Source: Chelydra serpentina
Taxonomy: Eukaryota; Chordata; Testudines; Chelydridae
NCBI GenBank assembly: GCA_037349315.1
Contig: JBAIAC010000033.1
Coordinates: 26,926,001 to 26,990,000 of the forward strand
DNA: 64,000 nucleotides
Direction: 5' to 3'
Shown here: in pieces, positions 1 to 64,000 of the stretch
Position numbering within the stretch: the first letter of the stretch is position 1
How the letters are laid out: each line of letters begins with the position of its first letter
The notes under the pieces: generated by a model
Databases searched by the model: none
The model's input: the letters and a program-made list of their open reading frames with translations, nothing else
What the model was told of the DNA's origin: nothing
Position numbers and translations under genes: made by a program

Positions 1-2720
1 AAACCTGCCTGGCTGAGGCAGCAAACAGGCTGCCGTTCTGCTTTCCACCATGGTGAGTGTGCAAATGAAAGGCGTGCTCCTTGTATAGGGAAAGGATCCA
101 TTAGGGAGGTATAAGGAAAGGGCAGCTCTCTGTCTCTCCTTCCCCACCTGCACAGCACCAGGCAGCTGGTGCCCTCTGTTTACGGCTGTGCTGCTGATTA
201 AATATTGAAAGGCTTCGGTTGCTTTTGTGCGGAAGCCCAAGTCCAGATGAAAATGAGGCTGTCTGAGGACAAATCTCCCCTGGCAGAGGGGGGCCTCTCC
301 TCTCTCTGGATCAACATTACAGTACGGCTCCCACTTGGGCAGGTGCAAAGAGCCATTTGGGTGCTCGTGTGAAGGCTCAGATGGGGCATGGGTGCCCAGG
401 AGATTTTTGTCTGGTCACCCCAGAGCTGTCTGATGGCCGAGGGGGATGATGAGTGTTGTAGGGTGGCGAGGCGGACTGAGGGTCCAAACAGTAATTCAGA
501 GGGACCCAGTGGCACTCAAAGGCTGCCCAGAGATTAGTCATGACCAAGGCTAAGCCAGAAGGGCTCAGGTTCAAGCAGCAGCCCCTCATTGGCTGATCTG
601 CTGTCTGTGTCCACCTTTCTGACCCCACACAGCTCCAGTACACACCTCCAAGAGAGAGGCACCGGGTGAGTGATAGAGACAGAGGCAGAGAGAGAAGATT
701 TGTTGTGGGTTTAGTGGGATAGAATGGGAGAGGAGAGTCAGGAATACGGTGGGGCTGGAGGAGGTGAGGAGGAGGTGGAAACACCTGTTGGGGTTTTGGG
801 GAGAGAGTCACTTGGGAACACAGGGACAGCTCACCACTGGGCATCCATATGCAAGGTACTCATTTACATAGGCTAATATCCTCCTAATGAGCAGTTCTGA
901 GAACTCACCACGTTTGCATGGGTTGCTTTTGAAAATCTCAGCGAACACTGGGCATTCAGCCAATGTGGGGCAGCAAACTCCAGCGCTGAAAATCCCTTGC
1001 GTGTCTGGCTTCCACATGGAACCCTAGATGGGGCCCCAAATAGCTATTTGCACCAGCTCAAGCTTTTGATGTGCTGCCCGTGATGTGTAGAATTGTCCCT
1101 TCTCCGCTTCCCACCCCACTTTTAGCACAGAATAGGAAAAGCTGCTTCAATAGCGCTTTTAAAAGCTAGTGACCAATTTCCCCCCTTGCCCTCCATCTCT
1201 TTCTGAGTCTTTTCTGTCATAATTCATGTAGTGTATCCAAACCTGAGTGGATATAGGGAAAGCCATTGGATGCCAACAGATCACAGAGAGGAATAGAGCT
1301 AGGAGACTGGTTCCTCTGGAAGGAAGAAATTCTTTAAGGGATAGTGTTTATGTATTTTCTTACAATGGACAATTAGCTTGGGCAGCGATAATTTCCCTGG
1401 ATTGCTTCATACATGTATTGTTTTAGAATATAGATGGCCTTGAAAGTAATTGATCATTTGTCCATGTAATTTCAATCAAGTCTGTTAAACCCAAGCTATT
1501 ACCCCTAGAGAGGTTGATGGTAAAACGCGATGGTGGGGAGTGCTATAGAAATGCCTACAAATAAATAAAATAAATAAACGAGCTATGTTATGTTTACACA
1601 CCTGCAAAAGTCATTTAGATGAGGATCAGCCTAGATTTCTAAGCGATGGTACTTTTACAATATTTACTATAAAGCACATCACACCCAGCATGGTGTTTAG
1701 AAGCCTTTCAGATGTTAGATGTTTACAATACAGTGGAAGAAGATATCATTTTTATCTTGCTTGTTTAGAATGAAAGAAGGCATCTCCTGTGGGGAATTCA
1801 CTGTTCACTACACATTTTCTTGAGTCTAGAGAACCAATTACAAACCCCTGAAAGAATGCTGGGCTTGATTTCAGAGATTATATTAATCAATTAACACTGT
1901 GCCAGCCTCTAAGTATTTGTAAGATGATAATTGCTAGTTATCCATGATTAAAGGGACAATGCCATGATAGAAATGATGAAACCTTTTCAGCAGGTCTAAA
2001 TCAAGCCTATTTACACCAGTTGAGGTTTTGGCCCATGATCTACTTAAAATCAAATTACAAATCCATACCACACTATCCCTTTTATTGTTAAAACCAGAAG
2101 AGAATTCAGAGTATCAATCACTTTTCACCATTTCTGCTTTATACTGTCATCATTTTAGTGTACCTGGTCAGTTTCACTTTCTGTTTCTAGTCAGTTTCCA
2201 TTTCCTGTTCTTTTGCACTAATTATCAAAAAGTCTTTGGCTTTCCAACTCTGCAGCAGAAAGTTTATTTCTAATACAAAATACTTCCTGTGATATTTAAA
2301 AGTCAAATGACTGAAACAGATTTCTTTTTCTACTCTATTTTATTAAATCCTTTGTTCCTTAAAAAAACAATCCAAAACAAAACCGACAACTTCTAAAACC
2401 TCTCCCTGAACTAGAGCTGGTTGAATATTGTCTGTGAAATACATGATTTGACAGATGTTGATTGGGGGGGGGGGGGGAATCATGTAGAGAATGAATTCAA
2501 TTTTCTCCTATATAGCTATAAAAATACTCTAATTTGGGGACCCACGTTACAATGTCTGAGAACTTGGAACAAGGCAGAAACACCATCACTTGACTCATAT
2601 GACAGATCCTATTCTATTCTAGAACACTTCTGCTCATTGTTAGTTGAGAGAGATGAGACACTCCGCCTTGCCTTCTCCATAGCTGAAAGCACTGCAAGCT
2701 ACTAATGTTCCTTACATGAC
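1..2720. other. no gene or repeat recognised
   Basis: Open frames here are short and overlap on both strands without family similarity. There is a small A/T simple repeat (AAATAAATAAAAT-type) at about 1558-1578 and a run of 14 G at 2464-2477. Nothing else was recognised. Confidence 0.5.
2464..2477. repeat. homopolymer run of G
   Basis: Fourteen consecutive G on the plus strand, a mutable simple repeat with no visible context. Confidence 0.95.
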
Positions 2721-2945
2721 AGTGTAGCCTAGTGGATGGAGCACCAGTGTGATATTCAAGAAACTTGTGTGCTAGTCCCTCCTCTGTCACTAGCCTGTTG
2801 GGTGATGTTGGGTAAGTAATTTGAGCTTTCTTGGTCTCAGTTTCCCCAGCTGCACAGTAGGGATAATTATATTTCCTTTGTAAAGTGCTTTGAAGTCTTC
2901 TTGATGAAAAGCACTACATAAGGGCTAGGTATTATTGTTTATACC
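2721..2945 (+). repeat. MIR-like SINE
   Basis: It starts with a tRNA-like head (GTGTAGCCTAGTGGATGGAGC). It continues with the MIR core order: a region resembling CTCTGTCACTAGC, then GTTGGGTAAGTAATTTGAGC, the CTCAGTTTCCCCAGCTG box and GGGATAATTATA, and ends with an AAGTGCTTTGAAGTC-type tail. Divergence is high, as expected of an ancient amniote SINE. Confidence 0.75.
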
Positions 2946-5734
2946 CACAAGGCTACCAGACAGCCTAGGAATGAGATTTGAATCCATGTCCCCTGTAAGG
3001 CAATGAAGAGGGCTAACCATTGATTCAACACAATGCCTCGTTTAGCTCTAAATGGACAGTTAGCTGTGATACGTATTTGTCACATGTTCTCAGACGGATA
3101 CCTTCATTTCTACAGTGCAGTTTGCCCAGCATATGTGTGTTATCTGTAGAATGGGTTGAAATTTTTCACACAGAATTTTTTCCAGTTGGAAAATGTGACT
3201 CTGTCAACTTCAACATTTTCTGTGCAACAAGGTTGACTGTGACAGCATTTAACGCTTTTCCAATCAGGAGACTGGAATAAAAAAACTGATTTTGATTTTG
3301 AAATTAGATGATGTTTTCATTTGGAATGTAGATTTGAAACAAACCCCCCTCCTCCCCATCATTTTGAAATGTTGGATGGTTTCATTTTGATCGAAAACAC
3401 TGACATTTTTCCCCGGCCACATTTTGGATTCAAAACTTTTAGGAATTTTTCATTGTGTGAATTTTTTGGGGAGTTTGACTTTTCCATTCTGATTCAAAAT
3501 GGATACTTCGGAAATGACAAGGGGGATGAAAAATCCCATTTCCTGACCAATTCTAGTTATGCGCTTTCCCCAGCGGCACTGCAGCAGCAGAATCTTTTAC
3601 CTGGTGAGAACGGACAGGGCGGGTTTTTTCCCCAATAAAAACAGCAATCGAATTTTAAGCCATATCTGAAACGGAGGTAAAGAAAAGCCTCCTGAGAGGC
3701 CATTTCAGTGCTAATGGGGGTCAGGATGAGTTCTATTTGCAGGGCTGCCCAGGAACATTAGCAGAGTCTGACAAGAAACACAGGTTATCGACTTTCTAAT
3801 TTGACCACACAGATCATGAAAGACCCACAGCTGAGGCCTGAGCAAAGAGAGGCGTTCAGCTTAAATGCCTATTGTGCTGCAGTCAGTGAAGGCCTGGGCA
3901 AGGGATTTGGGCTTTGTGTTATCTCCTCACCTTCACTCCACCAGGGCTCTCCCACAATTGGATTCAAAGCCCCGCCATCCCCTCCGTGTCAGGGTGGATT
4001 ATGGTTTCCAAAAGAGCTCAGAGCCAGTAATTCGAATGCTCAATGCCCAGGTTATCAAAAGAGCTCTGCCCCGTCATGCATGCAGGATGCTAACCGGCCC
4101 TGATCATAGATTCTGCTGAGCCCTTCTGAAAATTCTGGCCTGATGCTATTGGTTGCATGGCCCTTGGCAGATGAATTGGAGGGCTGATCTCTGTCGGGCT
4201 GGTCACGGAGTCAATAAATGGAGGTGCTGGCCAGTCTTTATAGATGCTCCTATAACACACCAACACAGTGTGTGCAGTCACATCTCTTTCTAGTGTCTGG
4301 ACTCAGAGACGATAAAAGCCTGCTGCTTACAGATAAAAGGAACCTCTTTTAGCTCAAGTAGGTCACATGCTTTGGGTGCTGAAGTTCCCAGGTTCCAACT
4401 CTGCTGTGAAGCGAGGTGCCTGTAGGTGAATAGCCATAGCTTGTTACAACATGGGACTGACCTCCTGTGGACCTCACATACTTGGGACTAGCTTAACAGC
4501 TGGATGGCCTGATTTTCCAAAGTGCTGATCGCCAGACAGTAAATAGTGAAATCGGTGGGAACTACTGGATGCGCCACTCATATGGAAGTCAGGCCAGGAG
4601 TGCGTAATTCAGTGGCTTAGTGCATCTGAGCCTGTCTCCCTCCAACAGATGACCCCACTTAAAGGAATTATTTAATGCAAACAGTGGAGATCTGAGTTCT
4701 AGGACCTTAATACCACAGCGTCTGTAATATATGCGGCCCCTTGTTTTTATATGAATTCACACTTAGCTCTGCATGTGGCCCTGGTTCTGATCTGCTCTCT
4801 CTCTCCATATATATATATATAATATCTGTGGTTTAATTTAATTCTTGGCTTCAAAGCAGGTAGGTGGACAAGGGGGAATGCGTTGTCAAAGGATTGCTAT
4901 CAGGTTGACACGGTTACAGTGCTGTGAATGCAGGAGAAGCTTTTGAAGAGATAGGTCAGAGCATGGCTGTGTGTGTAGAACTGGGACTCTGTGCTTAGCA
5001 GGAAGGAGAAGGACAGTTCTGTCTGCCATTTATTGGCAACAGGGTGACTTTTCAGATTGGAGTAATAAATGCATTTGATACCTTTTGAACTGGAGCAGAA
5101 TGAGTAGTTTCCCACCCCTGCCATCACATTGCCTGGTGCAGAGCCTGTAACTGCCAGCTGAAGGATTTCTCTCTTCTATCCAGAAGGGCTATAGGGGATA
5201 AAGGAGCCATTTCCGTAATTAACTCCTGTGGTTGTTGCTGTGTTAATTAGTGGTGGAATCTAGAATGTTGGCAAAAAGGTGTAACTAATTTGGCCAGGGA
5301 TGCAGCCCAGAGCTAGAGAGGTTGTGGGTGAATTTCATTAGCAAAAATCAGCTAATAGATCAGTCCAAGCATGAGGTATTTGAATAGGAAATACTGGGAA
5401 GGTTTTCTCGACTTGTCTGCATGACTTTCACAGCACTGGGTTTCCCCGCATAGCTTTGCTTTGTGGCCATCTGGCACTGTTTGCTGTCTTGTGAACCTGC
5501 CCTATCTGGTCATTCTGACTCCACCATGTCCTATAACTCCAGAAGCCCAAGCGCAAGAGAGTGCTGAGTTTGTTTTTTCACACGTTCCTTTCCATTGAGC
5601 TAAAAGACTGCTTCTAGCAAGCCTTAATTGTAAAGCCACTGGTATGTCTCCATGATAATGAGATTCATACATGTTTCACTGTTCATTTTCTAAATGTTCC
5701 AGGTAGCCAGATGTTTCCCTTGGGGCGTGGGGCT
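2946..5734. other. no gene; simple AT-rich repeat segments
   Basis: From 3140 to 3560 the sequence repeatedly uses TTTGAAAT, TTTCATTTTGA and GAAAATGT words, a low-complexity dispersed repeat rather than coding DNA. A (TA)n run lies at about 4807-4822. No supported exon. Confidence 0.4.
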
Positions 5735-5895
5735 TATAGAAAGTGCAAATGATTTGGACCCAGGTGCTGACAGCAAGATCACTAGTTTTGCAGAAGATAG
5801 AAAAGTAAATAAGAAACAAAATGAGCCAGACTCTGAAGGCAGCAGGCAACTTCTGTGGCAGGGCCAACGTGGTTCAATATCAAGAGATTTACAAT
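5735..5895 (+). pseudogene. old CR1-like LINE reverse-transcriptase fragment
   Basis: The plus-strand translation reads NDLDPGADSKITSFAEDRKV, followed after a gap by ISRDLQLS. CR1 reverse transcriptases have INDL...G..SK..KFADDTKL...LQRDLDRL in this position, so this looks like a decayed catalytic FADD block (ADD changed to AED). The match rests on short motifs only. Confidence 0.45.
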
Positions 5896-6004
5896 TGTCA
5901 ATCTGAAAGCAAAGATTAAATCAGGCAAAAAGTAAACCTAATGCAACAGTTTTCTGCCCAGGTTTCTTATCTCGCTAGGTCCCTTTCTTTTATTTCTTTG
6001 TCCT

Positions 6005-6300
6005 TACTAGCATGTGCAACTCCTCCCCATTGAACACCATCTGTGAATTTCATCATTGTCCTGTGTGCCTCCTTCCAGATAATTCACAAAGGCGTTAAAT
6101 GAGAAGAGATCAAACAGTGGGCTCTGAGTTGGCAGCTCTCCCCACTCAGAACACTGCTTTATTCCATTACCCTTTGCTTATACCCTCCTAGTCAGTTTTC
6201 AGTCACAACGTAGTGAAGCTGAGTAAGCTTTGGTGAAACACTTCATCAGCTGCTTTACAAAAATCCAATAGTATTACCCTTGTGGTCATGTGACAGTGGT
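6005..6300 (-). repeat. old CR1-like LINE fragment
   Basis: Words such as GTGTGCCTCCTTCCAGATAA, CACAAAGGCGTTAAATGAGA and the end of the stretch (CACTTCATCAGCTGCTTTAC) follow a block that recurs in bird and reptile CR1-type LINEs in reverse orientation. No open frame remains. Confidence 0.4.
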
Positions 6301-7564
6301 AGAGCCTCCCAGAAAGAGTTGCTTTCTTTTCACATTAGTCAAAGAACACGATTAGAACAAGGAAAAGAATATCATTAAGGATAATGCTACTCTTTCTCTC
6401 TCTCGCTGCTTCAGTGGAGAACTTCTGCTTGGTAGCTTCCCCGGACCCCAGCTCCCTTCCTGCTACCGGGTTAGAGGAAAACACTCCAGATTGCATGGCA
6501 AGAATCTGTTCTTTAGAAGGCCCTTCCCAAAATGCTGCTTCTTGCTCATGGATAGGATGAGGATTCCATGTGAATTTCACTCAGCCCTGCTGGAGAGCGA
6601 AGACACCTGAATCCACTACCTTTGCCTTTCTAGGGCCTGTTCCACAGTCTGTTAAAGTCAATGCAAGTTTCCCAGGGACTGCTATGGGCTCTGGCTCAGG
6701 CCCCTAATAATTGCTATGCCACACCGTGAACAAATTTAACCCCTCATCATCCAGGTTTGCACGCCCATTCAAAATGCATGAGTAAGTGTCAAACAAGGAT
6801 TTTGCTGGCTGAAGTGGAGGCTTGTCCAGCCAAAATAAAAATAATCACAAAGGTCTGAAGGATTAAAAACTTTTTGAAGGCAGCTGTTCGCTGACATTAG
6901 CAAAAATTAGCAGGAATAGGGCTGAGGCTCTCCAAGTCACCAAATTAAAATGCCTTCTGTGGTGGGATTCCACATACATTAACCAATTCCACACACGAGC
7001 AGTGAGATTTGTTCAGGGCAAATGAGTAATAAAAGCTTTTCCCCTAGAACAAGGCAGGGCCTAAAATAAGCATCCTTTTTGAGGATCCCTAGCTGCCTGC
7101 ATCCTTAAGAACTCATGCTTGGGAGAGACACAGGTATCTTCTGAAGCAATATTTCCAGCTGTCAAGGGTGGAGTGGATTAGATCCCCATTATGTCATTGC
7201 ATCAGCCTGGTGATCACATGGTAGATTAATAAGCAACAGCTCTAATAATTAGCAACATACATGACCGAGTTTCTTCTGCATGCAGTAAGCTTCCTAAAAG
7301 GGGCTGAATACTAGCAGTGATTCTTGTGGGAGCTCAGCGCCTCGCTCAGCATTTGTCCCCCTGTGATTTGGCTTTGGGCTTTTGAGTGTACATCAAACAG
7401 CTGGATCTGCTGCATTAAACATCACTGCGGCATTCAATTTAAGCACAGTTGCTCTTTCAGTAGGTCACCTGTCCTCCAGTGTTTAAAGGAAAGAAGTTGG
7501 GGTGAAAAGGGGGCTAGGGTGGATGCAACATTTAACCCTTTCTGCACCCTAGAGGCATGAAATA
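6301..7564. other. no gene or clear repeat
   Basis: Only short open frames are seen. A segment at about 6637-6710 carries an AAAGTCAATGCAAGTTTCCC block like the palindromic short repeats described elsewhere. Confidence 0.4.
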
Positions 7565-7579
7565 TACAGAGAAGAAAGT

Positions 7580-7699
7580 ATCAGAGGGGTAGCCGTGTTA
7601 GTCTGGATCTGCAGAAGCGACAAAGGGTATGACCCACGAAAGCTTATGCTTCAATACCTCTGTTAGTCTATAAGGTGCCACAGGACCCTTTGTCGCTTC
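7580..7699. mobile_element. Penelope-like element end, inverted composite, 15-bp TSD
   Basis: The left part is the element end in reverse (TAGCCGTGTTAGTCTGGATC). The right part is the same end in sense (CCCACGAAAGCTTATGCTTC, then TCTGTTAGTCTATAAGGTGC). The two parts share an inverted GCAGAAGCGACAAAGGG sequence at 7611-7627 and near 7686-7704. A perfect 15-bp direct repeat TACAGAGAAGAAAGT flanks the unit at 7565-7579 and 7700-7714, so the composite integrated as one event. The right part includes the GAAA half of a hammerhead-like core. Confidence 0.75.
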
Positions 7700-7714
7700 T
7701 ACAGAGAAGAAAGT

Positions 7715-8533
7715 GACCCCAGTGGGGCCCTATGGACTTGTGCTCTATGTTATTTTGTGTTGTGTTTCATTCTAATCAACAGGTATGCAAGCACCTGACT
7801 GGCCCTGAGCCTGTCCCAAGAATGCATATGGGAGGGCAAGGGCTGGCTGCTCCTGCAGCACCGAGAGCATTGCCATCTCTCAGATTTGCCCTACAGAACA
7901 AACTCCTCCCCCTCGCAGCAGCTTAATAGTGTGCTGTCACATCACGGTGCAAGGTCGCCGTGATAATCCGTGGAGTTGCTCTGTCCCACAAGCCCAGCTT
8001 GCAGGACTGACCTGTGAAACTTGAGACAGTCCTGCAAAATGTGGGGCTTGTGACAAACAATCATGCTTCTAAGATGCTAACATCATAATTTAATGTGATT
8101 TCACTTCTGCTCCACTAACATTTCACGACGTCCATCCTTACCTGCAGGCTGCCATTAGGTAATGGGAGCCGTGTGTTTCCTCTAATTTTTTCCATCCACG
8201 TGCGGAATAAATGTTGTTATGTGCACTGAGGTATGTGGAGATGTGTGCCACCCGTCGAAACAAAAAACCTCGACATAATCTATTATTTTTTAAAAGTTAC
8301 CATGGGGATAATTACTCCAGCCAGGACAAGTTAGGCATTTTAGAATCACTATTCAAAGAATTAAATGTAAGTGTAAGAAAAAAAAATGATGAAATGCATA
8401 GAGCAGTCAAAACACTAAAATAACACACGTCGAAAGAATAAAATTACAGAGAATATATGTGCATTGCAGGAAGTACCAAGAAGTAACGGACAACAATAAT
8501 AATACAAGTTTTTTTGTGCTGGGAGGTGAGTGT
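7715..8533. other. no gene or repeat recognised
   Basis: No family resemblance in any frame and no clear repeat. Confidence 0.4.
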
Positions 8534-8662
8534 GAAAGAGAGAGTGTGTGTGTGACACAGAGACTCTTTGTGTGTGTGTGACAGAGAGACTCTTTGTGTG
8601 TGGGTGACACAGAGACTCTTTGTGTGTGGGTGTGTGGGTGTCACACAGAGACTGTGTGTGCT
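8534..8662. repeat. minisatellite, about 26-28 bp unit
   Basis: About four imperfect units of GTGACACAGAGACTCTTTGTGTGTG. It gives open frames in three phases on the minus strand, all artefacts of the repeat. Confidence 0.9.
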
Positions 8663-9100
8663 GGCTGCTGGGGACGTTTCTAAGAGGTGGCATGTGCTGT
8701 CTCTTTAAGACACTCACTGAAAGCTCTCCTGCTCTGTCCTGAACCCTGTTGTCTCCCCTCTGCTCTCTAGATATGGGGTACATGGGCAGGGTGGGAGAGT
8801 GTGAGTGTGAGACACCTGGCTGCTGGGGAAATCTCAGAAACAGTGCACTGTCTCTTTAAGAAAGGCACTCACTCACTGTTCACTGCAGCAGCTCTGGGAG
8901 TCCTAAGCTAGGCTGTGTTCCCTTTAGGGTGACCAGACAGCAAATGTGAAAAATCTGGACAGGGGGTGGGGGGGTAATAGGAGCCTATATAAGTAAAAGC
9001 CCCCAAAATTGGGACTGTCCCTATAAAATCGGGACATCTGGTCACCCTAGTTCCCTCTGCCCTGCTCTGCAGAGATGGGATACAGGGGTGGGGAGTAGGG
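8663..9100 (+). repeat. internal two-copy duplication, second copy split by a MITE
   Basis: Copy one (about 8663-8816) and copy two (from 8817) both begin GGCTGCTGGGGA and contain CTGTCTCTTTAAGA, CACTCACT and a CTCTGC...AGATATGGGGTACA or AGAGATGGGATACA segment. The second copy is interrupted at 8925-9049 by a short hAT MITE. The origin is unknown; an LTR-type or satellite-type repeat is possible. Confidence 0.6.
8925..9049. mobile_element. hAT-type MITE, 125 bp, 8-bp TSD
   Basis: The inverted ends are TAGGGTGACCAGA and TCTGGTCACCCTA. The target duplication is GTTCCCTT (8917-8924) / GTTCCCTC (9050-9057). The interior is TATAAAATCGGGAC-type. A second copy is at 37456-37573, also with an 8-bp duplication. 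Confidence 0.85.
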
Positions 9101-9319
9101 GACACCCTGACATCAGCACCCTCTTCTCCCCCACCCCGCCTGCTCTGCACAGCCAGCAGGAGAGTCCTGGGAGGGAGCCACGGGCGGGGAGGGGCACCTG
9201 AACACATGCTGCCGGCTGTGCGCACTCTGCTAATCAGCTGGGCGGCATTTGAATCTCTCCTGGGCAGCTACCCAAGCACGCAGATTACAGGGAACATTCT
9301 CTTCCTGTCTTGCCCGCTG

Positions 9320-9475
9320 ACTTATTCTGTGACCCTGAGCACAACATTCCACTAATCTGTGCCTGCCTCAGTTTCCCCCTATAAAATGGGGCTAATAAAA
9401 TGTGCCCACCTTTATAGAGTGCTTTGAGATCCCTTGATGAACAGTGATATATAAGTGCAAAGCTATATCACCAAT
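9320..9475 (+). repeat. MIR-like SINE, 3' part
   Basis: It contains TGTGACCCTGAGCACAAC, GCCTCAGTTTCCCCCTATAA, ATGGGGCTAATAAAA and an AGTGCTTTGAGATCC tail, in the MIR core order. The tRNA-like head is missing. Confidence 0.7.
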
Positions 9476-10184
9476 GGTTAATACTATTAACCCCAGGTAC
9501 AATGCAACGTAGACAGGAATTTAACAGGACTGCTTGTGAATGGCACCATTGGCCCAGTGTACAGGAGACACATGACTGTTATCAAGAAGACATTTGTATG
9601 GTGCCCAGGCACTGCACGGACAGGTATTTTAGCTGGGCCATGCTGTGCTGATGGGTTTCTGCTAAATAAGCAAATTTGTCAGGGTTGTGCTGCTAACAGA
9701 ATGAGCAATCACTGAATTGAGGCAAGTCAGCCCTGCATCCTTATGCAAAACATTTCTTGCTTGAAGTGCAGATGGAGCCAATTATAGTGTTTGTATTTAT
9801 CCAGTGCTAGGGAGACTGCCTTGCTCCCTATCTATATTTCATGAGCCCCTGAGGCTTGCTGAGCCGTGGTCTGCCTGCAGTGTCTTTGAATGGCTTCAGA
9901 ACTGGAAGAGGAGTGATGGCTTAAGATTTCTGTAGGAAAGCCCATGGACAGGTGAAATATGTGGGGATCTCTCCCCTTCTTGCATTGGATTTGGCCCCCA
10001 GTGCTCAGGGCTGGATGTTGTTTGGCTCTGGACTGGTCTCTTAAAATCTGTCTGTATTCAGACATGCCTGGGTGACTGGCTGGCTCGTCCACCCACCAGT
10101 CATTAGGAAGAGTCAAAAAACAAGCCGCTCTGCATCACCGAATAGCAAATAAAAAAATCCAGCTCTTCAATGTCTTTTCCATCT
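9476..10184. other. no gene or repeat recognised
   Basis: Nothing recognised in this stretch. Confidence 0.4.
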
Positions 10185-10432
10185 TTTATTCATCTAGAGG
10201 TTAAATATGTAACAGGCCTATTATTAGCTCACCTAGCCCAGCTGTCTAGCCAGTGCGAGGATTATCCCAATAGGACACTGAATAGCATTTTGTCCAGTCT
10301 GATTTTAAACCTCCCAAAAGATGGGGTTTCTGTAATTTCCCATGGGATGCTGTTCTTCAGCTCAGTAGAGATCACTCTAAAGAGGTGTTTGCTGGTAGCC
10401 TGCATTTGAATTTCTTGCCTTCATTCCTACCT
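10185..10432 (-). repeat. CR1-like LINE 3' fragment
   Basis: The block TTTTGTCCAGTCTGATTTTA, ACCTCCCAAAAGATGGGGTT, TGGGATGCTGTTC and AGATCACTCT...AGGTGTTTG is the reverse complement of the CR1-type C-terminal coding and 3' UTR region, diverged and without an open frame. Confidence 0.6.
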
Positions 10433-10477
10433 GTGACGCCCCCACGCCCCACCCACATCTTCGGTGGATCCTCGACT

Positions 10478-10548
10478 GGTGTAAATGGCGGTAGGTACAC
10501 CGATTTCAATGGGACTGCACCACCAATTCAGGATCTGGCCCCTAGAGC
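10478..10548. repeat. short palindromic TCAATGG-family repeat
   Basis: The arms TGGTGTAAATGG and CACCGATTTCAATGGGACTG are followed by TTCAGGATCTGGCCC. It matches the family seen more completely at 28462-28547 and 30761-30850. Confidence 0.5.
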
Positions 10549-10554
10549 ACATTA

Positions 10555-10718
10555 AGGCCTGGTCTACATTTACAGTGTAGGTTGACGTAGCTACCGACCC
10601 CCGAGTGCCGTAGCTCTGCCGACTAGCCCCCAGTTTAGATGCAGCTTGGTTGATGGAAGGATGCTTCCGTGGACCTAGCTGCCGATCCTTGGAGTGGTGG
10701 CGTTCTACAGCAAACTCC
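10555..10718 (+). mobile_element. truncated MITE end (GGCCTGGTCTACA type)
   Basis: It begins GGCCTGGTCTACATTTACAG with GTTGACGTAGCTACC inside, then a block similar to turtle cut-and-paste MITEs (GTTTAGATGCAGCTTGG, GACCTAGCTGCCG). No matching inverted right end was found, so the copy is truncated. The superfamily is not established. Confidence 0.5.
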
Positions 10719-12287
10719 TTCCATCTCTGCAGACATGGTCAAAGTCGCTCTCCTCCCGCCACACCAAAATGCAAAGCAATCATATTTCATTAAAAGAGAA
10801 GCTCCCTGTCTCTTCCTGAACCCTCTTCTTCTGCTACAGCGGGTCACGCATTTTTCATCGACATTGTTCTTTTTGACAGAAAATGGCTTTTTCTGGGGAT
10901 GATGCAATTCAATCCCTGCCTCTCCACAGGATTCCTGGTCAGAACGTCCTGGAGGATGGCTCTTTCCAGGCAGCCAGAATCTGCTGCACAGCCTCTATTG
11001 CTGAGGCTGACAGGATCGCTCCCAGTTTTTCACTACAGCATCCATTGGCCTTGTGTCCTTGTCATTTGCAGTAGGAAGTTAGGGATACTCCAGATTCCAG
11101 TTCTGTCTACTCTCATACACCCGTGTGAACATTCAGTTGCTTCGGTGGTGGCGAGCCAGACCACATCCAGTGTGCACTTACAAATGAATGTAATGTATCC
11201 TTCCACCTGTCCCATTCCCTGGATCCCTGTGACTGAGCTGTGGGAATTACTTGACTGACTTGTAGCTGCCCCTGTTTCACTCACCTATGTCTCTCTGGCT
11301 GGGGTCTGCTGAACTATTGAAAAGCCTGTGAGCTCTGAGAGGATCAGAGCATGCGGTGTTTTGGCTGCAGGCCTTTCTTGGGTCATTAAGCAGCGACACT
11401 ATCAAATGTTACTGTGCCACAGCTGTGTCTCACGTCACTAGGAAATAACTTCCACCAGCCTTTTGGAAATTAACCTCCGAACTTGCTGTGACTAGGAAAG
11501 CGTTTGTCTCTGAGTGTAAATCGCTGTAATCCAGGGGCAGATAATGTCAGGCTGGAATAACTCCGCTGAAGTCAGGGGAGGGTCATCAGTGGAAAACTGG
11601 TGCCCAGGTGAGAAGTGGTGTATGTGAGAGGATTATCAAACCCAAGTGGGCCGAATTCAGACCTGGTGCAATTGTGCCTGCCTACCTGACTGACGTCTGA
11701 ATATGGCCCAGTGAAGTTACTCCAGATTTATACCAACGTAACTGAGAGGAGAATTTGGTCCAGAGGCTAGAAAAGTTGAGCCAACAATATGATTTCCTGG
11801 ACACTGTGAATGCTGCCTTTGTGGTCCCTGTCTGTCCATCTCCTCTCTCAGGATCCTCTCCTATTGGGGGGGTAGCTCTCTGTTAAATACAGCCTGTCGG
11901 CCCCACCTTTCCTTACATACATTCTTCTGCCTCCCTTGTTTTGCAGTAGGGAAATCCTTGCTCTAGCACTCTGCGGTACGGGGTTCCCTGCAGCATGACT
12001 TCATGGAGATTGCTCGCTGGACTTGTGAATAGAGTTGGCTTTTTATAGCAGTGTCTAGCTAAGAAAGAGCTGCTGGCCCCTTAGTACACAGCGTCCCCAG
12101 AATCTGCCCTTCAGTTACAATAACGCTTTGTAGACTCGTCTGAACTCTAGTGTGCTTCTCAGACGGGCTGGTGACGGTTAACTTCCTCTGCTGGAATAAG
12201 ACAAAGCTTTCTCTCCCTCGCTGTCTTTTCTCTTGTGTTGCTTGCTCAGTCATTCCTTGTGAAGATTTTAACACATTAAATATTGCT
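10719..12287. other. no gene; degenerate palindromic short repeats
   Basis: Around 11540-11765 there are blocks (AACTCCGCTGAAGTCAGGGG, then GTTACTCCAGATTTATACCA) resembling the TCAATGG palindromic family. No exon is supported. Confidence 0.4.
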
Positions 12288-12380
12288 TGCAAGAACATAA
12301 TATTGGCCATGATGGATCACCCTATTGGTCCATCTAGTCCTGAATCCTGGCCAGTTCTAGACATTTCAAAGGAAGTTGAG
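12288..12380 (+). repeat. CR1-like LINE fragment
   Basis: AAGAACATAATATTGGCCAT, then TTGGTCCATCTAGTCCTGAA and TCCTGGCCAG, is a recognisable block of reptile and bird CR1-type repeats. Confidence 0.55.
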
Positions 12381-14198
12381 TCTTCACCACCACATCCAGT
12401 GCCACCAGCCTGCCACTCCCTCACCACCAAGCTCTAGGAGCAGCACTGGAGTTGCTGGTCTGTGAGGCTGGGTGTCCTCCTGTAATGAAGAGGCAAGTGG
12501 GTAAGGGTCAGAGAAGGAGGGTTTTGGAGTCTGCAGGCAGGGTTGCAATTGAGGGTATCTGGGTAGGAGTCTGAAGAGGGACAAAGTGCATTTGCTATGG
12601 CCTGTGCTGGCCCCTTAGCATTCTGGCCTGGGGAATAAAGAGCTAGCTACCGGGAAACAACCAGTCCTCTCCTCTGAGTCCAGCTTGGGGACACGACATC
12701 ACAATACCAGGGTGTGAAAGAAAGTTGGCAACCCTGACTAAGCCAAACCTGGGATGTTGGGGTCTGGCAAGCTCAAACACATCTCCTTTAGACTGGCTCC
12801 GATTCAGATCCAGCCCTACTCCTATGGTCTCGTTTGCCCTTTAGATGCTTTCAGGTTTACAGTAAAGCACATAGCATCAAAGGCCAAGACAATGGGCACC
12901 TAAATTAGATCAGCATTAATAACAGAGACTGTGTTGTACTGCACTCGGGGATAGCATGAAAGGACTCCACTCCATGGTAATAAAACTAAACTGGTCCTTT
13001 ATTTAGAAATACTTAGTTCTGAATGCTGCAACAGCTGCCAGCATTCCAGCCATGTGGTCCCAGACTGAGTTCCTGTTGCCTCCTCCAAACTTGTCCCTCT
13101 TGCCAGCTGTGCTCCACCCTCCACGTTCCATGCAGATTGCTGCACTGAAAAGGAAGGTAACAGTAGCTTCTGCTCCTCTCGCTCAAGGAGATGAGACACA
13201 CAGACGGAAAGAATGGTCACAGATGAGACCCTCCTGCTTGGAAAGAACCAGGATTTGACTCTCTCTAAGGGCAAATGATGCACAGAGCAGCAGTCAGAGC
13301 ATGTGTTCCAATACAGAAAATTTAGCTGGTGGGATTTCAAGTCTCATTTCTAATGCTTCAGGAGCAGGTCAAGAGTCACATTGTACGTCGCAGCCTCCAG
13401 GACAGTGTAAGCCTGGTGCTAGTGAGACTGCTGTGTAGTAAACCCTAAATCCTGCAGTGGTGTCCCAGCGCAGACTGAGTTAGACCCTGGTATACAGACA
13501 ACTGTAGATACCGGAAGATGAAGCAGACCATTAAGCACTGAGGGCTGCAGTTATCTTCAGAAAGCTGTCCCCCTCCCAAGCCCGCTATACCCCAGTACTG
13601 TGGGGTATAAAGCAACATGCACACTCCATTCTCAGTCATGGGGTTTAACTTTGGAAGCTTCCATGCTCCAGCATTCATCTGCCCATTAACTTCTTCGGGG
13701 GAGGCAGGGAATGAAAAACTTGACTGTTTCCCTTAGGAAATAAAAGGTCCCTCTAAAGATCCTATTTAAAAGCAAACAACCACCCACCAAATATGTCTTG
13801 TTCCATTTCCAGCAGAAGATCCACTTGTGTCTGAATAGATTCAGGTTGGACTTAGACCTCTTTCAGTGCCGGGCTGGCAAGAGCAGAAAACACAACTGCC
13901 ATGTAAATGCCTTTAGGACACAACTACTTGCGCATAATGCAAATCCATCTGTGAGTCTCTTCTGCACAACAAAGGTAGACACTGTGAGTGTTCCGTAGTG
14001 ACTACCAGGGTCCCCACATCCATGTCTCCTAGCTCCAGGCCCAAGAGTGAATTTAGTGCTCCAGATTCACAGCCATGGGATATGATGCCTTCTATGGTGT
14101 AGCGTGGGCAATGGTGGTGCCAGCTTCCCCCATGCTGCAGCTCTGCCCATGCCCCTTACCTATCTATATTAGGTGCTTATCTGCCCCCCTGTAGTATC
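12381..14198. other. no gene or repeat recognised
   Basis: Several frames are open for 60-110 codons on both strands but show no family motif and overlap each other. I take them as chance. Confidence 0.4.
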
Positions 14199-14415
14199 TG
14201 AGAGCCTCACGACTTTTAATGTATTTACCCTCAGATCACCCCTATGAGGTAGGGAAGTACCATTATCTCCACTGTAGAGAGGGGAAAGAAGGCACAGGGA
14301 GACTAATAAGTGACTTGCCCAATGTCACACAGGAAGTCTATAGCAATGCAGGGAGTTAAACCCAAGTCTCCAAAGTCCTACCCTAAAGCCTTAACCACTG
14401 AATTATCCTGCCTTG
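14199..14415 (-). repeat. MIR-like SINE, reverse orientation
   Basis: TTTTAATGTATTTACCCTCA, CCTATGAGGTAGGGAAGTAC, TTATCTCCACTGTAGAGAGG, GACTTGCCCAATGTCACACA and a tRNA-like TTAACCACTGAATTATCC end. The same family recurs at 20675, 34215 and 46055. Confidence 0.7.
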
Positions 14416-14492
14416 TTCTGTGCTCCCTCACGCCTGGTAGGACCTGCAGCAGGGGAGGAAGGGACGTTGCTAAGATTGCTGAGAGGGAACTG

Positions 14493-14754
14493 GTTTCAGA
14501 GGGGTAGCCGTGTTAGTCTGTATCCGCAAAAAGAATGAGGAGTCCTTGTGGCACCTTAGAGACTAACACATTTATTTGGGCATAAGCTTTCGTGGGCTAA
14601 AGCCCGCTTCATCAGATGCATAGAGTGGAACATACAGTAGAAAGATATATGTTCCACTCTCTGCATCTGATGAAGCAGGCTTTAGCCCACGAAAGCTTAT
14701 GCCCAGATACATTTGTTAATCTCTAAGGTGCCACAAGGACTCCTTGTTCTTTTT
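14493..14754. mobile_element. Penelope-like element ends, head-to-head palindrome with TSD
   Basis: The left half runs from GGTTTCAGAGGGGTAGCCGT to GCATAAGCTTTCGTGGGC and CTTCATCAGATGCATAGAGT. The right half repeats this as its reverse complement, with ATGAAGCAGGC, CCCACGAAAGCTTATGCCCA and AGGTGCCACAAGGA. The centre is near 14645. A 12-bp target duplication (GAGAGGGAACTG at 14481-14492, GAAAGGGAACTG at 14755-14766) encloses both arms, showing one insertion event. Confidence 0.8.
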
Positions 14755-14766
14755 GAAAGGGAACTG

Positions 14767-15429
14767 TTACTGCCAGTTGTGGCAAGGGGGTTTATTACTT
14801 CTGGCTGCTTCTCCTCCTGAAACTGGAGTGAGACTCACAAGCTCATTTCACATAGGTCATCCAACGGCCATCCCAGAGTAATGACTTTTGCTCACTGTTG
14901 ATCCAGATTAGATTAAAGGCGCTATACCTGTTACCAAGCCTGAGAGCCATTCTCCAGTTCCTTACATCACACCTTGACTAATGACTGCTGAAAATCATCT
15001 CTCCCCTGCTGGCTATCTGTGATAGTATGCCATCCTTCCTTCTGAAATGTTCTGCGTGTGGTCTGGCTTGAAGTATTCATAGTCCCCCTGAAATTCTCCA
15101 GCGAATCCCCCTGCCTTGTCACGACTGTGTCACTTATTAACATACTCTGCTGCTTGGCTGCTTTCTCACCCAGGCTGCCTCCTGCCAGCATTGTCCTGTA
15201 TTTATTTTATCTCAGAGCTATTGGGAATGTGACAAGGCATGTTTTTCTCTTCCTTTGCAGGAGTAAATGCCACTTATTCTGATATCACTGTCTTGTGGTG
15301 TCCTTTCTGCCTGAAAAACCTCAGCTCAGTTACAGGGCACGCTAGAAAACCCCATGACAGCCGTTCTGATGCTACTCTCCAACCTTCCTGTCAGAGCCTC
15401 ACAGGGATTACCATACAGAATCAGACTAC
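14767..15429. other. no gene or repeat recognised
   Basis: Nothing recognised. Confidence 0.4.
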
Positions 15430-15865
15430 TGAATTGAGTAGTTCGGGATCCTGTCTCCAACAGTGGCCAGTGCCAGCTGCTTAAGAGGCAGATGCAAGAA
15501 ACCCGACCGCAGATAATTATGGCATAACCTTCCCCAAAGGAAAGTTTCTTCCTGACCCCCGTCGATTAGTGGCTGGCTTATGTCTTGAAGCATGAGGGTT
15601 TATTTTCCTTCTAAAAAAATTAATTACCCCATTCATTGTAAATGTGGAAGTTCCCATTAGCCGTATAAATGTCCAATCCCTATTTTGAATCCTCTCTGCC
15701 TCCATGATATCAGGTGGCAAGGAGTTCCACAGGTTAGTTATATTGTGTAAACAGCTATCTCCTTGCATCAGTTTTGAAATTGTTGCCTTTTAATTTTCTT
15801 GATTGTCCCCTTGTATTGTGAGGCAGTACATAAGAGTGCCTGATTTATCTTCTCTAGCCCATTCC
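15430..15865 (-). repeat. old CR1/L2-type LINE 3' region
   Basis: Words such as CAACAGTGGCCAGTGCCAG, GGAAAGTTTCTTCCTGACCC, GGCAAGGAGTTCCACAGGTT, TTGTGTAAACAGCTATCTCC and TTTTGAAATTGTTGCC follow a 3' block found in turtle and bird LINEs of the CR1 clade. It is diverged and non-coding. Confidence 0.55.
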
Positions 15866-16362
15866 TACTTTTTTCTGATGTGACCCTTAAGTTTCATGTC
15901 ATAGTGCCAGCTAGATCCTGCCAGGGCCAAAAGGAATGCTGCTGTCATTTCACTGACATGCATTTGTTGCTCTGACTTGCCTTGCCTTTCACTACCTGTT
16001 TCGGGGTCCTTGGGTGCTATGCTGTTACAGCTGCCTGGCCTGGCGTGCAATCTGCAGACGTGTAATTTTGGGGCACTGTGCAAAGACGCGGATGTACTTT
16101 GTTTTCCTGCCAAAAGGTTGTGAATCAGTTCAGGGTCTGAGTGACAAAGGAAGATTAGGGCTGTACAAAATGGAACATCACACATGGTCTCTGGACCCCG
16201 GAAAGCTCACAGTAGAATAGCTCGCTCCTGCAAGGTGCTGAAGGGTAGCAGTGGGAGTTGGGAGCAATCAGCATCTCCTGGCAGGCACTCGCTTCTTCAG
16301 GATCCGTCCTCAAGCGCCAGATTCTGCCTGGTCTTATGTGGTGGGAGACACTGGGAACTCTG
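15866..16362. other. no gene or repeat recognised
   Basis: Nothing recognised. Confidence 0.4.
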
Positions 16363-16583
16363 TGGATATTAGGAAAAACTTTTTCACTAGTAGGGTGGTG
16401 AAGCACTGGAATGGATTACCTAGGGAGGTGGTGGAATCTCCTTCCTTAGAGGTTTTTAAGGTCAGGCTTGACAAAGCCCTGGCTGGGATGATCTAGTTGG
16501 GGTTGGTCCTGCTTTGAGCAGGGGGTTGGACTAGATGACCTCCTGAGCTCCCTTCCAACCCTGAGATTCTATGATTCTATGAT
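16363..16583 (+). mobile_element. CR1 LINE 3' end with ATTCTATG tail
   Basis: The plus-strand frame ends in [36 protein letters not shown] and ALAGMI before a stop, which is the C-terminus of CR1 ORF2. It is followed by the 3' UTR (TTTGAGCAGGGGGTTGGACT, then AGATGACCTCCTGAGC) and tail repeats GATTCTATGATTCTATGATT at 16564-16583. The copy is 5'-truncated, as CR1 copies usually are. Confidence 0.9.
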
Positions 16584-17530
16584 TCCTTCCCCTTGCAAAC
16601 CTGTAGCAGGGGCCTCCAGAAGCAAGGTGGCGGTGCCTGGGAGGCAGAGCACATCCTGTGGAGCCAGGCACCCCAAGAGGGAGTGTCTGGGAGAAGACAT
16701 GCCTGGTGCCTGATCCCCTTCCTATACAGCTTGCCACCCAAAGCACCCTGCTAAAGGGAGGAGGACTTCCTGATCCTGCTTCAGGCCCCATTCTGCCTGC
16801 CTCAGTCGTGCCCAGGGAATGGGCACGTTGGCACCTCCCCTACAGCCCAGCCTAGCCCTCAAGCGACAGAGAGCCAAAATGGCCTTGAGAAGCCAGGGGA
16901 GGTTTGATCCGAGAGCCTCACGAGGTTGTTTGAAAGCGGACTATTAACTCACTGGGGGTCGGGGGAGGGTCCACGCGTCTGAATGGGGCTGAGTGCAAAT
17001 AGCCAATGCAAGCCCGCGATGCCCAGAATGCAAAGGAAGGAGAGACGGAAGTGTGGAGGGAGAGGGAGTTGCCCGCTGCCAGTTACCTCGCCAGCAGTCA
17101 CTTTCACTGAGCGGTTCTCTCAATCAGGCTAATTAAGATCGGAGCCCAGCTGCCTGTGCGTGAGCAAACCGAGCCTTCAGCCTGGCATGAAGGGCCCTGC
17201 TGCTTGTCATGCACCAGCCAGCTCTGAAGTGACAGTGGCAGCTGCGGCACAGGGAGGGAGCCAAGGACCCAGCTGGGCTAAGCAGGTGCTGCTTCACCGC
17301 TTTCAACCCAGTTGAAATGTGGGAGACGAGGGTGCTTGGCCCCTTGCAGAATCAGACCCTCTGATTACAACTGTCTGCAGCTCCCAGGTCCCAGAAAGGG
17401 CTTTATCTCTCTTCCATCCACCTCTAGTAAGGCCATTATCCTGCACAGGAATTTCGGTCTTATGACTCCACTGCAGAACGGAGCAGGGCAGGAGAAGATT
17501 GGCCCCAGCTGCAGGAAAATCCTTTATTTC
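16584..17530. other. GC-rich stretch without recognised gene
   Basis: From about 16860 to 17250 base composition is G+C-rich, with scattered CpG (ACGCGTCTG, CCCGCGATG). No exon, first-exon splice donor or promoter motif could be defended. A distal SV2B promoter or enhancer is possible but unproven. Confidence 0.35.
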
Positions 17531-17660
17531 GGTATCAGAGGGGTAGCCGTGTTAGTCTGGACCTGTAGAAGCAACAAAGGGTCCTGTGGCACCTTATAGA
17601 CTAACAGAGGTATTGGAGCATAAGCTTTCGTGGGTGAATACCCACTTCGTCGGATGCAAG
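17531..17660 (-). mobile_element. Penelope-like element end
   Basis: Reverse orientation: TCAGAGGGGTAGCCGTGTTA, GTCCTGTGGCACCTTATAGA, CATAAGCTTTCGTGGGTGAA, TACCCACTTCGTCGGATGCA. On the minus strand this gives the hammerhead-like core, with the first box as CCGACGA rather than CTGATGA. No target duplication was recognised. Confidence 0.8.
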
Positions 17661-19358
17661 CAGTGGAAATGTCCAGGGGCAGATATAAATGTGCAGGGAA
17701 GAGTCAGGCTAGAGATAACGAGCAATCAGAAATTAATCCAGGGGCTGTGCCCAGCTCTGCCACAGCTTCCCTGCACTCTGACTGGCTATTTCAGACCTCT
17801 CCCATCTCTTTATGGCCGCCACAGACGTGGCTGATTCAGCTGCTTTGCTTTACTCCCAATTACAAAATGCAAACATTAGTTTCACTCCCGTCATGTCCCC
17901 TCCCAGTATATTGCATCATCAGACAGTTTATCCTAAGAGTCATCATAAAGACATGAGGGTATGTCCTTTGACTCAGTAGTTATCGTATCCCATGCTAATA
18001 AACTCCCCACTCTCCTAATTACCATCGAAACAGGAAACACCCTCCACTCGCAATCTCCATATCCTTATAACTGGCTATTGAAGAGAATCACATCATGTAA
18101 CCTAACTGATTGATGGGTAGAAGATGGATGGATCTACCATAGACTGGCTCTCTCCTGCCCCGGAACACTGTACCTGGTTAGTTTATTACTAACTCTCACT
18201 CGGTTCCTTTTCAAAGTCAATGGCTTGGGCCTGTAGGGTCATCACGCCCACTCTCCCAGCCCATGGAGATTGTTTAGGAGTGTTTCTCCCACCCCCTCAG
18301 TTTACCTATTGCAGGTATTAGCATGGCTCAGGTGAGCCCAGGCCTGCCCCTCAAGCAGAGGGGAGGAACTGCTGTGCCCAGGTCATAACTGAGTTTGGGG
18401 GACAACAAATAAGAAAACAGGCATGGGAGTGAAGTTCCTAAGGCCAAAATGAGGGATCCAGAGGGGCACTCTCAGCAAAGAACCCCAGACAGCACCCATT
18501 GCTCAAAGGAGTGCAAGGAGCCCATGGACACCACCCAGGGGAGCTCAGCCCAGATGCATGAAGTGACAAGGGACTGGAATTTTACTGCCAACATTCTGAG
18601 CCAAATCTTGATTCCATCAAAGCTAATGATCAAACTCCCACTGGGACAGGGCCTGGCCTTTATTTTAGTATTTGTCAACCAGTATTTCCAAAGCGTTTAG
18701 GAGGGTGCAGATCTGTGAAAATATTCCTCCACCGAGCGTATATTATTATGAAGCAATGGGACAGTTCTTAAAAGGACCCTGCCATATATTTTTGCCGAAT
18801 ATTTTCAAAATATTCATTTTTTTACTCTCAGATGTTAATATTATATTAACTACATTTTACATTTATAGGACACCTTTTATCCCAGCATTTTAGAAAGCAT
18901 TTGATCAGACAGATGTTAAAAAAAAATCACTTCATTCACTGCTGAAGTTTAATAGCAGCGATAGCCTACCAGCACGCAGCAAGACTGCACAGCAGTTTAG
19001 GACAGGAAGTGAAGAAGAATACTGTGTTCAGCTGAAACCGTTGGGGCTATTTAAAGATCAGAATGTAAAGACCCAAAGTAGATTTTGGTCAGAGGTTTGG
19101 AGCTTATGCCCTTACTCTGAAAAAGTATCACAGGATTTTCGGTGACCACCGGAGGCATCGTTTGACTTCTCATTGCAAAGACAACACCCCCTACCACAGT
19201 GCAGAAAGTTGGCTCGGTAGTGATTCTTTGGGAAGAGCTCCACCTTTTGATTCCACAACCCCTCTTCCTGCTGTTTCCTTGGAGGTCACCCAGGCAGGTA
19301 TTAACATAACTTGGCTTTGTGTATCTGGGGAGAGCTGATAGGACCAGAGCCTGAGGTA
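17661..19358. other. no gene; one possible palindromic short repeat
   Basis: At 18594-18660 a GAGCCAAATCTTGATTCC block resembles the TCAATGG family. No exon is supported. Confidence 0.35.
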
Positions 19359-19797
19359 CAGTAGCGTAGCCGGGGGGGGAGCAGGGGGAGCGGCTGCTCC
19401 CCCTGTGAGGAAAAGCGGCGCTAAGGCGCCGCCCGAGCCCGGCTGCGGAAGCCGGGCTCGGGGGGCGCTTTAAAGGGCCAGCGGCTCCCCGCAGCGGCAG
19501 GAGCCGCCGGCCTTTTAAAGTGTCACCCCCAGCCCCGCTGCCAGAGCTAGGCTGGGGGGGGCGCTTTAAAGGGCCAGCGGCTCCCCGCAGCGGCAGGAGC
19601 CGCCGGCCTTTTAAAGTACCCCCCCAGCCCCGCTGCCGGAGCCGGGCTCGGGCGGGGATTTAAAAGGCCCGGGGGCTCCGCAGCGGCTGGAGCCCCGGGC
19701 CCTTTAAAGCGCCGCTGGGTGAGTACAGGGGGAGCCAGGAGGCGCCTTTTTATAGCACCGCCGCTCCCCCTGTGCTCTAAACCTGGCTACGCCACTG
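19359..19797. mobile_element. GC-rich hAT-like MITE with 95-bp internal repeats
   Basis: The ends are CAGTAGCGTAGCC and GGCTACGCCACTG. The interior is made of about three units of period 94-96 bp, each with GCGCTTTAAAGGGCCAGCGG, GCAGCGGCAGGAGCC and CCTTTTAAAG (units start near 19465, 19561 and 19655). A one-unit relative with a target duplication is at 36130-36365. No duplication is recognisable for this copy. Confidence 0.75.
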
Positions 19798-20674
19798 TTC
19801 ACTTCAAGTTCAGACGAGGGAGACATGAGCCAGTTCAAATAAGATAAGAGCAGACCTTCAGATAAACCTGAACCCAGACCAAACCTTCTGGGAGCTGGAT
19901 AGGATTTAGCTGCTTTTTGTATTTGGTTTCGTTGGTGTCCATCCTGTGGGTACAGCTGAGGTGAGAAGAGGAAATGCTGGAATCCCAGGACAAATGCTCT
20001 TGGTATTTCTGATGGGCCCTGCAGCATCCCAGCCTCAATTTCCTTCTCTTCAGGGCTCCTCGATAAATTCCACCCATGCTTTTCTCTGGGCCAATAATAC
20101 CCTGGTTTATTAACATAAATCATTCCAAATAAAGTCCTCAAAGTCCAAATGAAAGTTCATACATTCTTCCTTCCCCACTTTTCATCAAGCCCCCCCCCCA
20201 CCCCCTACCTATTGTCTTTCAAGCCTCTCCCAGCTCCTCCTGCCTAGAGTCTTTCTCTGCTTTGGCAGGCCATTCCCAGCCCTATCTAGAGGGAATCTTT
20301 TCTCCCCTGGTGTCTCAAGGTCTCCTACAGGAGCCTTCCTGCTCGCTGAAGGCATCTATCTCACTACCCAGGCCTCTCCCTTATCTAACCTGAAAGCCTG
20401 ATTGATTCAAAGGACATTCTTTATTTTCCCCACCAGGGGAGTGAGTTGGCTGTACCACAGGTGAGGCTGAGACCTCTCTCCCTTTAGAGGGCCAACCAGC
20501 CTGGGCTATTGAGTGGCTTGCAGAGACTCTGCTCCTGTGAGAGTGATTTCAGGGTCACAGTGGTCCTGATGAGCAGCATCTAAAGTCTTGAAAGCTGAAT
20601 CTCTGAACTTGTCCACCGATTTTTAAGGTTGTTATGTTTCAGCTATTGACAGTATCTATCTGGTCCCCATCTGA
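19798..20674. other. no gene or repeat recognised
   Basis: A 145-codon minus-strand frame (19704-20141) partly overlaps the MITE and has no family motif. I treat it as chance. Confidence 0.4.
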
Positions 20675-20865
20675 GCACCTCATACTGTTTAATTACAACA
20701 CCCCTAAGAGGTAGGGAAGTGCTGTTGTCCCCAATTTACACATGGGAAACTGAGGCACAGATAGACTAAGTGATTCACCTAAGGTGCCACAGGCAGTCTG
20801 TGACATAAGAAGGAACTGAAGCCAGGTCTCTATAGTCCCAGACTGACACCTGTCCTTCCTCTCTG
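20675..20865 (-). repeat. MIR-like SINE, reverse orientation
   Basis: GCACCTCATACTGTTTAATT, CCCCTAAGAGGTAGGGAAGT, ACATGGGAAACTGAGGCACA and AAGTGATTCACCTAAGG follow the same order as the copy at 34215. Confidence 0.7.
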
Positions 20866-21587
20866 GCTGTACCCTATCTGACTCCTAAGTAGTTGTTGCA
20901 CATGCAGTAGTTAGTCCTGTAGAACACGGCTCACCTTTTTAGCCTTCTGATACTGAACAGAAGATTCACAAGTAAAGTACAAGCAAAAATAACCTGACTG
21001 CAACTCTCCCTGTACACGAAACACCAATGGCAATTTAGCTATAACTTCTATCCACACAAGGCCCCTCCCCACAAGCACCTTGGCAGGCAATAAACGATGG
21101 CTTCAGGTCAGTTGCAAAGTAACAATAAATCTGCCCATGCCTTGGTAGAGAATTCCAAGGATGTTCTCTTTACATACACATCAAGGCATTGTAGCATGGA
21201 CTGGTGATATATTGCAGCTATTCATTCCCAGAGCTGGAGCTTTCTCATCATTTATCTTAATGTCCAACCTAGGCAGGAATTTACGAGATTGTATGGGAGG
21301 CAAATGCATAGCCTTCTCGCTGGAAATTTAACGTGTCTATTGAGTATTTATTCTGCCCTTCTAATGGCTCTAGACAATGTTATTTTCAAACTTCTGAGAG
21401 GTTTGTATGGCAGACACAGCACCTCATGCTGTGATCCCATCAGATCACATGAGCTAAATGGCGATGAACCTAGTCAGTATAGCGACCAGGTCGGTGGTTC
21501 TAACCTTTCTTGCTGATGATTCTCTTGGGAATGATGACAGCTGGACATACCCCGCCTCCCACTCCTTACCCTCAGACAATGTTCTTG
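20866..21587. other. no gene or repeat recognised
   Basis: Nothing recognised. Confidence 0.4.
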
Positions 21588-21788
21588 TGTAACCCACACG
21601 CCTTCTGGGTGTGGTGTTCTGTCCCATCTAGTGGTACCGAGACCACTTAGAAAGAGAGAGTTAAATGAGTCTGCTCTACAGCTTTAGCTAAGAAGCAGTT
21701 GGCTTTTAGCGCATGTGGTAGAGGCTCATGCACTAAGCTCCAGAGATCCCCAGTTCTATCCTGCAAGCCAACAACCAGGGTCTGTCGG
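21588..21788 (+). repeat. 5' LTR of the compact element
   Basis: About 201 bp, with the final GTGTTACA missing, apparently lost between G runs in the LTR and the primer binding site. Shared words with the 3' copy are TGTGGTGTTCTGTCCCATCT, CGAGACCACTTAGAAAGAG and CAGTTGGCTTTTAGC (3' copy CCGTTGGCTTTTAGC). Confidence 0.65.
21698..21772 (+). repeat. tRNA-like segment inside the 5' LTR
   Basis: A 75-nt segment starts GTTGGCT and ends AGCCAAC, a perfect 7-bp closing helix. It holds an A-box-like TTAGCGCATGTGGTAGAGGC and a B-box-like GTTCTATCC; the 3' LTR copy has the better GGTTCGATCCC. The T arm pairs poorly and no convincing anticodon arm was found, so it is a tRNA-derived module, not a functional tRNA gene. 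Confidence 0.55.
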
Positions 21789-21806
21789 GGGGACTCATCT
21801 GGGATT
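21787..21806 (+). promoter_or_regulatory. tRNA-Pro-like primer binding site
   Basis: The segment CTCATCTGGGATT at 21794-21806, preceded by six G, resembles the complement of the 3' end of tRNA-Pro (core CTCGTCCGGGATT). Eleven of 13 bases agree and both differences are at CpG sites. Two extra bases (GA) separate the G run from the core. Confidence 0.5.
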
Positions 21807-21849
21807 CCAACTGGGAAGTCTCTGAAGCTTGGGACACACTTCCTCAGCT

Positions 21850-21857
21850 AGGGGAAG
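21850..21857 (+). promoter_or_regulatory. polypurine tract
   Basis: AGGGGAAG, two bases before the TGTAAC start of the 3' LTR, in the position where plus-strand priming occurs in LTR elements. Confidence 0.5.
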
Positions 21858-21859
21858 TA

Positions 21860-22043
21860 TGTAACCCACACGGGTGTGGTGTTCTGTCCCATCTAGTGGC
21901 ACCGAGACCACTTAGAAAGAGAGATTAACGAGTTTGCTCTACAGCCTTAGCTAACAGCCCGTTGGCTTTTAGCTCATGTACTAAGCCCCAGAGGTCCCAG
22001 GTTCGATCCCACCCGCCAACGACCGGGGTCTGTCAGTGTTACA
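21860..22043 (+). repeat. 3' LTR of the compact element
   Basis: 184 bp. Relative to the 5' LTR it lacks about 7 bp near its start and 17 bp of the tRNA-like D-arm region. The latter gap lies between two CATG words, as expected of a microhomology deletion. It ends CTGTCAGTGTTACA. Confidence 0.65.
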
Positions 22044-24894
22044 CTTGCACACTAACTGCTGCCTTTCTTTCCCGCCCCCCATGTCCACCCTCTTTTCTCC
22101 ACCCTTCTTGTTGTGGTCCTACCCCTTTCCAACCCTGGGGTATTTTGTGCTTGCTTTTTCTTGTTCTTTGTTCCCTGTTGCTTTGTGCCAACTTCTTCCT
22201 ACGTGGCTCCCTTCTCTCTTTCTTTTCCCCCTTTCCTGCCATCCTCCCCTCTTCGCACATTGCCTATTCAAGAGCGGACTATATGCTGCTCTGGAGGAGG
22301 CTGTAGGGTGGAAGGGATGGTGAGTTAAGATGTCTGTGCTTATGGTTGAGCTGAGAGCCACAGGACCAGAGAGAAGGAATTTGGGCTGGCAGGATGCTGC
22401 CTATGCCAGCCAAATGGGCTGCTTTTATAGCCAGCTGCCCTGAGAGCCACCATGGGAGCAGGGAGGGAATGCACCAAGCTACTGGAGAGCCCTTGTCAAA
22501 CATGCCGTAGGCATGTCCCGTCACCTCCTCCTATCGCTGTGCAGTGTGCTGGTGCCACCTGCCCAGCCAGTTACCCCAGAAGTGGCTGCATGTCCGTGGC
22601 ACTGCATATGTGTAGTTTGCAAAGCACTGTGGGGCTCCACTGTGGGAGTTGAAAGTTGACGTATGAATGTAAAATGTGACTGTAAAGAATACATCATTGT
22701 GAAAATAATAGCCAGGTAATGTTGCCTCGTGTGAGGCATTGGGTTGCCAAGTCAATGCCAGAGCGTGTTCAGTTCAACCTGAGGCACCTTTAACTTGCCT
22801 TCCCAGTCGTGCAAAAAAAATCCCACCTTTGGGGATTTCAACAATGAGGTTGTGTCAGCCAGGCCTTGTGCATGTGAGCTACACAAGGTACAATTCTCAG
22901 AGCTGCTTCCACAGGCCCTGTTAGAAGGAAACTCACCGTGTAGGTTTGTTTCTTTTGGAACAAAAGGGACACACTTGAACCCCGCTGCGATAACGTGTCT
23001 GATGCACGTGGTGAGTCTGACAACCAGATAATGGACTCTGCTTAGTGGCCATGTCTGCTGCAGAGTGTAGGTCTTACCAGCCAGCACACTGTCCCCCAGC
23101 AGCATCCTAACAGAAAACACGGGATGAATATTGATGAAATGAAAACCACGGTCCAGCACTTTTCCTGCTAAGTAACCTTGGAGAGAGCCTTACAAGTGAA
23201 TGCCTGTTAAAATCTGCCACTTCATAGGTGTATACGTCTGTATAGCTAGGCTGCATAATGGAATTTGATTGCTAACATGGACACGAGGCAGCTGTAGTCA
23301 ATCGAAATGTTGCCATAGTGGTGGGGTTACATAAAAAAGAAAGATATTACATTTTAGGTCTAGAACCTCGCTTCTTATCTGATCTCATTCTTAGCATTGC
23401 AATAACTTGGCTTCCTGAGATTTTATTGTACAACTGCACCGAAGGGAAACTTAAAACAAGAATCCTGCGAGATAGCATCATAGAAACATAAGGTGGGTTA
23501 TGATTGTTATGAGCTCAGGCACTTCTTGGAGTGAATTTGAATTCTGGGGCAGCTGGCTGGCTCTGGACAGGTCACTGAAATTGGCAGCCTTTTCCTGAGA
23601 CAATGCCTGCGAGTGCTGCCTGAAAAATGGCTCCCGGTGATTAAATGTATGTTCTTAATAGCAGGGAATAGTTGCTAACAGTGAGATCTCTTAGCCTGCA
23701 GAAACCTCCCAGAGTGACGGAGTCATTTATAGCTGACCCGTGCAATTCACTGGAGTACATGCTAGAAAATCCACAAGAGCGAACAATCCTGCGCTGGCCT
23801 CTGAAGAGACACATAGATCTTTGCTCTTCTGTAGTGTCTCTCAGCGGAAGTCATGTGCTTATGTGTGAGTGGATGAAGGGGGAAAGGGAAAGGTGACAAC
23901 AATCCTGTATAGTAGCTGAGACCCCCAATTTTAAGTATAAGGAAGTAGCTCAGATACCACACTATGGTAACTCTTGGCAAATGATGCCTTTAATGCTGCC
24001 CACCATACACAATCACCCCCACACCATTCATGGTGGGCTACTGCTGAAAGGCCAAGGGGAAGAAGTGTGTTTGAGGGAGGGATTTGAATAAAGCAATGGA
24101 GGTTGCTAAGGACAAAAGGACCGGGAGGCAGTTTCGGGTACCAGCGCTGACCTAGCAGGAGATAGGAGTGGGAGAAGGATAGGAACGGGGAGTTCAGAAG
24201 TGTGGCATGGAAGGAGAGCAGGCAGTGGATGGGGGAGCAAACACTGTGCACTGTAAAGAGAGGCAAAGGCTAACACTGACATCTGACTAGCAGAAGACAG
24301 CATAAATGGAAGTATTTTAATTAGGCATTTAATAAATGATCAAATGTAAGTCCCTTCTGATAGAGGGTAATTTGGAAGCCTACCCACTGTTGCAAGAACC
24401 TCCATGGTGGACTGTCACTGGAATGGTTCTATTCAATATTGTCATGTCTGAATGGATTTGTTAATTAAGCGGCTCATTATTTTAATAACCCAGATTGAAA
24501 GGGTGATGAAATAAGTCTGCCGATAAGGTAAGCAGTTCATTGTTCAGACGGAATGTTTGACACGGGCGGAACTTGCTGAATTGCAGACAATTTGTTTCAA
24601 AGTCTATCACCTTACAGTCATATCGCCTTAGGCGGTAAATGGGTCAGAGCTCATGAGCCAACGAGGGTTGGGCTCAGTTAAGTTTCCCAAGAGGAAACCT
24701 CCAAGGAATGCCCAGAGACTGGCCAGAAGAGGGACTGGTGATCCAGTAAGTGGCAGGATTCATTCTGAATCTGTGCTAAGTCAGTGCATCAGCATGGCAC
24801 TGGCTGGGTGCACTGTTCTGCTAGAGATGCTGTCTTTTTATGAGCTGTAGAACTACAACAGCCCTAACTCCTTGCCCTTCAAGAGATGAAGGAT
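22044..24894. other. no gene or clear repeat
   Basis: The pyrimidine-rich part at 22060-22260 produces overlapping open frames on both strands without motifs. Nothing else was recognised. Confidence 0.4.
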
Positions 24895-25095
24895 GTTAAG
24901 GTGCTAGGCTAGGACTTGGGAGACATGGACTTAAGTTTCTGCTCTGCCACAGACTTCCTGAGTAACCTTGGGTAAGTCACTTAATTTCTGTGTGCCTCGG
25001 TTGCCCCTCTGTACAATGGGAGTAATAGCACTACCCTAACTCACAGGGGTGTTGTGAGGATAAAGCCATTACAAGATTGTGAGGTGCTCAGATAT
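24895..25095 (+). repeat. MIR-like SINE
   Basis: The order is GACTTGGGAGACATGGACTT, CTCTGCCACAGACTTCCTGA, TAACCTTGGGTAAGTCACTT, AATTTCTGTGTGCCTCGG, CTGTACAATGGGAGTAATAG and GGTGTTGTGAGGATAAA. This is a well-preserved MIR core. Confidence 0.85.
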
Positions 25096-27024
25096 AATGG
25101 TAAGGGGGCCCAGATAAGTAGCCAAGATATGTTTAAAAACACCATGGCACTTTTCTCAGGATTAAGGGTGTTAGTCTTAGTGGCCTGGACAAGTACCAGT
25201 CCAGATAATTACATTCTGACTATTTCTAAGATGACCCTGTATAAATTACTCTTCTCTTACCCCCTAAAAACACTGGAAGGCCTCACTAGGCCTCATGCTG
25301 TGATTATCTCTCCGTCCTTCCTAATTCTGTTATTTTTCCTTTCACCTCCTTCTTTTCCACTGAAGTCTTTTGGACCTAGAAGTGCCTCTGCTCAGATTTA
25401 TCAGCTGCTTTTATGCCATCTGTTTCAATTCACTAACATATTCAGCTTCTCAACTTGACCTTTTATGGCCTTTCTCCTGCATCCTAATGTGTAGTCTTAT
25501 ATAGCTTAGCATGACTCTAAGCCTCTGTTTTACCATTACTATTGTTCCGTATTATCCTAGCTCTATCTCACAAACATGCCTCTTCTTATTCTATGTCCTT
25601 ACATTCAGAAAAGCTGTTTATTCTTCAAGACTGATGATTGTTACTGGTTTCATCTGTTCAATGAGCACTGCACCAGCTTATCATGGGCACATGCCATCTT
25701 CAACTCGACTTTTAAAAGTATCCAAACTCTTAGAATATCAGATTAAAAATATAATATCTCTTTAGCAATCCGTGAAGCTTTCTGTCATCCTGTTTCAAAC
25801 AAACATGGAGAAGCAAAACTTAAACTCAGGCTGCAGTTACTTCACTAGGAAAGTCACTGCCACATGCAGCGGATGGCATTTTAGTCATTGATCTGGCACA
25901 TGTTTTAATGGAAAACTTACCCAATGCTCCGTGGGTGTAGGAGACAAAGAAAACACACCAGGCTATTGGTTTCTTGATGTTCCATACAGTACTTTCATGG
26001 ATGGAAGGAAATCAAGTAGATTAACTGTAACATTAAATGAACTACCTGATTTCTTAATTTTCTTTTGAATGCAGTGTACACAGCAGGGTATATCAGGCTT
26101 CAAGGAGAAATGGTAGTGGTCCATTTTGTGTCTTTTGGATGCTTTCCTCCTAAAGGAACCATGTTGCTAGGTTTTGCTTCCGAGTGGGACCATGCATCAA
26201 AGCATCAAGCAAAATTTGACAACAGTATGTGTAGTACACAAGGGGCAGGATTCTGTGGCCTACTCTGTCCACCCTCTTTGTGCCACTCAGGTGGTCCAGT
26301 GTGGGTGATTCTGGGTGGAAATGGCTAGTGGAGAAACTCTCAGCTGGTGTAGAGCTAGCAGAGGGTGTCGGGTTGGGGATGAGGGGTTGAAGCGCAGATA
26401 TGGAGGAGCCTACATCTTCCATGTCAAGTCTCCAGTGGTGTAAGTTACAGCAGGACCCCAGCTGCTCTAATGTACATGAGGGCTGGGTGGTGGTGGATCA
26501 TGGAACCATAATTCAGTGCAGCCTTCACCACCCATTCCTTGCACCTGTGCTCGGCGTGGGGAGGGCTGAGAATCCAGCCCAGAGTGTTGGGTTAATAGCA
26601 GATGCCCATACTCATAGGATGTGCTGAGAGACATGATACTGAAGCTCAAATGCCATCAGTCATTCAAGGCCATGGTGAATTGGAGATAAGTGAGGTATGT
26701 GTGTGTCTGTCCGTGTGCACTCACATGGCTTTCTGAAAACATTTCATGTTACATTTGTGAAACAACTGTGGAATAAATCCTGACTCCACACACAGACAGC
26801 GCTCTCTCCAGGCAATCACATTCCTGTTTTCATTCTGCCTCATCATCACAATCTAAGAAATAAAACAATAATACCAGTATTACGTTCTATATAGACTGAA
26901 AGATAAATCCCTTTAAAGGTGATTTAATGACCATTAGGGATTCCAGTTATGAGACATATTATAAAACCCTTAACTGTTTGTAGAATCATTTATTCCGAGC
27001 ATACATCCTATCATGAATCACTAA
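25096..27024. other. no gene or repeat recognised
   Basis: The 134-codon plus frame at 25054-25458 begins inside a MIR and has no family motif. Nothing else was recognised. Confidence 0.4.
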
Positions 27025-27319
27025 GGGATGGTCCACACTGGGGGGGTGGGGCGAACTAAGATACGCAACTTCAGCTACGTGAATAACGTAGCTGAAGTTG
27101 AAGTATCTTAGTTCGAACTTAAGAGCACTTACCGCGGGTCCAGACGCAGCAGGCAGGCTCCCCCGTCGACTCCGCTTACTCCTCGCACGGAGCTGGAGTT
27201 CCGGTGTCGACGGGGAGCGCTTCCGGGATCGATTTATCGCATCTAGACGAGACGCGATAAATCGATCCCAGAAGATCGATTGCTACCCGCCGAATCAGGG
27301 GGGTAGTATAGACGTACCC
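27025..27319. mobile_element. Harbinger-like MITE of three hairpins, TAA target duplication
   Basis: The inverted ends GGGATGGTCCACACT and AGTATAGACGTACCC are bounded by TAA on both sides (27022-27024, 27320-27322), the 3-bp duplication of PIF/Harbinger transposons. The interior folds into three hairpins: AAGATACGCAACTTCAGCTA pairs across 27080; GTCGACTCC pairs with a second GTCGAC; and CGGGATCGATTTATCGC pairs across 27247. Confidence 0.75.
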
Positions 27320-27382
27320 TAAGTCCCTTTCATTGACCATATATTGCAATTCTTTACCAGCAATATATGGATTACTTTGGGT

Positions 27383-27478
27383 GGGATTTGCAAAAGCACC
27401 TAAGTAACTTAGGGGTAAAAGTCCATTAGGCTTTTAATGCTCCTAAGTCAGTTAGGTGCTTTTGAAAAATTCACCTTT
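27383..27478. repeat. short palindromic repeat (CACCTAAGT family)
   Basis: The arms TTTGCAAAAGCACCTAAGTA and TCAGTTAGGTGCTTTTGAAA surround a centre near 27430. A related, more diverged copy is at 48462-48582. Confidence 0.65.
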
Positions 27479-27859
27479 TATGATTGTGGCAGGTGGGGCT
27501 ACTCCATAGCACCCCCTGTGGGGCCAGGCATGGTAGAGCAGGTGTTCCCAGCCTCAGTCCATTGGCTGTGACTGTGAGCTTGGCGTCAGTCTACCTCCAG
27601 ACTAACAGTCAGGCTTTGGCAGTCTGCTCCTTGAAATACATAAACAAAACAAAACAAAACTCCAAGGCCAATGCCTATCGGCAGTGCCTGAGGGCAAGGC
27701 CCTGACTAGGCCCTGGGGTTCTGAGTTATCCCTAAGGAGCTCCTTCTCTGTCCCAGTCTCACCTTGCCCTGAGAAGAAGCAGGCAAGCCTTCTTAACTGG
27801 CTTGTTGGCTGGTGGATGGTCAGTATTTCCTCCTGGCCCATCTGAAAGACTGTCTTGTT

Positions 27860-28061
27860 CAGTGGTTCTCAAACCCTTTTACTGGTGACCCCTTTCACAT
27901 AGCAAGCCTCTGAGTGCGACTCCCCTTATAAATCAAAAAAACTTTTAAATATATTTAGCACTATTATAAATGCTGGAGGCAAAGCGGGATTTGGGATGGA
28001 GGCTGACAGCTCACGACCCCCCCATGTAATAACCTTGTGACCCCCAGTTTGAGAACCCCTG
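27860..28061. mobile_element. hAT-type MITE, 202 bp, 8-bp TSD
   Basis: The inverted ends are CAGTGGTTCTCAAACC and GGTTTGAGAACCCCTG-like (AGTTTGAGAACCCCTG). The target duplication is GTCTTGTT (27852-27859) / GTCTTGCT (28062-28069). These ends are of the hAT-Charlie type known widely in amniotes. Confidence 0.85.
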
Positions 28062-28069
28062 GTCTTGCT

Positions 28070-28461
28070 GGTACCTGGTCTGAATCTCTTTTCCTTGGGT
28101 GGGGAATATCAGGGTGCTGGTGTCTCCAGCAGGGGGCAGTGAAGGCCAGACACACCCCACCACAACGATGGTTAGACTCAAAATGCATTACATTACATTT
28201 GCTCAAATTAAAGTCAGAGCTCTCCGATTAAACGATACACCCCATTCAGAAAAAAAGTGATGACTTCCTATTGTTTCCTAAACAATATCAAACAACTTAG
28301 AAAAGAAACATCAAAGTCTCAATTTGATCAGTTTTTTTCCACATATTGTTGTTTATTCGTATCAAATTAAATTGCTTTGTATTTGCTCCTTATTGACCCG
28401 CTTCTGCCACTTGAAGGGACTATGCAATATGAGTAAGGGCAGCAAAATAGACCAGTAGGGC
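28070..28461. other. no gene or repeat recognised
   Basis: Nothing recognised. Confidence 0.4.
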
Positions 28462-28547
28462 CAGAACCTCAGCGGATATAAATTGGCATAGTTCCATTGA
28501 AGTCAATGGAGTTACCCCTATTTATACCAGCTGGAGATCCGACTCAT
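28462..28547. repeat. short palindromic TCAATGG-family repeat
   Basis: A near-perfect palindrome: GGCCAGAACCTCAGCGGATA and TTGGCATAGTTCCATTGAAG, then TCAATGGAGTTACCCC and ACCAGCTGGAGATCC. The centre CATTGAAGTCAATG is exact. Confidence 0.75.
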
Positions 28548-29255
28548 AATTTATCAGCCTTTCTTAGCATAATTTACTTATCCTCAGGCCCCAGGATTTA
28601 TCCTGATAGAAACTAGATTACTGTAATGAATTAATTCCAAGATTGCTTCATTAAACACAGGATGGGCACACACAAGAAAAAGTATACAAATATACCAAAT
28701 AATTAATACAGATTATCCAACAACATGACAGTCCACGCTCAATAAACTGCAGCAATATATTTTGAACTAAAATGTTTTCTCTAAATAATACATGTTATGT
28801 TGATAGTACACTAAATTACCCGAGCTCTTGTTTCCCCTACATTTCTCAATATGCCATGGATACATCATTGACGATCTCCCAACAATCTGTAACATATATG
28901 GAATGAATAAACGAGCACCATTCTGAAGCGATAAGAAACACAGCCGTATCTCAAAGCAAATTTCCAATCTTAAATTGGACAGCGGAGTTTTACCCTACCT
29001 GGCCTATCTATATCACAGGGTAGTAGTCATTAGGTGCTGTTTATGGTCCTGAAAACTATTCCTTGGTACTAGACGATATGAAGTCAATGACCTTCAAATG
29101 TCTTTCTTTTCTTGTGAGTTGTGACTCACAGCTACTAATACAGAATCTGTGTTGCAGATAGCTTACTTAATAAGTTCCACTGGGGCCTTTTCTGGCTTGT
29201 ACTACAGCGTCCATCAAATACCAAAAAGTTGATACAAAAACGTCTCTTGGGTAAC
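28548..29255. other. no gene or repeat recognised
   Basis: Nothing recognised. Confidence 0.4.
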
Positions 29256-29263
29256 AGGTTTAT

Positions 29264-29406
29264 GTTTCCATGCATCCGATGAAGTGGGTATTAACCCACG
29301 AAAGCTTATGCTGAAATAAATTTGTTAGTCTCTAAGGTGCTACAAGTTTTTCTTTCTTATTTTCGTTTTGCTGACACAGACTAACACGGCTACTACACTT
29401 AAACCT
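29264..29406 (+). mobile_element. Penelope-like element 3' end, 8-bp TSD
   Basis: Sense orientation: CATCCGATGAAGTGGG, ACCCACGAAAGCTTATGC, AAATAAATTTGTTAGTCTCT, AAGGTGCTACAAG and finally GACTAACACGGCTACTACAC. The duplication AGGTTTAT is at 29256-29263 and 29407-29414. It holds the hammerhead-like core at 29276-29318. Confidence 0.82.
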
Positions 29407-29414
29407 AGGTTTAT

Positions 29415-30760
29415 ATTTATTATTTTTAATGTAATGCTATGTTTTTGACTTAACCAACAGCAAAAGATACTTCCCCTACCCAGTGTTCAAAGGACTTACT
29501 TGTAAATATGAAATCTATTAAAGACCGGCATGTTATGGCCTTGATTTTTCAATCTAGCCTCCTATTTTGCAGTTTTGCTCCTGCAAATAATTGCCCCTGG
29601 TGTTAATTGTGGGAACAATGTATAGCATTTCTAAGTATCTGCAAACCATGTCTTATTGTGCCCACAAATTCGGTAAACGTGTAAGCCCTAGGCACAATTA
29701 TTATAACCATAATTATTTGTGGGTGTAATTTTATGACGACAAAACTGAAAGCAGACTCTTAATATAGGTCCCAGCTGGTAACGTTCTTAGAGACAACTGC
29801 AAGAAAAGTATGTATCTGATTTGTGGGTGAATAATGTGTTGCTTCAAACCACTAGATTACAATTACGGTAAATGAGTAGAGTGTTACTGCAGTGATACCC
29901 AGCTCGCACTTCTGCATGTGGCCATTGAAGGATCTGTGCATGTGATGATTACTAGTCCTGACTGCAAGCCGAGTGAGCAGAGGAGGTGGCTTGGGGATCA
30001 TTGAGCCAATGGATGGATGGAGTGGGTGCCTTTGCTTCATGTTCGTTCATTGCTTCAGGTGGAGTTGGGAGAATGAGCTGATGGCAGCATTCCTCCCATG
30101 AGTCTGGCAGGGACTGGAAAGAAACACTCCTTTACCTCCCTGAAGCCAGGAAAAATGAGCACTGGATGAGTAAAATCATTATGGCCAAAGGTCTTGACTT
30201 TGTATGACAAGATCTGTATTGTGTGACTATGTGATGAAGTTGTGACATGACATCAAGCCATGTGCAATGCAAAATAAATGCCAGACCCTCACAACATGGT
30301 TATTTTGTGGTTTTTTAAAATGCCTTTCATCGGTGACAAAGTAGCTTCCCGCCTCCTACAGATCAAACCCAGTTGCATGGACAGTGCTGAGAAAGCTCAT
30401 GTATCTGAGCTAGATTCCCTGGAGGAGGACAATGGAGGATGCTAGAAGATGGGCCCAAAAAGTCAAATTTGGGGAAGTTCTGATCTGGATACAAAGTTCA
30501 GGGGAGTTCAGACCTGGCATTTTGATGTGGGCCCATTTCTAGAAGGTCATGATTTCCTTTAGACTTAGATTCTGGCTAGATCCAGTGCAAGAAACTGCAG
30601 CACATAATCCCCTCTGGACCTAGTGGGGTTTGAGAGGGGGTCAAGAGAAATCAAAGGGAATTCTCTTTTAAAATGATATGCTATGTAATGTCTGTCTGTA
30701 TCTAACTATAAACTTCTGTCATGATGCCTGATCAGGGAGCACCAGTGCTTCCAAACCATG
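29415..30760. other. no gene or repeat recognised
   Basis: Nothing recognised. Confidence 0.4.
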
Positions 30761-30850
30761 GGCCAGATCCTTAGCTGATTGAAATCAGCATGACGCCATT
30801 GTCTTCAACAAAGCTACATCGATTTACACCATCTGAGGATCTGGCCCAAT
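30761..30850. repeat. short palindromic TCAATGG-family repeat
   Basis: It begins GGGCCAGATCCTTAGCTGAT and ends ATCTGAGGATCTGGCCCAAT. The arms are complementary over about 20 bp, with a decayed centre. Confidence 0.7.
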
Positions 30851-32276
30851 GTCACCATCTAAGAAAATCCCAAGGAGCTCTGTTTCATTGGTGTCATGTG
30901 ATCAGTTCATGTGGATGAAACATGGACCAAATGGCTGCAAACTCACAACAGAAGAGATGGGACCTATTTAGAAAAAGCCAGGCATAATCCCCTCATATTT
31001 TAAGCAATTTAGATGGGCTAATTTCCCCGCCCCCAGTTCCCTATGAACATGTCATTGACATATGCTCTAGTGAAATGTTCGGTGTCCTCGGTATGGGTAT
31101 TATTCCAGCTCGTTGTGGAGGTGAAATACAATTACAAAAGACAAGCAGGAATTTGATTTTGAAGATGTAGTGAGGATTAAGCGCTCAGTTCTAATGAGGA
31201 TGGGATGGGAATATAATACTCAGATATGAAGTTTAGAGCTCATGTTATTGCTAAGCTACAGGGATAGCTCTTTCCACTGTTTATGTATCAATAATTTCCC
31301 TGGAACTTTCATTTTCCCCTTTACACTTCCCCACATGTTCAGTCACTGCCCTCTGTACACCAAACATCCTGTCCTCCTGCACCTGTCTCTGACTCTTGCC
31401 CTCTAATAATTTGAGCACTTGGGGGAAAAAAACCTGGCAGTTTGTAGGAAAGGCAGGTTCTGCCTTTGGGAAGATAACCCCCACTTGGTCCTTTTATTCC
31501 CACCATCCATCAAAGCCAGCAAAGCAGATTGACTCATCTTTCTGGCTAAAGATGGCCCATAACTGGAACCTAAACCCCTTCAAATTTGAGCATGTTTGGT
31601 AGAAAAGAAGTCGGATTCAAATCCTATTTTGGAACAATTTCTTGAAAGCACAGCCTGGGAGGTATCAGCGCCATCAAATCTGAAGCTGATCTGGCCTCAA
31701 AAAACATGAATCTTCACCGAATCCTAATCCATATCCAGCTCCGAACATGGCTTCCTCATCCATTCGTTAGTACCAGCCATGGAAAGCTACGTGTATTTCC
31801 TCTACTGTCCGTAGTGAATAAATGTCAGTCCCTGTGTCAGCAAAGGGGAGGACATTGCTTAAGAGAAATATGTGGCACATACTCCCTCCCAGGGACTGTA
31901 TCACCTCTGCAGTCCTCCTACTCCCTGCTACCCCGAGAGCAATATATACCCCGAGAGCAATGGGAGTTTCATTGAGTAAGGTCCTCAGGGTTTAGTCAAA
32001 TAGAAATTGCTAGTGCTATTCTGTGAGCAGCAGTTACGTCTGCTGGCAATCGAAAAGAATTCTAGGAAATCATAAGAAAAGTCAAAGGCAGTCATACACT
32101 CTACAGATTTAGTTGCAAGTGAATGGCCCCCCTCCCAATGGGTAAATAAGACCACACCCTCTATGTAAATGAGGCCACGCCTTCAGATGCCCTGACCACC
32201 TTTTGCAGACCCATACACAAAACTCAACAGCTGCAAAATCTGCCGAAGAGCTGAGCAATATCCAGGAGGAAAATTG
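30851..32276. other. no gene or repeat recognised
   Basis: Nothing recognised. A 67-codon minus frame at 31281-31484 has no motif. Confidence 0.4.
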
Positions 32277-32282
32277 CTCATC

Positions 32283-32457
32283 TCATAGAATCTCAGAGTT
32301 GGAAGGGACCTTAGGAGGTCATCTAGTCCAACCCCCTGCTCAAAGCAGGACCAATCCCCAATTTTTGCCCCAGATCCCTAAATGGCCCCCTCAAGGATTG
32401 AACTCACAACCCTGGGTTTAGCAGGCCAATGCTCAAACCACTGAGCTATCCCTCCCC
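32283..32457 (-). mobile_element. tRNA-derived SINE with CR1-like tail (tortoise Pol III SINE type)
   Basis: On the minus strand it reads a tRNA-like head with A box TAGCTCAGTGGTTTGAGC (complement at 32431-32448) and B box GGTTGTGAGTTCAATCC (complement at 32395-32411). A short linker follows, and then a tail GCTTTGAGCAGGGGGTTGGA...AGAGATTCTATGAG-type that is also the 3' end of CR1 LINEs. The flanks share TCTCAT. A tRNA-Lys-like SINE with a CR1 tail is the known structure of the tortoise Pol III SINE. This is the best single lineage marker in the window. Confidence 0.85.
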
Positions 32458-32460
32458 CTC

Positions 32461-33600
32461 TCATTTGGGTAAAAGGATCTTAGGAGGAGAAAACCAAGGG
32501 GATCACTGAAAATTCATGGATGTTTTATGGCCTGTGTTATGCAGGAGGTCTAGATAGATTGGAAGGGAATAGGTTAGGAAGAGGAGAGATTAGGCAGGAC
32601 ATGATCAGAGCATGGACAAGGATTTCAGCCATATGGGCTGATGGCCAGGATGGATTCCTGGCCAAAATGTAGAAAAGCAGAAAGGCTACACATATCTCTT
32701 TAAAGGCCATAAAAAAGGGCTCCTCTGTACCCTACTCCCTTAAGCCCCTTTTAGACTCAATCCTTACACAGGACCATATTCTGCCCTTAAATCCAGTTGT
32801 GCACCCCACAGTCAATGAGGTTACATGGGTGGAGCTGGGAGCAGAGTCATGGCTACTTACAAAACAAGGGACTCAGTGAACAGAAAATAAAATATTACAG
32901 TACAGACAAGAGGGTAAACAGTCTGTTTCTTTTTATTCCAGCAAAATCAAATAAATGGCCTGAGGCATTAAGGAAGTCCTCCGAAGATTATGGGGTTTCA
33001 AGTGAGATAAAAAAAATAATCACTCAGAATATGAACTAATATACATTCATTCTGCTGTGCTGTCCTGCTCCCTGGGCAAAGGAGTTCATGAGAATTATGC
33101 ATCAGAGGTGTTTCCCCCCCGCCCCCGTCAGCCTTGCCATTTCCCAAGGCCCCTCCTGAAATTAAGATGGTGCCAGTCATTAATCTGGTTCGGGCAGAAA
33201 CGTTTTTACGTGAGTTAATAAAAATCCGTATGAAGTAATCAAATTCAGTAGAGTGAAAACAGGGAAGAGGAAAGCGTGCTTCAGATACACATGCCTGTGC
33301 TGTGGTCTCCCAGGGTGGGCTGGAACTTTTATATACAGCAGATGGAAGAGAACCCCTGAAACGGTGAGCGTAAGAGAGAGGAAGAGAGAATGGTGGAGTG
33401 GGGTCTGAAGACTTTACCATCATGGGCTTGGGCTGGCTGCATCACTCCCAAGGGAGGGAGTAAGACAGTTCTGCGAGTTGTTCTAATTAAACCTTTTGAC
33501 CACACTGTCACGCATGCGGCATATGTCACATATTACAGAGAAAATGACTTCAGAGCGAGCTGACATTTTAATGGGTCTACTGAGTGTGTCCCTCCAAAGA
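32461..33600. other. no gene or clear repeat
   Basis: A trace of a TCAATG-type block (CCACAGTCAATGAGGTTACA) is seen near 32808. The 141-codon minus frame at 32998-33423 has no motif. Confidence 0.35.
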
Positions 33601-33890
33601 GAGAGGAAGGGTGGTCTTGTGGTTAAGCTGTTGGATTGAGACTCGGGAGGTCTGGCTTCAATCCGCAGCTCTGGCACAGACTTTCTGTGTGACCCTGGGC
33701 AAATTGTTTAATCTCTCTGGGAACCTGTTCCCCTGCTGTGAAATGGGAACAACAGTGCTTCCTTTCTTCCCTCAGTTGTTTATCTTGTCTGGTTAGGCTG
33801 TAAACTCTTTTGGGTAGGGACTCTCTCTCGCTATCTATGGACTTAGTGTCTATGGTCCCTCGCCCCCCTGTTACCATGGCGTTTGAGCAC
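33601..33890 (+). repeat. MIR-like SINE
   Basis: A tRNA-like head GGTCTTGTGGTTAAGCTGTT, then GAGACTCGGGAGGTCTGG, a tRNA-like TTCAATCC, TGTGTGACCCTGGGCAAATT and TTAATCTCTCTGGGAACC, then an extension AGGCTGTAAACTCTTTTGGG typical of the amniote copies. It is interrupted on its right by the MITE at 33899. Confidence 0.85.
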
Positions 33891-33898
33891 CTCACAAG

Positions 33899-34206
33899 CA
33901 TGGGTGCCAGGTTTGTATAATTTTTGGTGGTGCCCAGAACAGGTCCAAGTCCCGCCTCCTCCCCCCCACCACATGGGAGCAGGGCCATATGTCTGGGAGG
34001 GGGGACCTGGGCAGCATTAGGGGGCAGTGGAGCCCGGGCGGCAGCTGGGACCCTGGGCGTGGGGCCAGCAGCAGAGCCCCGGGTGGCAGCCGGGACCCCA
34101 GATGCCGGGCCGGCAGCAGAGCCCCAAACATTGGTGGAGCAGAGCCCACGTTCCTGAATATTGGTGGAGCACGGGCACCACGGGCCCATATAACTCACTG
34201 CCTAGG
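33899..34206. mobile_element. GC-rich hAT-like MITE with perfect 8-bp TSD
   Basis: The duplication CTCACAAG is at 33891-33898 and 34207-34214. The left end is CATGGGTGCCAGG and the right end CTGCCTAGG, a weak inverted match. The interior repeats GGAGCAC and CAGCAGAGCCCC motifs. It lies between two MIR-like segments that were contiguous before insertion. The overlapping 191-codon minus frame at 33623-34198 is not a gene. Confidence 0.7.
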
Positions 34207-34214
34207 CTCACAAG

Positions 34215-34480
34215 CTTCATAATGCATTTCTCCTCACAACACCGCCGTGAGGTAGCGAAGTACTAATATCTCCATTTTACAAACGGGGAACTGAGGCACA
34301 GGGACACTAAGCCCCAGGTCAAAGGTATTTTTGGAGCCTAACGCCCCTTGATTTCAATGCCTTTGAGGAGCTGGGTCTAAGTGAATTGCTCAAGGTCACA
34401 CATGGTGTTTGGGCTGGAGTAGAGAATTGAACCTGGTCTGCCCAACCCTCAAGCTAATGCCCCCAACTACTGGACCATCC
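34215..34480 (-). repeat. MIR-like SINE, reverse orientation
   Basis: Order: TTTCTCCTCACAACACCGCC, TGAGGTAGCGAAGTACTAAT, ATTTTACAAACGGGGAACTG, AGGCACAGGGACACTAAG, CTCAAGGTCACACATGG, TTGAACC and TACTGGACCATCCTTCC. This is the reverse MIR core plus a tRNA-like head. Confidence 0.75.
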
Positions 34481-35008
34481 TTCCTGTCACACGCAGGTAG
34501 ACGTACAAAACTCAATCTCACTTTGATCCCCTGCTACCACCACAATAATACTCCTCTAAATCCAGGATCCCTGAAGTCCAGGATATTGACCAATGGGAGA
34601 AGTGGGTGCTCAGCATCTCTCAGAATCTGGTCCCGGGTTAATATAAATGGATTCATTAATTGCATCCACATTAATATTCACATTCAGGTTGGAACATTAG
34701 AAAAACATAACGGCACAGCTCCCCTTCTCCTAGTCAAGGAGAAGAATTTCCTCCCAGCCTTCTTTTACAACCTGCTCTGCGAATGCAGTGTCCTTATGGC
34801 CGCTGTAGGATTTGGGCGCCTTCCCAATGCTGTCAGCAGAAAGCAGCTCTGGGGGCGGGGAAGGGGTGGATGCTTTGCTGAAGGAGCTGTCCTTCAGGCA
34901 GAATGCTAAACTGAGCTACCATCTGCTTCTGGGGATTATGCTGGTGCCTGCTAAAGATCCTACGACAATATTTCTGAGTCCCTCTCCCTGCCCGATCTGT
35001 ATTTCTCC
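34481..35008. other. no gene recognised
   Basis: Overlapping frames of 157-166 codons on the plus strand at 34409-35285 run through a MIR and a dinucleotide repeat, so they are not credible genes. Confidence 0.45.
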
Positions 35009-35088
35009 ACACACACGCACACACACGCACACACATGCGCGCACACACGCACACACATGCACACACATGCGCGCACACACGCACACAC
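35009..35088. repeat. (AC)n/(GCAC)n microsatellite
   Basis: About 80 bp of CACACA interspersed with CGCACA and CATGCGCG words. Confidence 0.95.
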
Positions 35089-35715
35089 TTTTCAGCTCCT
35101 ATGCTCCCGGGCCAGGGAAATATATCTCTCGTCTCTTCTTGTCCATTCTAGTCTCATCCATTCTCTCCTGCAGCTTTCTTCCTGGGCAATTTGCCAAGAG
35201 GGATTACCCCAAGACCTACCTTATTCCTTTAACCGATGGCTACATGATGAAGTGGGGAGGGAAGCATCTGATCTTTGGTGAATAAGAGGCTAGAGAAAAC
35301 AGGACAGCCCCCAGAAAAGGTCCTACTACTATTTACTCTTATATCAAGGTGACATATATAAGAACTTGAGCTAACATTTTAAGTTGCAGAGTGCAAATTA
35401 GAAGGTACCTTGCTCACAGGATAAACAGACAACATTTGGTCACAGACAAAGTAGCTCCTGGATGTGCAGTAATGTAGTGCAGAGTAAGTAGTATGCAGAG
35501 GAGGGGTAAATTATAGCACGCAGAGGCAGGATTTAATGAAGGATACGTTTTGGGTAGAGTCAGGATAATTGGATGGTACGTAGTATTTGGTGGGGAGGTA
35601 ACTGGAGTGTAAATACTAAATAGGATATAGAGAGAGGGTTATTGTGCAGCATGGTTTAGAGGGTAAGGAGTGTGTAGCAGAGGGGTGTACACTGGAATGC
35701 AGATTCACCAGGCAG
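35089..35715. other. no gene or repeat recognised
   Basis: Nothing recognised. Confidence 0.4.
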
Positions 35716-35848
35716 CAGGGGTGCGGCAACAATTTGTATGGTGGGGGTGCTGAGAGCTATTGAACCAAACTGTAAACCCCGTATATAATGGAAACCACTT
35801 CAAGCCAGGGGGTGCGGCAGCACCTCTAGCACCCCTGGTTCCAGCACG
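35716..35848 (-). mobile_element. hAT-like MITE (GGTGCTGGAAC family), right end decayed
   Basis: It starts CAGGGGTGCGGCAACAATTT and ends CACCCCTGGTTCCAGCAC. The interior CTATTGAACCAAACTGTAAA and GGAAACCACTTCAAGCCAGG is shared, in opposite orientation, with the copy at 45112-45248. No target duplication was recognised here. Confidence 0.7.
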
Positions 35849-36129
35849 GGAGGGACAATAACATTCCAGGTACAAGGTCCCTAAGGCTCAATTTATTGTA
35901 AAAACCAGGTTCCAAAACAGGAGCAAATAAACTCAAGATACTGGTACTAACTCCCAGCCACCTGCGGCTTTCCCAGCTCCCACCAGCTGGGAGGGGAGAG
36001 GACACCCTTCCCATTTCACAACCCTTCCTGGCTACTACGGAGAGACACTCCCTCCCCACGCTGGGACTTCTGTAACCCTGGCTCCCTCCTCTCTGCTGTT
36101 CCTGCCCAAAAGGCAGGACCCCTTCTATC

Positions 36130-36365
36130 CAGTAGCGTAGCCGGGGGGGAGCAGGGGGAGCGGCCGCTCTCCCTGTGAGGAGAAGCAGCGCCTCAAAAAG
36201 CGCTGCCCGAGCCCCGCTGCCGGAGCTCCGGCGGTGCTTTAAAGGGCCCGGAACTCCGCAGCGGCTGGAGCCCCGGGCCCTTTAATGTGCCGCTGGGTGA
36301 GTACAGGGGGAGGCGCCTTTTTATAGCGCCGCTCCCCCTGTGCTGCAGACCTGCCTATGCTACCG
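36130..36365. mobile_element. GC-rich hAT-like MITE, one-unit copy, 8-bp TSD
   Basis: It begins CAGTAGCGTAGCCGG and ends GCCTATGCTACCG, a decayed inverted match. The target duplication is CTTCTATC (36122-36129) / CTTCTACC (36366-36373). It shares GCAGGGGGAGCGGC and CTTTAAAGGGCC with the element at 19359-19797. Confidence 0.75.
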
Positions 36366-36373
36366 CTTCTACC

Positions 36374-37447
36374 TGGTTTCCTGCAACTCACATGCTTGCA
36401 GCTACCTAATCATGTATCCTGTGACTACAGCTCCGAGTTTTAAAGGACTCAGGGCCGTTAACAGACACACTGGGACGTGTGCATGCATTCTGCAGAATAA
36501 CTATGAACTGAAAAGTTTTTTACCTGCCAAGACCTGAATTATATGGTTCACGTTCCCACTTCAACAGCTGATGAGATCACTAGAGTGGCATTAATTTCCT
36601 GCATTCCTTACAATGCCCTTGATGTAAGTGGTGTTATACGGTAAGGACCAACCCTGAACTGGAAGAGTGGTGGCCTGGATGCTCCTCTGTCTCCTGTGAT
36701 TCTGGGTGACACACACAATCTTCAGGTTAAGTTGTGGCATCTTAGGAAAGGAGGAAATGATTTCCAGCTTTTTTGTTGTCAAATATATATATTTGTAATT
36801 GTAAAGTCTCGGTATACATTTTAATGGTATTCAGGCATCTTGGGACGGTGGCTGATTTGGTATCTTAAAGTCTGCTGCTGATCTGGACTCTTGAAAAGTT
36901 TGTTAATTATTATTAATGATTATTATTTCATTAACAAAGAAAGCTTTACAGTTCACCTTTACAACAATCAGCAGGAAGCAACGTCTTGTTTCCAGAAAAG
37001 AAAGTGGCAATTGAAACACTGCCCAGGTCAATTTCTTTGATTTGACAGGCTGAGACTTGAGGTCACTTTGAAACATAACCTGCCAACAAAGGCCACTTGA
37101 ACAATTTAACAGCAGGCTCTAATGCTCTTCCTGATTCTTTGTACCAGAACAGATTGTTCGCGCTTAAAAACCCTTCCCCCTTCTTTTTAGAAGAAAATAT
37201 TCTCCATGGAGCTAAATTTTCACTGCCACAAAGAGAATAATATCCACCCTTGGAGTGAACCTTTGTATGACGGAAAAGGTTATTTCATAAGCAGGATGGT
37301 TTTTTAAGACTCCAAAGGAGTCTGGGGATTTTTTTTAACCCACACTGACAGTCCTTTAGCCATGAAACTTGAGACGTAAAACCTGTGAAATGCCTCTGCT
37401 GGCTGTCAGTGTATTAACTTCTTTGCATATAAACACCTCCAGAGTGG
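36374..37447. other. no gene or repeat recognised
   Basis: Nothing recognised. Confidence 0.4.
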
Positions 37448-37455
37448 ATGCAAAT

Positions 37456-37573
37456 TAGGGTGACCAGACAGCAAGTGTGAAAAATCGGGACAGGGGGTTA
37501 ATAGGCGCCTATGTAAGAAAAAGACTCCAAAATCGGGACTGTCTCTATAAAATTGGGACATCTGGTCACCCTA
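37456..37573. mobile_element. hAT-type MITE, 118 bp, 8-bp TSD
   Basis: The inverted ends are TAGGGTGACCAGA and TCTGGTCACCCTA. The duplication is ATGCAAAT (37448-37455) / ATACAAAT (37574-37581). Same family as 8925-9049. Confidence 0.87.
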
Positions 37574-37581
37574 ATACAAAT

Positions 37582-38573
37582 GCCTCTCTTTACTGCAGCG
37601 TGCTCTAGAGTGAATTGATCTTTCTGATTTGATTGGCTTGCCTCTCTTTTTGGGGTTTTTTTCATTGATTGGTTTTTCACAGTCCTGGAAAATGCCCCGG
37701 CTGCCTTTTTAACCTAATGGAAAATCTATGGGGTGACTCAGCAAAAAGAAAGGAAATGTGCTTAATGCAGCGACAAATGTCATGGGAGCTAAAGCAAAGA
37801 AAGATGCTCTGACAGTGCCCACGGAGAGACACTGACCCCCTCCCCCGCCTCATAATGAGAAAGTGGCCTTTGTATATGCCATACATTTAACGAAACACAT
37901 GCTGCACATGTCGGGTAGAAGGAGCAGAAAGACCGAGCTCAGCATCCTGGCCTCTTTTATACCGAAAGCTTCTTAATTTCTATATTCCTTGCACCGCGAG
38001 TGGTCCCTATAAATGGCTGGATTGTGCCTGACTGGGAGTGGTGCAGAGTTGCTTGCACCTAAGGCAGCTCCCAGAAGAACTGCGCCATCGGGAGTTTTGT
38101 ACCTGAGGATAGTGAAGCATGTTCATCCCCAGCATGGCTGGTGAAGAAGTTGTGCAAGGCCATGCTCACACCTGCTTCCCTCCTTCCTTTGGAGCAGCGT
38201 ACACCCTTGAAGGTACTAGCAGGGAGCATTCTGTGCACTCTGCCTCCCCCCTCCTTCCCTGCTACCCCCACGCTAGCGCAATCCCCTCAATAGCACTGAA
38301 TCCTAGAAATGAAGGATGCTTGCAGACTAGTAGGTCATGTAGTGTGTAACCCTGCTGGATGATCCAGCTCAGCATACTCTGCAGCACTAAATGTGGGGAC
38401 AAGCTTTTATCAGCACTAGGACACAAGAGTCCAAACACTAGTTAACAGTGACTGGCTGAGGTGAGATGATTCTTGTGTCAGTAGGGACCAGTGGGTATAA
38501 ACGTACCTGTGCCCAGGTGAAGACTCAGTCACAGGGGCCTTATTGGCAGACCTACCGTGCCACGAAGTTATTA
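37582..38573. other. no gene or repeat recognised
   Basis: Nothing recognised. Confidence 0.4.
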
Positions 38574-38581
38574 CCTGCTGC

Positions 38582-38821
38582 CAGGGCCGGTGCAAGGAAG
38601 TTTCGCACCCTAGGCGAAACTTCCTTGCACCAGCCCTGCGCCTCCCCCCCAGCTAACGCCGCCCCCCTCCCAGCCAACCCTCCCGCCCGTGGGAGCTCAG
38701 CCCCCCCGGGCCACGAGAACTGAGCGTGGAGCCGGGAGGCAGGAGGCAGCCACCCGCCGCCCCCCAAATCCTGGCGCCCTAGGTGACCGCCTAGGGTTGT
38801 CTAGTGTTAGCGCCGGCCCTG
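38582..38821. mobile_element. hAT-type MITE, 240 bp, perfect 8-bp TSD
   Basis: The ends are CAGGGCCGGTGC and GCGCCGGCCCTG. The perfect duplication CCTGCTGC is at 38574-38581 and 38822-38829. Near the left end is a strong hairpin, GCAAGGAAGTTTCGC with GCGAAACTTCCTTGC. Confidence 0.88.
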
Positions 38822-38829
38822 CCTGCTGC

Positions 38830-40508
38830 CATGAAGGCTCGTGATGCCACTTATAGGGAAATCATAGATCAAAGTTAATGTAGCTTTGAAGGGAGATCTT
38901 GACTGGCATACCACAACTATGGCAATTCTGTTGGAAAAAGTAGTAACTAGTATATTGGGACCTGCCTCTTTCCGATTATGTGTGCATGACCAGCACTCTG
39001 GTGCCTCCCACAGTTAGTTGGCTCCATAAGGAGGTTTGAAGAGTGGTGTTCTAGAAGAGCTAGAAACCAGATCTGTTACAGGACACCGGAGCAACAGGAG
39101 CAAACGCTGTTTTACTCTGCATGAAACTCCTGATTCGGGTGTAAACATAACACAGCAGGAATCACAGGGCTTTGTACAACCACATGGAACTGCTTGGATA
39201 ATCTTCATTCGTGCTCAAGGGAACTCTTTTCAATATACTATAGAAAGACCTTGCTCTACCAGCAAACTCTGTTTTAATCCAAATGATATTTTCGATGCTA
39301 CTTTGACCGTAATGCCTTTTCCTAGTGTGTGACATGAGTGGCTCCCTTCAGAGCATTTGACAATGTTGGTTTTATGGCATTTCTTATCAGAATTGTGTGT
39401 ACATAATTTCAGCTTTATGGCATTTGTACATGCCCACATGATGAGAGTAATATTCTGAAGTGCAGAGTTTATATTGTGATGTTGAATATCACCTTTGCAT
39501 GCCATATGAATGTATGCACACACACACACAAATACAAAGTGTGCATAAGTGTATATATACATATAGTGCTCACAGGTTACATATTATATAGATACGTCAG
39601 TTAATGGTTCATTTATATTTTATATATTTAGGTTAGTACCTGAAAGCTTAAAATGAAAGCCAATCTTATATCATGTCTGACCTATAGTGGCTCTTATAGC
39701 ATGATTGTACTGTATATTTATTTACTAACTGACGCCTTCTTTCAAAAACCTTGTTTTCAGCTATGTGTAATAATGGGAAAAGGCACAAGAGAGCCAACTG
39801 GCTGAAATCCACTTGAAAAATAATTGACTAGAGGTGTCCAAAATTTGAGGTTGTTTATAAAGGATTTGGCTTTGCTCAGTTTTCTCCGAAGAGGGTCATG
39901 ATTCCATATTAATTTCATTTGTTGTTGACTGAGAAAACTTCTCCTCCAATGGCTGCTCGAAGTGGAATAAATGGGGCATAGGTGTGTGGGAGAAGAATTT
40001 CTCTCCGCATGCACTGCATCTGTCAGGTCTTTTTGTCCAGATGGGGATACATTTTTTAAAAATCCATATAATAAAATGACATCTGCGATCTGGCTTAAAA
40101 AGAAAAAGCAAAGCTCCATTTTTCTTTCATTAAGATGACGACAAGTGCCTAAATATCATGAAGGCTGGGCTCCAAGTTGGCAGACAGACATTCCTCTAGT
40201 GACTTAAAGGCATTGATCAATCAACACCACTCAGCACCATGATGTCCTCTATGGAAGCCAATGCTACGGTCCATCATACTATGATTCAAGACAGTGTCAG
40301 CCACAAATTGGGACATCAGTAGGGTAATCATGGTATCCAACCCATTTGATAGCCTTTACATGCCTCCCATTTAGTCTCTGAATGTTCCATCTCCTTTTTG
40401 CACCCTTCAGATAGAAAAAGAGTATGTTAGGAATGTTGTCTATTTCACTCACTGCCTTTCTCCTCTCAATTCAATATTGTCTCATCGCTGTTTCTCTTTC
40501 TTTCTCAG
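38830..40508. other. no coding exon recognised upstream of SV2B
   Basis: The sequence is AT-rich toward 39500-39740. The 120-codon minus frame at 39757-40119 has no motif. The stretch ends in the polypyrimidine tract and acceptor at 40508. Confidence 0.4.
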
Positions 40509-40888
40509 GGCATGACCTTCATCAGAACAATGGATCAGAAAAAAGAGCAACCTGCCAAGTCTTCCTAGCTCCTGGTTGTACAAAGTTGCTGATTCCTCGC
40601 ATATCTCCAGTCCACAGTCCCAACTACAACTTCCTTCCTACTGAAAGGAGCAAGTCAACAAAGTCTAGCTCAAACCTAAAACGCTACTAAAAGCCCTGTA
40701 AGAAACTCTCCCCTGAAATTTTACAGTCATTCTCTTTGTGAGCTCAGTGCACTGTGCATCAGTTTCCAGATCAGAGGGAAGTTATGTTTGTGTAGCTAGC
40801 AGCAGAGATTGCACAAATAAATAAGCACGTGTATATATTCGAGATTATACACGCCGCACTATACTGTGCGTAGAAGTATAGGCTCAGA
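40509..40888 (+). other. SV2B: probable SV2B 5' UTR with splice acceptor and short uORF
   Basis: A strong splice acceptor (a long pyrimidine run ending in TTTCTTTCTCAG at 40508) lies 380 bp before the start codon. No equally good acceptor lies closer, so the first coding exon probably begins here with a long untranslated leader. If so, the leader contains an upstream ATG at 40512 that opens an 18-codon reading frame ending at 40568, out of frame with SV2B. The leader is less conserved-looking than the coding part. The alternative is a closer weak acceptor or a promoter inside this stretch. Confidence 0.5.
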
Positions 40889-41420
40889 ATGGATGATCGG
40901 TATAGAAACAACGCAAATCTATATCAAGGGGCTAAGGATATAGCTAGAGAGGTGAACCAGGTGTCAGATGACTACCGGTATCAGGGTGGCAACTATGAAA
41001 GGTATGCGCCTTCGGGTGGCTATTACCATGATGGGCATGAGCCAACCCAAGAAGAGGATGCCCAGAGCGATGCCACGGAAGGCCACGATGAGGATGATGA
41101 GGTCTATGAAGGAGAGTACCAGGGCATCCCTCACCCAGATGACATTAAGGGCAAACAGAAGAAGAAAGCCCCTGCCATGGTCGATGAGTTTAGAGACAAG
41201 GCTGACCTCATAGCCGAGCGGGTGGAGGATGAGGAGCAGCTTGCCCACCAGTATGAGAACATCATCGAGGAGTGTGGCCATGGACGCTTCCAGTGGACGC
41301 TCTTCTTTGTTTTAGGCTTGGCACTGATGGCGGACGGGGTGGAGGTGTTTGTGGTTGGCTTTGTTCTGCCCAGTGCTGAGAAGGATATGTGCTTGTCCAG
41401 CTCAAACAAAGGGATGCTAG
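40889..41420 (+). CDS. SV2B: SV2B first coding exon (residues 1-177 plus one base)
   Basis: It encodes the cytosolic N-terminus and first transmembrane helix of synaptic vesicle glycoprotein 2B. The start ATG has a strong context (A at -3, G at +4). Residues 14-22 read GAKDIAREV, as in SV2A and SV2C. Residues 50-80 are the acidic tract typical of SV2 (ATEGHDEDDEVYEGEYQGIP). Residues 112-125 hold EDEEQLAHQYE, followed by the invariant ECGHGRFQW. Helix 1 spans about residues 137-160 and carries the conserved Asp in ALMADGVEVF. The exon ends in GMLG, with the last Gly codon split after its first base, before a GTAAGT donor at 41421. Mammalian SV2B starts about 25 residues later in this alignment, so the N-terminus here is longer. 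The acidic N-terminal region of SV2 proteins is known to be phosphorylated and to contact synaptotagmin. Confidence 0.95.
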
Positions 41421-42553
41421 GTAAGTGCCACTCAACAGCCTTCCTTTAGATATTATGCTGCCGGGATGGATCCAAGCGTAGCTTATTCCATAGGGTGAGT
41501 TTGTTCAGGATCCTCCCCCTTTTCCCCATCCTGACTCACTCTCGCGGGGCTGAGGATGGCTAGATGGAGCTGATTCCAGACCCTGTCCATGCCCTTCCAT
41601 GTGCTGATGGGAGCAACATAACAGAATCACGCCCATCCCCAGTCACTGAATGTGCTCACAGCTCCTGTACTCACAGCCCAGGACAAACCTGGCACCTGAA
41701 CTTGAATTCCCTCCCCTGCCAGGCAGCCTAGTCTGCAGTATCCAGTCAGCTCAGTATGAACCTGCATTGTATTGTGTGTCTCTTTGAATTGAAAGCTCCT
41801 TGACTGATAGGATTCTGCATCCTCTGTGGTTGGTATGGTGCAAGTGGACTGAGAGGCCTGTCTCAAATAACAACATGCTGATCTATAAGGGCTCAGTTCT
41901 GCATTCCTTACTCAGGTAAAATGCCCACCAAAATCAATGGGAATTTCATCTGCGTAAGAAGCACAGGATAGAGTTCTGTCTGGTTTAACACTCATCGAAC
42001 TAGGAAACTTTATGCATCAACTAGCTTTTCATTTTCTCCATCCAGAGGCAGGGGTGGCTGCAGCTCAGTTCTATTCTTGGTGCATGTGTAGGTCTCGTTT
42101 TCTTATCATGTACCTTCCCCCTACACCTCTGTTCCCCAGCTGCTGAACTCAGGCCTCCCCAGCAACTTGCAAGCTGACACACTGTCTCCCCTGATGCTGC
42201 CTTTCTCGCTAATTGTTCTTCTCTTTGTCCAGACTCCATGTCTCTTTGCCCAAAGTCCTAATTAGCAGCGAAGCTGTGCAGTCATTTCCCTTTGGACACC
42301 GGATTCTCCGCTGAAGCTGTTTGTTAATGTGTACTGGGTCAAAAGTAGCCTATGGAGGATTCCTCCTAAATCTGGGGAATGAATGTAATGTCCCACACGA
42401 GATTAAAGAGTCAGCCTGTAACAACACCCACTTGGTTTCACTCCTGTCCTATCCCCTTGGGCATTAAACAAAGGTTTATTTATTTTAACTGAGCTTGAAG
42501 TTGAGTGGAACAGTTTGGATAAAATAACTTTTTCCTGAAAGCCTTAATCCAAG
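41421..42553. other. SV2B intron, unique sequence
   Basis: It starts with the GTAAGT donor. A decayed palindromic short repeat (AAAATCAATGGGAATTTCAT) lies near 41885-41975. Nothing else was recognised. Confidence 0.4.
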
Positions 42554-42828
42554 TAGTCTTCATTTATTCACTCTAATTTAAGGTTTTGCGTGCCAGTAAT
42601 ACATTTTAACATTTTTAGAAGGTCTCTTTCTATAAGTCTATAATATATAACTAAACTATTGTTGTATGTAAAGTAAATAAGGTTTTTAAAATGTAAGAAG
42701 CTTCATTTAAAATGAAATTAAAATGCAGAGCCCCCTGGACCAGTGGCCAGGACCCGGGCAGTGTGAGTGCCACTGAAAATCAGCTCGCGTGCCGCCTTTG
42801 GCACGCGTGCCATAGGTTGCCTACCCTG
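42554..42828 (-). mobile_element. hAT-type MITE, left end truncated
   Basis: The right end GGCACGCGTGCCATAGGTTG, then CCTACCCTG, is the reverse complement of a CAGGGGTAGGCAACCTATGG-type hAT end. The interior is AT-rich (TTGTTGTATGTAAAGTAAAT). The opposite end has lost its terminal bases. Confidence 0.65.
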
Positions 42829-45103
42829 GTATAGACTTCCCCAGACCTGTAGGAGTCCAGGCTTGTCTGATAATGATACCCAGTCAGGCAACAATAAAGG
42901 AGGTTTACAAGACAAATGAAGCACCCATTGGAGTATCTGAATTGGGATGATTGGGTAGTGTGTGCATCCCTGGTGGTGGTGGAGAAATCTCCCGGGCTTG
43001 TAGCTTATATCCTGGCCTGTGATCCTAGCCTGTTTACCCCAACTGAAATTAACTTCAAAGCTTGAGTCAGATCCATCCCCCATATGCCACTTTAGCAGTA
43101 CAAAGGAAACAGGCAGCTGCCCTTATAAGGACCTCTCTGGCTGGTGTAATTTAGCTCAGAGCCATCTTTCTTTCTCCTATCCAACCCCCAAGTCCTGCAC
43201 TAATTGTGCATCAGCTGGACGTGGGGGCTGGGCATTTATTTATTTGTTTCTCTAGTTAGTCTCCCCCCGCCACCCTCCGAAATCTTTTTCAATTTTTTAG
43301 GGCCCAAATATCCAAAGAGATCAGGGTCAGATTTTCAAAGGAGATCAGGATTCAGCAGCTCCCATTGGGATGCTTCTGGCCAGATTTTCAGCACATTGGG
43401 TGGTGAGAACCTTTGAACAACTGGCCCATTTATTTTGTTGCCTAGATTGGAGCTGAGATCTTTTTAACATCTGACCCTAGAAATGTCTATCTTGGTGGAG
43501 CTCAGTCTAACAGGCACCAGAGTCAGAAGCACTGATATGTCCCCCCAAAATATCTTAGAAGTATTTCTGGCCCAACCAGAGGCAGAGAGTACCAGAAGTC
43601 TCACGAGGAAGCTTGTTCTTCTGTTTTTCCCAACCCAATACAAAGTTCACAGAGTGCAGAGGAGCTTTGGATAAGCAAGCAAACATTGTGCATGTTTATC
43701 CAATTACAGCTTATAGACCAGGTCAGGTCCAGCTGTCTGCAATTTTTAATGAAGGGGGGTGGCATTTTCCTCCTAGTTCCTTCTCACGGGGAGTTCTCTG
43801 TAAGGTTAAATGAGGCCTTTTTAGAATTTGGTTTTGCAGTTTTCCCACACCCCTTTCCTAGTTGTTTTGGGAGTCAGATTTTGGAGCTTGTATTCAGAAT
43901 TTGAGGCTGGTGCAGCTCAGGGAAGAGCCAGATAGAGGAGAGGAAAGTGGACTACACCAATGGGGTATTTCCCTACTGCTACTGGTTGATGTGGGATAGG
44001 TTCTCAAATCCAGTTCATTTTTTTTAAATAAAAATGGTTTGGCTAATAGAGTCTCAACTGTCGGCGGTTTCCCTCCTGCGGCAGGCTTAATGCATGTAGG
44101 AGGAGTTGGCTTGGATTCTAGGGCTCTGAGATAAATTGGCATGAAAAGGAATTGTGCTAAGAATGGCTTAGCAAACCCTTAGCCTACAGAGCTGTGCAGG
44201 AGTATGAATAATGAATACTCAGTGACACCAATACCCTGCGGCTCAGGAGGGTTTTGTGCCCTTGGTGTAGGATTTCTCCTCTTCTGAGCACCCAGGAGGG
44301 CAAGGCACAACTGGAGCTTAGCACCTGAAGAGGAGAACTATAAAGGTGCTAATGATGGATACAAAAAAAATATGCTTCCTCAGAACCTTTCCTGGCTCAA
44401 CTTCCCTGGCCACACACCAACTACTCAAAAAAGGAGACAGAAGCCAAACCTATTCAGGAAGCCCAGAGCTTCTGACACATGCTCATTTCCTTCTGGGTAT
44501 TCCAATTCTTTAATGTTCTAGGGGTTGCACTCTGGCCAATTAGTCTTGTTCACGCTCAAGGTTCAGTGATACTTATAGACCCACTTGTCAGAATAATGGC
44601 AGCCATCAAAGAGCTCTTTTGGCTCAATCTGTGCCTAATGTGCAGTGATAATCTGCAAGAGTGTGTCTGTGCGAAATGAGCAGAGGTTTTATTAGAGTGG
44701 ACATGGCTTTCACTCAAATTACCATGGCCCCTGGGTCATTATATACGCATGAGTTACTATCCCTTACCTTTTTTACATAGAAACAGAATCAGCACAAGGG
44801 TTCATATTTATTCTCTGGTGACTGTTCTAGTCATATTTTTGATAAGGAAACATGATCAGGTCATTACAGACAGAGCTAAGGTTGCTTCCAGGCAGCTGCT
44901 AATGTTTGCACATATGAAAGTGACTCTCATTCTCCTGGTCATAGGTGGAGGGGACTGGGCAAAAGGAAAATGAAGAGGAGAAATAATCAAACCATTTAAG
45001 AAAAGAAGAAAGACAAATTGCAAGAGCTAAAAGTGGCGCTGCCTAAAGGCCAAATTGGTGAACTTTGGCTTTTGCCGAAAGGATGTTTTGCCTTTAAGTC
45101 CCA
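42829..45103. other. SV2B intron, little recognised
   Basis: At 43318-43440, CAGATTTTCAAAGGAGATCA and GGCCAGATTTTCAGC suggest a decayed short palindromic repeat. No exon is supported. Confidence 0.35.
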
Positions 45104-45111
45104 GTGTTTTG

Positions 45112-45248
45112 CATAGGTGCTGGAACTGGGGGTGCTGGGGATGCTGCTGCACCCCCTGGCTTGAAGTGGTTCCCATTATATACAGGGTTTACAGTTTGGT
45201 TCAATGGCTGTCAGCACCCGCACTATAAAAATTGTTCCAGCACCCCTG
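45112..45248 (+). mobile_element. hAT-like MITE (GGTGCTGGAAC family), perfect 8-bp TSD
   Basis: The ends are CATAGGTGCTGGAACT and GTTCCAGCACCCCTG. The perfect duplication GTGTTTTG is at 45104-45111 and 45249-45256. Inverted relative of 35716-35848. Confidence 0.85.
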
Positions 45249-45256
45249 GTGTTTTG

Positions 45257-46600
45257 CATGTTTTTCCCCCTTCAGAAATAGTGGAAAATTTACCAAAATT
45301 ACAGGCAGCTTGAGTAAAAACGGCAAACAAACACATGCCCACAGAGTTTCTTGAAATGTGAGAAATCCATGTGACACCTCTGAAATTTCATAAAACATTT
45401 CAATTTTGTGCTGAAAATAAACAGTTCTTCTTCAGCTGCAAATTAACAGCTGTTTTAACCCCAGTTATTCCTAATGGTAAAGAACAAGTATTTGGGTTTT
45501 CCCTGGATGTGAAATGTTATTTCAAAGATGAGTGCTGGGGAAATTAAAAACCCACACTCACAGCAGTGAATATTTTAGCATATTGATGGCATTTATTTTT
45601 AAAATTTTGTGGGCTGAGAAGTTTGCTAATTTGTCACCAGGTTATTTCCACTTATTCATCAGACATTTCTGCCTTTGCTGAGTCTGATGCTGTAATAAAT
45701 AAAACAATAATAATAATAAAAAATACATAAATACATAAATGTATTAAATCCACTGCAACGGACGAGAACATTCCTGCCTTGTGATGGGCTGAAAACAGTT
45801 CTGTGGTGAGTCGGTAAGTTTCTATTCACTTGCGAAGTGAGCAATACTGGCATCTGGAGGAATATCAACCAATCACATCATACCTTCAATGCATGCATAT
45901 TGATTGGCGGTACTATGTGCATTCATTATTGCTATTACTAGCATCTCAGGGGGTTAATATTATCAGTTATTCACACTGGGCAGTAAGTGTATAAATACTA
46001 TAAAAGATGCATAATAATATTTTTCACTTACATAGTTAGCATCTTTCCTATGAGGAGCTCAAATAGTTTAAGCTTTGCAAATCCCCAGTGAAGTAGGCTT
46101 ATTGTCATCACTTTACAGAAGAGGAAACTGAGACAAGGAGAAATTGAGTGATTTGTACAAGGCTGCAAAAGAGTCCACATCAGTGCTGAGAATAGACTTC
46201 AGATCTTTTAGGAAAGCTTCCCTTTCTTTCTACAAATCAATAATAATTTCATAGAAATAATTTAAATATAATACTATCTTCTAGACTTTTACTCCGATCT
46301 CCTATTTCGAATGTTAGAGCCAAAATTAAAAATTCTGCTGGTAGTTAATGTAGGTAGATAGGAATTCAAGCCTAGCTCTGTGAGTTGGTTTAAAATGGAT
46401 TATGTAACAATACACTGGCCTTTGCTTTGGTGAATATCAGGGTTTATTATCCCTTTGAAAGAACTGGTAAATAATGACAGAGGCAAACTGCGGCCTGTAT
46501 GTGTTTCAATGAATCCTAAATATCATCTCGAGAGAATTCAGTATCTTCTTACCACTCACATTTTTTCTGGATAAACATATGTAAACCCATGAATGGCTCC
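45257..46600. other. SV2B intron with microsatellite and MIR-like fragment
   Basis: An (AATA)n/(AAT)n stretch lies at about 45692-45741. A reverse MIR-like fragment at 46055-46215 has CACTTTACAGAAGAGGAAAC and TGAGACAAGG. Nothing else was recognised. Confidence 0.5.
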
Positions 46601-46608
46601 CTGCTGGC

Positions 46609-47154
46609 TAGGGCCCTACCAAATTCACGGTCCATTTTGGTCAATTTCACGGTCATAGGATATTTAAAATGGTAAATTTCATGATTTCAGCTATTTAAAT
46701 CTAAAATGTCACGGTGTTGTAATTGTAGGGTTCTGACCCAAGAAGGAGTTCTGGGAGGATTGCAAGGTTATTTGCAGGGCGGGTTGCGGTACTGCTACTC
46801 TTACTTCTGCGCTGTTGCTGGTGCCTTCCGAGCTGAGCAGCTGGAGAGCGGCGGCTGCTGGCCAGGAACCCAGCTCTGAAGGCAGAGCCGCTGCCGGCAG
46901 CAGCGCAGAAGTAAGGGTAGCATGATACGGTATGTCGCCCAGCTCTGAAGTCAACACAGGAAAGTGGCACTACCATGACCCCCTAAAATAACCTTGTGAC
47001 CCCCCTGCAACTCCCTTTTGGGTCAGGACCCCCAATTTGAGACACACTGGTCTTGCCCCATGAAATCTGTACAGTATAGGGTAAAAGCACATGAAAGACC
47101 AGAGTTCACGGTCCGTGACACGTTTTTCATGGCCGTGAATTTGGTAGGGCCCTA
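46609..47154. mobile_element. hAT-type MITE (GGGCCCTACCAAATTCACGG ends), 546 bp
   Basis: The inverted ends are TAGGGCCCTACCAAATTCAC and GTGAATTTGGTAGGGCCCTA, longer than 20 bp. The duplication is CTGCTGGC (46601-46608) / CTTATGGC (47155-47162). A GC-rich middle part (46790-46910) contains an inverted CTCTTACTTCTGCGCTG / CAGCGCAGAAGTAAGGG pair. Confidence 0.8.
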
Positions 47155-47162
47155 CTTATGGC

Positions 47163-48461
47163 CCACCCTCTTCTGTGCCTTGGGCCTACAAGCCTAACCA
47201 TGGCAGCATGTGATTTAGGCCAACACATGATTTATGAACGTATCTCCGTGAGTATATTGTCCTGACAATGCTGCAAACAGCCACGTTAGATCACAGATGC
47301 TCTTAACCAAGCCAGAAAACTGTGGTTAAGCTTGTTGTGTAGAATCAGGTTTTTGGTGCCGCTGTTCCTGATTTTCACCCAAATCTGCTGCTCATGAATA
47401 TTCTGCAATATTTTTCTGAAGATTTTCTGCAACATTTCTGTCTGCAAGTTCATTAGAATCACCAGGCATGAAAGAGGCACAAACACAGCCAATATTTCAG
47501 TCAGTGTTGGCCAACATCTTCTTTGCAGTATTTGCACCTCTGGTGCTCTATCTAGCCGCGAAGGTAGAGCTTGGTGCAGTTTTGTGCTGTGTGATTGTCT
47601 CCTCATTTGTAAACACAGCAGTAATTTTATCTGACATGAGCCAAAATGAACAGCTTTTCATTTAATGGCAAAGGATTAATTTGGCTTCCTCTATTGAAGA
47701 CTTCAGTTTAGCAGACGGACTAGGTGTGAGGTAGAGTGGGGGGGAACCAGATGGTGCTATGAATTTTAAATTGATGGACAAGACCCGTGGGGGTACTTTG
47801 AAAGACACTGAGCGCAAACACCCACCCACTTTCTGTGCTGGCGGCGCCACGTTGAAATATTCAGCGCGCAGTTTCAATGCCATGTTGGAAGATTCTGTGG
47901 GTTCCTAAATCCACCTTTGCTTTGACTTTGCAGAATTCTCTCAGAATTCCCAGCAGCCATAGATCACTCACAGCTAGTTTATATATGTCCCCCCGCCCAC
48001 TCTTTGAATAGGAAAATCCCATTGTTATTATTTTAGGTGCAGTGACTTGTTTTTTAACTGGTAGGGTAAGTCATTTTAAATGGTAGGTGAGCTAGCTCCA
48101 CTTCTGTTTATTCAACAAAGCAAATGCTATATGAACCAATGGGAATTTTCTTTCTGGATCATTTGATTGCCATTTGCCAGGGCAGTGAGATCTATAGATA
48201 AAGCAGCCACTGTCAAACAAGCAAAAGCACATAGGTAATATCAGGAACTGAAAAGGCCATCTGACCCAACATACCTGCTTTTTGTTCAGCTATTTTATTC
48301 ACATCTTCCAGATGTTCAATGTACCCTGCTCCCTCCCCCCAATCTTCTGTAAGACCAAATCTACTCGAGGGAATGTTACTCCTTTGCATGAAATAATTCT
48401 GCCTGAGTTCCTGATTCATTCCCAGGTCCTTAGGACCATAGCTAAAATTTCCAATAGCCCC
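47163..48461. other. SV2B intron, nothing recognised
   Basis: No exon or clear repeat. Confidence 0.4.
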
Positions 48462-48582
48462 TAAATTGACTGAAGAGCCATTGACTTTCAATGAGACTTA
48501 GAAGACAAAGTCCCGTTTTCAAAAGTGATTTTGGCACTTAGGAACCTAAGTCACTTTGGCAATTTTGAAAATTTTACCTTAT
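48462..48582. repeat. short palindromic repeat (CACCTAAGT family)
   Basis: CATTGACTTTCAATGAGACT sits in the middle, with CACTTAGGAACCTAAGTCAC on the right and CCTAAATTGACTGAAG on the left. Related to 27383-27478. Confidence 0.55.
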
Positions 48583-48707
48583 GTCTTTTGGTTTCTGAAA
48601 CTAGGACAGTTTGTCTCTAACAACTTTGTTGAAATATTATAATAATAGTAATAATAATACATGAATAAGCACTTAGCATAGCATAGTATTGTATCCAGCC
48701 TTTCTTA

Positions 48708-48800
48708 TTCATAGATTCATAGAGTTTAAGGCCAGAAGGGACCATTGTGATCATCTAGTCTGACCTCCTGCATAACACAGGTGATGGAATTTCAACAGAG
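48708..48800 (-). mobile_element. CR1 LINE 3' tail fragment
   Basis: TTCATAGATTCATAGAGTTT, AAGGCCAGAAGGGACCATTG, TGATCATCTAGTCTGACCTC and CTGCATAACACAGG form the reverse complement of a CR1 3' UTR and its ATGAATCTATGA-type tail. Confidence 0.8.
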
Positions 48801-51800
48801 GCCGAAATAATTTCTTAATTTGGAAATTTTGATGATGGCACCTCAAAGTTTTCCTCTTTTTCAATGGGAACAAGTCCAATGCCTTTATATTTTCTGCATA
48901 GCTACAGCTGGTTGAATTATTCATAACCAAGAGTTTATTCTTTGAATTTCACCCTTTACTTTTGACAAATATTTTCTGAGCAGATTGCATTTTTCTCACA
49001 TGTATTCATTATTTCATATTAGTCACAGAATAATGGCTGCAAATAATGATTGTTCTCAAAATTGCTTGACAGCTGTTACATTTAATACCCAACATCTGTG
49101 CTTCTTTGGTTAGTTTTCTTAGGTCACACAGTATACTTCTATCCCTGGCTGGATGACAATAACTTTTGTGATCGGGTTTCTGGTGTGAACTCTCATGTTT
49201 CCAACTTCTAATTTTGTTTCCAGTGAATATCCTTTAATATTTTCATAACATTTGCTATTTCATTGGACATTCCTGACAGTAAATTTGTTCCATAGAATAT
49301 TCTATGAAGACAAAAAGCAGGAAGAACACAGCAGAAGGAACTTAGTTTCAAAATCTGATCAAACTATTTTGTTCAGTTCTGCTTATAATTTAGATTTCCA
49401 AGACCTAATATCACACTTGTTTCCTTTTGGAAGTAATAGAATTGTTGCTGTGGGACCGTGCTTACAATAGTCCAGAAGGGATTTAACACACAATGGTCTT
49501 AGAAAGTAACACTATTACCTCTTTCATATCCCTTGCATCAGTATCTAATTTGATTTTTTGGCTGCAGTGGTATATGCACTGGGTCCATGATTTCAATGAT
49601 CAGTAATCCCCAAATCCCTTTTGTGCACAGTACTCTGGATGACAGTCCCACTAGGCTATTATTCCGCAGGTTGGTTTCCTCTGCACAGAGTAATTAACGA
49701 CTGTACCTTTGTTGAGGCTGATCCTCATTTGCTCAGTCACCTAAGTAGCTGTGATTCCTTTCGATTCTGGCTCCTCTGATCCTTACTTGCTTTTCCTTCC
49801 GTTTTGTATTTTTGATCTTCTTTCCGTATCCTCATCCAAATCATGTACCTTTTCTGTAACTGGCCTCCTGCACAACTCCCCCAGAAGAAAAACATGGAGC
49901 ATATTTTGGAAAAGAATAATAAATGATGACTATTCATCGTTGTATGATGTCCCTCCAGGAAAATTGCTATTTGTACATTTTCTTTCCTTGAATTGTTCTG
50001 GCACTTACCGGTGGAGTGTTTTAGTGCAGCTGCCCAAATGAAGGTTTTATGTTGTTGGCTGGGATGCGTAGTCTTCCCAAAAGGACCCCCCCTAACTGTC
50101 CATCATAATAAATCATTCTCTTGATTTCATTTCAGCTGTGGAGTGTGTTCTACTGTAACTGATCACCCGTGCCTCAGAAACCAGTGAAGTGGTTCGGCTC
50201 TGGTAGCCACTGAAGTGATGGCTGCAGATCTTGACTGAAGGTTTTAGGGGCTGGCTTGCCCATTGCCCACTGCTTTACAAGACTCAATAAAAAATGTCTG
50301 AAACTAAAGAGAAGCCACTTCCACTGAGTTATGTTTCGCAGCACTAATCAATAGCTTTAATGCACCTTACCTCGAACTCATCTTAACAAATACTGTATCA
50401 CAGAGAAATAATCTTGAGGCCCGCCTTCAGTTTGGGTTCCTGAGCTCAGAATCTGAACTGTTCTTCATCTACAATAGCAGCTCCAGGCTCTTTCTCAGGC
50501 TGCTTTTTCATGTTCAGTTGTTGCCCCTTTAACACCCCACCCCCACACACACATAAAGCTGCAAGTCTGCAGTGACTTTAAACTCAGAGCACTACACTCT
50601 CTGCAGCAACTGTCTCCTTGACACCAGCAGTGCAATTAATTCAAATCCGATCATTGATTAGAAATAACACTATCGACCAAATCCTGCTCTGGTCCCAAAA
50701 CCAAGCAAAGATATACATGTGAACAGATGTTTGCCCTTCTCTCCTTCCCGGAGCTGAGTACCTTCAACTGGGTCGGAGCAACCGCTGTTGCCTAAATTGA
50801 CATCCATGCACTGGAGTTTGGAAACCAGGATTTGGCACAGGGAGGCCTGACTACAAGTCTCCCCCACTCTTGGCTGCACAGTAGCCTCTCTACTCCCTTA
50901 GAGGACATCCTGAGGCACTAGGGTGATGAGCCTCAGTTCAGCCCTTGGGGAGCAAAGGATGTCAATAAAGAGTGCATGAAAGATGCAGACAGTGTTGCAG
51001 ACTGAGAAGTTTGCACCCGCCGTGTGTCTGTGGTCACCAGCTGTGGTGCACAAAGCACCTCAATATCTGCTTCTGTATCACCCAGGCTAATACAGGATCA
51101 GCTCCTTTGTTAAATAAAATAAGGAACTGAGCGCACCGGGGCAAGATACTCGAGTCCTGATGCTTTTGCAGAACCGTGGATCTCCCTCAATGTTATCACT
51201 CCTCTAACAAAGCCCTGAAGTCCACCGGGTCTCTTGTTTGCAGAAAGGAAGCAGCATTTGCTTCAGTCCAAATGGCCGAGTCAGACATTTTATAACCAAT
51301 GGGGACTTCCATCCCCATTTTTAGAGTATTGGAGCAGTTGCTCATTCACTCTGAGCTGGGCGGCTGCTGCTGAAAAACAGATACCGCCAAGGGCCAGGCA
51401 CTTGGCTCCCCCGCCCTCAGTCGGGATATGCAGTTACAATAATAAAAGAACACTGGCTACAAGAAAGGAGTCTTGGAGGTTAGAAAGCAGCAACTGCCTC
51501 CTGAGCAGATTCATTTTTGTTGTTGTTGTTTTTAAGAAGCTTTGGAGGGACAGCTGCCAACCTGGCTTTTCTCTGCAGAAAACAATTAACCCTGCCTGAT
51601 CATTCATTTTTAATCTGGGTGCAGGAACGGGGGCTTAGTGGTGCTGCATGAACATCCCTTATTCTGTTGGCTGGGTTTATCAGCGGGATAGGTGACTGTG
51701 ACACACCAGCCCACATACCCAGGACGTGTTGCCACTTCCCTCTCCTGGATGGAATCAGAGCTGCTCCAGTTTGTGGGATTAGCATGTCTCCCAGTGGCTC

Positions 51801-51995
51801 GTATAAAAGTATTAACCCACATGGCAGCCCCTGGAGATTCGCCTTCATTATGATTTTGGGGATTGTATGTATTGCTAAAGTGTCTTTCAAATCTCTAATT
51901 TTAGGGAACGTGGCAGAGGCCTGTGTTTGTGGAGAGAGAGGCCCTGAGTTTCCATGCCATGTGTGTTCACTTTTTCTGGCTGCCATGCTGTCTGT
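48801..51995. other. SV2B intron, possible old LINE trace
   Basis: Around 49680-49760, GACTGTACCTTTGTTGAGGC and CTCATTTGCTCAGTCACCTA may be a very old CR1/L3-type fragment. Confidence is low. Nothing else was recognised. Confidence 0.3.
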
Positions 51996-52982
51996 ATATC
52001 TGTAGCCAAGATGGGTGAGGTCATATCAATATCTTTTATTGGACCAACTTCTGTTGGTGAGAGAGACACGCTTTCGAGCTTACAGACAGCCCCACAACCT
52101 GAAGCAACTCACCAGCAACTACACATCACACCACAGAAACACTAATCCAGGAACCAAACCCTGCAACAAACCCCGGTGCCAACTATGTCTGCATATCTAT
52201 TCAAGGGACACCATCATAGGACCTAACCACATCAGCCACACCATCAGGGGCTCGTTCACCTGCACATTTACTAATGTGATATATGCCATCATGTGCCAGC
52301 AATATCCCTCTGCCATGTACATTGGCCAAACCGGACAGTCTCTATGCAAAAGAATAAATGGACACAAATCTGACATCAGGAATTATAACATTCAAAAACC
52401 AGTAGTAGAACATTTCAATCTCCCTGGTCACTCAATAACAGACTTAAAAGTGGTAGTTCTTCAACAAAAAAACTTTAAAACCAGACTCCAACGAGAAACT
52501 GCAGAACTGGAATTAATTTTCACACTGGACACCATCAAATTAGGCCTGAATAGAGACTGGGAGTGGATGGGTCACTACAGAAATTAAATCAATTTGTTAG
52601 TTTTTGTAAAAACAACAAGGAGTACTTGTGGCATCTTAAAGACTAATTTCCCCTTGCTAAATATTCACACCTTCTTGTCAACTGTTTGAAATGGGCCACC
52701 TTGTTTACATTGGCCTCATTAATACTACAAAGGTGATTTCCACTCCTTCTTGTCAACTGTTGAGATTTGCCTACTTCCAACTTAAATGGAATTGGCTCAT
52801 TAGCACTGACCCCCAACTCGGGAAGGCAACTCCTATCGTTTCATATGCTGCGTATTTATACCTCCCTACTGTATGTTCCACTCCATGCATCTGATGAAGT
52901 GGGGTTTAGCCCACGAAAGCTTATGCCCAAATAAATTTGTTAGTCTCTAAAGTGCCACAAGGACGCCTTGTTATTTTTACAG
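51996..52982 (+). mobile_element. Penelope-like element, 5'-truncated, with GIY-YIG region
   Basis: Part A (about 51996-52083) is a reversed terminal piece (TTTTATTGGACCAACTTCTG, GACACGCTTTCGAGCTTACA) of a related Penelope-like family. Part B (52084-52982) is sense: a coding C-terminus with a GIY-YIG endonuclease domain, stop at 52585-52587, an untranslated region, and the terminal block CATCTGATGAAGTGG, CCCACGAAAGCTTATGCCC and AAATAAATTTGTTAGTCTC. The position of the terminal block directly after the endonuclease gene shows that the many short pieces elsewhere in the window are ends of this element. Confidence 0.85.
52015..52587 (+). CDS. Penelope-like GIY-YIG endonuclease remnant (C-terminal part)
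   Basis: The frame is open for 190 codons. The first 23 or so belong to the joined terminal repeat, so the true protein is truncated at its N-terminus and lacks the reverse transcriptase. Visible features are a cysteine cluster CNKPRCQLC (about residues 51-59), the GIY-like block NVIYAIMC, the YIG block AMYIGQTGQSL, the basic-helix KRINGHKSDI with its Arg and His, a conserved Glu in VVEHFNLPGHS, and a late Asn in LGLNRDWEW. In Penelope-like elements this domain nicks target DNA for target-primed reverse transcription. It is probably not expressed. Confidence 0.8.
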   Translation: MRSYQYLLLDQLLLVRETRFRAYRQPHNLKQLTSNYTSHHRNTNPGTKPCNKPRCQLCLHIYSRDTIIGPNHISHTIRGSFTCTFTNVIYAIMCQQYPSAMYIGQTGQSLCKRINGHKSDIRNYNIQKPVVEHFNLPGHSITDLKVVVLQQKNFKTRLQRETAELELIFTLDTIKLGLNRDWEWMGHYRN

Positions 52983-53179
52983 GAGTCTGGGAAAGGTACT
53001 AAGAGTGTTACAGCTACATACAAGATCCAACAGATAGTTTAGCATAAGTAGTTAGCACATACTCTAAGGGACCAGTCAAAGTGAAGTGGCCCGTTAGCAT
53101 AAGCAGTTAACACATATTCTATTAGGTTTCAGAGAAGTAGCCGTGTTAGTCTGTGTCAGCAAAAATAAAAGGAATACTT

Positions 53180-53965
53180 ATAGATTCTAGGGCTGGAAGG
53201 GACCTCGAGAGGTCATCGAGTCCAGCCCCCTGTCCTCATGGCAGGACCAAATACTGTCTAGACCATCCCTGATAGACATTTATCTAACCTACTCTTAAAT
53301 ATCTCCAGAGATGGAGATTCCACAACCTCCCTGGGCAGTTTATTCCAGTGTTTAACCACCCTGACAGTTAGGAACTTTTTCCTAATGTCCAACCTAAACC
53401 TCCCTTGCTGCAGTTTAAGCCCATTGCTTCTTGTTCTATCCTTAGAGGCTAAGATGAACAAGTTTTCTCCCTCCTCCTTATGACACCCTTTTAGATACCT
53501 GAAGACTGCTATCATGTCCCCTCTCAGTCTTCTCTTTTCCAAACTAAACAAACCCAATTCCTTCAGCCTTCCTTCATAGGTCATGTTCTCTAGACCCTTA
53601 ATCATTCTTGTTGCTCTTCTCTGGACCCTCTCCAATTTCTCCACATCTTTCTTGAAATACGGTGCCCAGAACTGGACACAATACTCCAGTTGAGGCCTAA
53701 CCAGCGCAGAGTAGAGCGGAAGAATGACTTCTCGTGTCTTGCTCACAACACACCTGTTAATGCAGCCCAGAATCAAGTTTGCTTTTTTTGCAACAGCATC
53801 ACACTGTTGACTCATATTTAGCTTGTGGTCCACTATAACCCCTAGATCCCTTTCTGCCGTACTCCTTCCTAGACAGTCTCCTCCCATTCTGTATGTGTGA
53901 AACTGATTGTTCCTACCTAAGTGGAGCACTTTGCATTTGTCCTTATTAAACTTCATCCTGTTTAC
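53180..53965 (-). mobile_element. CR1 LINE, 5'-truncated, young
   Basis: About 786 bp. The minus strand carries a 232-codon open frame ending at 53258, then a 3' UTR (GGGGGCTGGACTCGATGACC) ending near 53180 with TAGAATCTATAA. CTT at 53177-53179 and 53966-53968 may be a 3-bp duplication. It lies inside the Penelope-like element, so it inserted later. Confidence 0.9.
53258..53956 (-). CDS. CR1 ORF2 C-terminal fragment (reverse transcriptase thumb region)
   Basis: 232 codons without a stop. Motifs in order are [25 protein letters not shown] (about residues 37-47), [20 protein letters not shown] (about 79-98), [32 protein letters not shown] and [27 protein letters not shown] before the stop. This is the region after the FADD catalytic motif, which is missing through 5' truncation. 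The open frame suggests recent insertion. The fragment has no activity of its own. Confidence 0.88.
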
Positions 53966-54089
53966 CTTGTGGCACCTTAGAAACTAACAAATTTATTTCA
54001 GCATAAGCTTTCATGGGCAACAGCTCACTTCATCAGATGCATAGAATGGATCACATAGTAAGCAAATATTTATACTATTTATTCTATTA

Positions 54090-54745
54090 CTTGTCTAACC
54101 AATCAAAATGGATGGAATTTTGAATATCAAATAGCAAATATGCTCAGAGAACTGTTTGTGATCAAGCCACAGAGTGAAAAAGAATAATTGGAGGAAAAAA
54201 TGTTGAACAAATTCATACAATGAATACACGAAAGGAAATTATGATTAGGTCATGGAAAATCTGTGAACAGAGAAAGAAAACGAAATAATTCACTATGAGT
54301 TAATCCCGCAGCTCTAATTAGGGGATGGCGGTGGTTTTAGTAGTATGTACTTTCCCAAGATATGATTAACATATGCAAAAAAAAACCCAGACTCATTTAC
54401 AATCCAGAAGAATATCGGAATTGACTGTGCCAGATGTTCCCCTCCATCAATCCACTGCCGAATGGTTGAGTGGCGCCTGCAGTCATCAGCTTAAGTCAAG
54501 TAATTTATGTAATGCAAGAATGTTCATTATTGTTCCCTGGTCTCCCATTGACAAGTTTTTTGACAGGAGGTTTTACTCGTAATAGGACCAGTTCCCAGGA
54601 AGCACTGGTAACTGTAAGTGAAGACAGGCTTTGGCTCAGGTCAGGGCTGAACCTCTAAAGAGTCAGAATTTTTCTTTAGCTAGGCATATGAAAGGACACT
54701 TTTACAGGAACCTCTTTGGTCTAGAAACACGGCTGAAATCATACA
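54090..54745. other. SV2B intron, nothing recognised
   Basis: No exon or repeat recognised. Confidence 0.4.
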
Positions 54746-54813
54746 AAAGTTGGGCTGGAAGGAGTCTTGAAGTCCAGCCCCCTGCACTGAGGCAGGATTA
54801 GGTAGAGCTAGAC

Positions 54814-55120
54814 CAGGTAACCTTTGGCCTGCGGCCCGCCAGGGTAAGCCCCCTGGTGGGCCGGGCCAGTTTGTTTACTTGCCATGTCCACAGGTTCGGC
54901 CGATGGCAGCTCCCACTGGCCGCGGTTCGCCACTCCAGGCCAATGGCGCTGCGAGAAGTGGCGCGGGCCGAGGGATGTGCTGTCCGTTGCTTCCCACAGC
55001 CCCCATTGGCCTGGAGCGGCGAACCGCGCAGAACTTGCAGAAGCAGCAGGTATACAAACCGTACCGGCCTGCCAGGGGGCTTACCCTGGCAGGTTATGTG
55101 CCAAAGGTTGCCGATCCCTG
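54814..55120. mobile_element. hAT-type MITE (CAACCTTTGGC ends), TSD 6 of 8
   Basis: The ends are CAGGTAACCTTTGGC and GCCAAAGGTTGCCGATCCCTG-like. The duplication is AGCTAGAC (54806-54813) / ATCTAGAG (55121-55128). Each arm is over 100 bp and contains CGCCAGGGTAAGCCCCCTGG and GTTTGTTTACTTGCC. The open frames here on both strands are produced by the palindrome. Confidence 0.8.
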
Positions 55121-55141
55121 ATCTAGAGCATTCCTGACAGG

Positions 55142-55446
55142 CATAGGCGCCGACTCCATGGGTGCTCCGGGGCTGGAGCACCGCACCCACCGGCAAACTT
55201 ACCGGAACACCGGGAGACGTTGCGGGGCCTTGCCCCCGATGCTGGGGAACATTGCATCGGCGTCGGGGGCGGGGCCACGCAACGTCACCCGGCATCGGAG
55301 GTGGGGCCACGCAACGTCACCCGGCATCGGGGGCGGGGCCACGCAACGTCACCCGGCATCGGGGGCGGGGCCCGGCGTTGGGCAGGGCCCCGCCCCCGAC
55401 GCCGGGTTACGGCACCCACGGGCGTCGCTGGAAGTCAGCTCCTGTG
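55142..55446. mobile_element. hAT-type MITE with 32-bp tandem units, perfect 8-bp TSD
   Basis: The duplication CTGACAGG is at 55134-55141 and 55447-55454. The ends are CATAGGCGCCGACTCC and GAAGTCAGCTCCTGTG, an imperfect inverted pair. The interior contains three units of 32 bp, each beginning CCACGCAACGTCACCCGGCA (55275, 55307, 55339), and a CCCCGCCCCCGACGCC fold-back. Confidence 0.82.
55275..55370. repeat. 32-bp minisatellite, three units
   Basis: Unit start CCACGCAACGTCACCCGGCA, with a variable GGGGGCGGGG or GGAGGTGGGG end. It lies inside the MITE at 55142-55446. Confidence 0.9.
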
Positions 55447-55830
55447 CTGACAGGTGTTTGTCTAACCTGATCCTAAAAATCTCCAGTGATAGGAATTCCA
55501 CAGCAACAGCCTCCCTCGGTAACCTGTTTAAGTGCTTTCCTATCCTTCCAGTTACAAACTTTTTCCTAATAGCTAGCCTAAATCTCCCTTGTTGCAAACA
55601 AAGCCGATTGCTTCAAATCCTACCCTTGGTGGACATGGAGAACAATTGGTCATTGTCCTCTTTAGGAGAACCTTTTATATTTGCAGACTATTATGTCCCC
55701 ACTCAGCCTTCTCTTCTCTAGACTAACATAGCACGTTTCCCAAACATCATCTCATTTTTTGTTGCTCTCCTCTGGACTCTCTCCAATTTGTTGACATCCT
55801 TCTTAAAGTGTGGTGCTCAAAACTGGACAC

Positions 55831-57789
55831 AGCACTAGTGGGGCATCAGCTGGAGTACTACTTAGCATGGGACAATTACCTCCTGTCTTACACATGCCAC
55901 TCCTAACACATCCCAGAATAACAGAATCTCACAGTATCAGCCCCCTGAACCATATACGGGCACCTAAATCAGAGCAGGCTGGTTGTTGGTGGGTGCTGAG
56001 CACCTTCATCTCTTTGTCTCTATCAGGAGTTGTGGGTGCTTGCCCTTTGCCCAGTTGGGTGTCTGACTTTGGGTCCCAGCTCTCAGAGGTCCCAGGGAAT
56101 CAAGAGGCTTGTCTCATGGAGCTTCATCTTGGGTACCATCCACATGTTCATCTTAGATTCACACTGAGATGCTCATGTTTGCACATCGCTCTTGGTGCAA
56201 GATGGGCTGGGCTGGGTTTCCCTCTAGCTGCTTCACCAGTAGCTCAGTGATAGTAGTGTTGTATCACAATTAAGGGAGCTTAGTTTACCTTTTCTGTTTT
56301 AAAATGTTTCTGGCTGATGTAATCTGGACAATTTTATAGCTAGAGAGACTGCAAACCGCAAGATCAGGGCCATTCCAAGCTTTACAGGTGCGACTGTTAC
56401 TGCAGTGGCTGATCAAAGCACACCAGAGGTGGGTAGAGTGCTCTGGAAATCAAAAAGAATGCCTACTGGATTAGAGGCTGCTCATTGCTTGCTGAGTTAT
56501 TAACAGTGTCCAATCAGTATCCTCTGTTTAGGGGCTGATTTTTTTAGTCCTGGTTTATTGGTTGGGTTTATATCACCAATCTGTCAGCAGGATGAGAGGC
56601 AGTTGTGTCAGTTCACCTCCCTCACTTGGCACTGGATTTTCTGCCTCACACTCCTTGGAGAAAATTAAAAAGAGGATGATAAACAGTTTGGTAACTTTGC
56701 AAATCCATTTTCTCCCATGGCCCACTGGCTCCTTGGGTTCTCACATGAAATTGCCAATAAAACATACCATTCCTGATACTCCTAAACTATTCTGTGACTC
56801 AATAACTTGAAGATGACAACCCACGGGGGGCGGGGAGCTTTGGGATCCATGTTCAATTTATTAGCCATGTAGCTGATGATGTTGTAATGTTCTTCATGGA
56901 GGTGCTGCCTGGACACCATAGACTCAGCATGCTTACAGGGCCATCAGAACATATGATGAAGATCTACTTGGTCACCAGACATTTCATTCCTGGACTGTTG
57001 TAGCAGCAACACAGTTACACAGCAGCAAATGGACTACTTGAAGGGCCACATACTCAGCTGGTGTAAGTCAGTGAAATGACATTGATTTCAATGGACTAAC
57101 ACTCATTGATATCAGATAACTACCTGACCCAAGTATCTAGGCATGTCCACACCACCTCTGGGATGAATGAAAGAGACACTCGGGCAACTGTTCCTGGCCG
57201 ATCATCTCCCATATTGCATCTTCCATTGATTAAGAGAATTAATATAGGGAAATTGCTAATAGAGAAAGTTAAATCAAAGATCCGAAAGCTGGAAACCAGA
57301 CCAAGCCATGACTTGTTGCGTTCACAGACTATGTCCATTGGTTGCCTGCTGCTAGACTGACTTATCACCAAATGTTCTCTCCTTATAGCTAAACAAATCA
57401 TCTAACTCTACCTGATCAATTTTTCCAACTCCTCAGGCACTGATACATGCTGTATGTAATCAGATTTAAATGCTTAATTTCTGATCCTACTGTTCTGACA
57501 TGAGCAAAATGCCTGCTGGCCTGAGTGGGCATTTTGCCAGCAAAAGGACTTCGGGGTGGGGCCCTTAATCTGAATGTTCTATTTCCTCGCTGAAATCAGC
57601 GGATCTTAAAAAAATGAGATGGGGGTGGAACATGGATGAGTTGGTGGGACTTGGTCAGCTCTTTATTTGGCCCCCTTGTTGGTAGTATGAGCAGAGTGGC
57701 CAAGGACTGAATGGGTCTTGGAGGCTGAACTGTCCTTCTTTCCTGGTCAGATTTGAGAGGCACATAGTGCCTAGGATGTGAGGAGCCTG
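55831..57789. other. SV2B intron, little recognised
   Basis: A decayed palindromic short repeat (ATTGATTTCAATGGACTAAC) is near 57050-57115. The 146-codon frame at 55810-56250 has no motif. Confidence 0.35.
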
Positions 57790-58505
57790 CATGCTACTGC
57801 ACAGAATACCTGTTTCAGGGGTGAATCAATTCTTTCTTCTCAATCCAACACTAAAACTTTATTTTCAAAGAACCAATGTTTGGAAGATGAAGTCAGACAA
57901 ATTCAAGTTACAAATAAGGCACACTTTTTTAACAGCCAGGATAACACAACCCTTGGAGCAAGCTGCCAAGGGAAGTGGTGGATTCTCCATCTCTCAAAGT
58001 CTTCAGATCAAGGCTGGATGCCTTTCTGGAAGATATGCCTTAGTCCAGGGTTCAGCAACCTTTGGCCCATGGCCCGCCAGGGTAAGCCCCCTGGCGGGCT
58101 GGGCCGGTTTGTTTACCTGCTGCTTCTGCAGGTTTGCCCGATCACAGCTCCCACTGGCTGCGATTCGCCGCTCCAGGCCAATGCGGGCTGTGGGAAGAGG
58201 CGTGGGCCGAGGGATGTGCTGGCCGCCGCTTCCCACAGCCCCCATTGGCCAGGGACGGCGAATCGCGGCCAGTGGGAGCTGCGATCGGCTGAACCTGCAG
58301 ATGCGGCAGGTAAACAAATCGGCCTGGCTCATCAGGGGGCTTACCCTGGCATGCTGCGTGCCAAAGGTTGCCAATCCCTGCCTTATCAAACACGTCATTG
58401 GGATCAATACAGTAGTAACTCGATGAAATTCTATGCTCTGTGTTATTCAGGTCAGACTAAATGATGTAATGGTCCCTTCTAGTCTCAGAAGTCTATGTCT
58501 CTATG
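57790..58505 (+). mobile_element. CR1-like LINE 3' part interrupted by a hAT MITE
   Basis: Left piece to 58045 (GAAGTGGTGGATTCTCCATC, CTCAAAGTCTTCAGATCAAG, GCTGGATGCCTTTCTGG). Right piece from 58381 (CAGGTCAGACTAAATGATGT, AATGGTCCCTTCTAGTCTCA, TATGTCTCTATGA). Together they are a CR1-type C-terminus and 3' UTR. Confidence 0.75.
58046..58380. mobile_element. hAT-type MITE (CAACCTTTGGC ends), full length
   Basis: The ends are CAGGGTTCAGCAACCTTTGG and CCAAAGGTTGCCAATCCCTG. Flanks CCTTAGTC (58038-58045) and CCTTATCA (from 58381) are an imperfect duplication. Long inverted arms with CGATCACAGCTCCCACTGGC. Same family as 54814-55120 and 60054-60256. Confidence 0.82.
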
Positions 58506-59677
58506 AAATACAGAGAGGAAAGGAGGTAATATACTTAAAGGGGCACTCGGATGAAATATGTAACCTGCAAAGAAATTTTCCATTCCGTTAGCTCTCCCTC
58601 TGCCCTCTCTCGGTTGCCTGAGTTATCATTAACCACCACACAGCACCCCTCCCGGTGCTCCCTCAGCACCAGTTGCACTGAGAGGGGTTAGTAGATATAA
58701 GACATCACACTCCTGTTGTGCAGTTAGTGGCACACAGCAGGGACACGTGCATCCTAAGCTGCTTATGCCTGGCTCCGGCTGATGTGCCTGGGACGTGCTA
58801 GGGAAGAGACGGCTGCAGGCCTGGTCAAACGAGACAGCTCCTGGGACTTTTTTTTTTGGGTGGGGGTGGAGAATGAGATCTCACCTGAAGCTGAGTGAAT
58901 TGGGTGTCTGTTGTTACCTGGAATTGAGTCAGAGGAGGGTCTGAGAAAAATAATAATACTCAGTCCTAACAACATTCCTGGGAGGCACGATGAATTGGTG
59001 GCAGAAGAAGGAGTAGAATTCAGGCCTTCCTGGCCTCTAGCCTCATGCTCAGACCACTCAGCCACACTGACTCCCTAGAGAGCAGCTCCTGGAAATAATA
59101 AACAGCCAGTTGCCTGAGGGGTTTATGTTTGAGAGCTGGGCCTATCCTGCGTATAAAATATTATTATTCATAATGATCATTTTGTATCCTGAGAGCACCC
59201 ACTATATGCCAGGAACTTTCCAAACAAATATGACTGCAGGTTCCTCCTGACTCATGGGGCTTTGAAAGTCCAAGGGTTGGCAAAGTGACATAAGTTGACT
59301 CCCTCTGAAGTAGCCTGAGGTACCATTTTGGATGTCACCGCAGGGCGTACTCCACCTGAAAGCTGATGACTGACTTTACAGCGCCCAGCAATCTGATTCG
59401 CAGATGAGGATGTATGAGCCCATCACTAGCACTTGGTGAAGCAACTTTGGCCTGACTGGTATCTGGCAAAGGGTGCTATTTCACTCAAGTAGAAAGTGAA
59501 TGTGTCAGACACTGACAGGCATTCAGGCTGGTGACATATTTCAATATTTGCTGGTGGCTGGTTGGGATTTGTGAGGAAGTGCTCCAAACATTGGATGTGT
59601 GTGAAATATTGACCTCATTGCCTTGTACTGCACATGTGAGAGGATGTCACTCAGCTTCCTGTCTTTCTTTCATCTAG
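58506..59677. other. SV2B intron with MIR-like end
   Basis: At 58945-59072 a reverse tRNA-like end (AGAATTCAGGCCTTCCTGGC, CTCAGACCACTCAGCCACAC) suggests a MIR-like fragment. The stretch ends at the acceptor of the next exon. Confidence 0.45.
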
Positions 59678-59858
59678 GGCTGATAGTCTACCTGGGAATG
59701 ATGGTAGGAACTGTCCTTTGGGGTGGCCTGGCAGATAAACTGGGAAGGAGGAAATGCCTCATCATATCACTCGCAATCAACGCTGCCTTTGCATTCCTCT
59801 CCTCCTTCGTCCAGGGATATGGATTCTTCCTCTTCTGCCGCCTTATCTCCGGTTTCGG
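59678..59858 (+). CDS. SV2B: SV2B second coding exon (helices 2-3, motif A)
   Basis: It continues the reading frame from the split Gly codon at 41420. It encodes GLIVYLGMMVG (helix 2), then the major-facilitator motif A as GGLADKLGRRK (about residues 193-203), the loop and helix 3 (SLAINAAFAFLSSFVQGYG), and the start of helix 4 (FFLFCRLISGFG). The acceptor is TTTCATCTAG ending at 59677. The donor used must be GTGGGT at 59859, because only that joins the GG to the C of the next exon and restores the family sequence SGFGIGGSLPIVF. Another GT (GTAACA) lies 4 bases downstream and would shift the frame. Confidence 0.93.
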
Positions 59859-60053
59859 GTGGGTAACACTCTCTTTAGTCCCTCAGCTCCCTCCAGGCTG
59901 AGGTTTAAGATGGGAGAACCCTTTGTGCTAGACAAGACTGCACAATGATTTGGGATTGCCAGCTGAGGAAATGCAAGGACTGACTGGACAGGCTCTACAC
60001 AGAATGTGTGTGCTGTAAATAAAATGTTCACATCTCCCTAGAAGGATCTAGAG
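59859..60053. other. SV2B intron start
   Basis: GTGGGT donor, with an unused GTAACA 4 bases later. No repeat recognised. Confidence 0.6.
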
Positions 60054-60256
60054 CAGGGACCGGCAACCTTTGGCATGAGGCCCACCATGGTAAGCCCCCT
60101 GGCTGGCTGGACCAGTTTGTTTACTTGCCGCGTCCACAGGTTCGGCTGATCGCAGCTTCCACTGGCCACGGTTCGCCGCTCCAGGCCAATGGGGGCTGCG
60201 GAAAGCGGCGCAGGCCAAGGGATGTGCTGGCCCCCGCTTCCCGCAGCCCCCATTGG
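60054..60256. mobile_element. hAT-type MITE (CAACCTTTGGC ends), half copy
   Basis: It begins CAGGGACCGGCAACCTTTGG and runs to the palindrome centre and just past it (CCGCAGCCCCCATTGG), where the second arm is missing. Third member of the family. Confidence 0.8.
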
Positions 60257-61062
60257 ACATTACACATTGCGGGGGACTGATTTTCAGAACGAACCGAACA
60301 CTGAATTTGTGAAACTCAGGCCGTTTATGGTGTCTCAGTTTGGACACCCAAAAATGGAGGCACCCCAAATCATTTGAAAACATTGGCCCATTTTAAAATT
60401 GTTAATTCCGAAATGTTTTGTAGAACTTCAGAAACATTTCCAAAAGTTCGTGCAATTCCAGCACTCCCATGCTCCTTCCATCGCTGAGTCATGAGGCAGC
60501 TGAGCTTCTCTGACCAGATGGTGCAGGAGATGGGGAAGGGGAACTGCAGAATGGGTCCTCTCTTGGGTGGACTGGGTCAAATTTGACTCAAGTCACTAGC
60601 AACCAAAGGCTTTTTATTACCTGGCTGTTTGCTACCCCAGTAAAATGAGTTTGCGCTCTCATTACAGTTCTCCAGTTTCCTAGGGCACAAGCATCCAAAT
60701 CACAAATGCTCTGCCGAGCATATCCATGTCCCCTCGAGGCCAGGTTAATTCACTTTGTTTAAACGGGAAAATAAAATTAACTTTCTGCTTGTGTCAAGCT
60801 TCCTGTGCATCCTTCACGTTTAAGAACAACCTGGTATGGGGAGCTTGATATTCTTCTCTCATGACTCTCTGAGTAGAGAGTCTGTGAGAATCGCCTCGGA
60901 TTCCAGTGAGTTGCTGAAAGAAAAGCTATCCTCCCCGCACGGGGCTGTAACTCTAGAGACCTTTGCTGTAAACAAATCCAAACCTCTGAGGCTCCAGATG
61001 TGCTGGTGACACCTGTTTGGAAAATTCCTTTATTCTTCCCATGTGGTGTTTTCTCTCCTCAG
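60257..61062. other. SV2B intron remainder
   Basis: At 60270-60390 a decayed short repeat (GACTGATTTTCAGAACG, ATCATTTGAAAACATTGGCC). Otherwise nothing. It ends at the acceptor before 61063. Confidence 0.4.
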
Positions 61063-61214
61063 CATTGGGGGATCCCTCCCCATCGTCTTTGCTTATTTCT
61101 CCGAATTCCTATCTCGTGAGAAGAGGGGGGAACACCTGAGCTGGCTCTGCATGTTCTGGATGATCGGTGGCATTTATGCTTCTGCAATGGCTTGGAGCAT
61201 CATTCCGCACTACG
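61063..61214 (+). CDS. SV2B: SV2B third coding exon (helices 4-5)
   Basis: It encodes IGGSLPIVFAYFSEFLSREKRGEHLSWLCMFWMIGGIYASAMAWSIIPHYG in a frame continuous with the preceding exon. The segment SREKRGEHLSWL is the SV2 signature in the helix 4-5 loop. The acceptor is TTTTCTCTCCTCAG ending at 61062. The donor is GTAACT at 61215, splitting the final Gly codon after its first base. WLCMFWMIGGIYASAMAW is closest to SV2A and SV2C wording, while FAYFSEFLSREKRGEH is closest to SV2B, so this exon alone does not decide the paralogue. Confidence 0.93.
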
Positions 61215-61284
61215 GTAACTGCTTCGTGCTTTCGGTTACAGATAACACCACATCCACACAACCCGCTGCGCGCACACATACAAG

Positions 61285-61545
61285 GACATACAGTTAGTGC
61301 GTGGCAAGCTGGACTGTACATCTACAGTGCACTAGCCTGCTGCAAACTAACTACCTGTGTGGACTCTGCCACTGGGCATTAAAAATTCCATAATGCACTT
61401 CGACCTACTCCCATTTCAAATTGGAGTAGATTAAAGTGCACTATGGAAATCTTAGTGAGCAACAAGCTGGGGTGTAATTTGACAATGTACTAGCCTGCCA
61501 AGCACTAACTGGCCATGTGGACCCTGCTAGTTTGTATAGACTAGC
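61285..61545. repeat. palindromic MITE-like repeat in SV2B intron
   Basis: An inner inverted pair, CCATAATGCACTT and AAGTGCACTATGG, surrounds CTACTCCCATTTCAAATTGG near 61420. The outer words CACTAGCCTGCTGCAAACTA and ACTAGCCTGCCAAGCACTAA recur in direct orientation. The ends are not sharply defined. Confidence 0.5.
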
Positions 61546-63027
61546 CCTCTCTCAACACCCCGCCCCCATCTGGTGGGCTATTGATTCTTTTCATGATATG
61601 TTGCAAGTTAGCCCTGCAGCTTCTGTGGTGTGTAAAACCAGAGGCAGACATGCTTGTACCAAACTCACCCCTGCCGTCCTGGCACTTTCAAATCCCACCT
61701 GCCTTTTTACAGGAACTCAAAGATAATCAGTGGAATTCAGCCTGCAAGTCAGGACATCGCCAACAGGAGAGGAAGAATGGTCTAGTTCTAGCATTGTAGA
61801 CGCTATTGTGATTCGGGCCCTATACATACTGATGATAGAGAGAAATTGATTGATTGATACTTAGGCAGGATGATGGGTGATGGCTCCTTCACGATAAAAG
61901 CCTCTAATACATCACACCTTTGGTACTGCAGATGATAAGTGCTGGCTTCTCTATGAATGGCACCACAAATCCACACATTCCTGAATGTGGGGCTAGTTTG
62001 ACTCAGGTAACTTCATGGCTCATGTCCATGTTGACTGCAGAGCTGAGCTAAGCTATTAGCAATAAATTGTAACTCTGCTGAACACTAATATTGGGGCGGG
62101 GGGCTAAGCAGCACGTTATCAAGGTCAGCACATCCCACCATGTTTTAGGCAGATACCAGTGTATTTGGGGTAATTTTTGTGTGTGAATATGTCTCCCTAA
62201 AACATAAAATTTGCTGGGATCACATCTGATTTCTGCTGATTTTCCCATGGTGTTGAATATGGTAGAGAGAAAGGACTCTCAAATGTACATTACTACTATG
62301 AGGAACAAAAACCTGCATGTCACATGGTTTTCCTGGTAATTCATTTACATCACCTAGGAAAACATCAGACTGTCAACATCTATTGAGAAAGATTAATTCC
62401 CCTAGTATCCAGTAGTGCCAGCTGTTTGCAAAATCCTGTTTGAGAAAAGTAGGACAGTCCAAAAAGATCATGAAGAGGGACTATAATATCTATCTATCTT
62501 ACTGCCCTCTGTATTTAGAAACCTTCAAGTTTTGGCCAGAAACAGGCTGTTTACATTTTATTTAAATTTTGCAGATGGTCAGCATTGTCAATGTCACATG
62601 TTGGAGCAGCTGAGTCCCGTGCTGTACGTTTTTTCCTTTCCAATACCCCTGTGTTCCATATTGTTTTGGAACTCAATAGAACGCGTGTAGCATTGTGGTT
62701 GATATAGTTATCATCGCTGCAAAAGCTGTAACTTGTTTATTTCAATAGTATGAGAGAGAGTATTTCAAATGTTTCTTTATAATATAAACATCCTCCCTGA
62801 GATCTGACTGTGGGAAGGCAAACTGAGAAAGGAAGAATTTTGGTTCACGATGTTTTTTGTGTGTCTTCGATTAAAGTTTGATTACACCCCCACCCCCAAA
62901 AAACCTGCTTTGGTCAAGCTGCCATTTGAGTTGTAAAGTGTCTGTGCTGCTCTCAGACTCCCTCGTGCCCCTTGTTTGGTGACTATGTGGCCTGGGCAGA
63001 GCATGAGAGAGAGCCCAGAGTGAGGTG
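61546..63027. other. SV2B intron, nothing recognised
   Basis: No exon or clear repeat. Confidence 0.4.
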
Positions 63028-63245
63028 TAGCCTAAATGCAGCACTAGAAGCAAGGATCTCCTGAGTTTGAACCCCAGCTCGGACACTGATTTTGGGGAAA
63101 TCATTTTGCTTACCTGCCCCAGCTTCCTCCTCTGTGAAATGGGGACTAACCCTTCCCTTACAGATATGTTGTCAGGCTGTCTTGTAAGTGCTCTGGAAAT
63201 CAGAAAAGGGCAATGTATTAGAAATTCTCTGTAATGTTATGTAAG
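63028..63245 (+). repeat. MIR-like SINE in SV2B intron
   Basis: CTCCTGAGTTTGAACCCCAG, CTCGGACACTGATTTTGGGG, AAATCATTTTGCTTACCTGC, CCCAGCTTCCTCCTCTGTGA and AATGGGGACTAACCC follow the MIR core order. Confidence 0.7.
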
Positions 63246-63641
63246 GAGGCCACAGAAGTGTAATAAAATATACCAGTGGATCCCATGTGACCCTTGCTAG
63301 GTTCTCTCTCCATGGATGCACAGTATCCTTGGTTTTATTGCATAGCTCACTTCCAGCCTGATTTCTAAACGTAAAGATAAAAGAAGATTTTAAAAAGGCT
63401 GGAACTTAATAATAACCGATTCCATTGTCTGTGCTGAGCACAAACCCATAGGCTGTTATCCATCTGACTGTCTGATGGATTCCACAAAGGAATTCGTTAC
63501 CAGGCATAATAAATCTGTCATCAGATGGGACTCTGTCAGCCTATCACCATCTTGCATAGAGCCCATATGGTCCAGTTGGTATCTGAGAGAGAAATCTGAC
63601 TAGGTGGACAGAATTTTCACTCTGGCTTTTGTTGTTCATAG
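63246..63641. other. SV2B intron, nothing recognised
   Basis: Ends with the pyrimidine tract and acceptor TTGTTCATAG at 63641. Confidence 0.5.
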
Positions 63642-63775
63642 GCTGGGGTTTCAGCATGGGAACCAAGTACCACTTCCACAGCTGGAGGGTATTTGTAATC
63701 GTCTGTGCTCTGCCCTGTATCTCATCACTGGTGGCACTTAAATTCATGCCGGAAAGTCCACGTTTTTTGCTAGAG
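63642..63775 (+). CDS. SV2B: SV2B fourth coding exon (helix 6 region)
   Basis: It encodes WGFSMGTKYHFHSWRVFVIVCALPCISSLVALKFMPESPRFLLE, completing the Gly codon from the previous exon. FHSWRVFVIVCALP is helix 6. MPESPRFLLE is the conserved major-facilitator PESPR motif that opens the central cytosolic loop. The acceptor is TTGTTCATAG ending at 63641 and the donor is GTAAGA at 63776, phase 0. LKFMPESPRFLLE agrees with SV2B, where SV2A has a TTQPESPRFFLE-type segment. This is the last coding exon in the window. Confidence 0.94.
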
Positions 63776-64000
63776 GTAAGATGACTCATCTGAAAACTGT
63801 ACTCCAATATCAATTCACAAAGGAGACCTGGTCCTCACGTGTTTCTGGCTGTCTCTTCACTGCCCTCTCCGCAGCCCCCTGGCCACACACCCACATGTTG
63901 GCTTGCCAGTTTCATTTAAAACATAGAGGCTCCCTGTATTAAGGTGCTAATCACATACTTTCATCGTATCACTTTTTAATGTTGACAACCGCGTCGAACA
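63776..64000. other. start of next SV2B intron
   Basis: GTAAGA donor at 63776. No further exon before the window end. Confidence 0.7.

Follow-up and report, generated by a model that had tools for sequence, protein, structure and literature searches.

A 456-bp element with two terminal repeats

The window (the whole stretch of 64,000 nucleotides of Chelydra serpentina DNA that was analysed) contains a 456-bp element at positions 21588–22043, which on inspection of the sequence consists of two direct repeats (long terminal repeats, LTRs) and about 70 bp of internal sequence. The repeats had been reported in an initial annotation of this DNA and were found again, with TGTAACCCACACG at 21588 and at 21860 and the second LTR ending GTTACA at 22043; likewise, CTTG is present on both flanks, as reported. 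We interpret these flanks as the left (21584–21587) and right (22044–22047) 4-bp target-site duplications, neither with a strand, from the window sequence and the 4-bp rule that holds across the family. The span of 21584..22047 originally given to the element is correct for repeats and flanks together, the element proper being 21588–22043.

All parts of the element are on the + strand. The 5′ LTR (21588–21787) has its terminal CGTTACA deleted in the window copy. Within it lies a 75-nt module (21698–21772) with complementary ends, designated tRNA-like on its similarity to tRNAs; the claim that these ends, GTTGGCT and AGCCAAC, form a 7-bp helix holds in that they match perfectly, as checked in the window copy only. 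The module is headed by a TTTT run (21704–21707) and contains an A-box-like motif, TAGCGCATGTG (21707–21717), and a B-box-like motif, GTTCTATCC (21753–21761, one departure from GWTCRANNC), both assigned on the window sequence and family statistics. Next comes the primer-binding site (21788–21805), which in this copy is complementary to the tRNA-Pro 3′ end at all but four positions. It is present right after the first LTR, as described, but this direct contact is peculiar to the window copy, because about nine bases (the LTR-end CGTTACA and a two-base spacer) have been lost at the junction; in the family the site normally starts two bases after the LTR. The polypurine tract CTAGGGGAAG (21848–21857) is followed by TA, and the purine stretch noted before the second repeat was located within it, AGGGGAAG at 21850–21857, the TA directly preceding the 3′ LTR. 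The latter (21860–22043, TGTAAC...GTTACA) is missing 15 nt of the module within the A-box/D-arm region, so that its module is incomplete, and carries a TTTT run at 21967–21970, the predicted Pol III stop, and an exact B box, GTTCGATCC, at 22001–22009. A Pfam search of 10 of the 47 long frames of the window returned only one GIY-YIG match, below the cut-off.

The family in the genome

A 28-base LTR motif, allowing up to 3 mismatches, occurs at 2,817 sites in the genome and in reversed form at none, and 39 other scored genome places match the element at 78–84% identity. Given these 39 matches and the ordered exact boxes beyond shuffles described below, the observation in the window is not due to chance. 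No family copies were found in IMG/VR viral contigs with an exact 32-base pattern. We collected 45 distinct two-LTR copies, all sharing the internal part and the primer site. Their longest ATG frames have a median of 44 and a maximum of 90 amino acids, indicating that the family has no coding capacity. With a U3-only query, 23 of 29 other matches were solo LTRs and 6 had the internal part; in this one sample, then, the count of one-LTR against two-LTR copies that had been proposed as a check favours solo LTRs.

The 18-base tRNA-Pro complement was sought as the best site near the 5′ LTR junction with up to 5 substitutions allowed, and was present in all 45 two-LTR copies with 0–4 substitutions, 60 of the 93 mismatches falling on its two CpG dinucleotides. 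TTACA is kept before the site in 40/45 copies and with one change in 3 more, and the arrangement of GTTACA followed by a tRNA-Pro site, which the initial annotation had anticipated for intact copies, is therefore common among the 45 copies examined. Usual forms are a spacer AG and a purine tract ending GGGGAAG, then TA, before the second LTR. Target-site duplications of two-LTR copies are exact over 4 bp in 17/45 and match at 3 or more of the 4 bases in 30/45, compared with 2/45 for the same test 4 bp further out and 1/45 for an exact match over 5 bp; the 15/45 copies below 3 of 4 bases count against the TRIM reading, though some of their ends may be eroded or misplaced by projection. Among solo LTRs with both ends found, 18 of 21 match at 3 or 4 of the 4 bases. 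The duplication length is thus 4 bp in solo and two-LTR copies, not 7–20 bp. Insertion sites (47 sites) show a palindromic preference, GTG-CWWG-CAC, of up to 1.05 bits per position.

Comparison of the two LTRs within copies showed agreement above that of shuffles (p ≤ 0.05) at 10 of 16 variable columns in U3 and at 1 of 20 columns after the module; at one typed U3 site, 23 of 29 LTR pairs agree (16 pairs untyped). Overall, the LTRs of one copy have an identity of 0.849, barely more than LTRs of different copies (0.840; a value reached in 38 of 20,000 permutations is that within copies), which is what a burst would give. The 15-nt stretch missing from the 3′ LTR of the window copy was, in the first set, present in 26/28 5′ LTRs and absent from 18/28 3′ LTRs. 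In the 16 copies from later queries it was found in both LTRs of 6, in the 5′ LTR only of 4, in the 3′ LTR only of 1 and in neither of 1, the 5′ LTR being untypable in 4, so that among the 12 fully typed it is missing from the 5′ LTR in 2 and from the 3′ LTR in 5. Copying without renewal of the LTRs, a possibility raised by the 15-nt difference, was rejected on this weaker asymmetry; since the search had begun with the window copy, whose own LTRs are unequal, the asymmetry appears to be mainly a sampling effect. The stretch is flanked by two GCTCATG repeats, and repeated loss by slippage is consequently the simple account of its absence. In these small numbers the 3′ LTR still shows slightly more losses than the 5′ LTR.

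Were the family a SINE, with a tRNA head and mobilised by a LINE, the window copy would be a chance tandem pair. The tRNA-like sequence with A and B boxes, the high copy number and the many single-unit copies (23/29) agree with such an origin, but the tRNA-like part lies in mid-unit and not at the head, single and double copies alike have 4-bp duplications and TG...CA ends, and the 45 distinct copies share an internal part and primer site, which leaves a SINE with next to no credibility. The LTR ends showed neither a LINE-type nor an A-rich tail, and no long tandem arrays were detected in 60 + 8 loci over up to about 1.5 kb on each side, two features that had been named as signs against a terminal-repeat retrotransposon in miniature (TRIM). 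Movement without reverse transcription, as a DNA transposon or a satellite whose ends are short inverted sequences (TGTAAC/GTTACA), is likewise very improbable. The six-base inverted ends and 4-bp duplications would fit Ginger-type integrase-related DNA transposons, and the 15-nt difference of the first set resembled copying without LTR renewal; against this, the primer site and purine tract stand exactly where reverse transcription needs them, the 15-nt asymmetry weakened in later copies, the two LTRs of a copy tend to share their U3 variants, and the 68 loci are free of long tandem arrays. The SINE and satellite readings were rejected on duplications, ends and arrangement. A few of the 60 loci carry one further, separate LTR piece.

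The tRNA-like module and the predicted life cycle

By its sequence the module is tRNA-like: alignment to 17 tRNA sequences gave a mean score of 28.0, compared with 17.4 for shuffles and 16.4 for a U3 control. ARAGORN, run on the window and 30 family loci, reported no tRNA, Rfam likewise gave none for the window, for the element itself, for 20 of these loci or for a single selected copy, and a true tRNA gene was rejected on these grounds; six single-copy folds gave no cloverleaf. The B box is found in 41/90 LTRs (2.8% of shuffles), the A-box motif alone is moderately enriched (33/90 against 19% of shuffles), and both boxes occur exact and in order in 13/90 LTRs against 0.2% of shuffles. That only 13/90 have both exact fits old copies and is no proof of a working promoter. 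Only one TTTT run of the LTR is regular, and it heads the module. Between the T runs of the two modules, T4 was found in 1/28 copies against 8.3 expected, a depletion within the predicted transcript, whereas A4 runs, counted over whole copies, match expectation (19/45 against 19.1). Taken together, the boxes and T runs suggest that the tRNA-like stretch probably serves as the promoter of the LTR.

We conclude, with a probability of about 0.88, that the window element is a decayed TRIM copy of the Helenus type, with a tRNA-derived internal promoter in its LTRs. Two LTRs, a tRNA-Pro site, a purine tract, 4-bp duplications, a target palindrome, solo LTRs and the lack of coding sequence are all observed, and the TRIM reading of the initial annotation is thus supported. 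In the life cycle that we propose, Pol III would start where the module of the 5′ LTR begins, continue through the primer site and the short internal sequence, and stop at the TTTT run heading the module of the 3′ LTR. As this is the only regular run, the predicted RNA measures about 285 nt and has a GTTGGCTTTT-like repeat of roughly 10 nt at both ends. tRNA-Pro would prime reverse transcription, the short terminal repeat would be used for first-strand transfer, second-strand synthesis would be primed by the purine tract, and an integrase provided in trans, probably by a Ty3/Gypsy element with the same primer site, would trim two bases from each end and insert the DNA. The TTTT of the 5′ LTR, a few bases past the proposed start, is a difficulty that would require read-through. 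We see even chances that a single TTTT run fused to the head of a tRNA-derived promoter is read past just after the start in the 5′ LTR but terminates transcription in the 3′ LTR, thereby setting the repeat of about 10 nt and a constant RNA length of about 285 nt, and that this holds in a vertebrate (tetrapod) lineage not listed before for such elements.

As a candidate for the helper type we identified a Ty3/Gypsy element with a 6,922-bp repeat unit and coding sequence (G000 C4:14237644 onward; loci L103, L105 and L106), including a reverse transcriptase/RNase H piece of Ty3/Gypsy type. It shares with the TRIM the same genome, an exact 18-base tRNA-Pro site and an LTR-like unit that is seemingly TGTAAC...GTTACA, preceded by a purine tract, but differs in its LTR sequence, its spacer (TTTT instead of AG) and its leader. 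The genome holds 373 exact Pro sites not followed by T, from more than one family; the leaders of 6 elements with such sites were not clearly like that of the TRIM (for the best, 23/200 shuffles scored as high). The exact junction of CANN, primer site and TTT occurs at 9 genome sites, of which 8 carry the TRIM internal part and the following U3; this route to a helper was abandoned, the 8 fetched sites all being TRIM copies and the ninth the locus L020.

Two other accounts of expression and mobilisation bear on this scheme. An ordinary TRIM transcribed by Pol II, its tRNA-like stretch a passive passenger such as an old SINE insertion in the LTR, is unlikely, even though the cloverleaf is not kept and every retroelement feature is independent of Pol III. 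The depletion of T4 while A4 is as expected, and the B box in 41/90 LTRs, speak against it; poly(A) signals (AATAAA 1/90, ATTAAA 0/90) and TATA boxes (1/90) are also rare in the LTRs, a weak argument, as few are expected by chance anyway. Gammaretroviruses usually have a tRNA-Pro primer and 4-bp duplications, and a gammaretrovirus-like ERV instead of Gypsy as the mobilising element is a possibility to which we give limited weight. Both of these features, and the origin of the 373 sites from more than one family, would suit such an ERV, but the sole Pro-site family seen with matching LTR-end hexamers has the Ty3/Gypsy-type reverse transcriptase/RNase H piece, and animal Helenus elements were assigned to Gypsy on primer-site similarity in the paper describing them (PMC10886601).

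Relation to known elements

The Pol III-driven TRIM favoured here is of a kind already published. Vertebrate TRIMs with a tRNA-derived LTR promoter had been taken to be not well described; tRNA-containing TRIMs, named Helenus or “TRIMp3”, were reported from fish, invertebrates, fungi and a plant (Kojima, 2024; PMC10886601), and the novelty is accordingly narrower than first held. Their vertebrate hosts include ray-finned fish and the coelacanth, with no tetrapod in the host table, and a zebrafish family comprises 5,575 LTRs (PMC10886601). Among the titles and abstract openings listed in literature searches, none presented such an element from a tetrapod; for a caecilian genome, contigs annotated as TRIMs are reported, with no tRNA claim in the text available (PMC8498967), and a 2026 meeting report mentions Helenus (PMC12859917).

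The turtle family, with thousands of LTRs in the genome, looks like a further member of the Helenus kind, a likeness drawn from published descriptions of features. It has two LTRs within less than 1,000 bp, A and B boxes in the LTRs, a primer site, a purine tract, 4-bp duplications and no coding sequence; Helenus elements, as described (PMC10886601), have two LTRs with tRNA-like A/B boxes, between them a short stretch bearing a primer site and a purine tract, and usually measure less than 1,000 bp; the animal members have 4-bp duplications, and solo LTRs and sometimes high copy numbers occur. The vertebrate Helenus families described there use tRNA-His, -Leu or -Lys as primer whereas the turtle family has a tRNA-Pro site, and those descriptions contain neither a terminator-defined terminal repeat, predicted for the turtle family, nor a target palindrome, seen in it. 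The family would extend the Helenus kind to tRNA-Pro priming in a vertebrate and, with its turtle host, to tetrapods. A single large family shows how a tRNA-type promoter could run an LTR retrotransposon, and the position of its only regular terminator leads to a testable prediction of RNA length and terminal repeat that is absent from the available text of the Helenus paper. The strong palindromic target preference is a fingerprint for identifying the helper integrase. Annotation calls for caution, as such LTRs may be mistaken for SINEs or tRNA pseudogenes.

PbTRIM of the harvester ant (PMC3532108) is likewise a tiny non-autonomous LTR element, but no Pol III-type LTR module is mentioned in its accessible description. 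The precedent cited for a Pol III-type module within an LTR, the plant TRIM Cassandra, is borne out as a comparison, although Cassandra carries 5S rRNA sequence instead of a tRNA and has a plant host. Its transcription starts and stops inside the same module of the two LTRs, giving an 18-bp terminal repeat (PMC10886601), and a short terminal repeat of the same origin is predicted for the turtle element.

The TRIM copy and its family in the genome

The two direct repeats and the flanking CTTG proposed in the initial annotation were both confirmed. The element (window 21588-22043) consists of a 5' LTR at 21588-21787 and a 3' LTR at 21860-22043, with the CTTG duplication at 21584-21587 (left) and 22044-22047 (right). 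Its LTRs display 86% identity over 184 aligned bases, or 77% over 199 columns with gaps counted. The copy is degraded: it has lost the end of the 5' LTR and the two-base spacer ahead of the primer site, as well as 15 nt of the tRNA-like module in the 3' LTR. Elsewhere, the window holds GC-rich tandem repeats at 19432-19709 (96-bp units) and 55258-55372 (32-bp units), and a 193-aa frame at 52006-52584 (+) with a GIY-YIG score of 22.5 bits, just below the Pfam cut-off of 22.6, which may be a gene or a Penelope-like element.

The window's own assembly (2.28 Gb) was searched for related copies. Querying with the element yielded 3,997 first-look candidates; 40 were scored and all 40 matched, the 39 besides the window at 78-84% identity. 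A 28-base motif of U3, the LTR part before the module, occurred 2,817 times (1,390 + 1,427) with up to 3 mismatches, against 0 occurrences of its reversed control under the same limit. In the 45 copies with two LTRs, this rule recovers only 74 of the 90 LTRs, so the figure is probably an underestimate, though of the right order. These copies derive from loci L001-L090, 30 places from each of three listings (40 or 60 listed), of which 57 spanned the whole element and 45 were distinct. Two of the loci on contig C24, L009 and L014, carry one and the same insertion, flanks included, about 8.6 kb apart on opposite strands, an inverted segmental duplication or palindrome. At L042/L080 (C6:13145050) a second LTR copy, inverted, adjoins another copy's truncated 5' LTR; nested insertion or recombination may be the cause. 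Locus L015 also contains a long, nearly perfect hairpin (1087-1184; 63 bits as MIR400, family cut-off 83), likely a hairpin-type mobile element and not a microRNA gene.

The target duplication proved to be 4 bp long, exact in 17/45 two-LTR copies and matching at 3 or 4 positions in 30/45; shifting the test outward by 4 bp gave 2/45, and an exact 5-mer occurred once among the 45. A U3-only query, with 40 matches scored and 30 fetched (one being the window), allowed two-LTR and single copies to be counted: 6 besides the window had an internal part and 23 were single LTRs, among which L086 and L088 appear to be a single insertion that was duplicated, while L073 is incomplete. Both ends were found in 21 of the 23, and 18 of these agree at 3 or 4 of the 4 duplication positions. 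A palindromic preference of about GTG-CWWG-CAC, centred on the duplication and reaching 1.05 bits at one position with an assumed background, emerged from the best 47 sites (30 from two-LTR copies, 17 from solo LTRs), a sample selected for recognisable duplications. Complementary pairs averaged 2.28 of 6 at these sites vs 1.45 in 1,800 random flank 12-mers.

The expected primer site after GTTACA was also borne out, with a spacer as the usual form: GTTACA or ATTACA, then AG, then the 18-base TGGGGGCTCGTCCGGGAT, which we take to be the complement of the tRNA-Pro 3' end. Directly 5' of the primer site, TTACA is intact in 40/45 copies and has one change in 3 more. The site itself has 0, 1, 2, 3 and 4 mismatches in 1, 11, 21, 8 and 4 copies, respectively, its two CpG dinucleotides accounting for 60 of the 93. 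The internal part is typically 74 bp, and the commonest of the 12 end forms listed, CTAGGGGAAG plus TA before TGTAAC, was exact in 15/45. The extra AG and TA would be the bases removed by two-base end trimming by integrase. Exact CANN, primer site and TTT occurred at nine sites in the genome: one is L020, and the eight newly fetched carry the family's internal part and following U3, seven also the 5' LTR.

The tRNA-like module and a predicted Pol III transcript

Modules from 48 of the 90 LTRs, the others being too short or without a recognisable module head, were scored against 17 tRNAs, the best match being kept, with 30 shuffles per copy. The mean score was 28.0 vs 17.4 for the shuffles and 16.4 for U3 of the same LTRs, and 35/48 modules beat all their own shuffles. 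Because the best match varies (Phe 21, Cys 13, Ala 8, others 6), we assign no single parent tRNA. An exact A box followed by an exact B box was present in 13/90 LTRs vs 0.2% of shuffles (B box 41/90 vs 2.8%; A box 33/90 vs 19%). Thus the tRNA-like segment with A and B boxes described initially is upheld by similarity and box enrichment; it does not extend to a tRNA call by ARAGORN (window and 30 loci) or Rfam (window, element, 20 of the loci and one selected copy), nor to a cloverleaf in six single-copy folds. Judged by sequence, the module is a tRNA-derived, promoter-like stretch and not a tRNA gene.

GGCTTTTA was found with at most one mismatch in 80/90 LTRs. More than one T4 run occurred in only 5/90 LTRs, and a T4 in the internal part in 1/45 copies. 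Between the module T runs of both LTRs, T4 was present in 1/28 typeable copies vs 8.3 expected from dinucleotide shuffles, with A4 runs over whole copies at chance level (19/45 vs 19.1). This single regular position and the T4 depletion fit a Pol III start and stop at the module heads. The putative transcript would begin at the head of the 5' LTR module, presumably passing the T run just after the start, and would stop at the T run of the 3' LTR module head, the two marks lying about 282 nt apart (264-295). Its ends would share a repeat of ~10 nt usable for transfer. Poly(A) signals (two forms, 1/90 and 0/90) and TATA boxes (1/90) are scarce in the LTRs; this is weak evidence against Pol II, since few are expected by chance and the counts have no chance control.

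Age of the copies and a candidate helper

The LTRs of a copy differ by a mean K2P of 0.170, falling to 0.142 when CpG positions are left out (n=45). With a reptile substitution rate of ~1e-9 per site and year, the copies are old, roughly 60-90 million years. LTR identity within copies, 0.849, is barely above the 0.840 between copies (within-copy level reached in 38 of 20,000 permutations; n=28, excluding L014 as the same insertion as L009 in a duplicated segment and L015, where the anchors missed the 3' LTR start), a pattern expected after a burst. U3 variants shared by a copy's two LTRs exceeded shuffles in 10 of 16 variable columns (p<=0.05; kappas -0.07 to 0.55), and at one U3 site 23/29 typed pairs agree. 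After the module, agreement exceeded shuffles in only 1 of 20 columns, and the changes, mainly C/T and G/A, presumably reflect decay since insertion. Because U3 variants agree within copies, both LTRs were most likely made together. Copying without LTR renewal was first hinted at by a 15-nt LTR difference; the U3 agreement points the other way. These 15 nt, which lie between GCTCATG repeats and include part of the A box, are often lost from one LTR (L001-L030, L014 again omitted), more commonly the 3' LTR in this first, query-biased set; repeated slippage is the probable cause, leaving over a mild 3' excess.

Exact tRNA-Pro sites without a following T number 373 in the genome (first places listed), and six, picked by next base and strand and not at random, were inspected. 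None of the six has a clearly TRIM-like leader. Two loci of one family, L099 and L103, have GGGTTACA plus TTTT ahead of the Pro site; the remaining four have different ends. About 420 bp upstream of the GGGTTACA end, locus L105 has a purine tract and then TGTAACAC, as does a second locus, L107, so LTRs of this family apparently extend from TGTAAC to GTTACA, the end hexamers of the TRIM, with the LTR start resting on this purine-tract reading. Its duplication is not readable, because purine tract and not genomic flank adjoins the LTR upstream at both loci and L108, the expected end of an intact copy on contig C1, has no such LTR end. Two primer sites enclose a 139-aa piece that matches Pfam PF17919 (5e-29); its nearest solved structures are 4ol8 (1e-7), which we take to be the reverse transcriptase/RNase H of Ty3, and Ty3-G Gag-Pol 7q5b (1e-6), other retroviral-type chains giving 1e-4 or weaker. 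By homology, the piece belongs to a Ty3/Gypsy-type RT/RNase H, which favours, without proving, a Gypsy element as helper, in agreement with Kojima's view linking animal Helenus to Gypsy (PMC10886601). Several Pro sites lie in rows 6.9-7.5 kb apart (C4:14238068, 14244990, 14251912 and elsewhere), which suggests tandem Gypsy-type proviruses sharing LTRs.

Comparison with Helenus and Cassandra

A vertebrate TRIM with a tRNA-derived LTR had initially been regarded as not well described; the kind is already published as Helenus, TRIMs with tRNA-like LTRs in fungi, a lycophyte, invertebrates, coelacanth and ray-finned fishes (PMC10886601). None of the terms turtle, reptile, tetrapod, amniote or mammal appears in the main text of that paper, and no tetrapod member was among the matches listed in the open PMC literature. 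The family described here is best classed as a further member of this known kind. Vertebrate Helenus primers are His, Leu or Lys (PMC10886601), whereas the site here is for tRNA-Pro; the family's own details are the strong target palindrome and the predicted terminator-defined terminal repeat. The start and stop logic would be that of Cassandra, the plant TRIM with 5S rRNA sequence in its LTR, whose terminal repeat is given as 18 bp in PMC10886601, compared with the ~10 nt predicted here.
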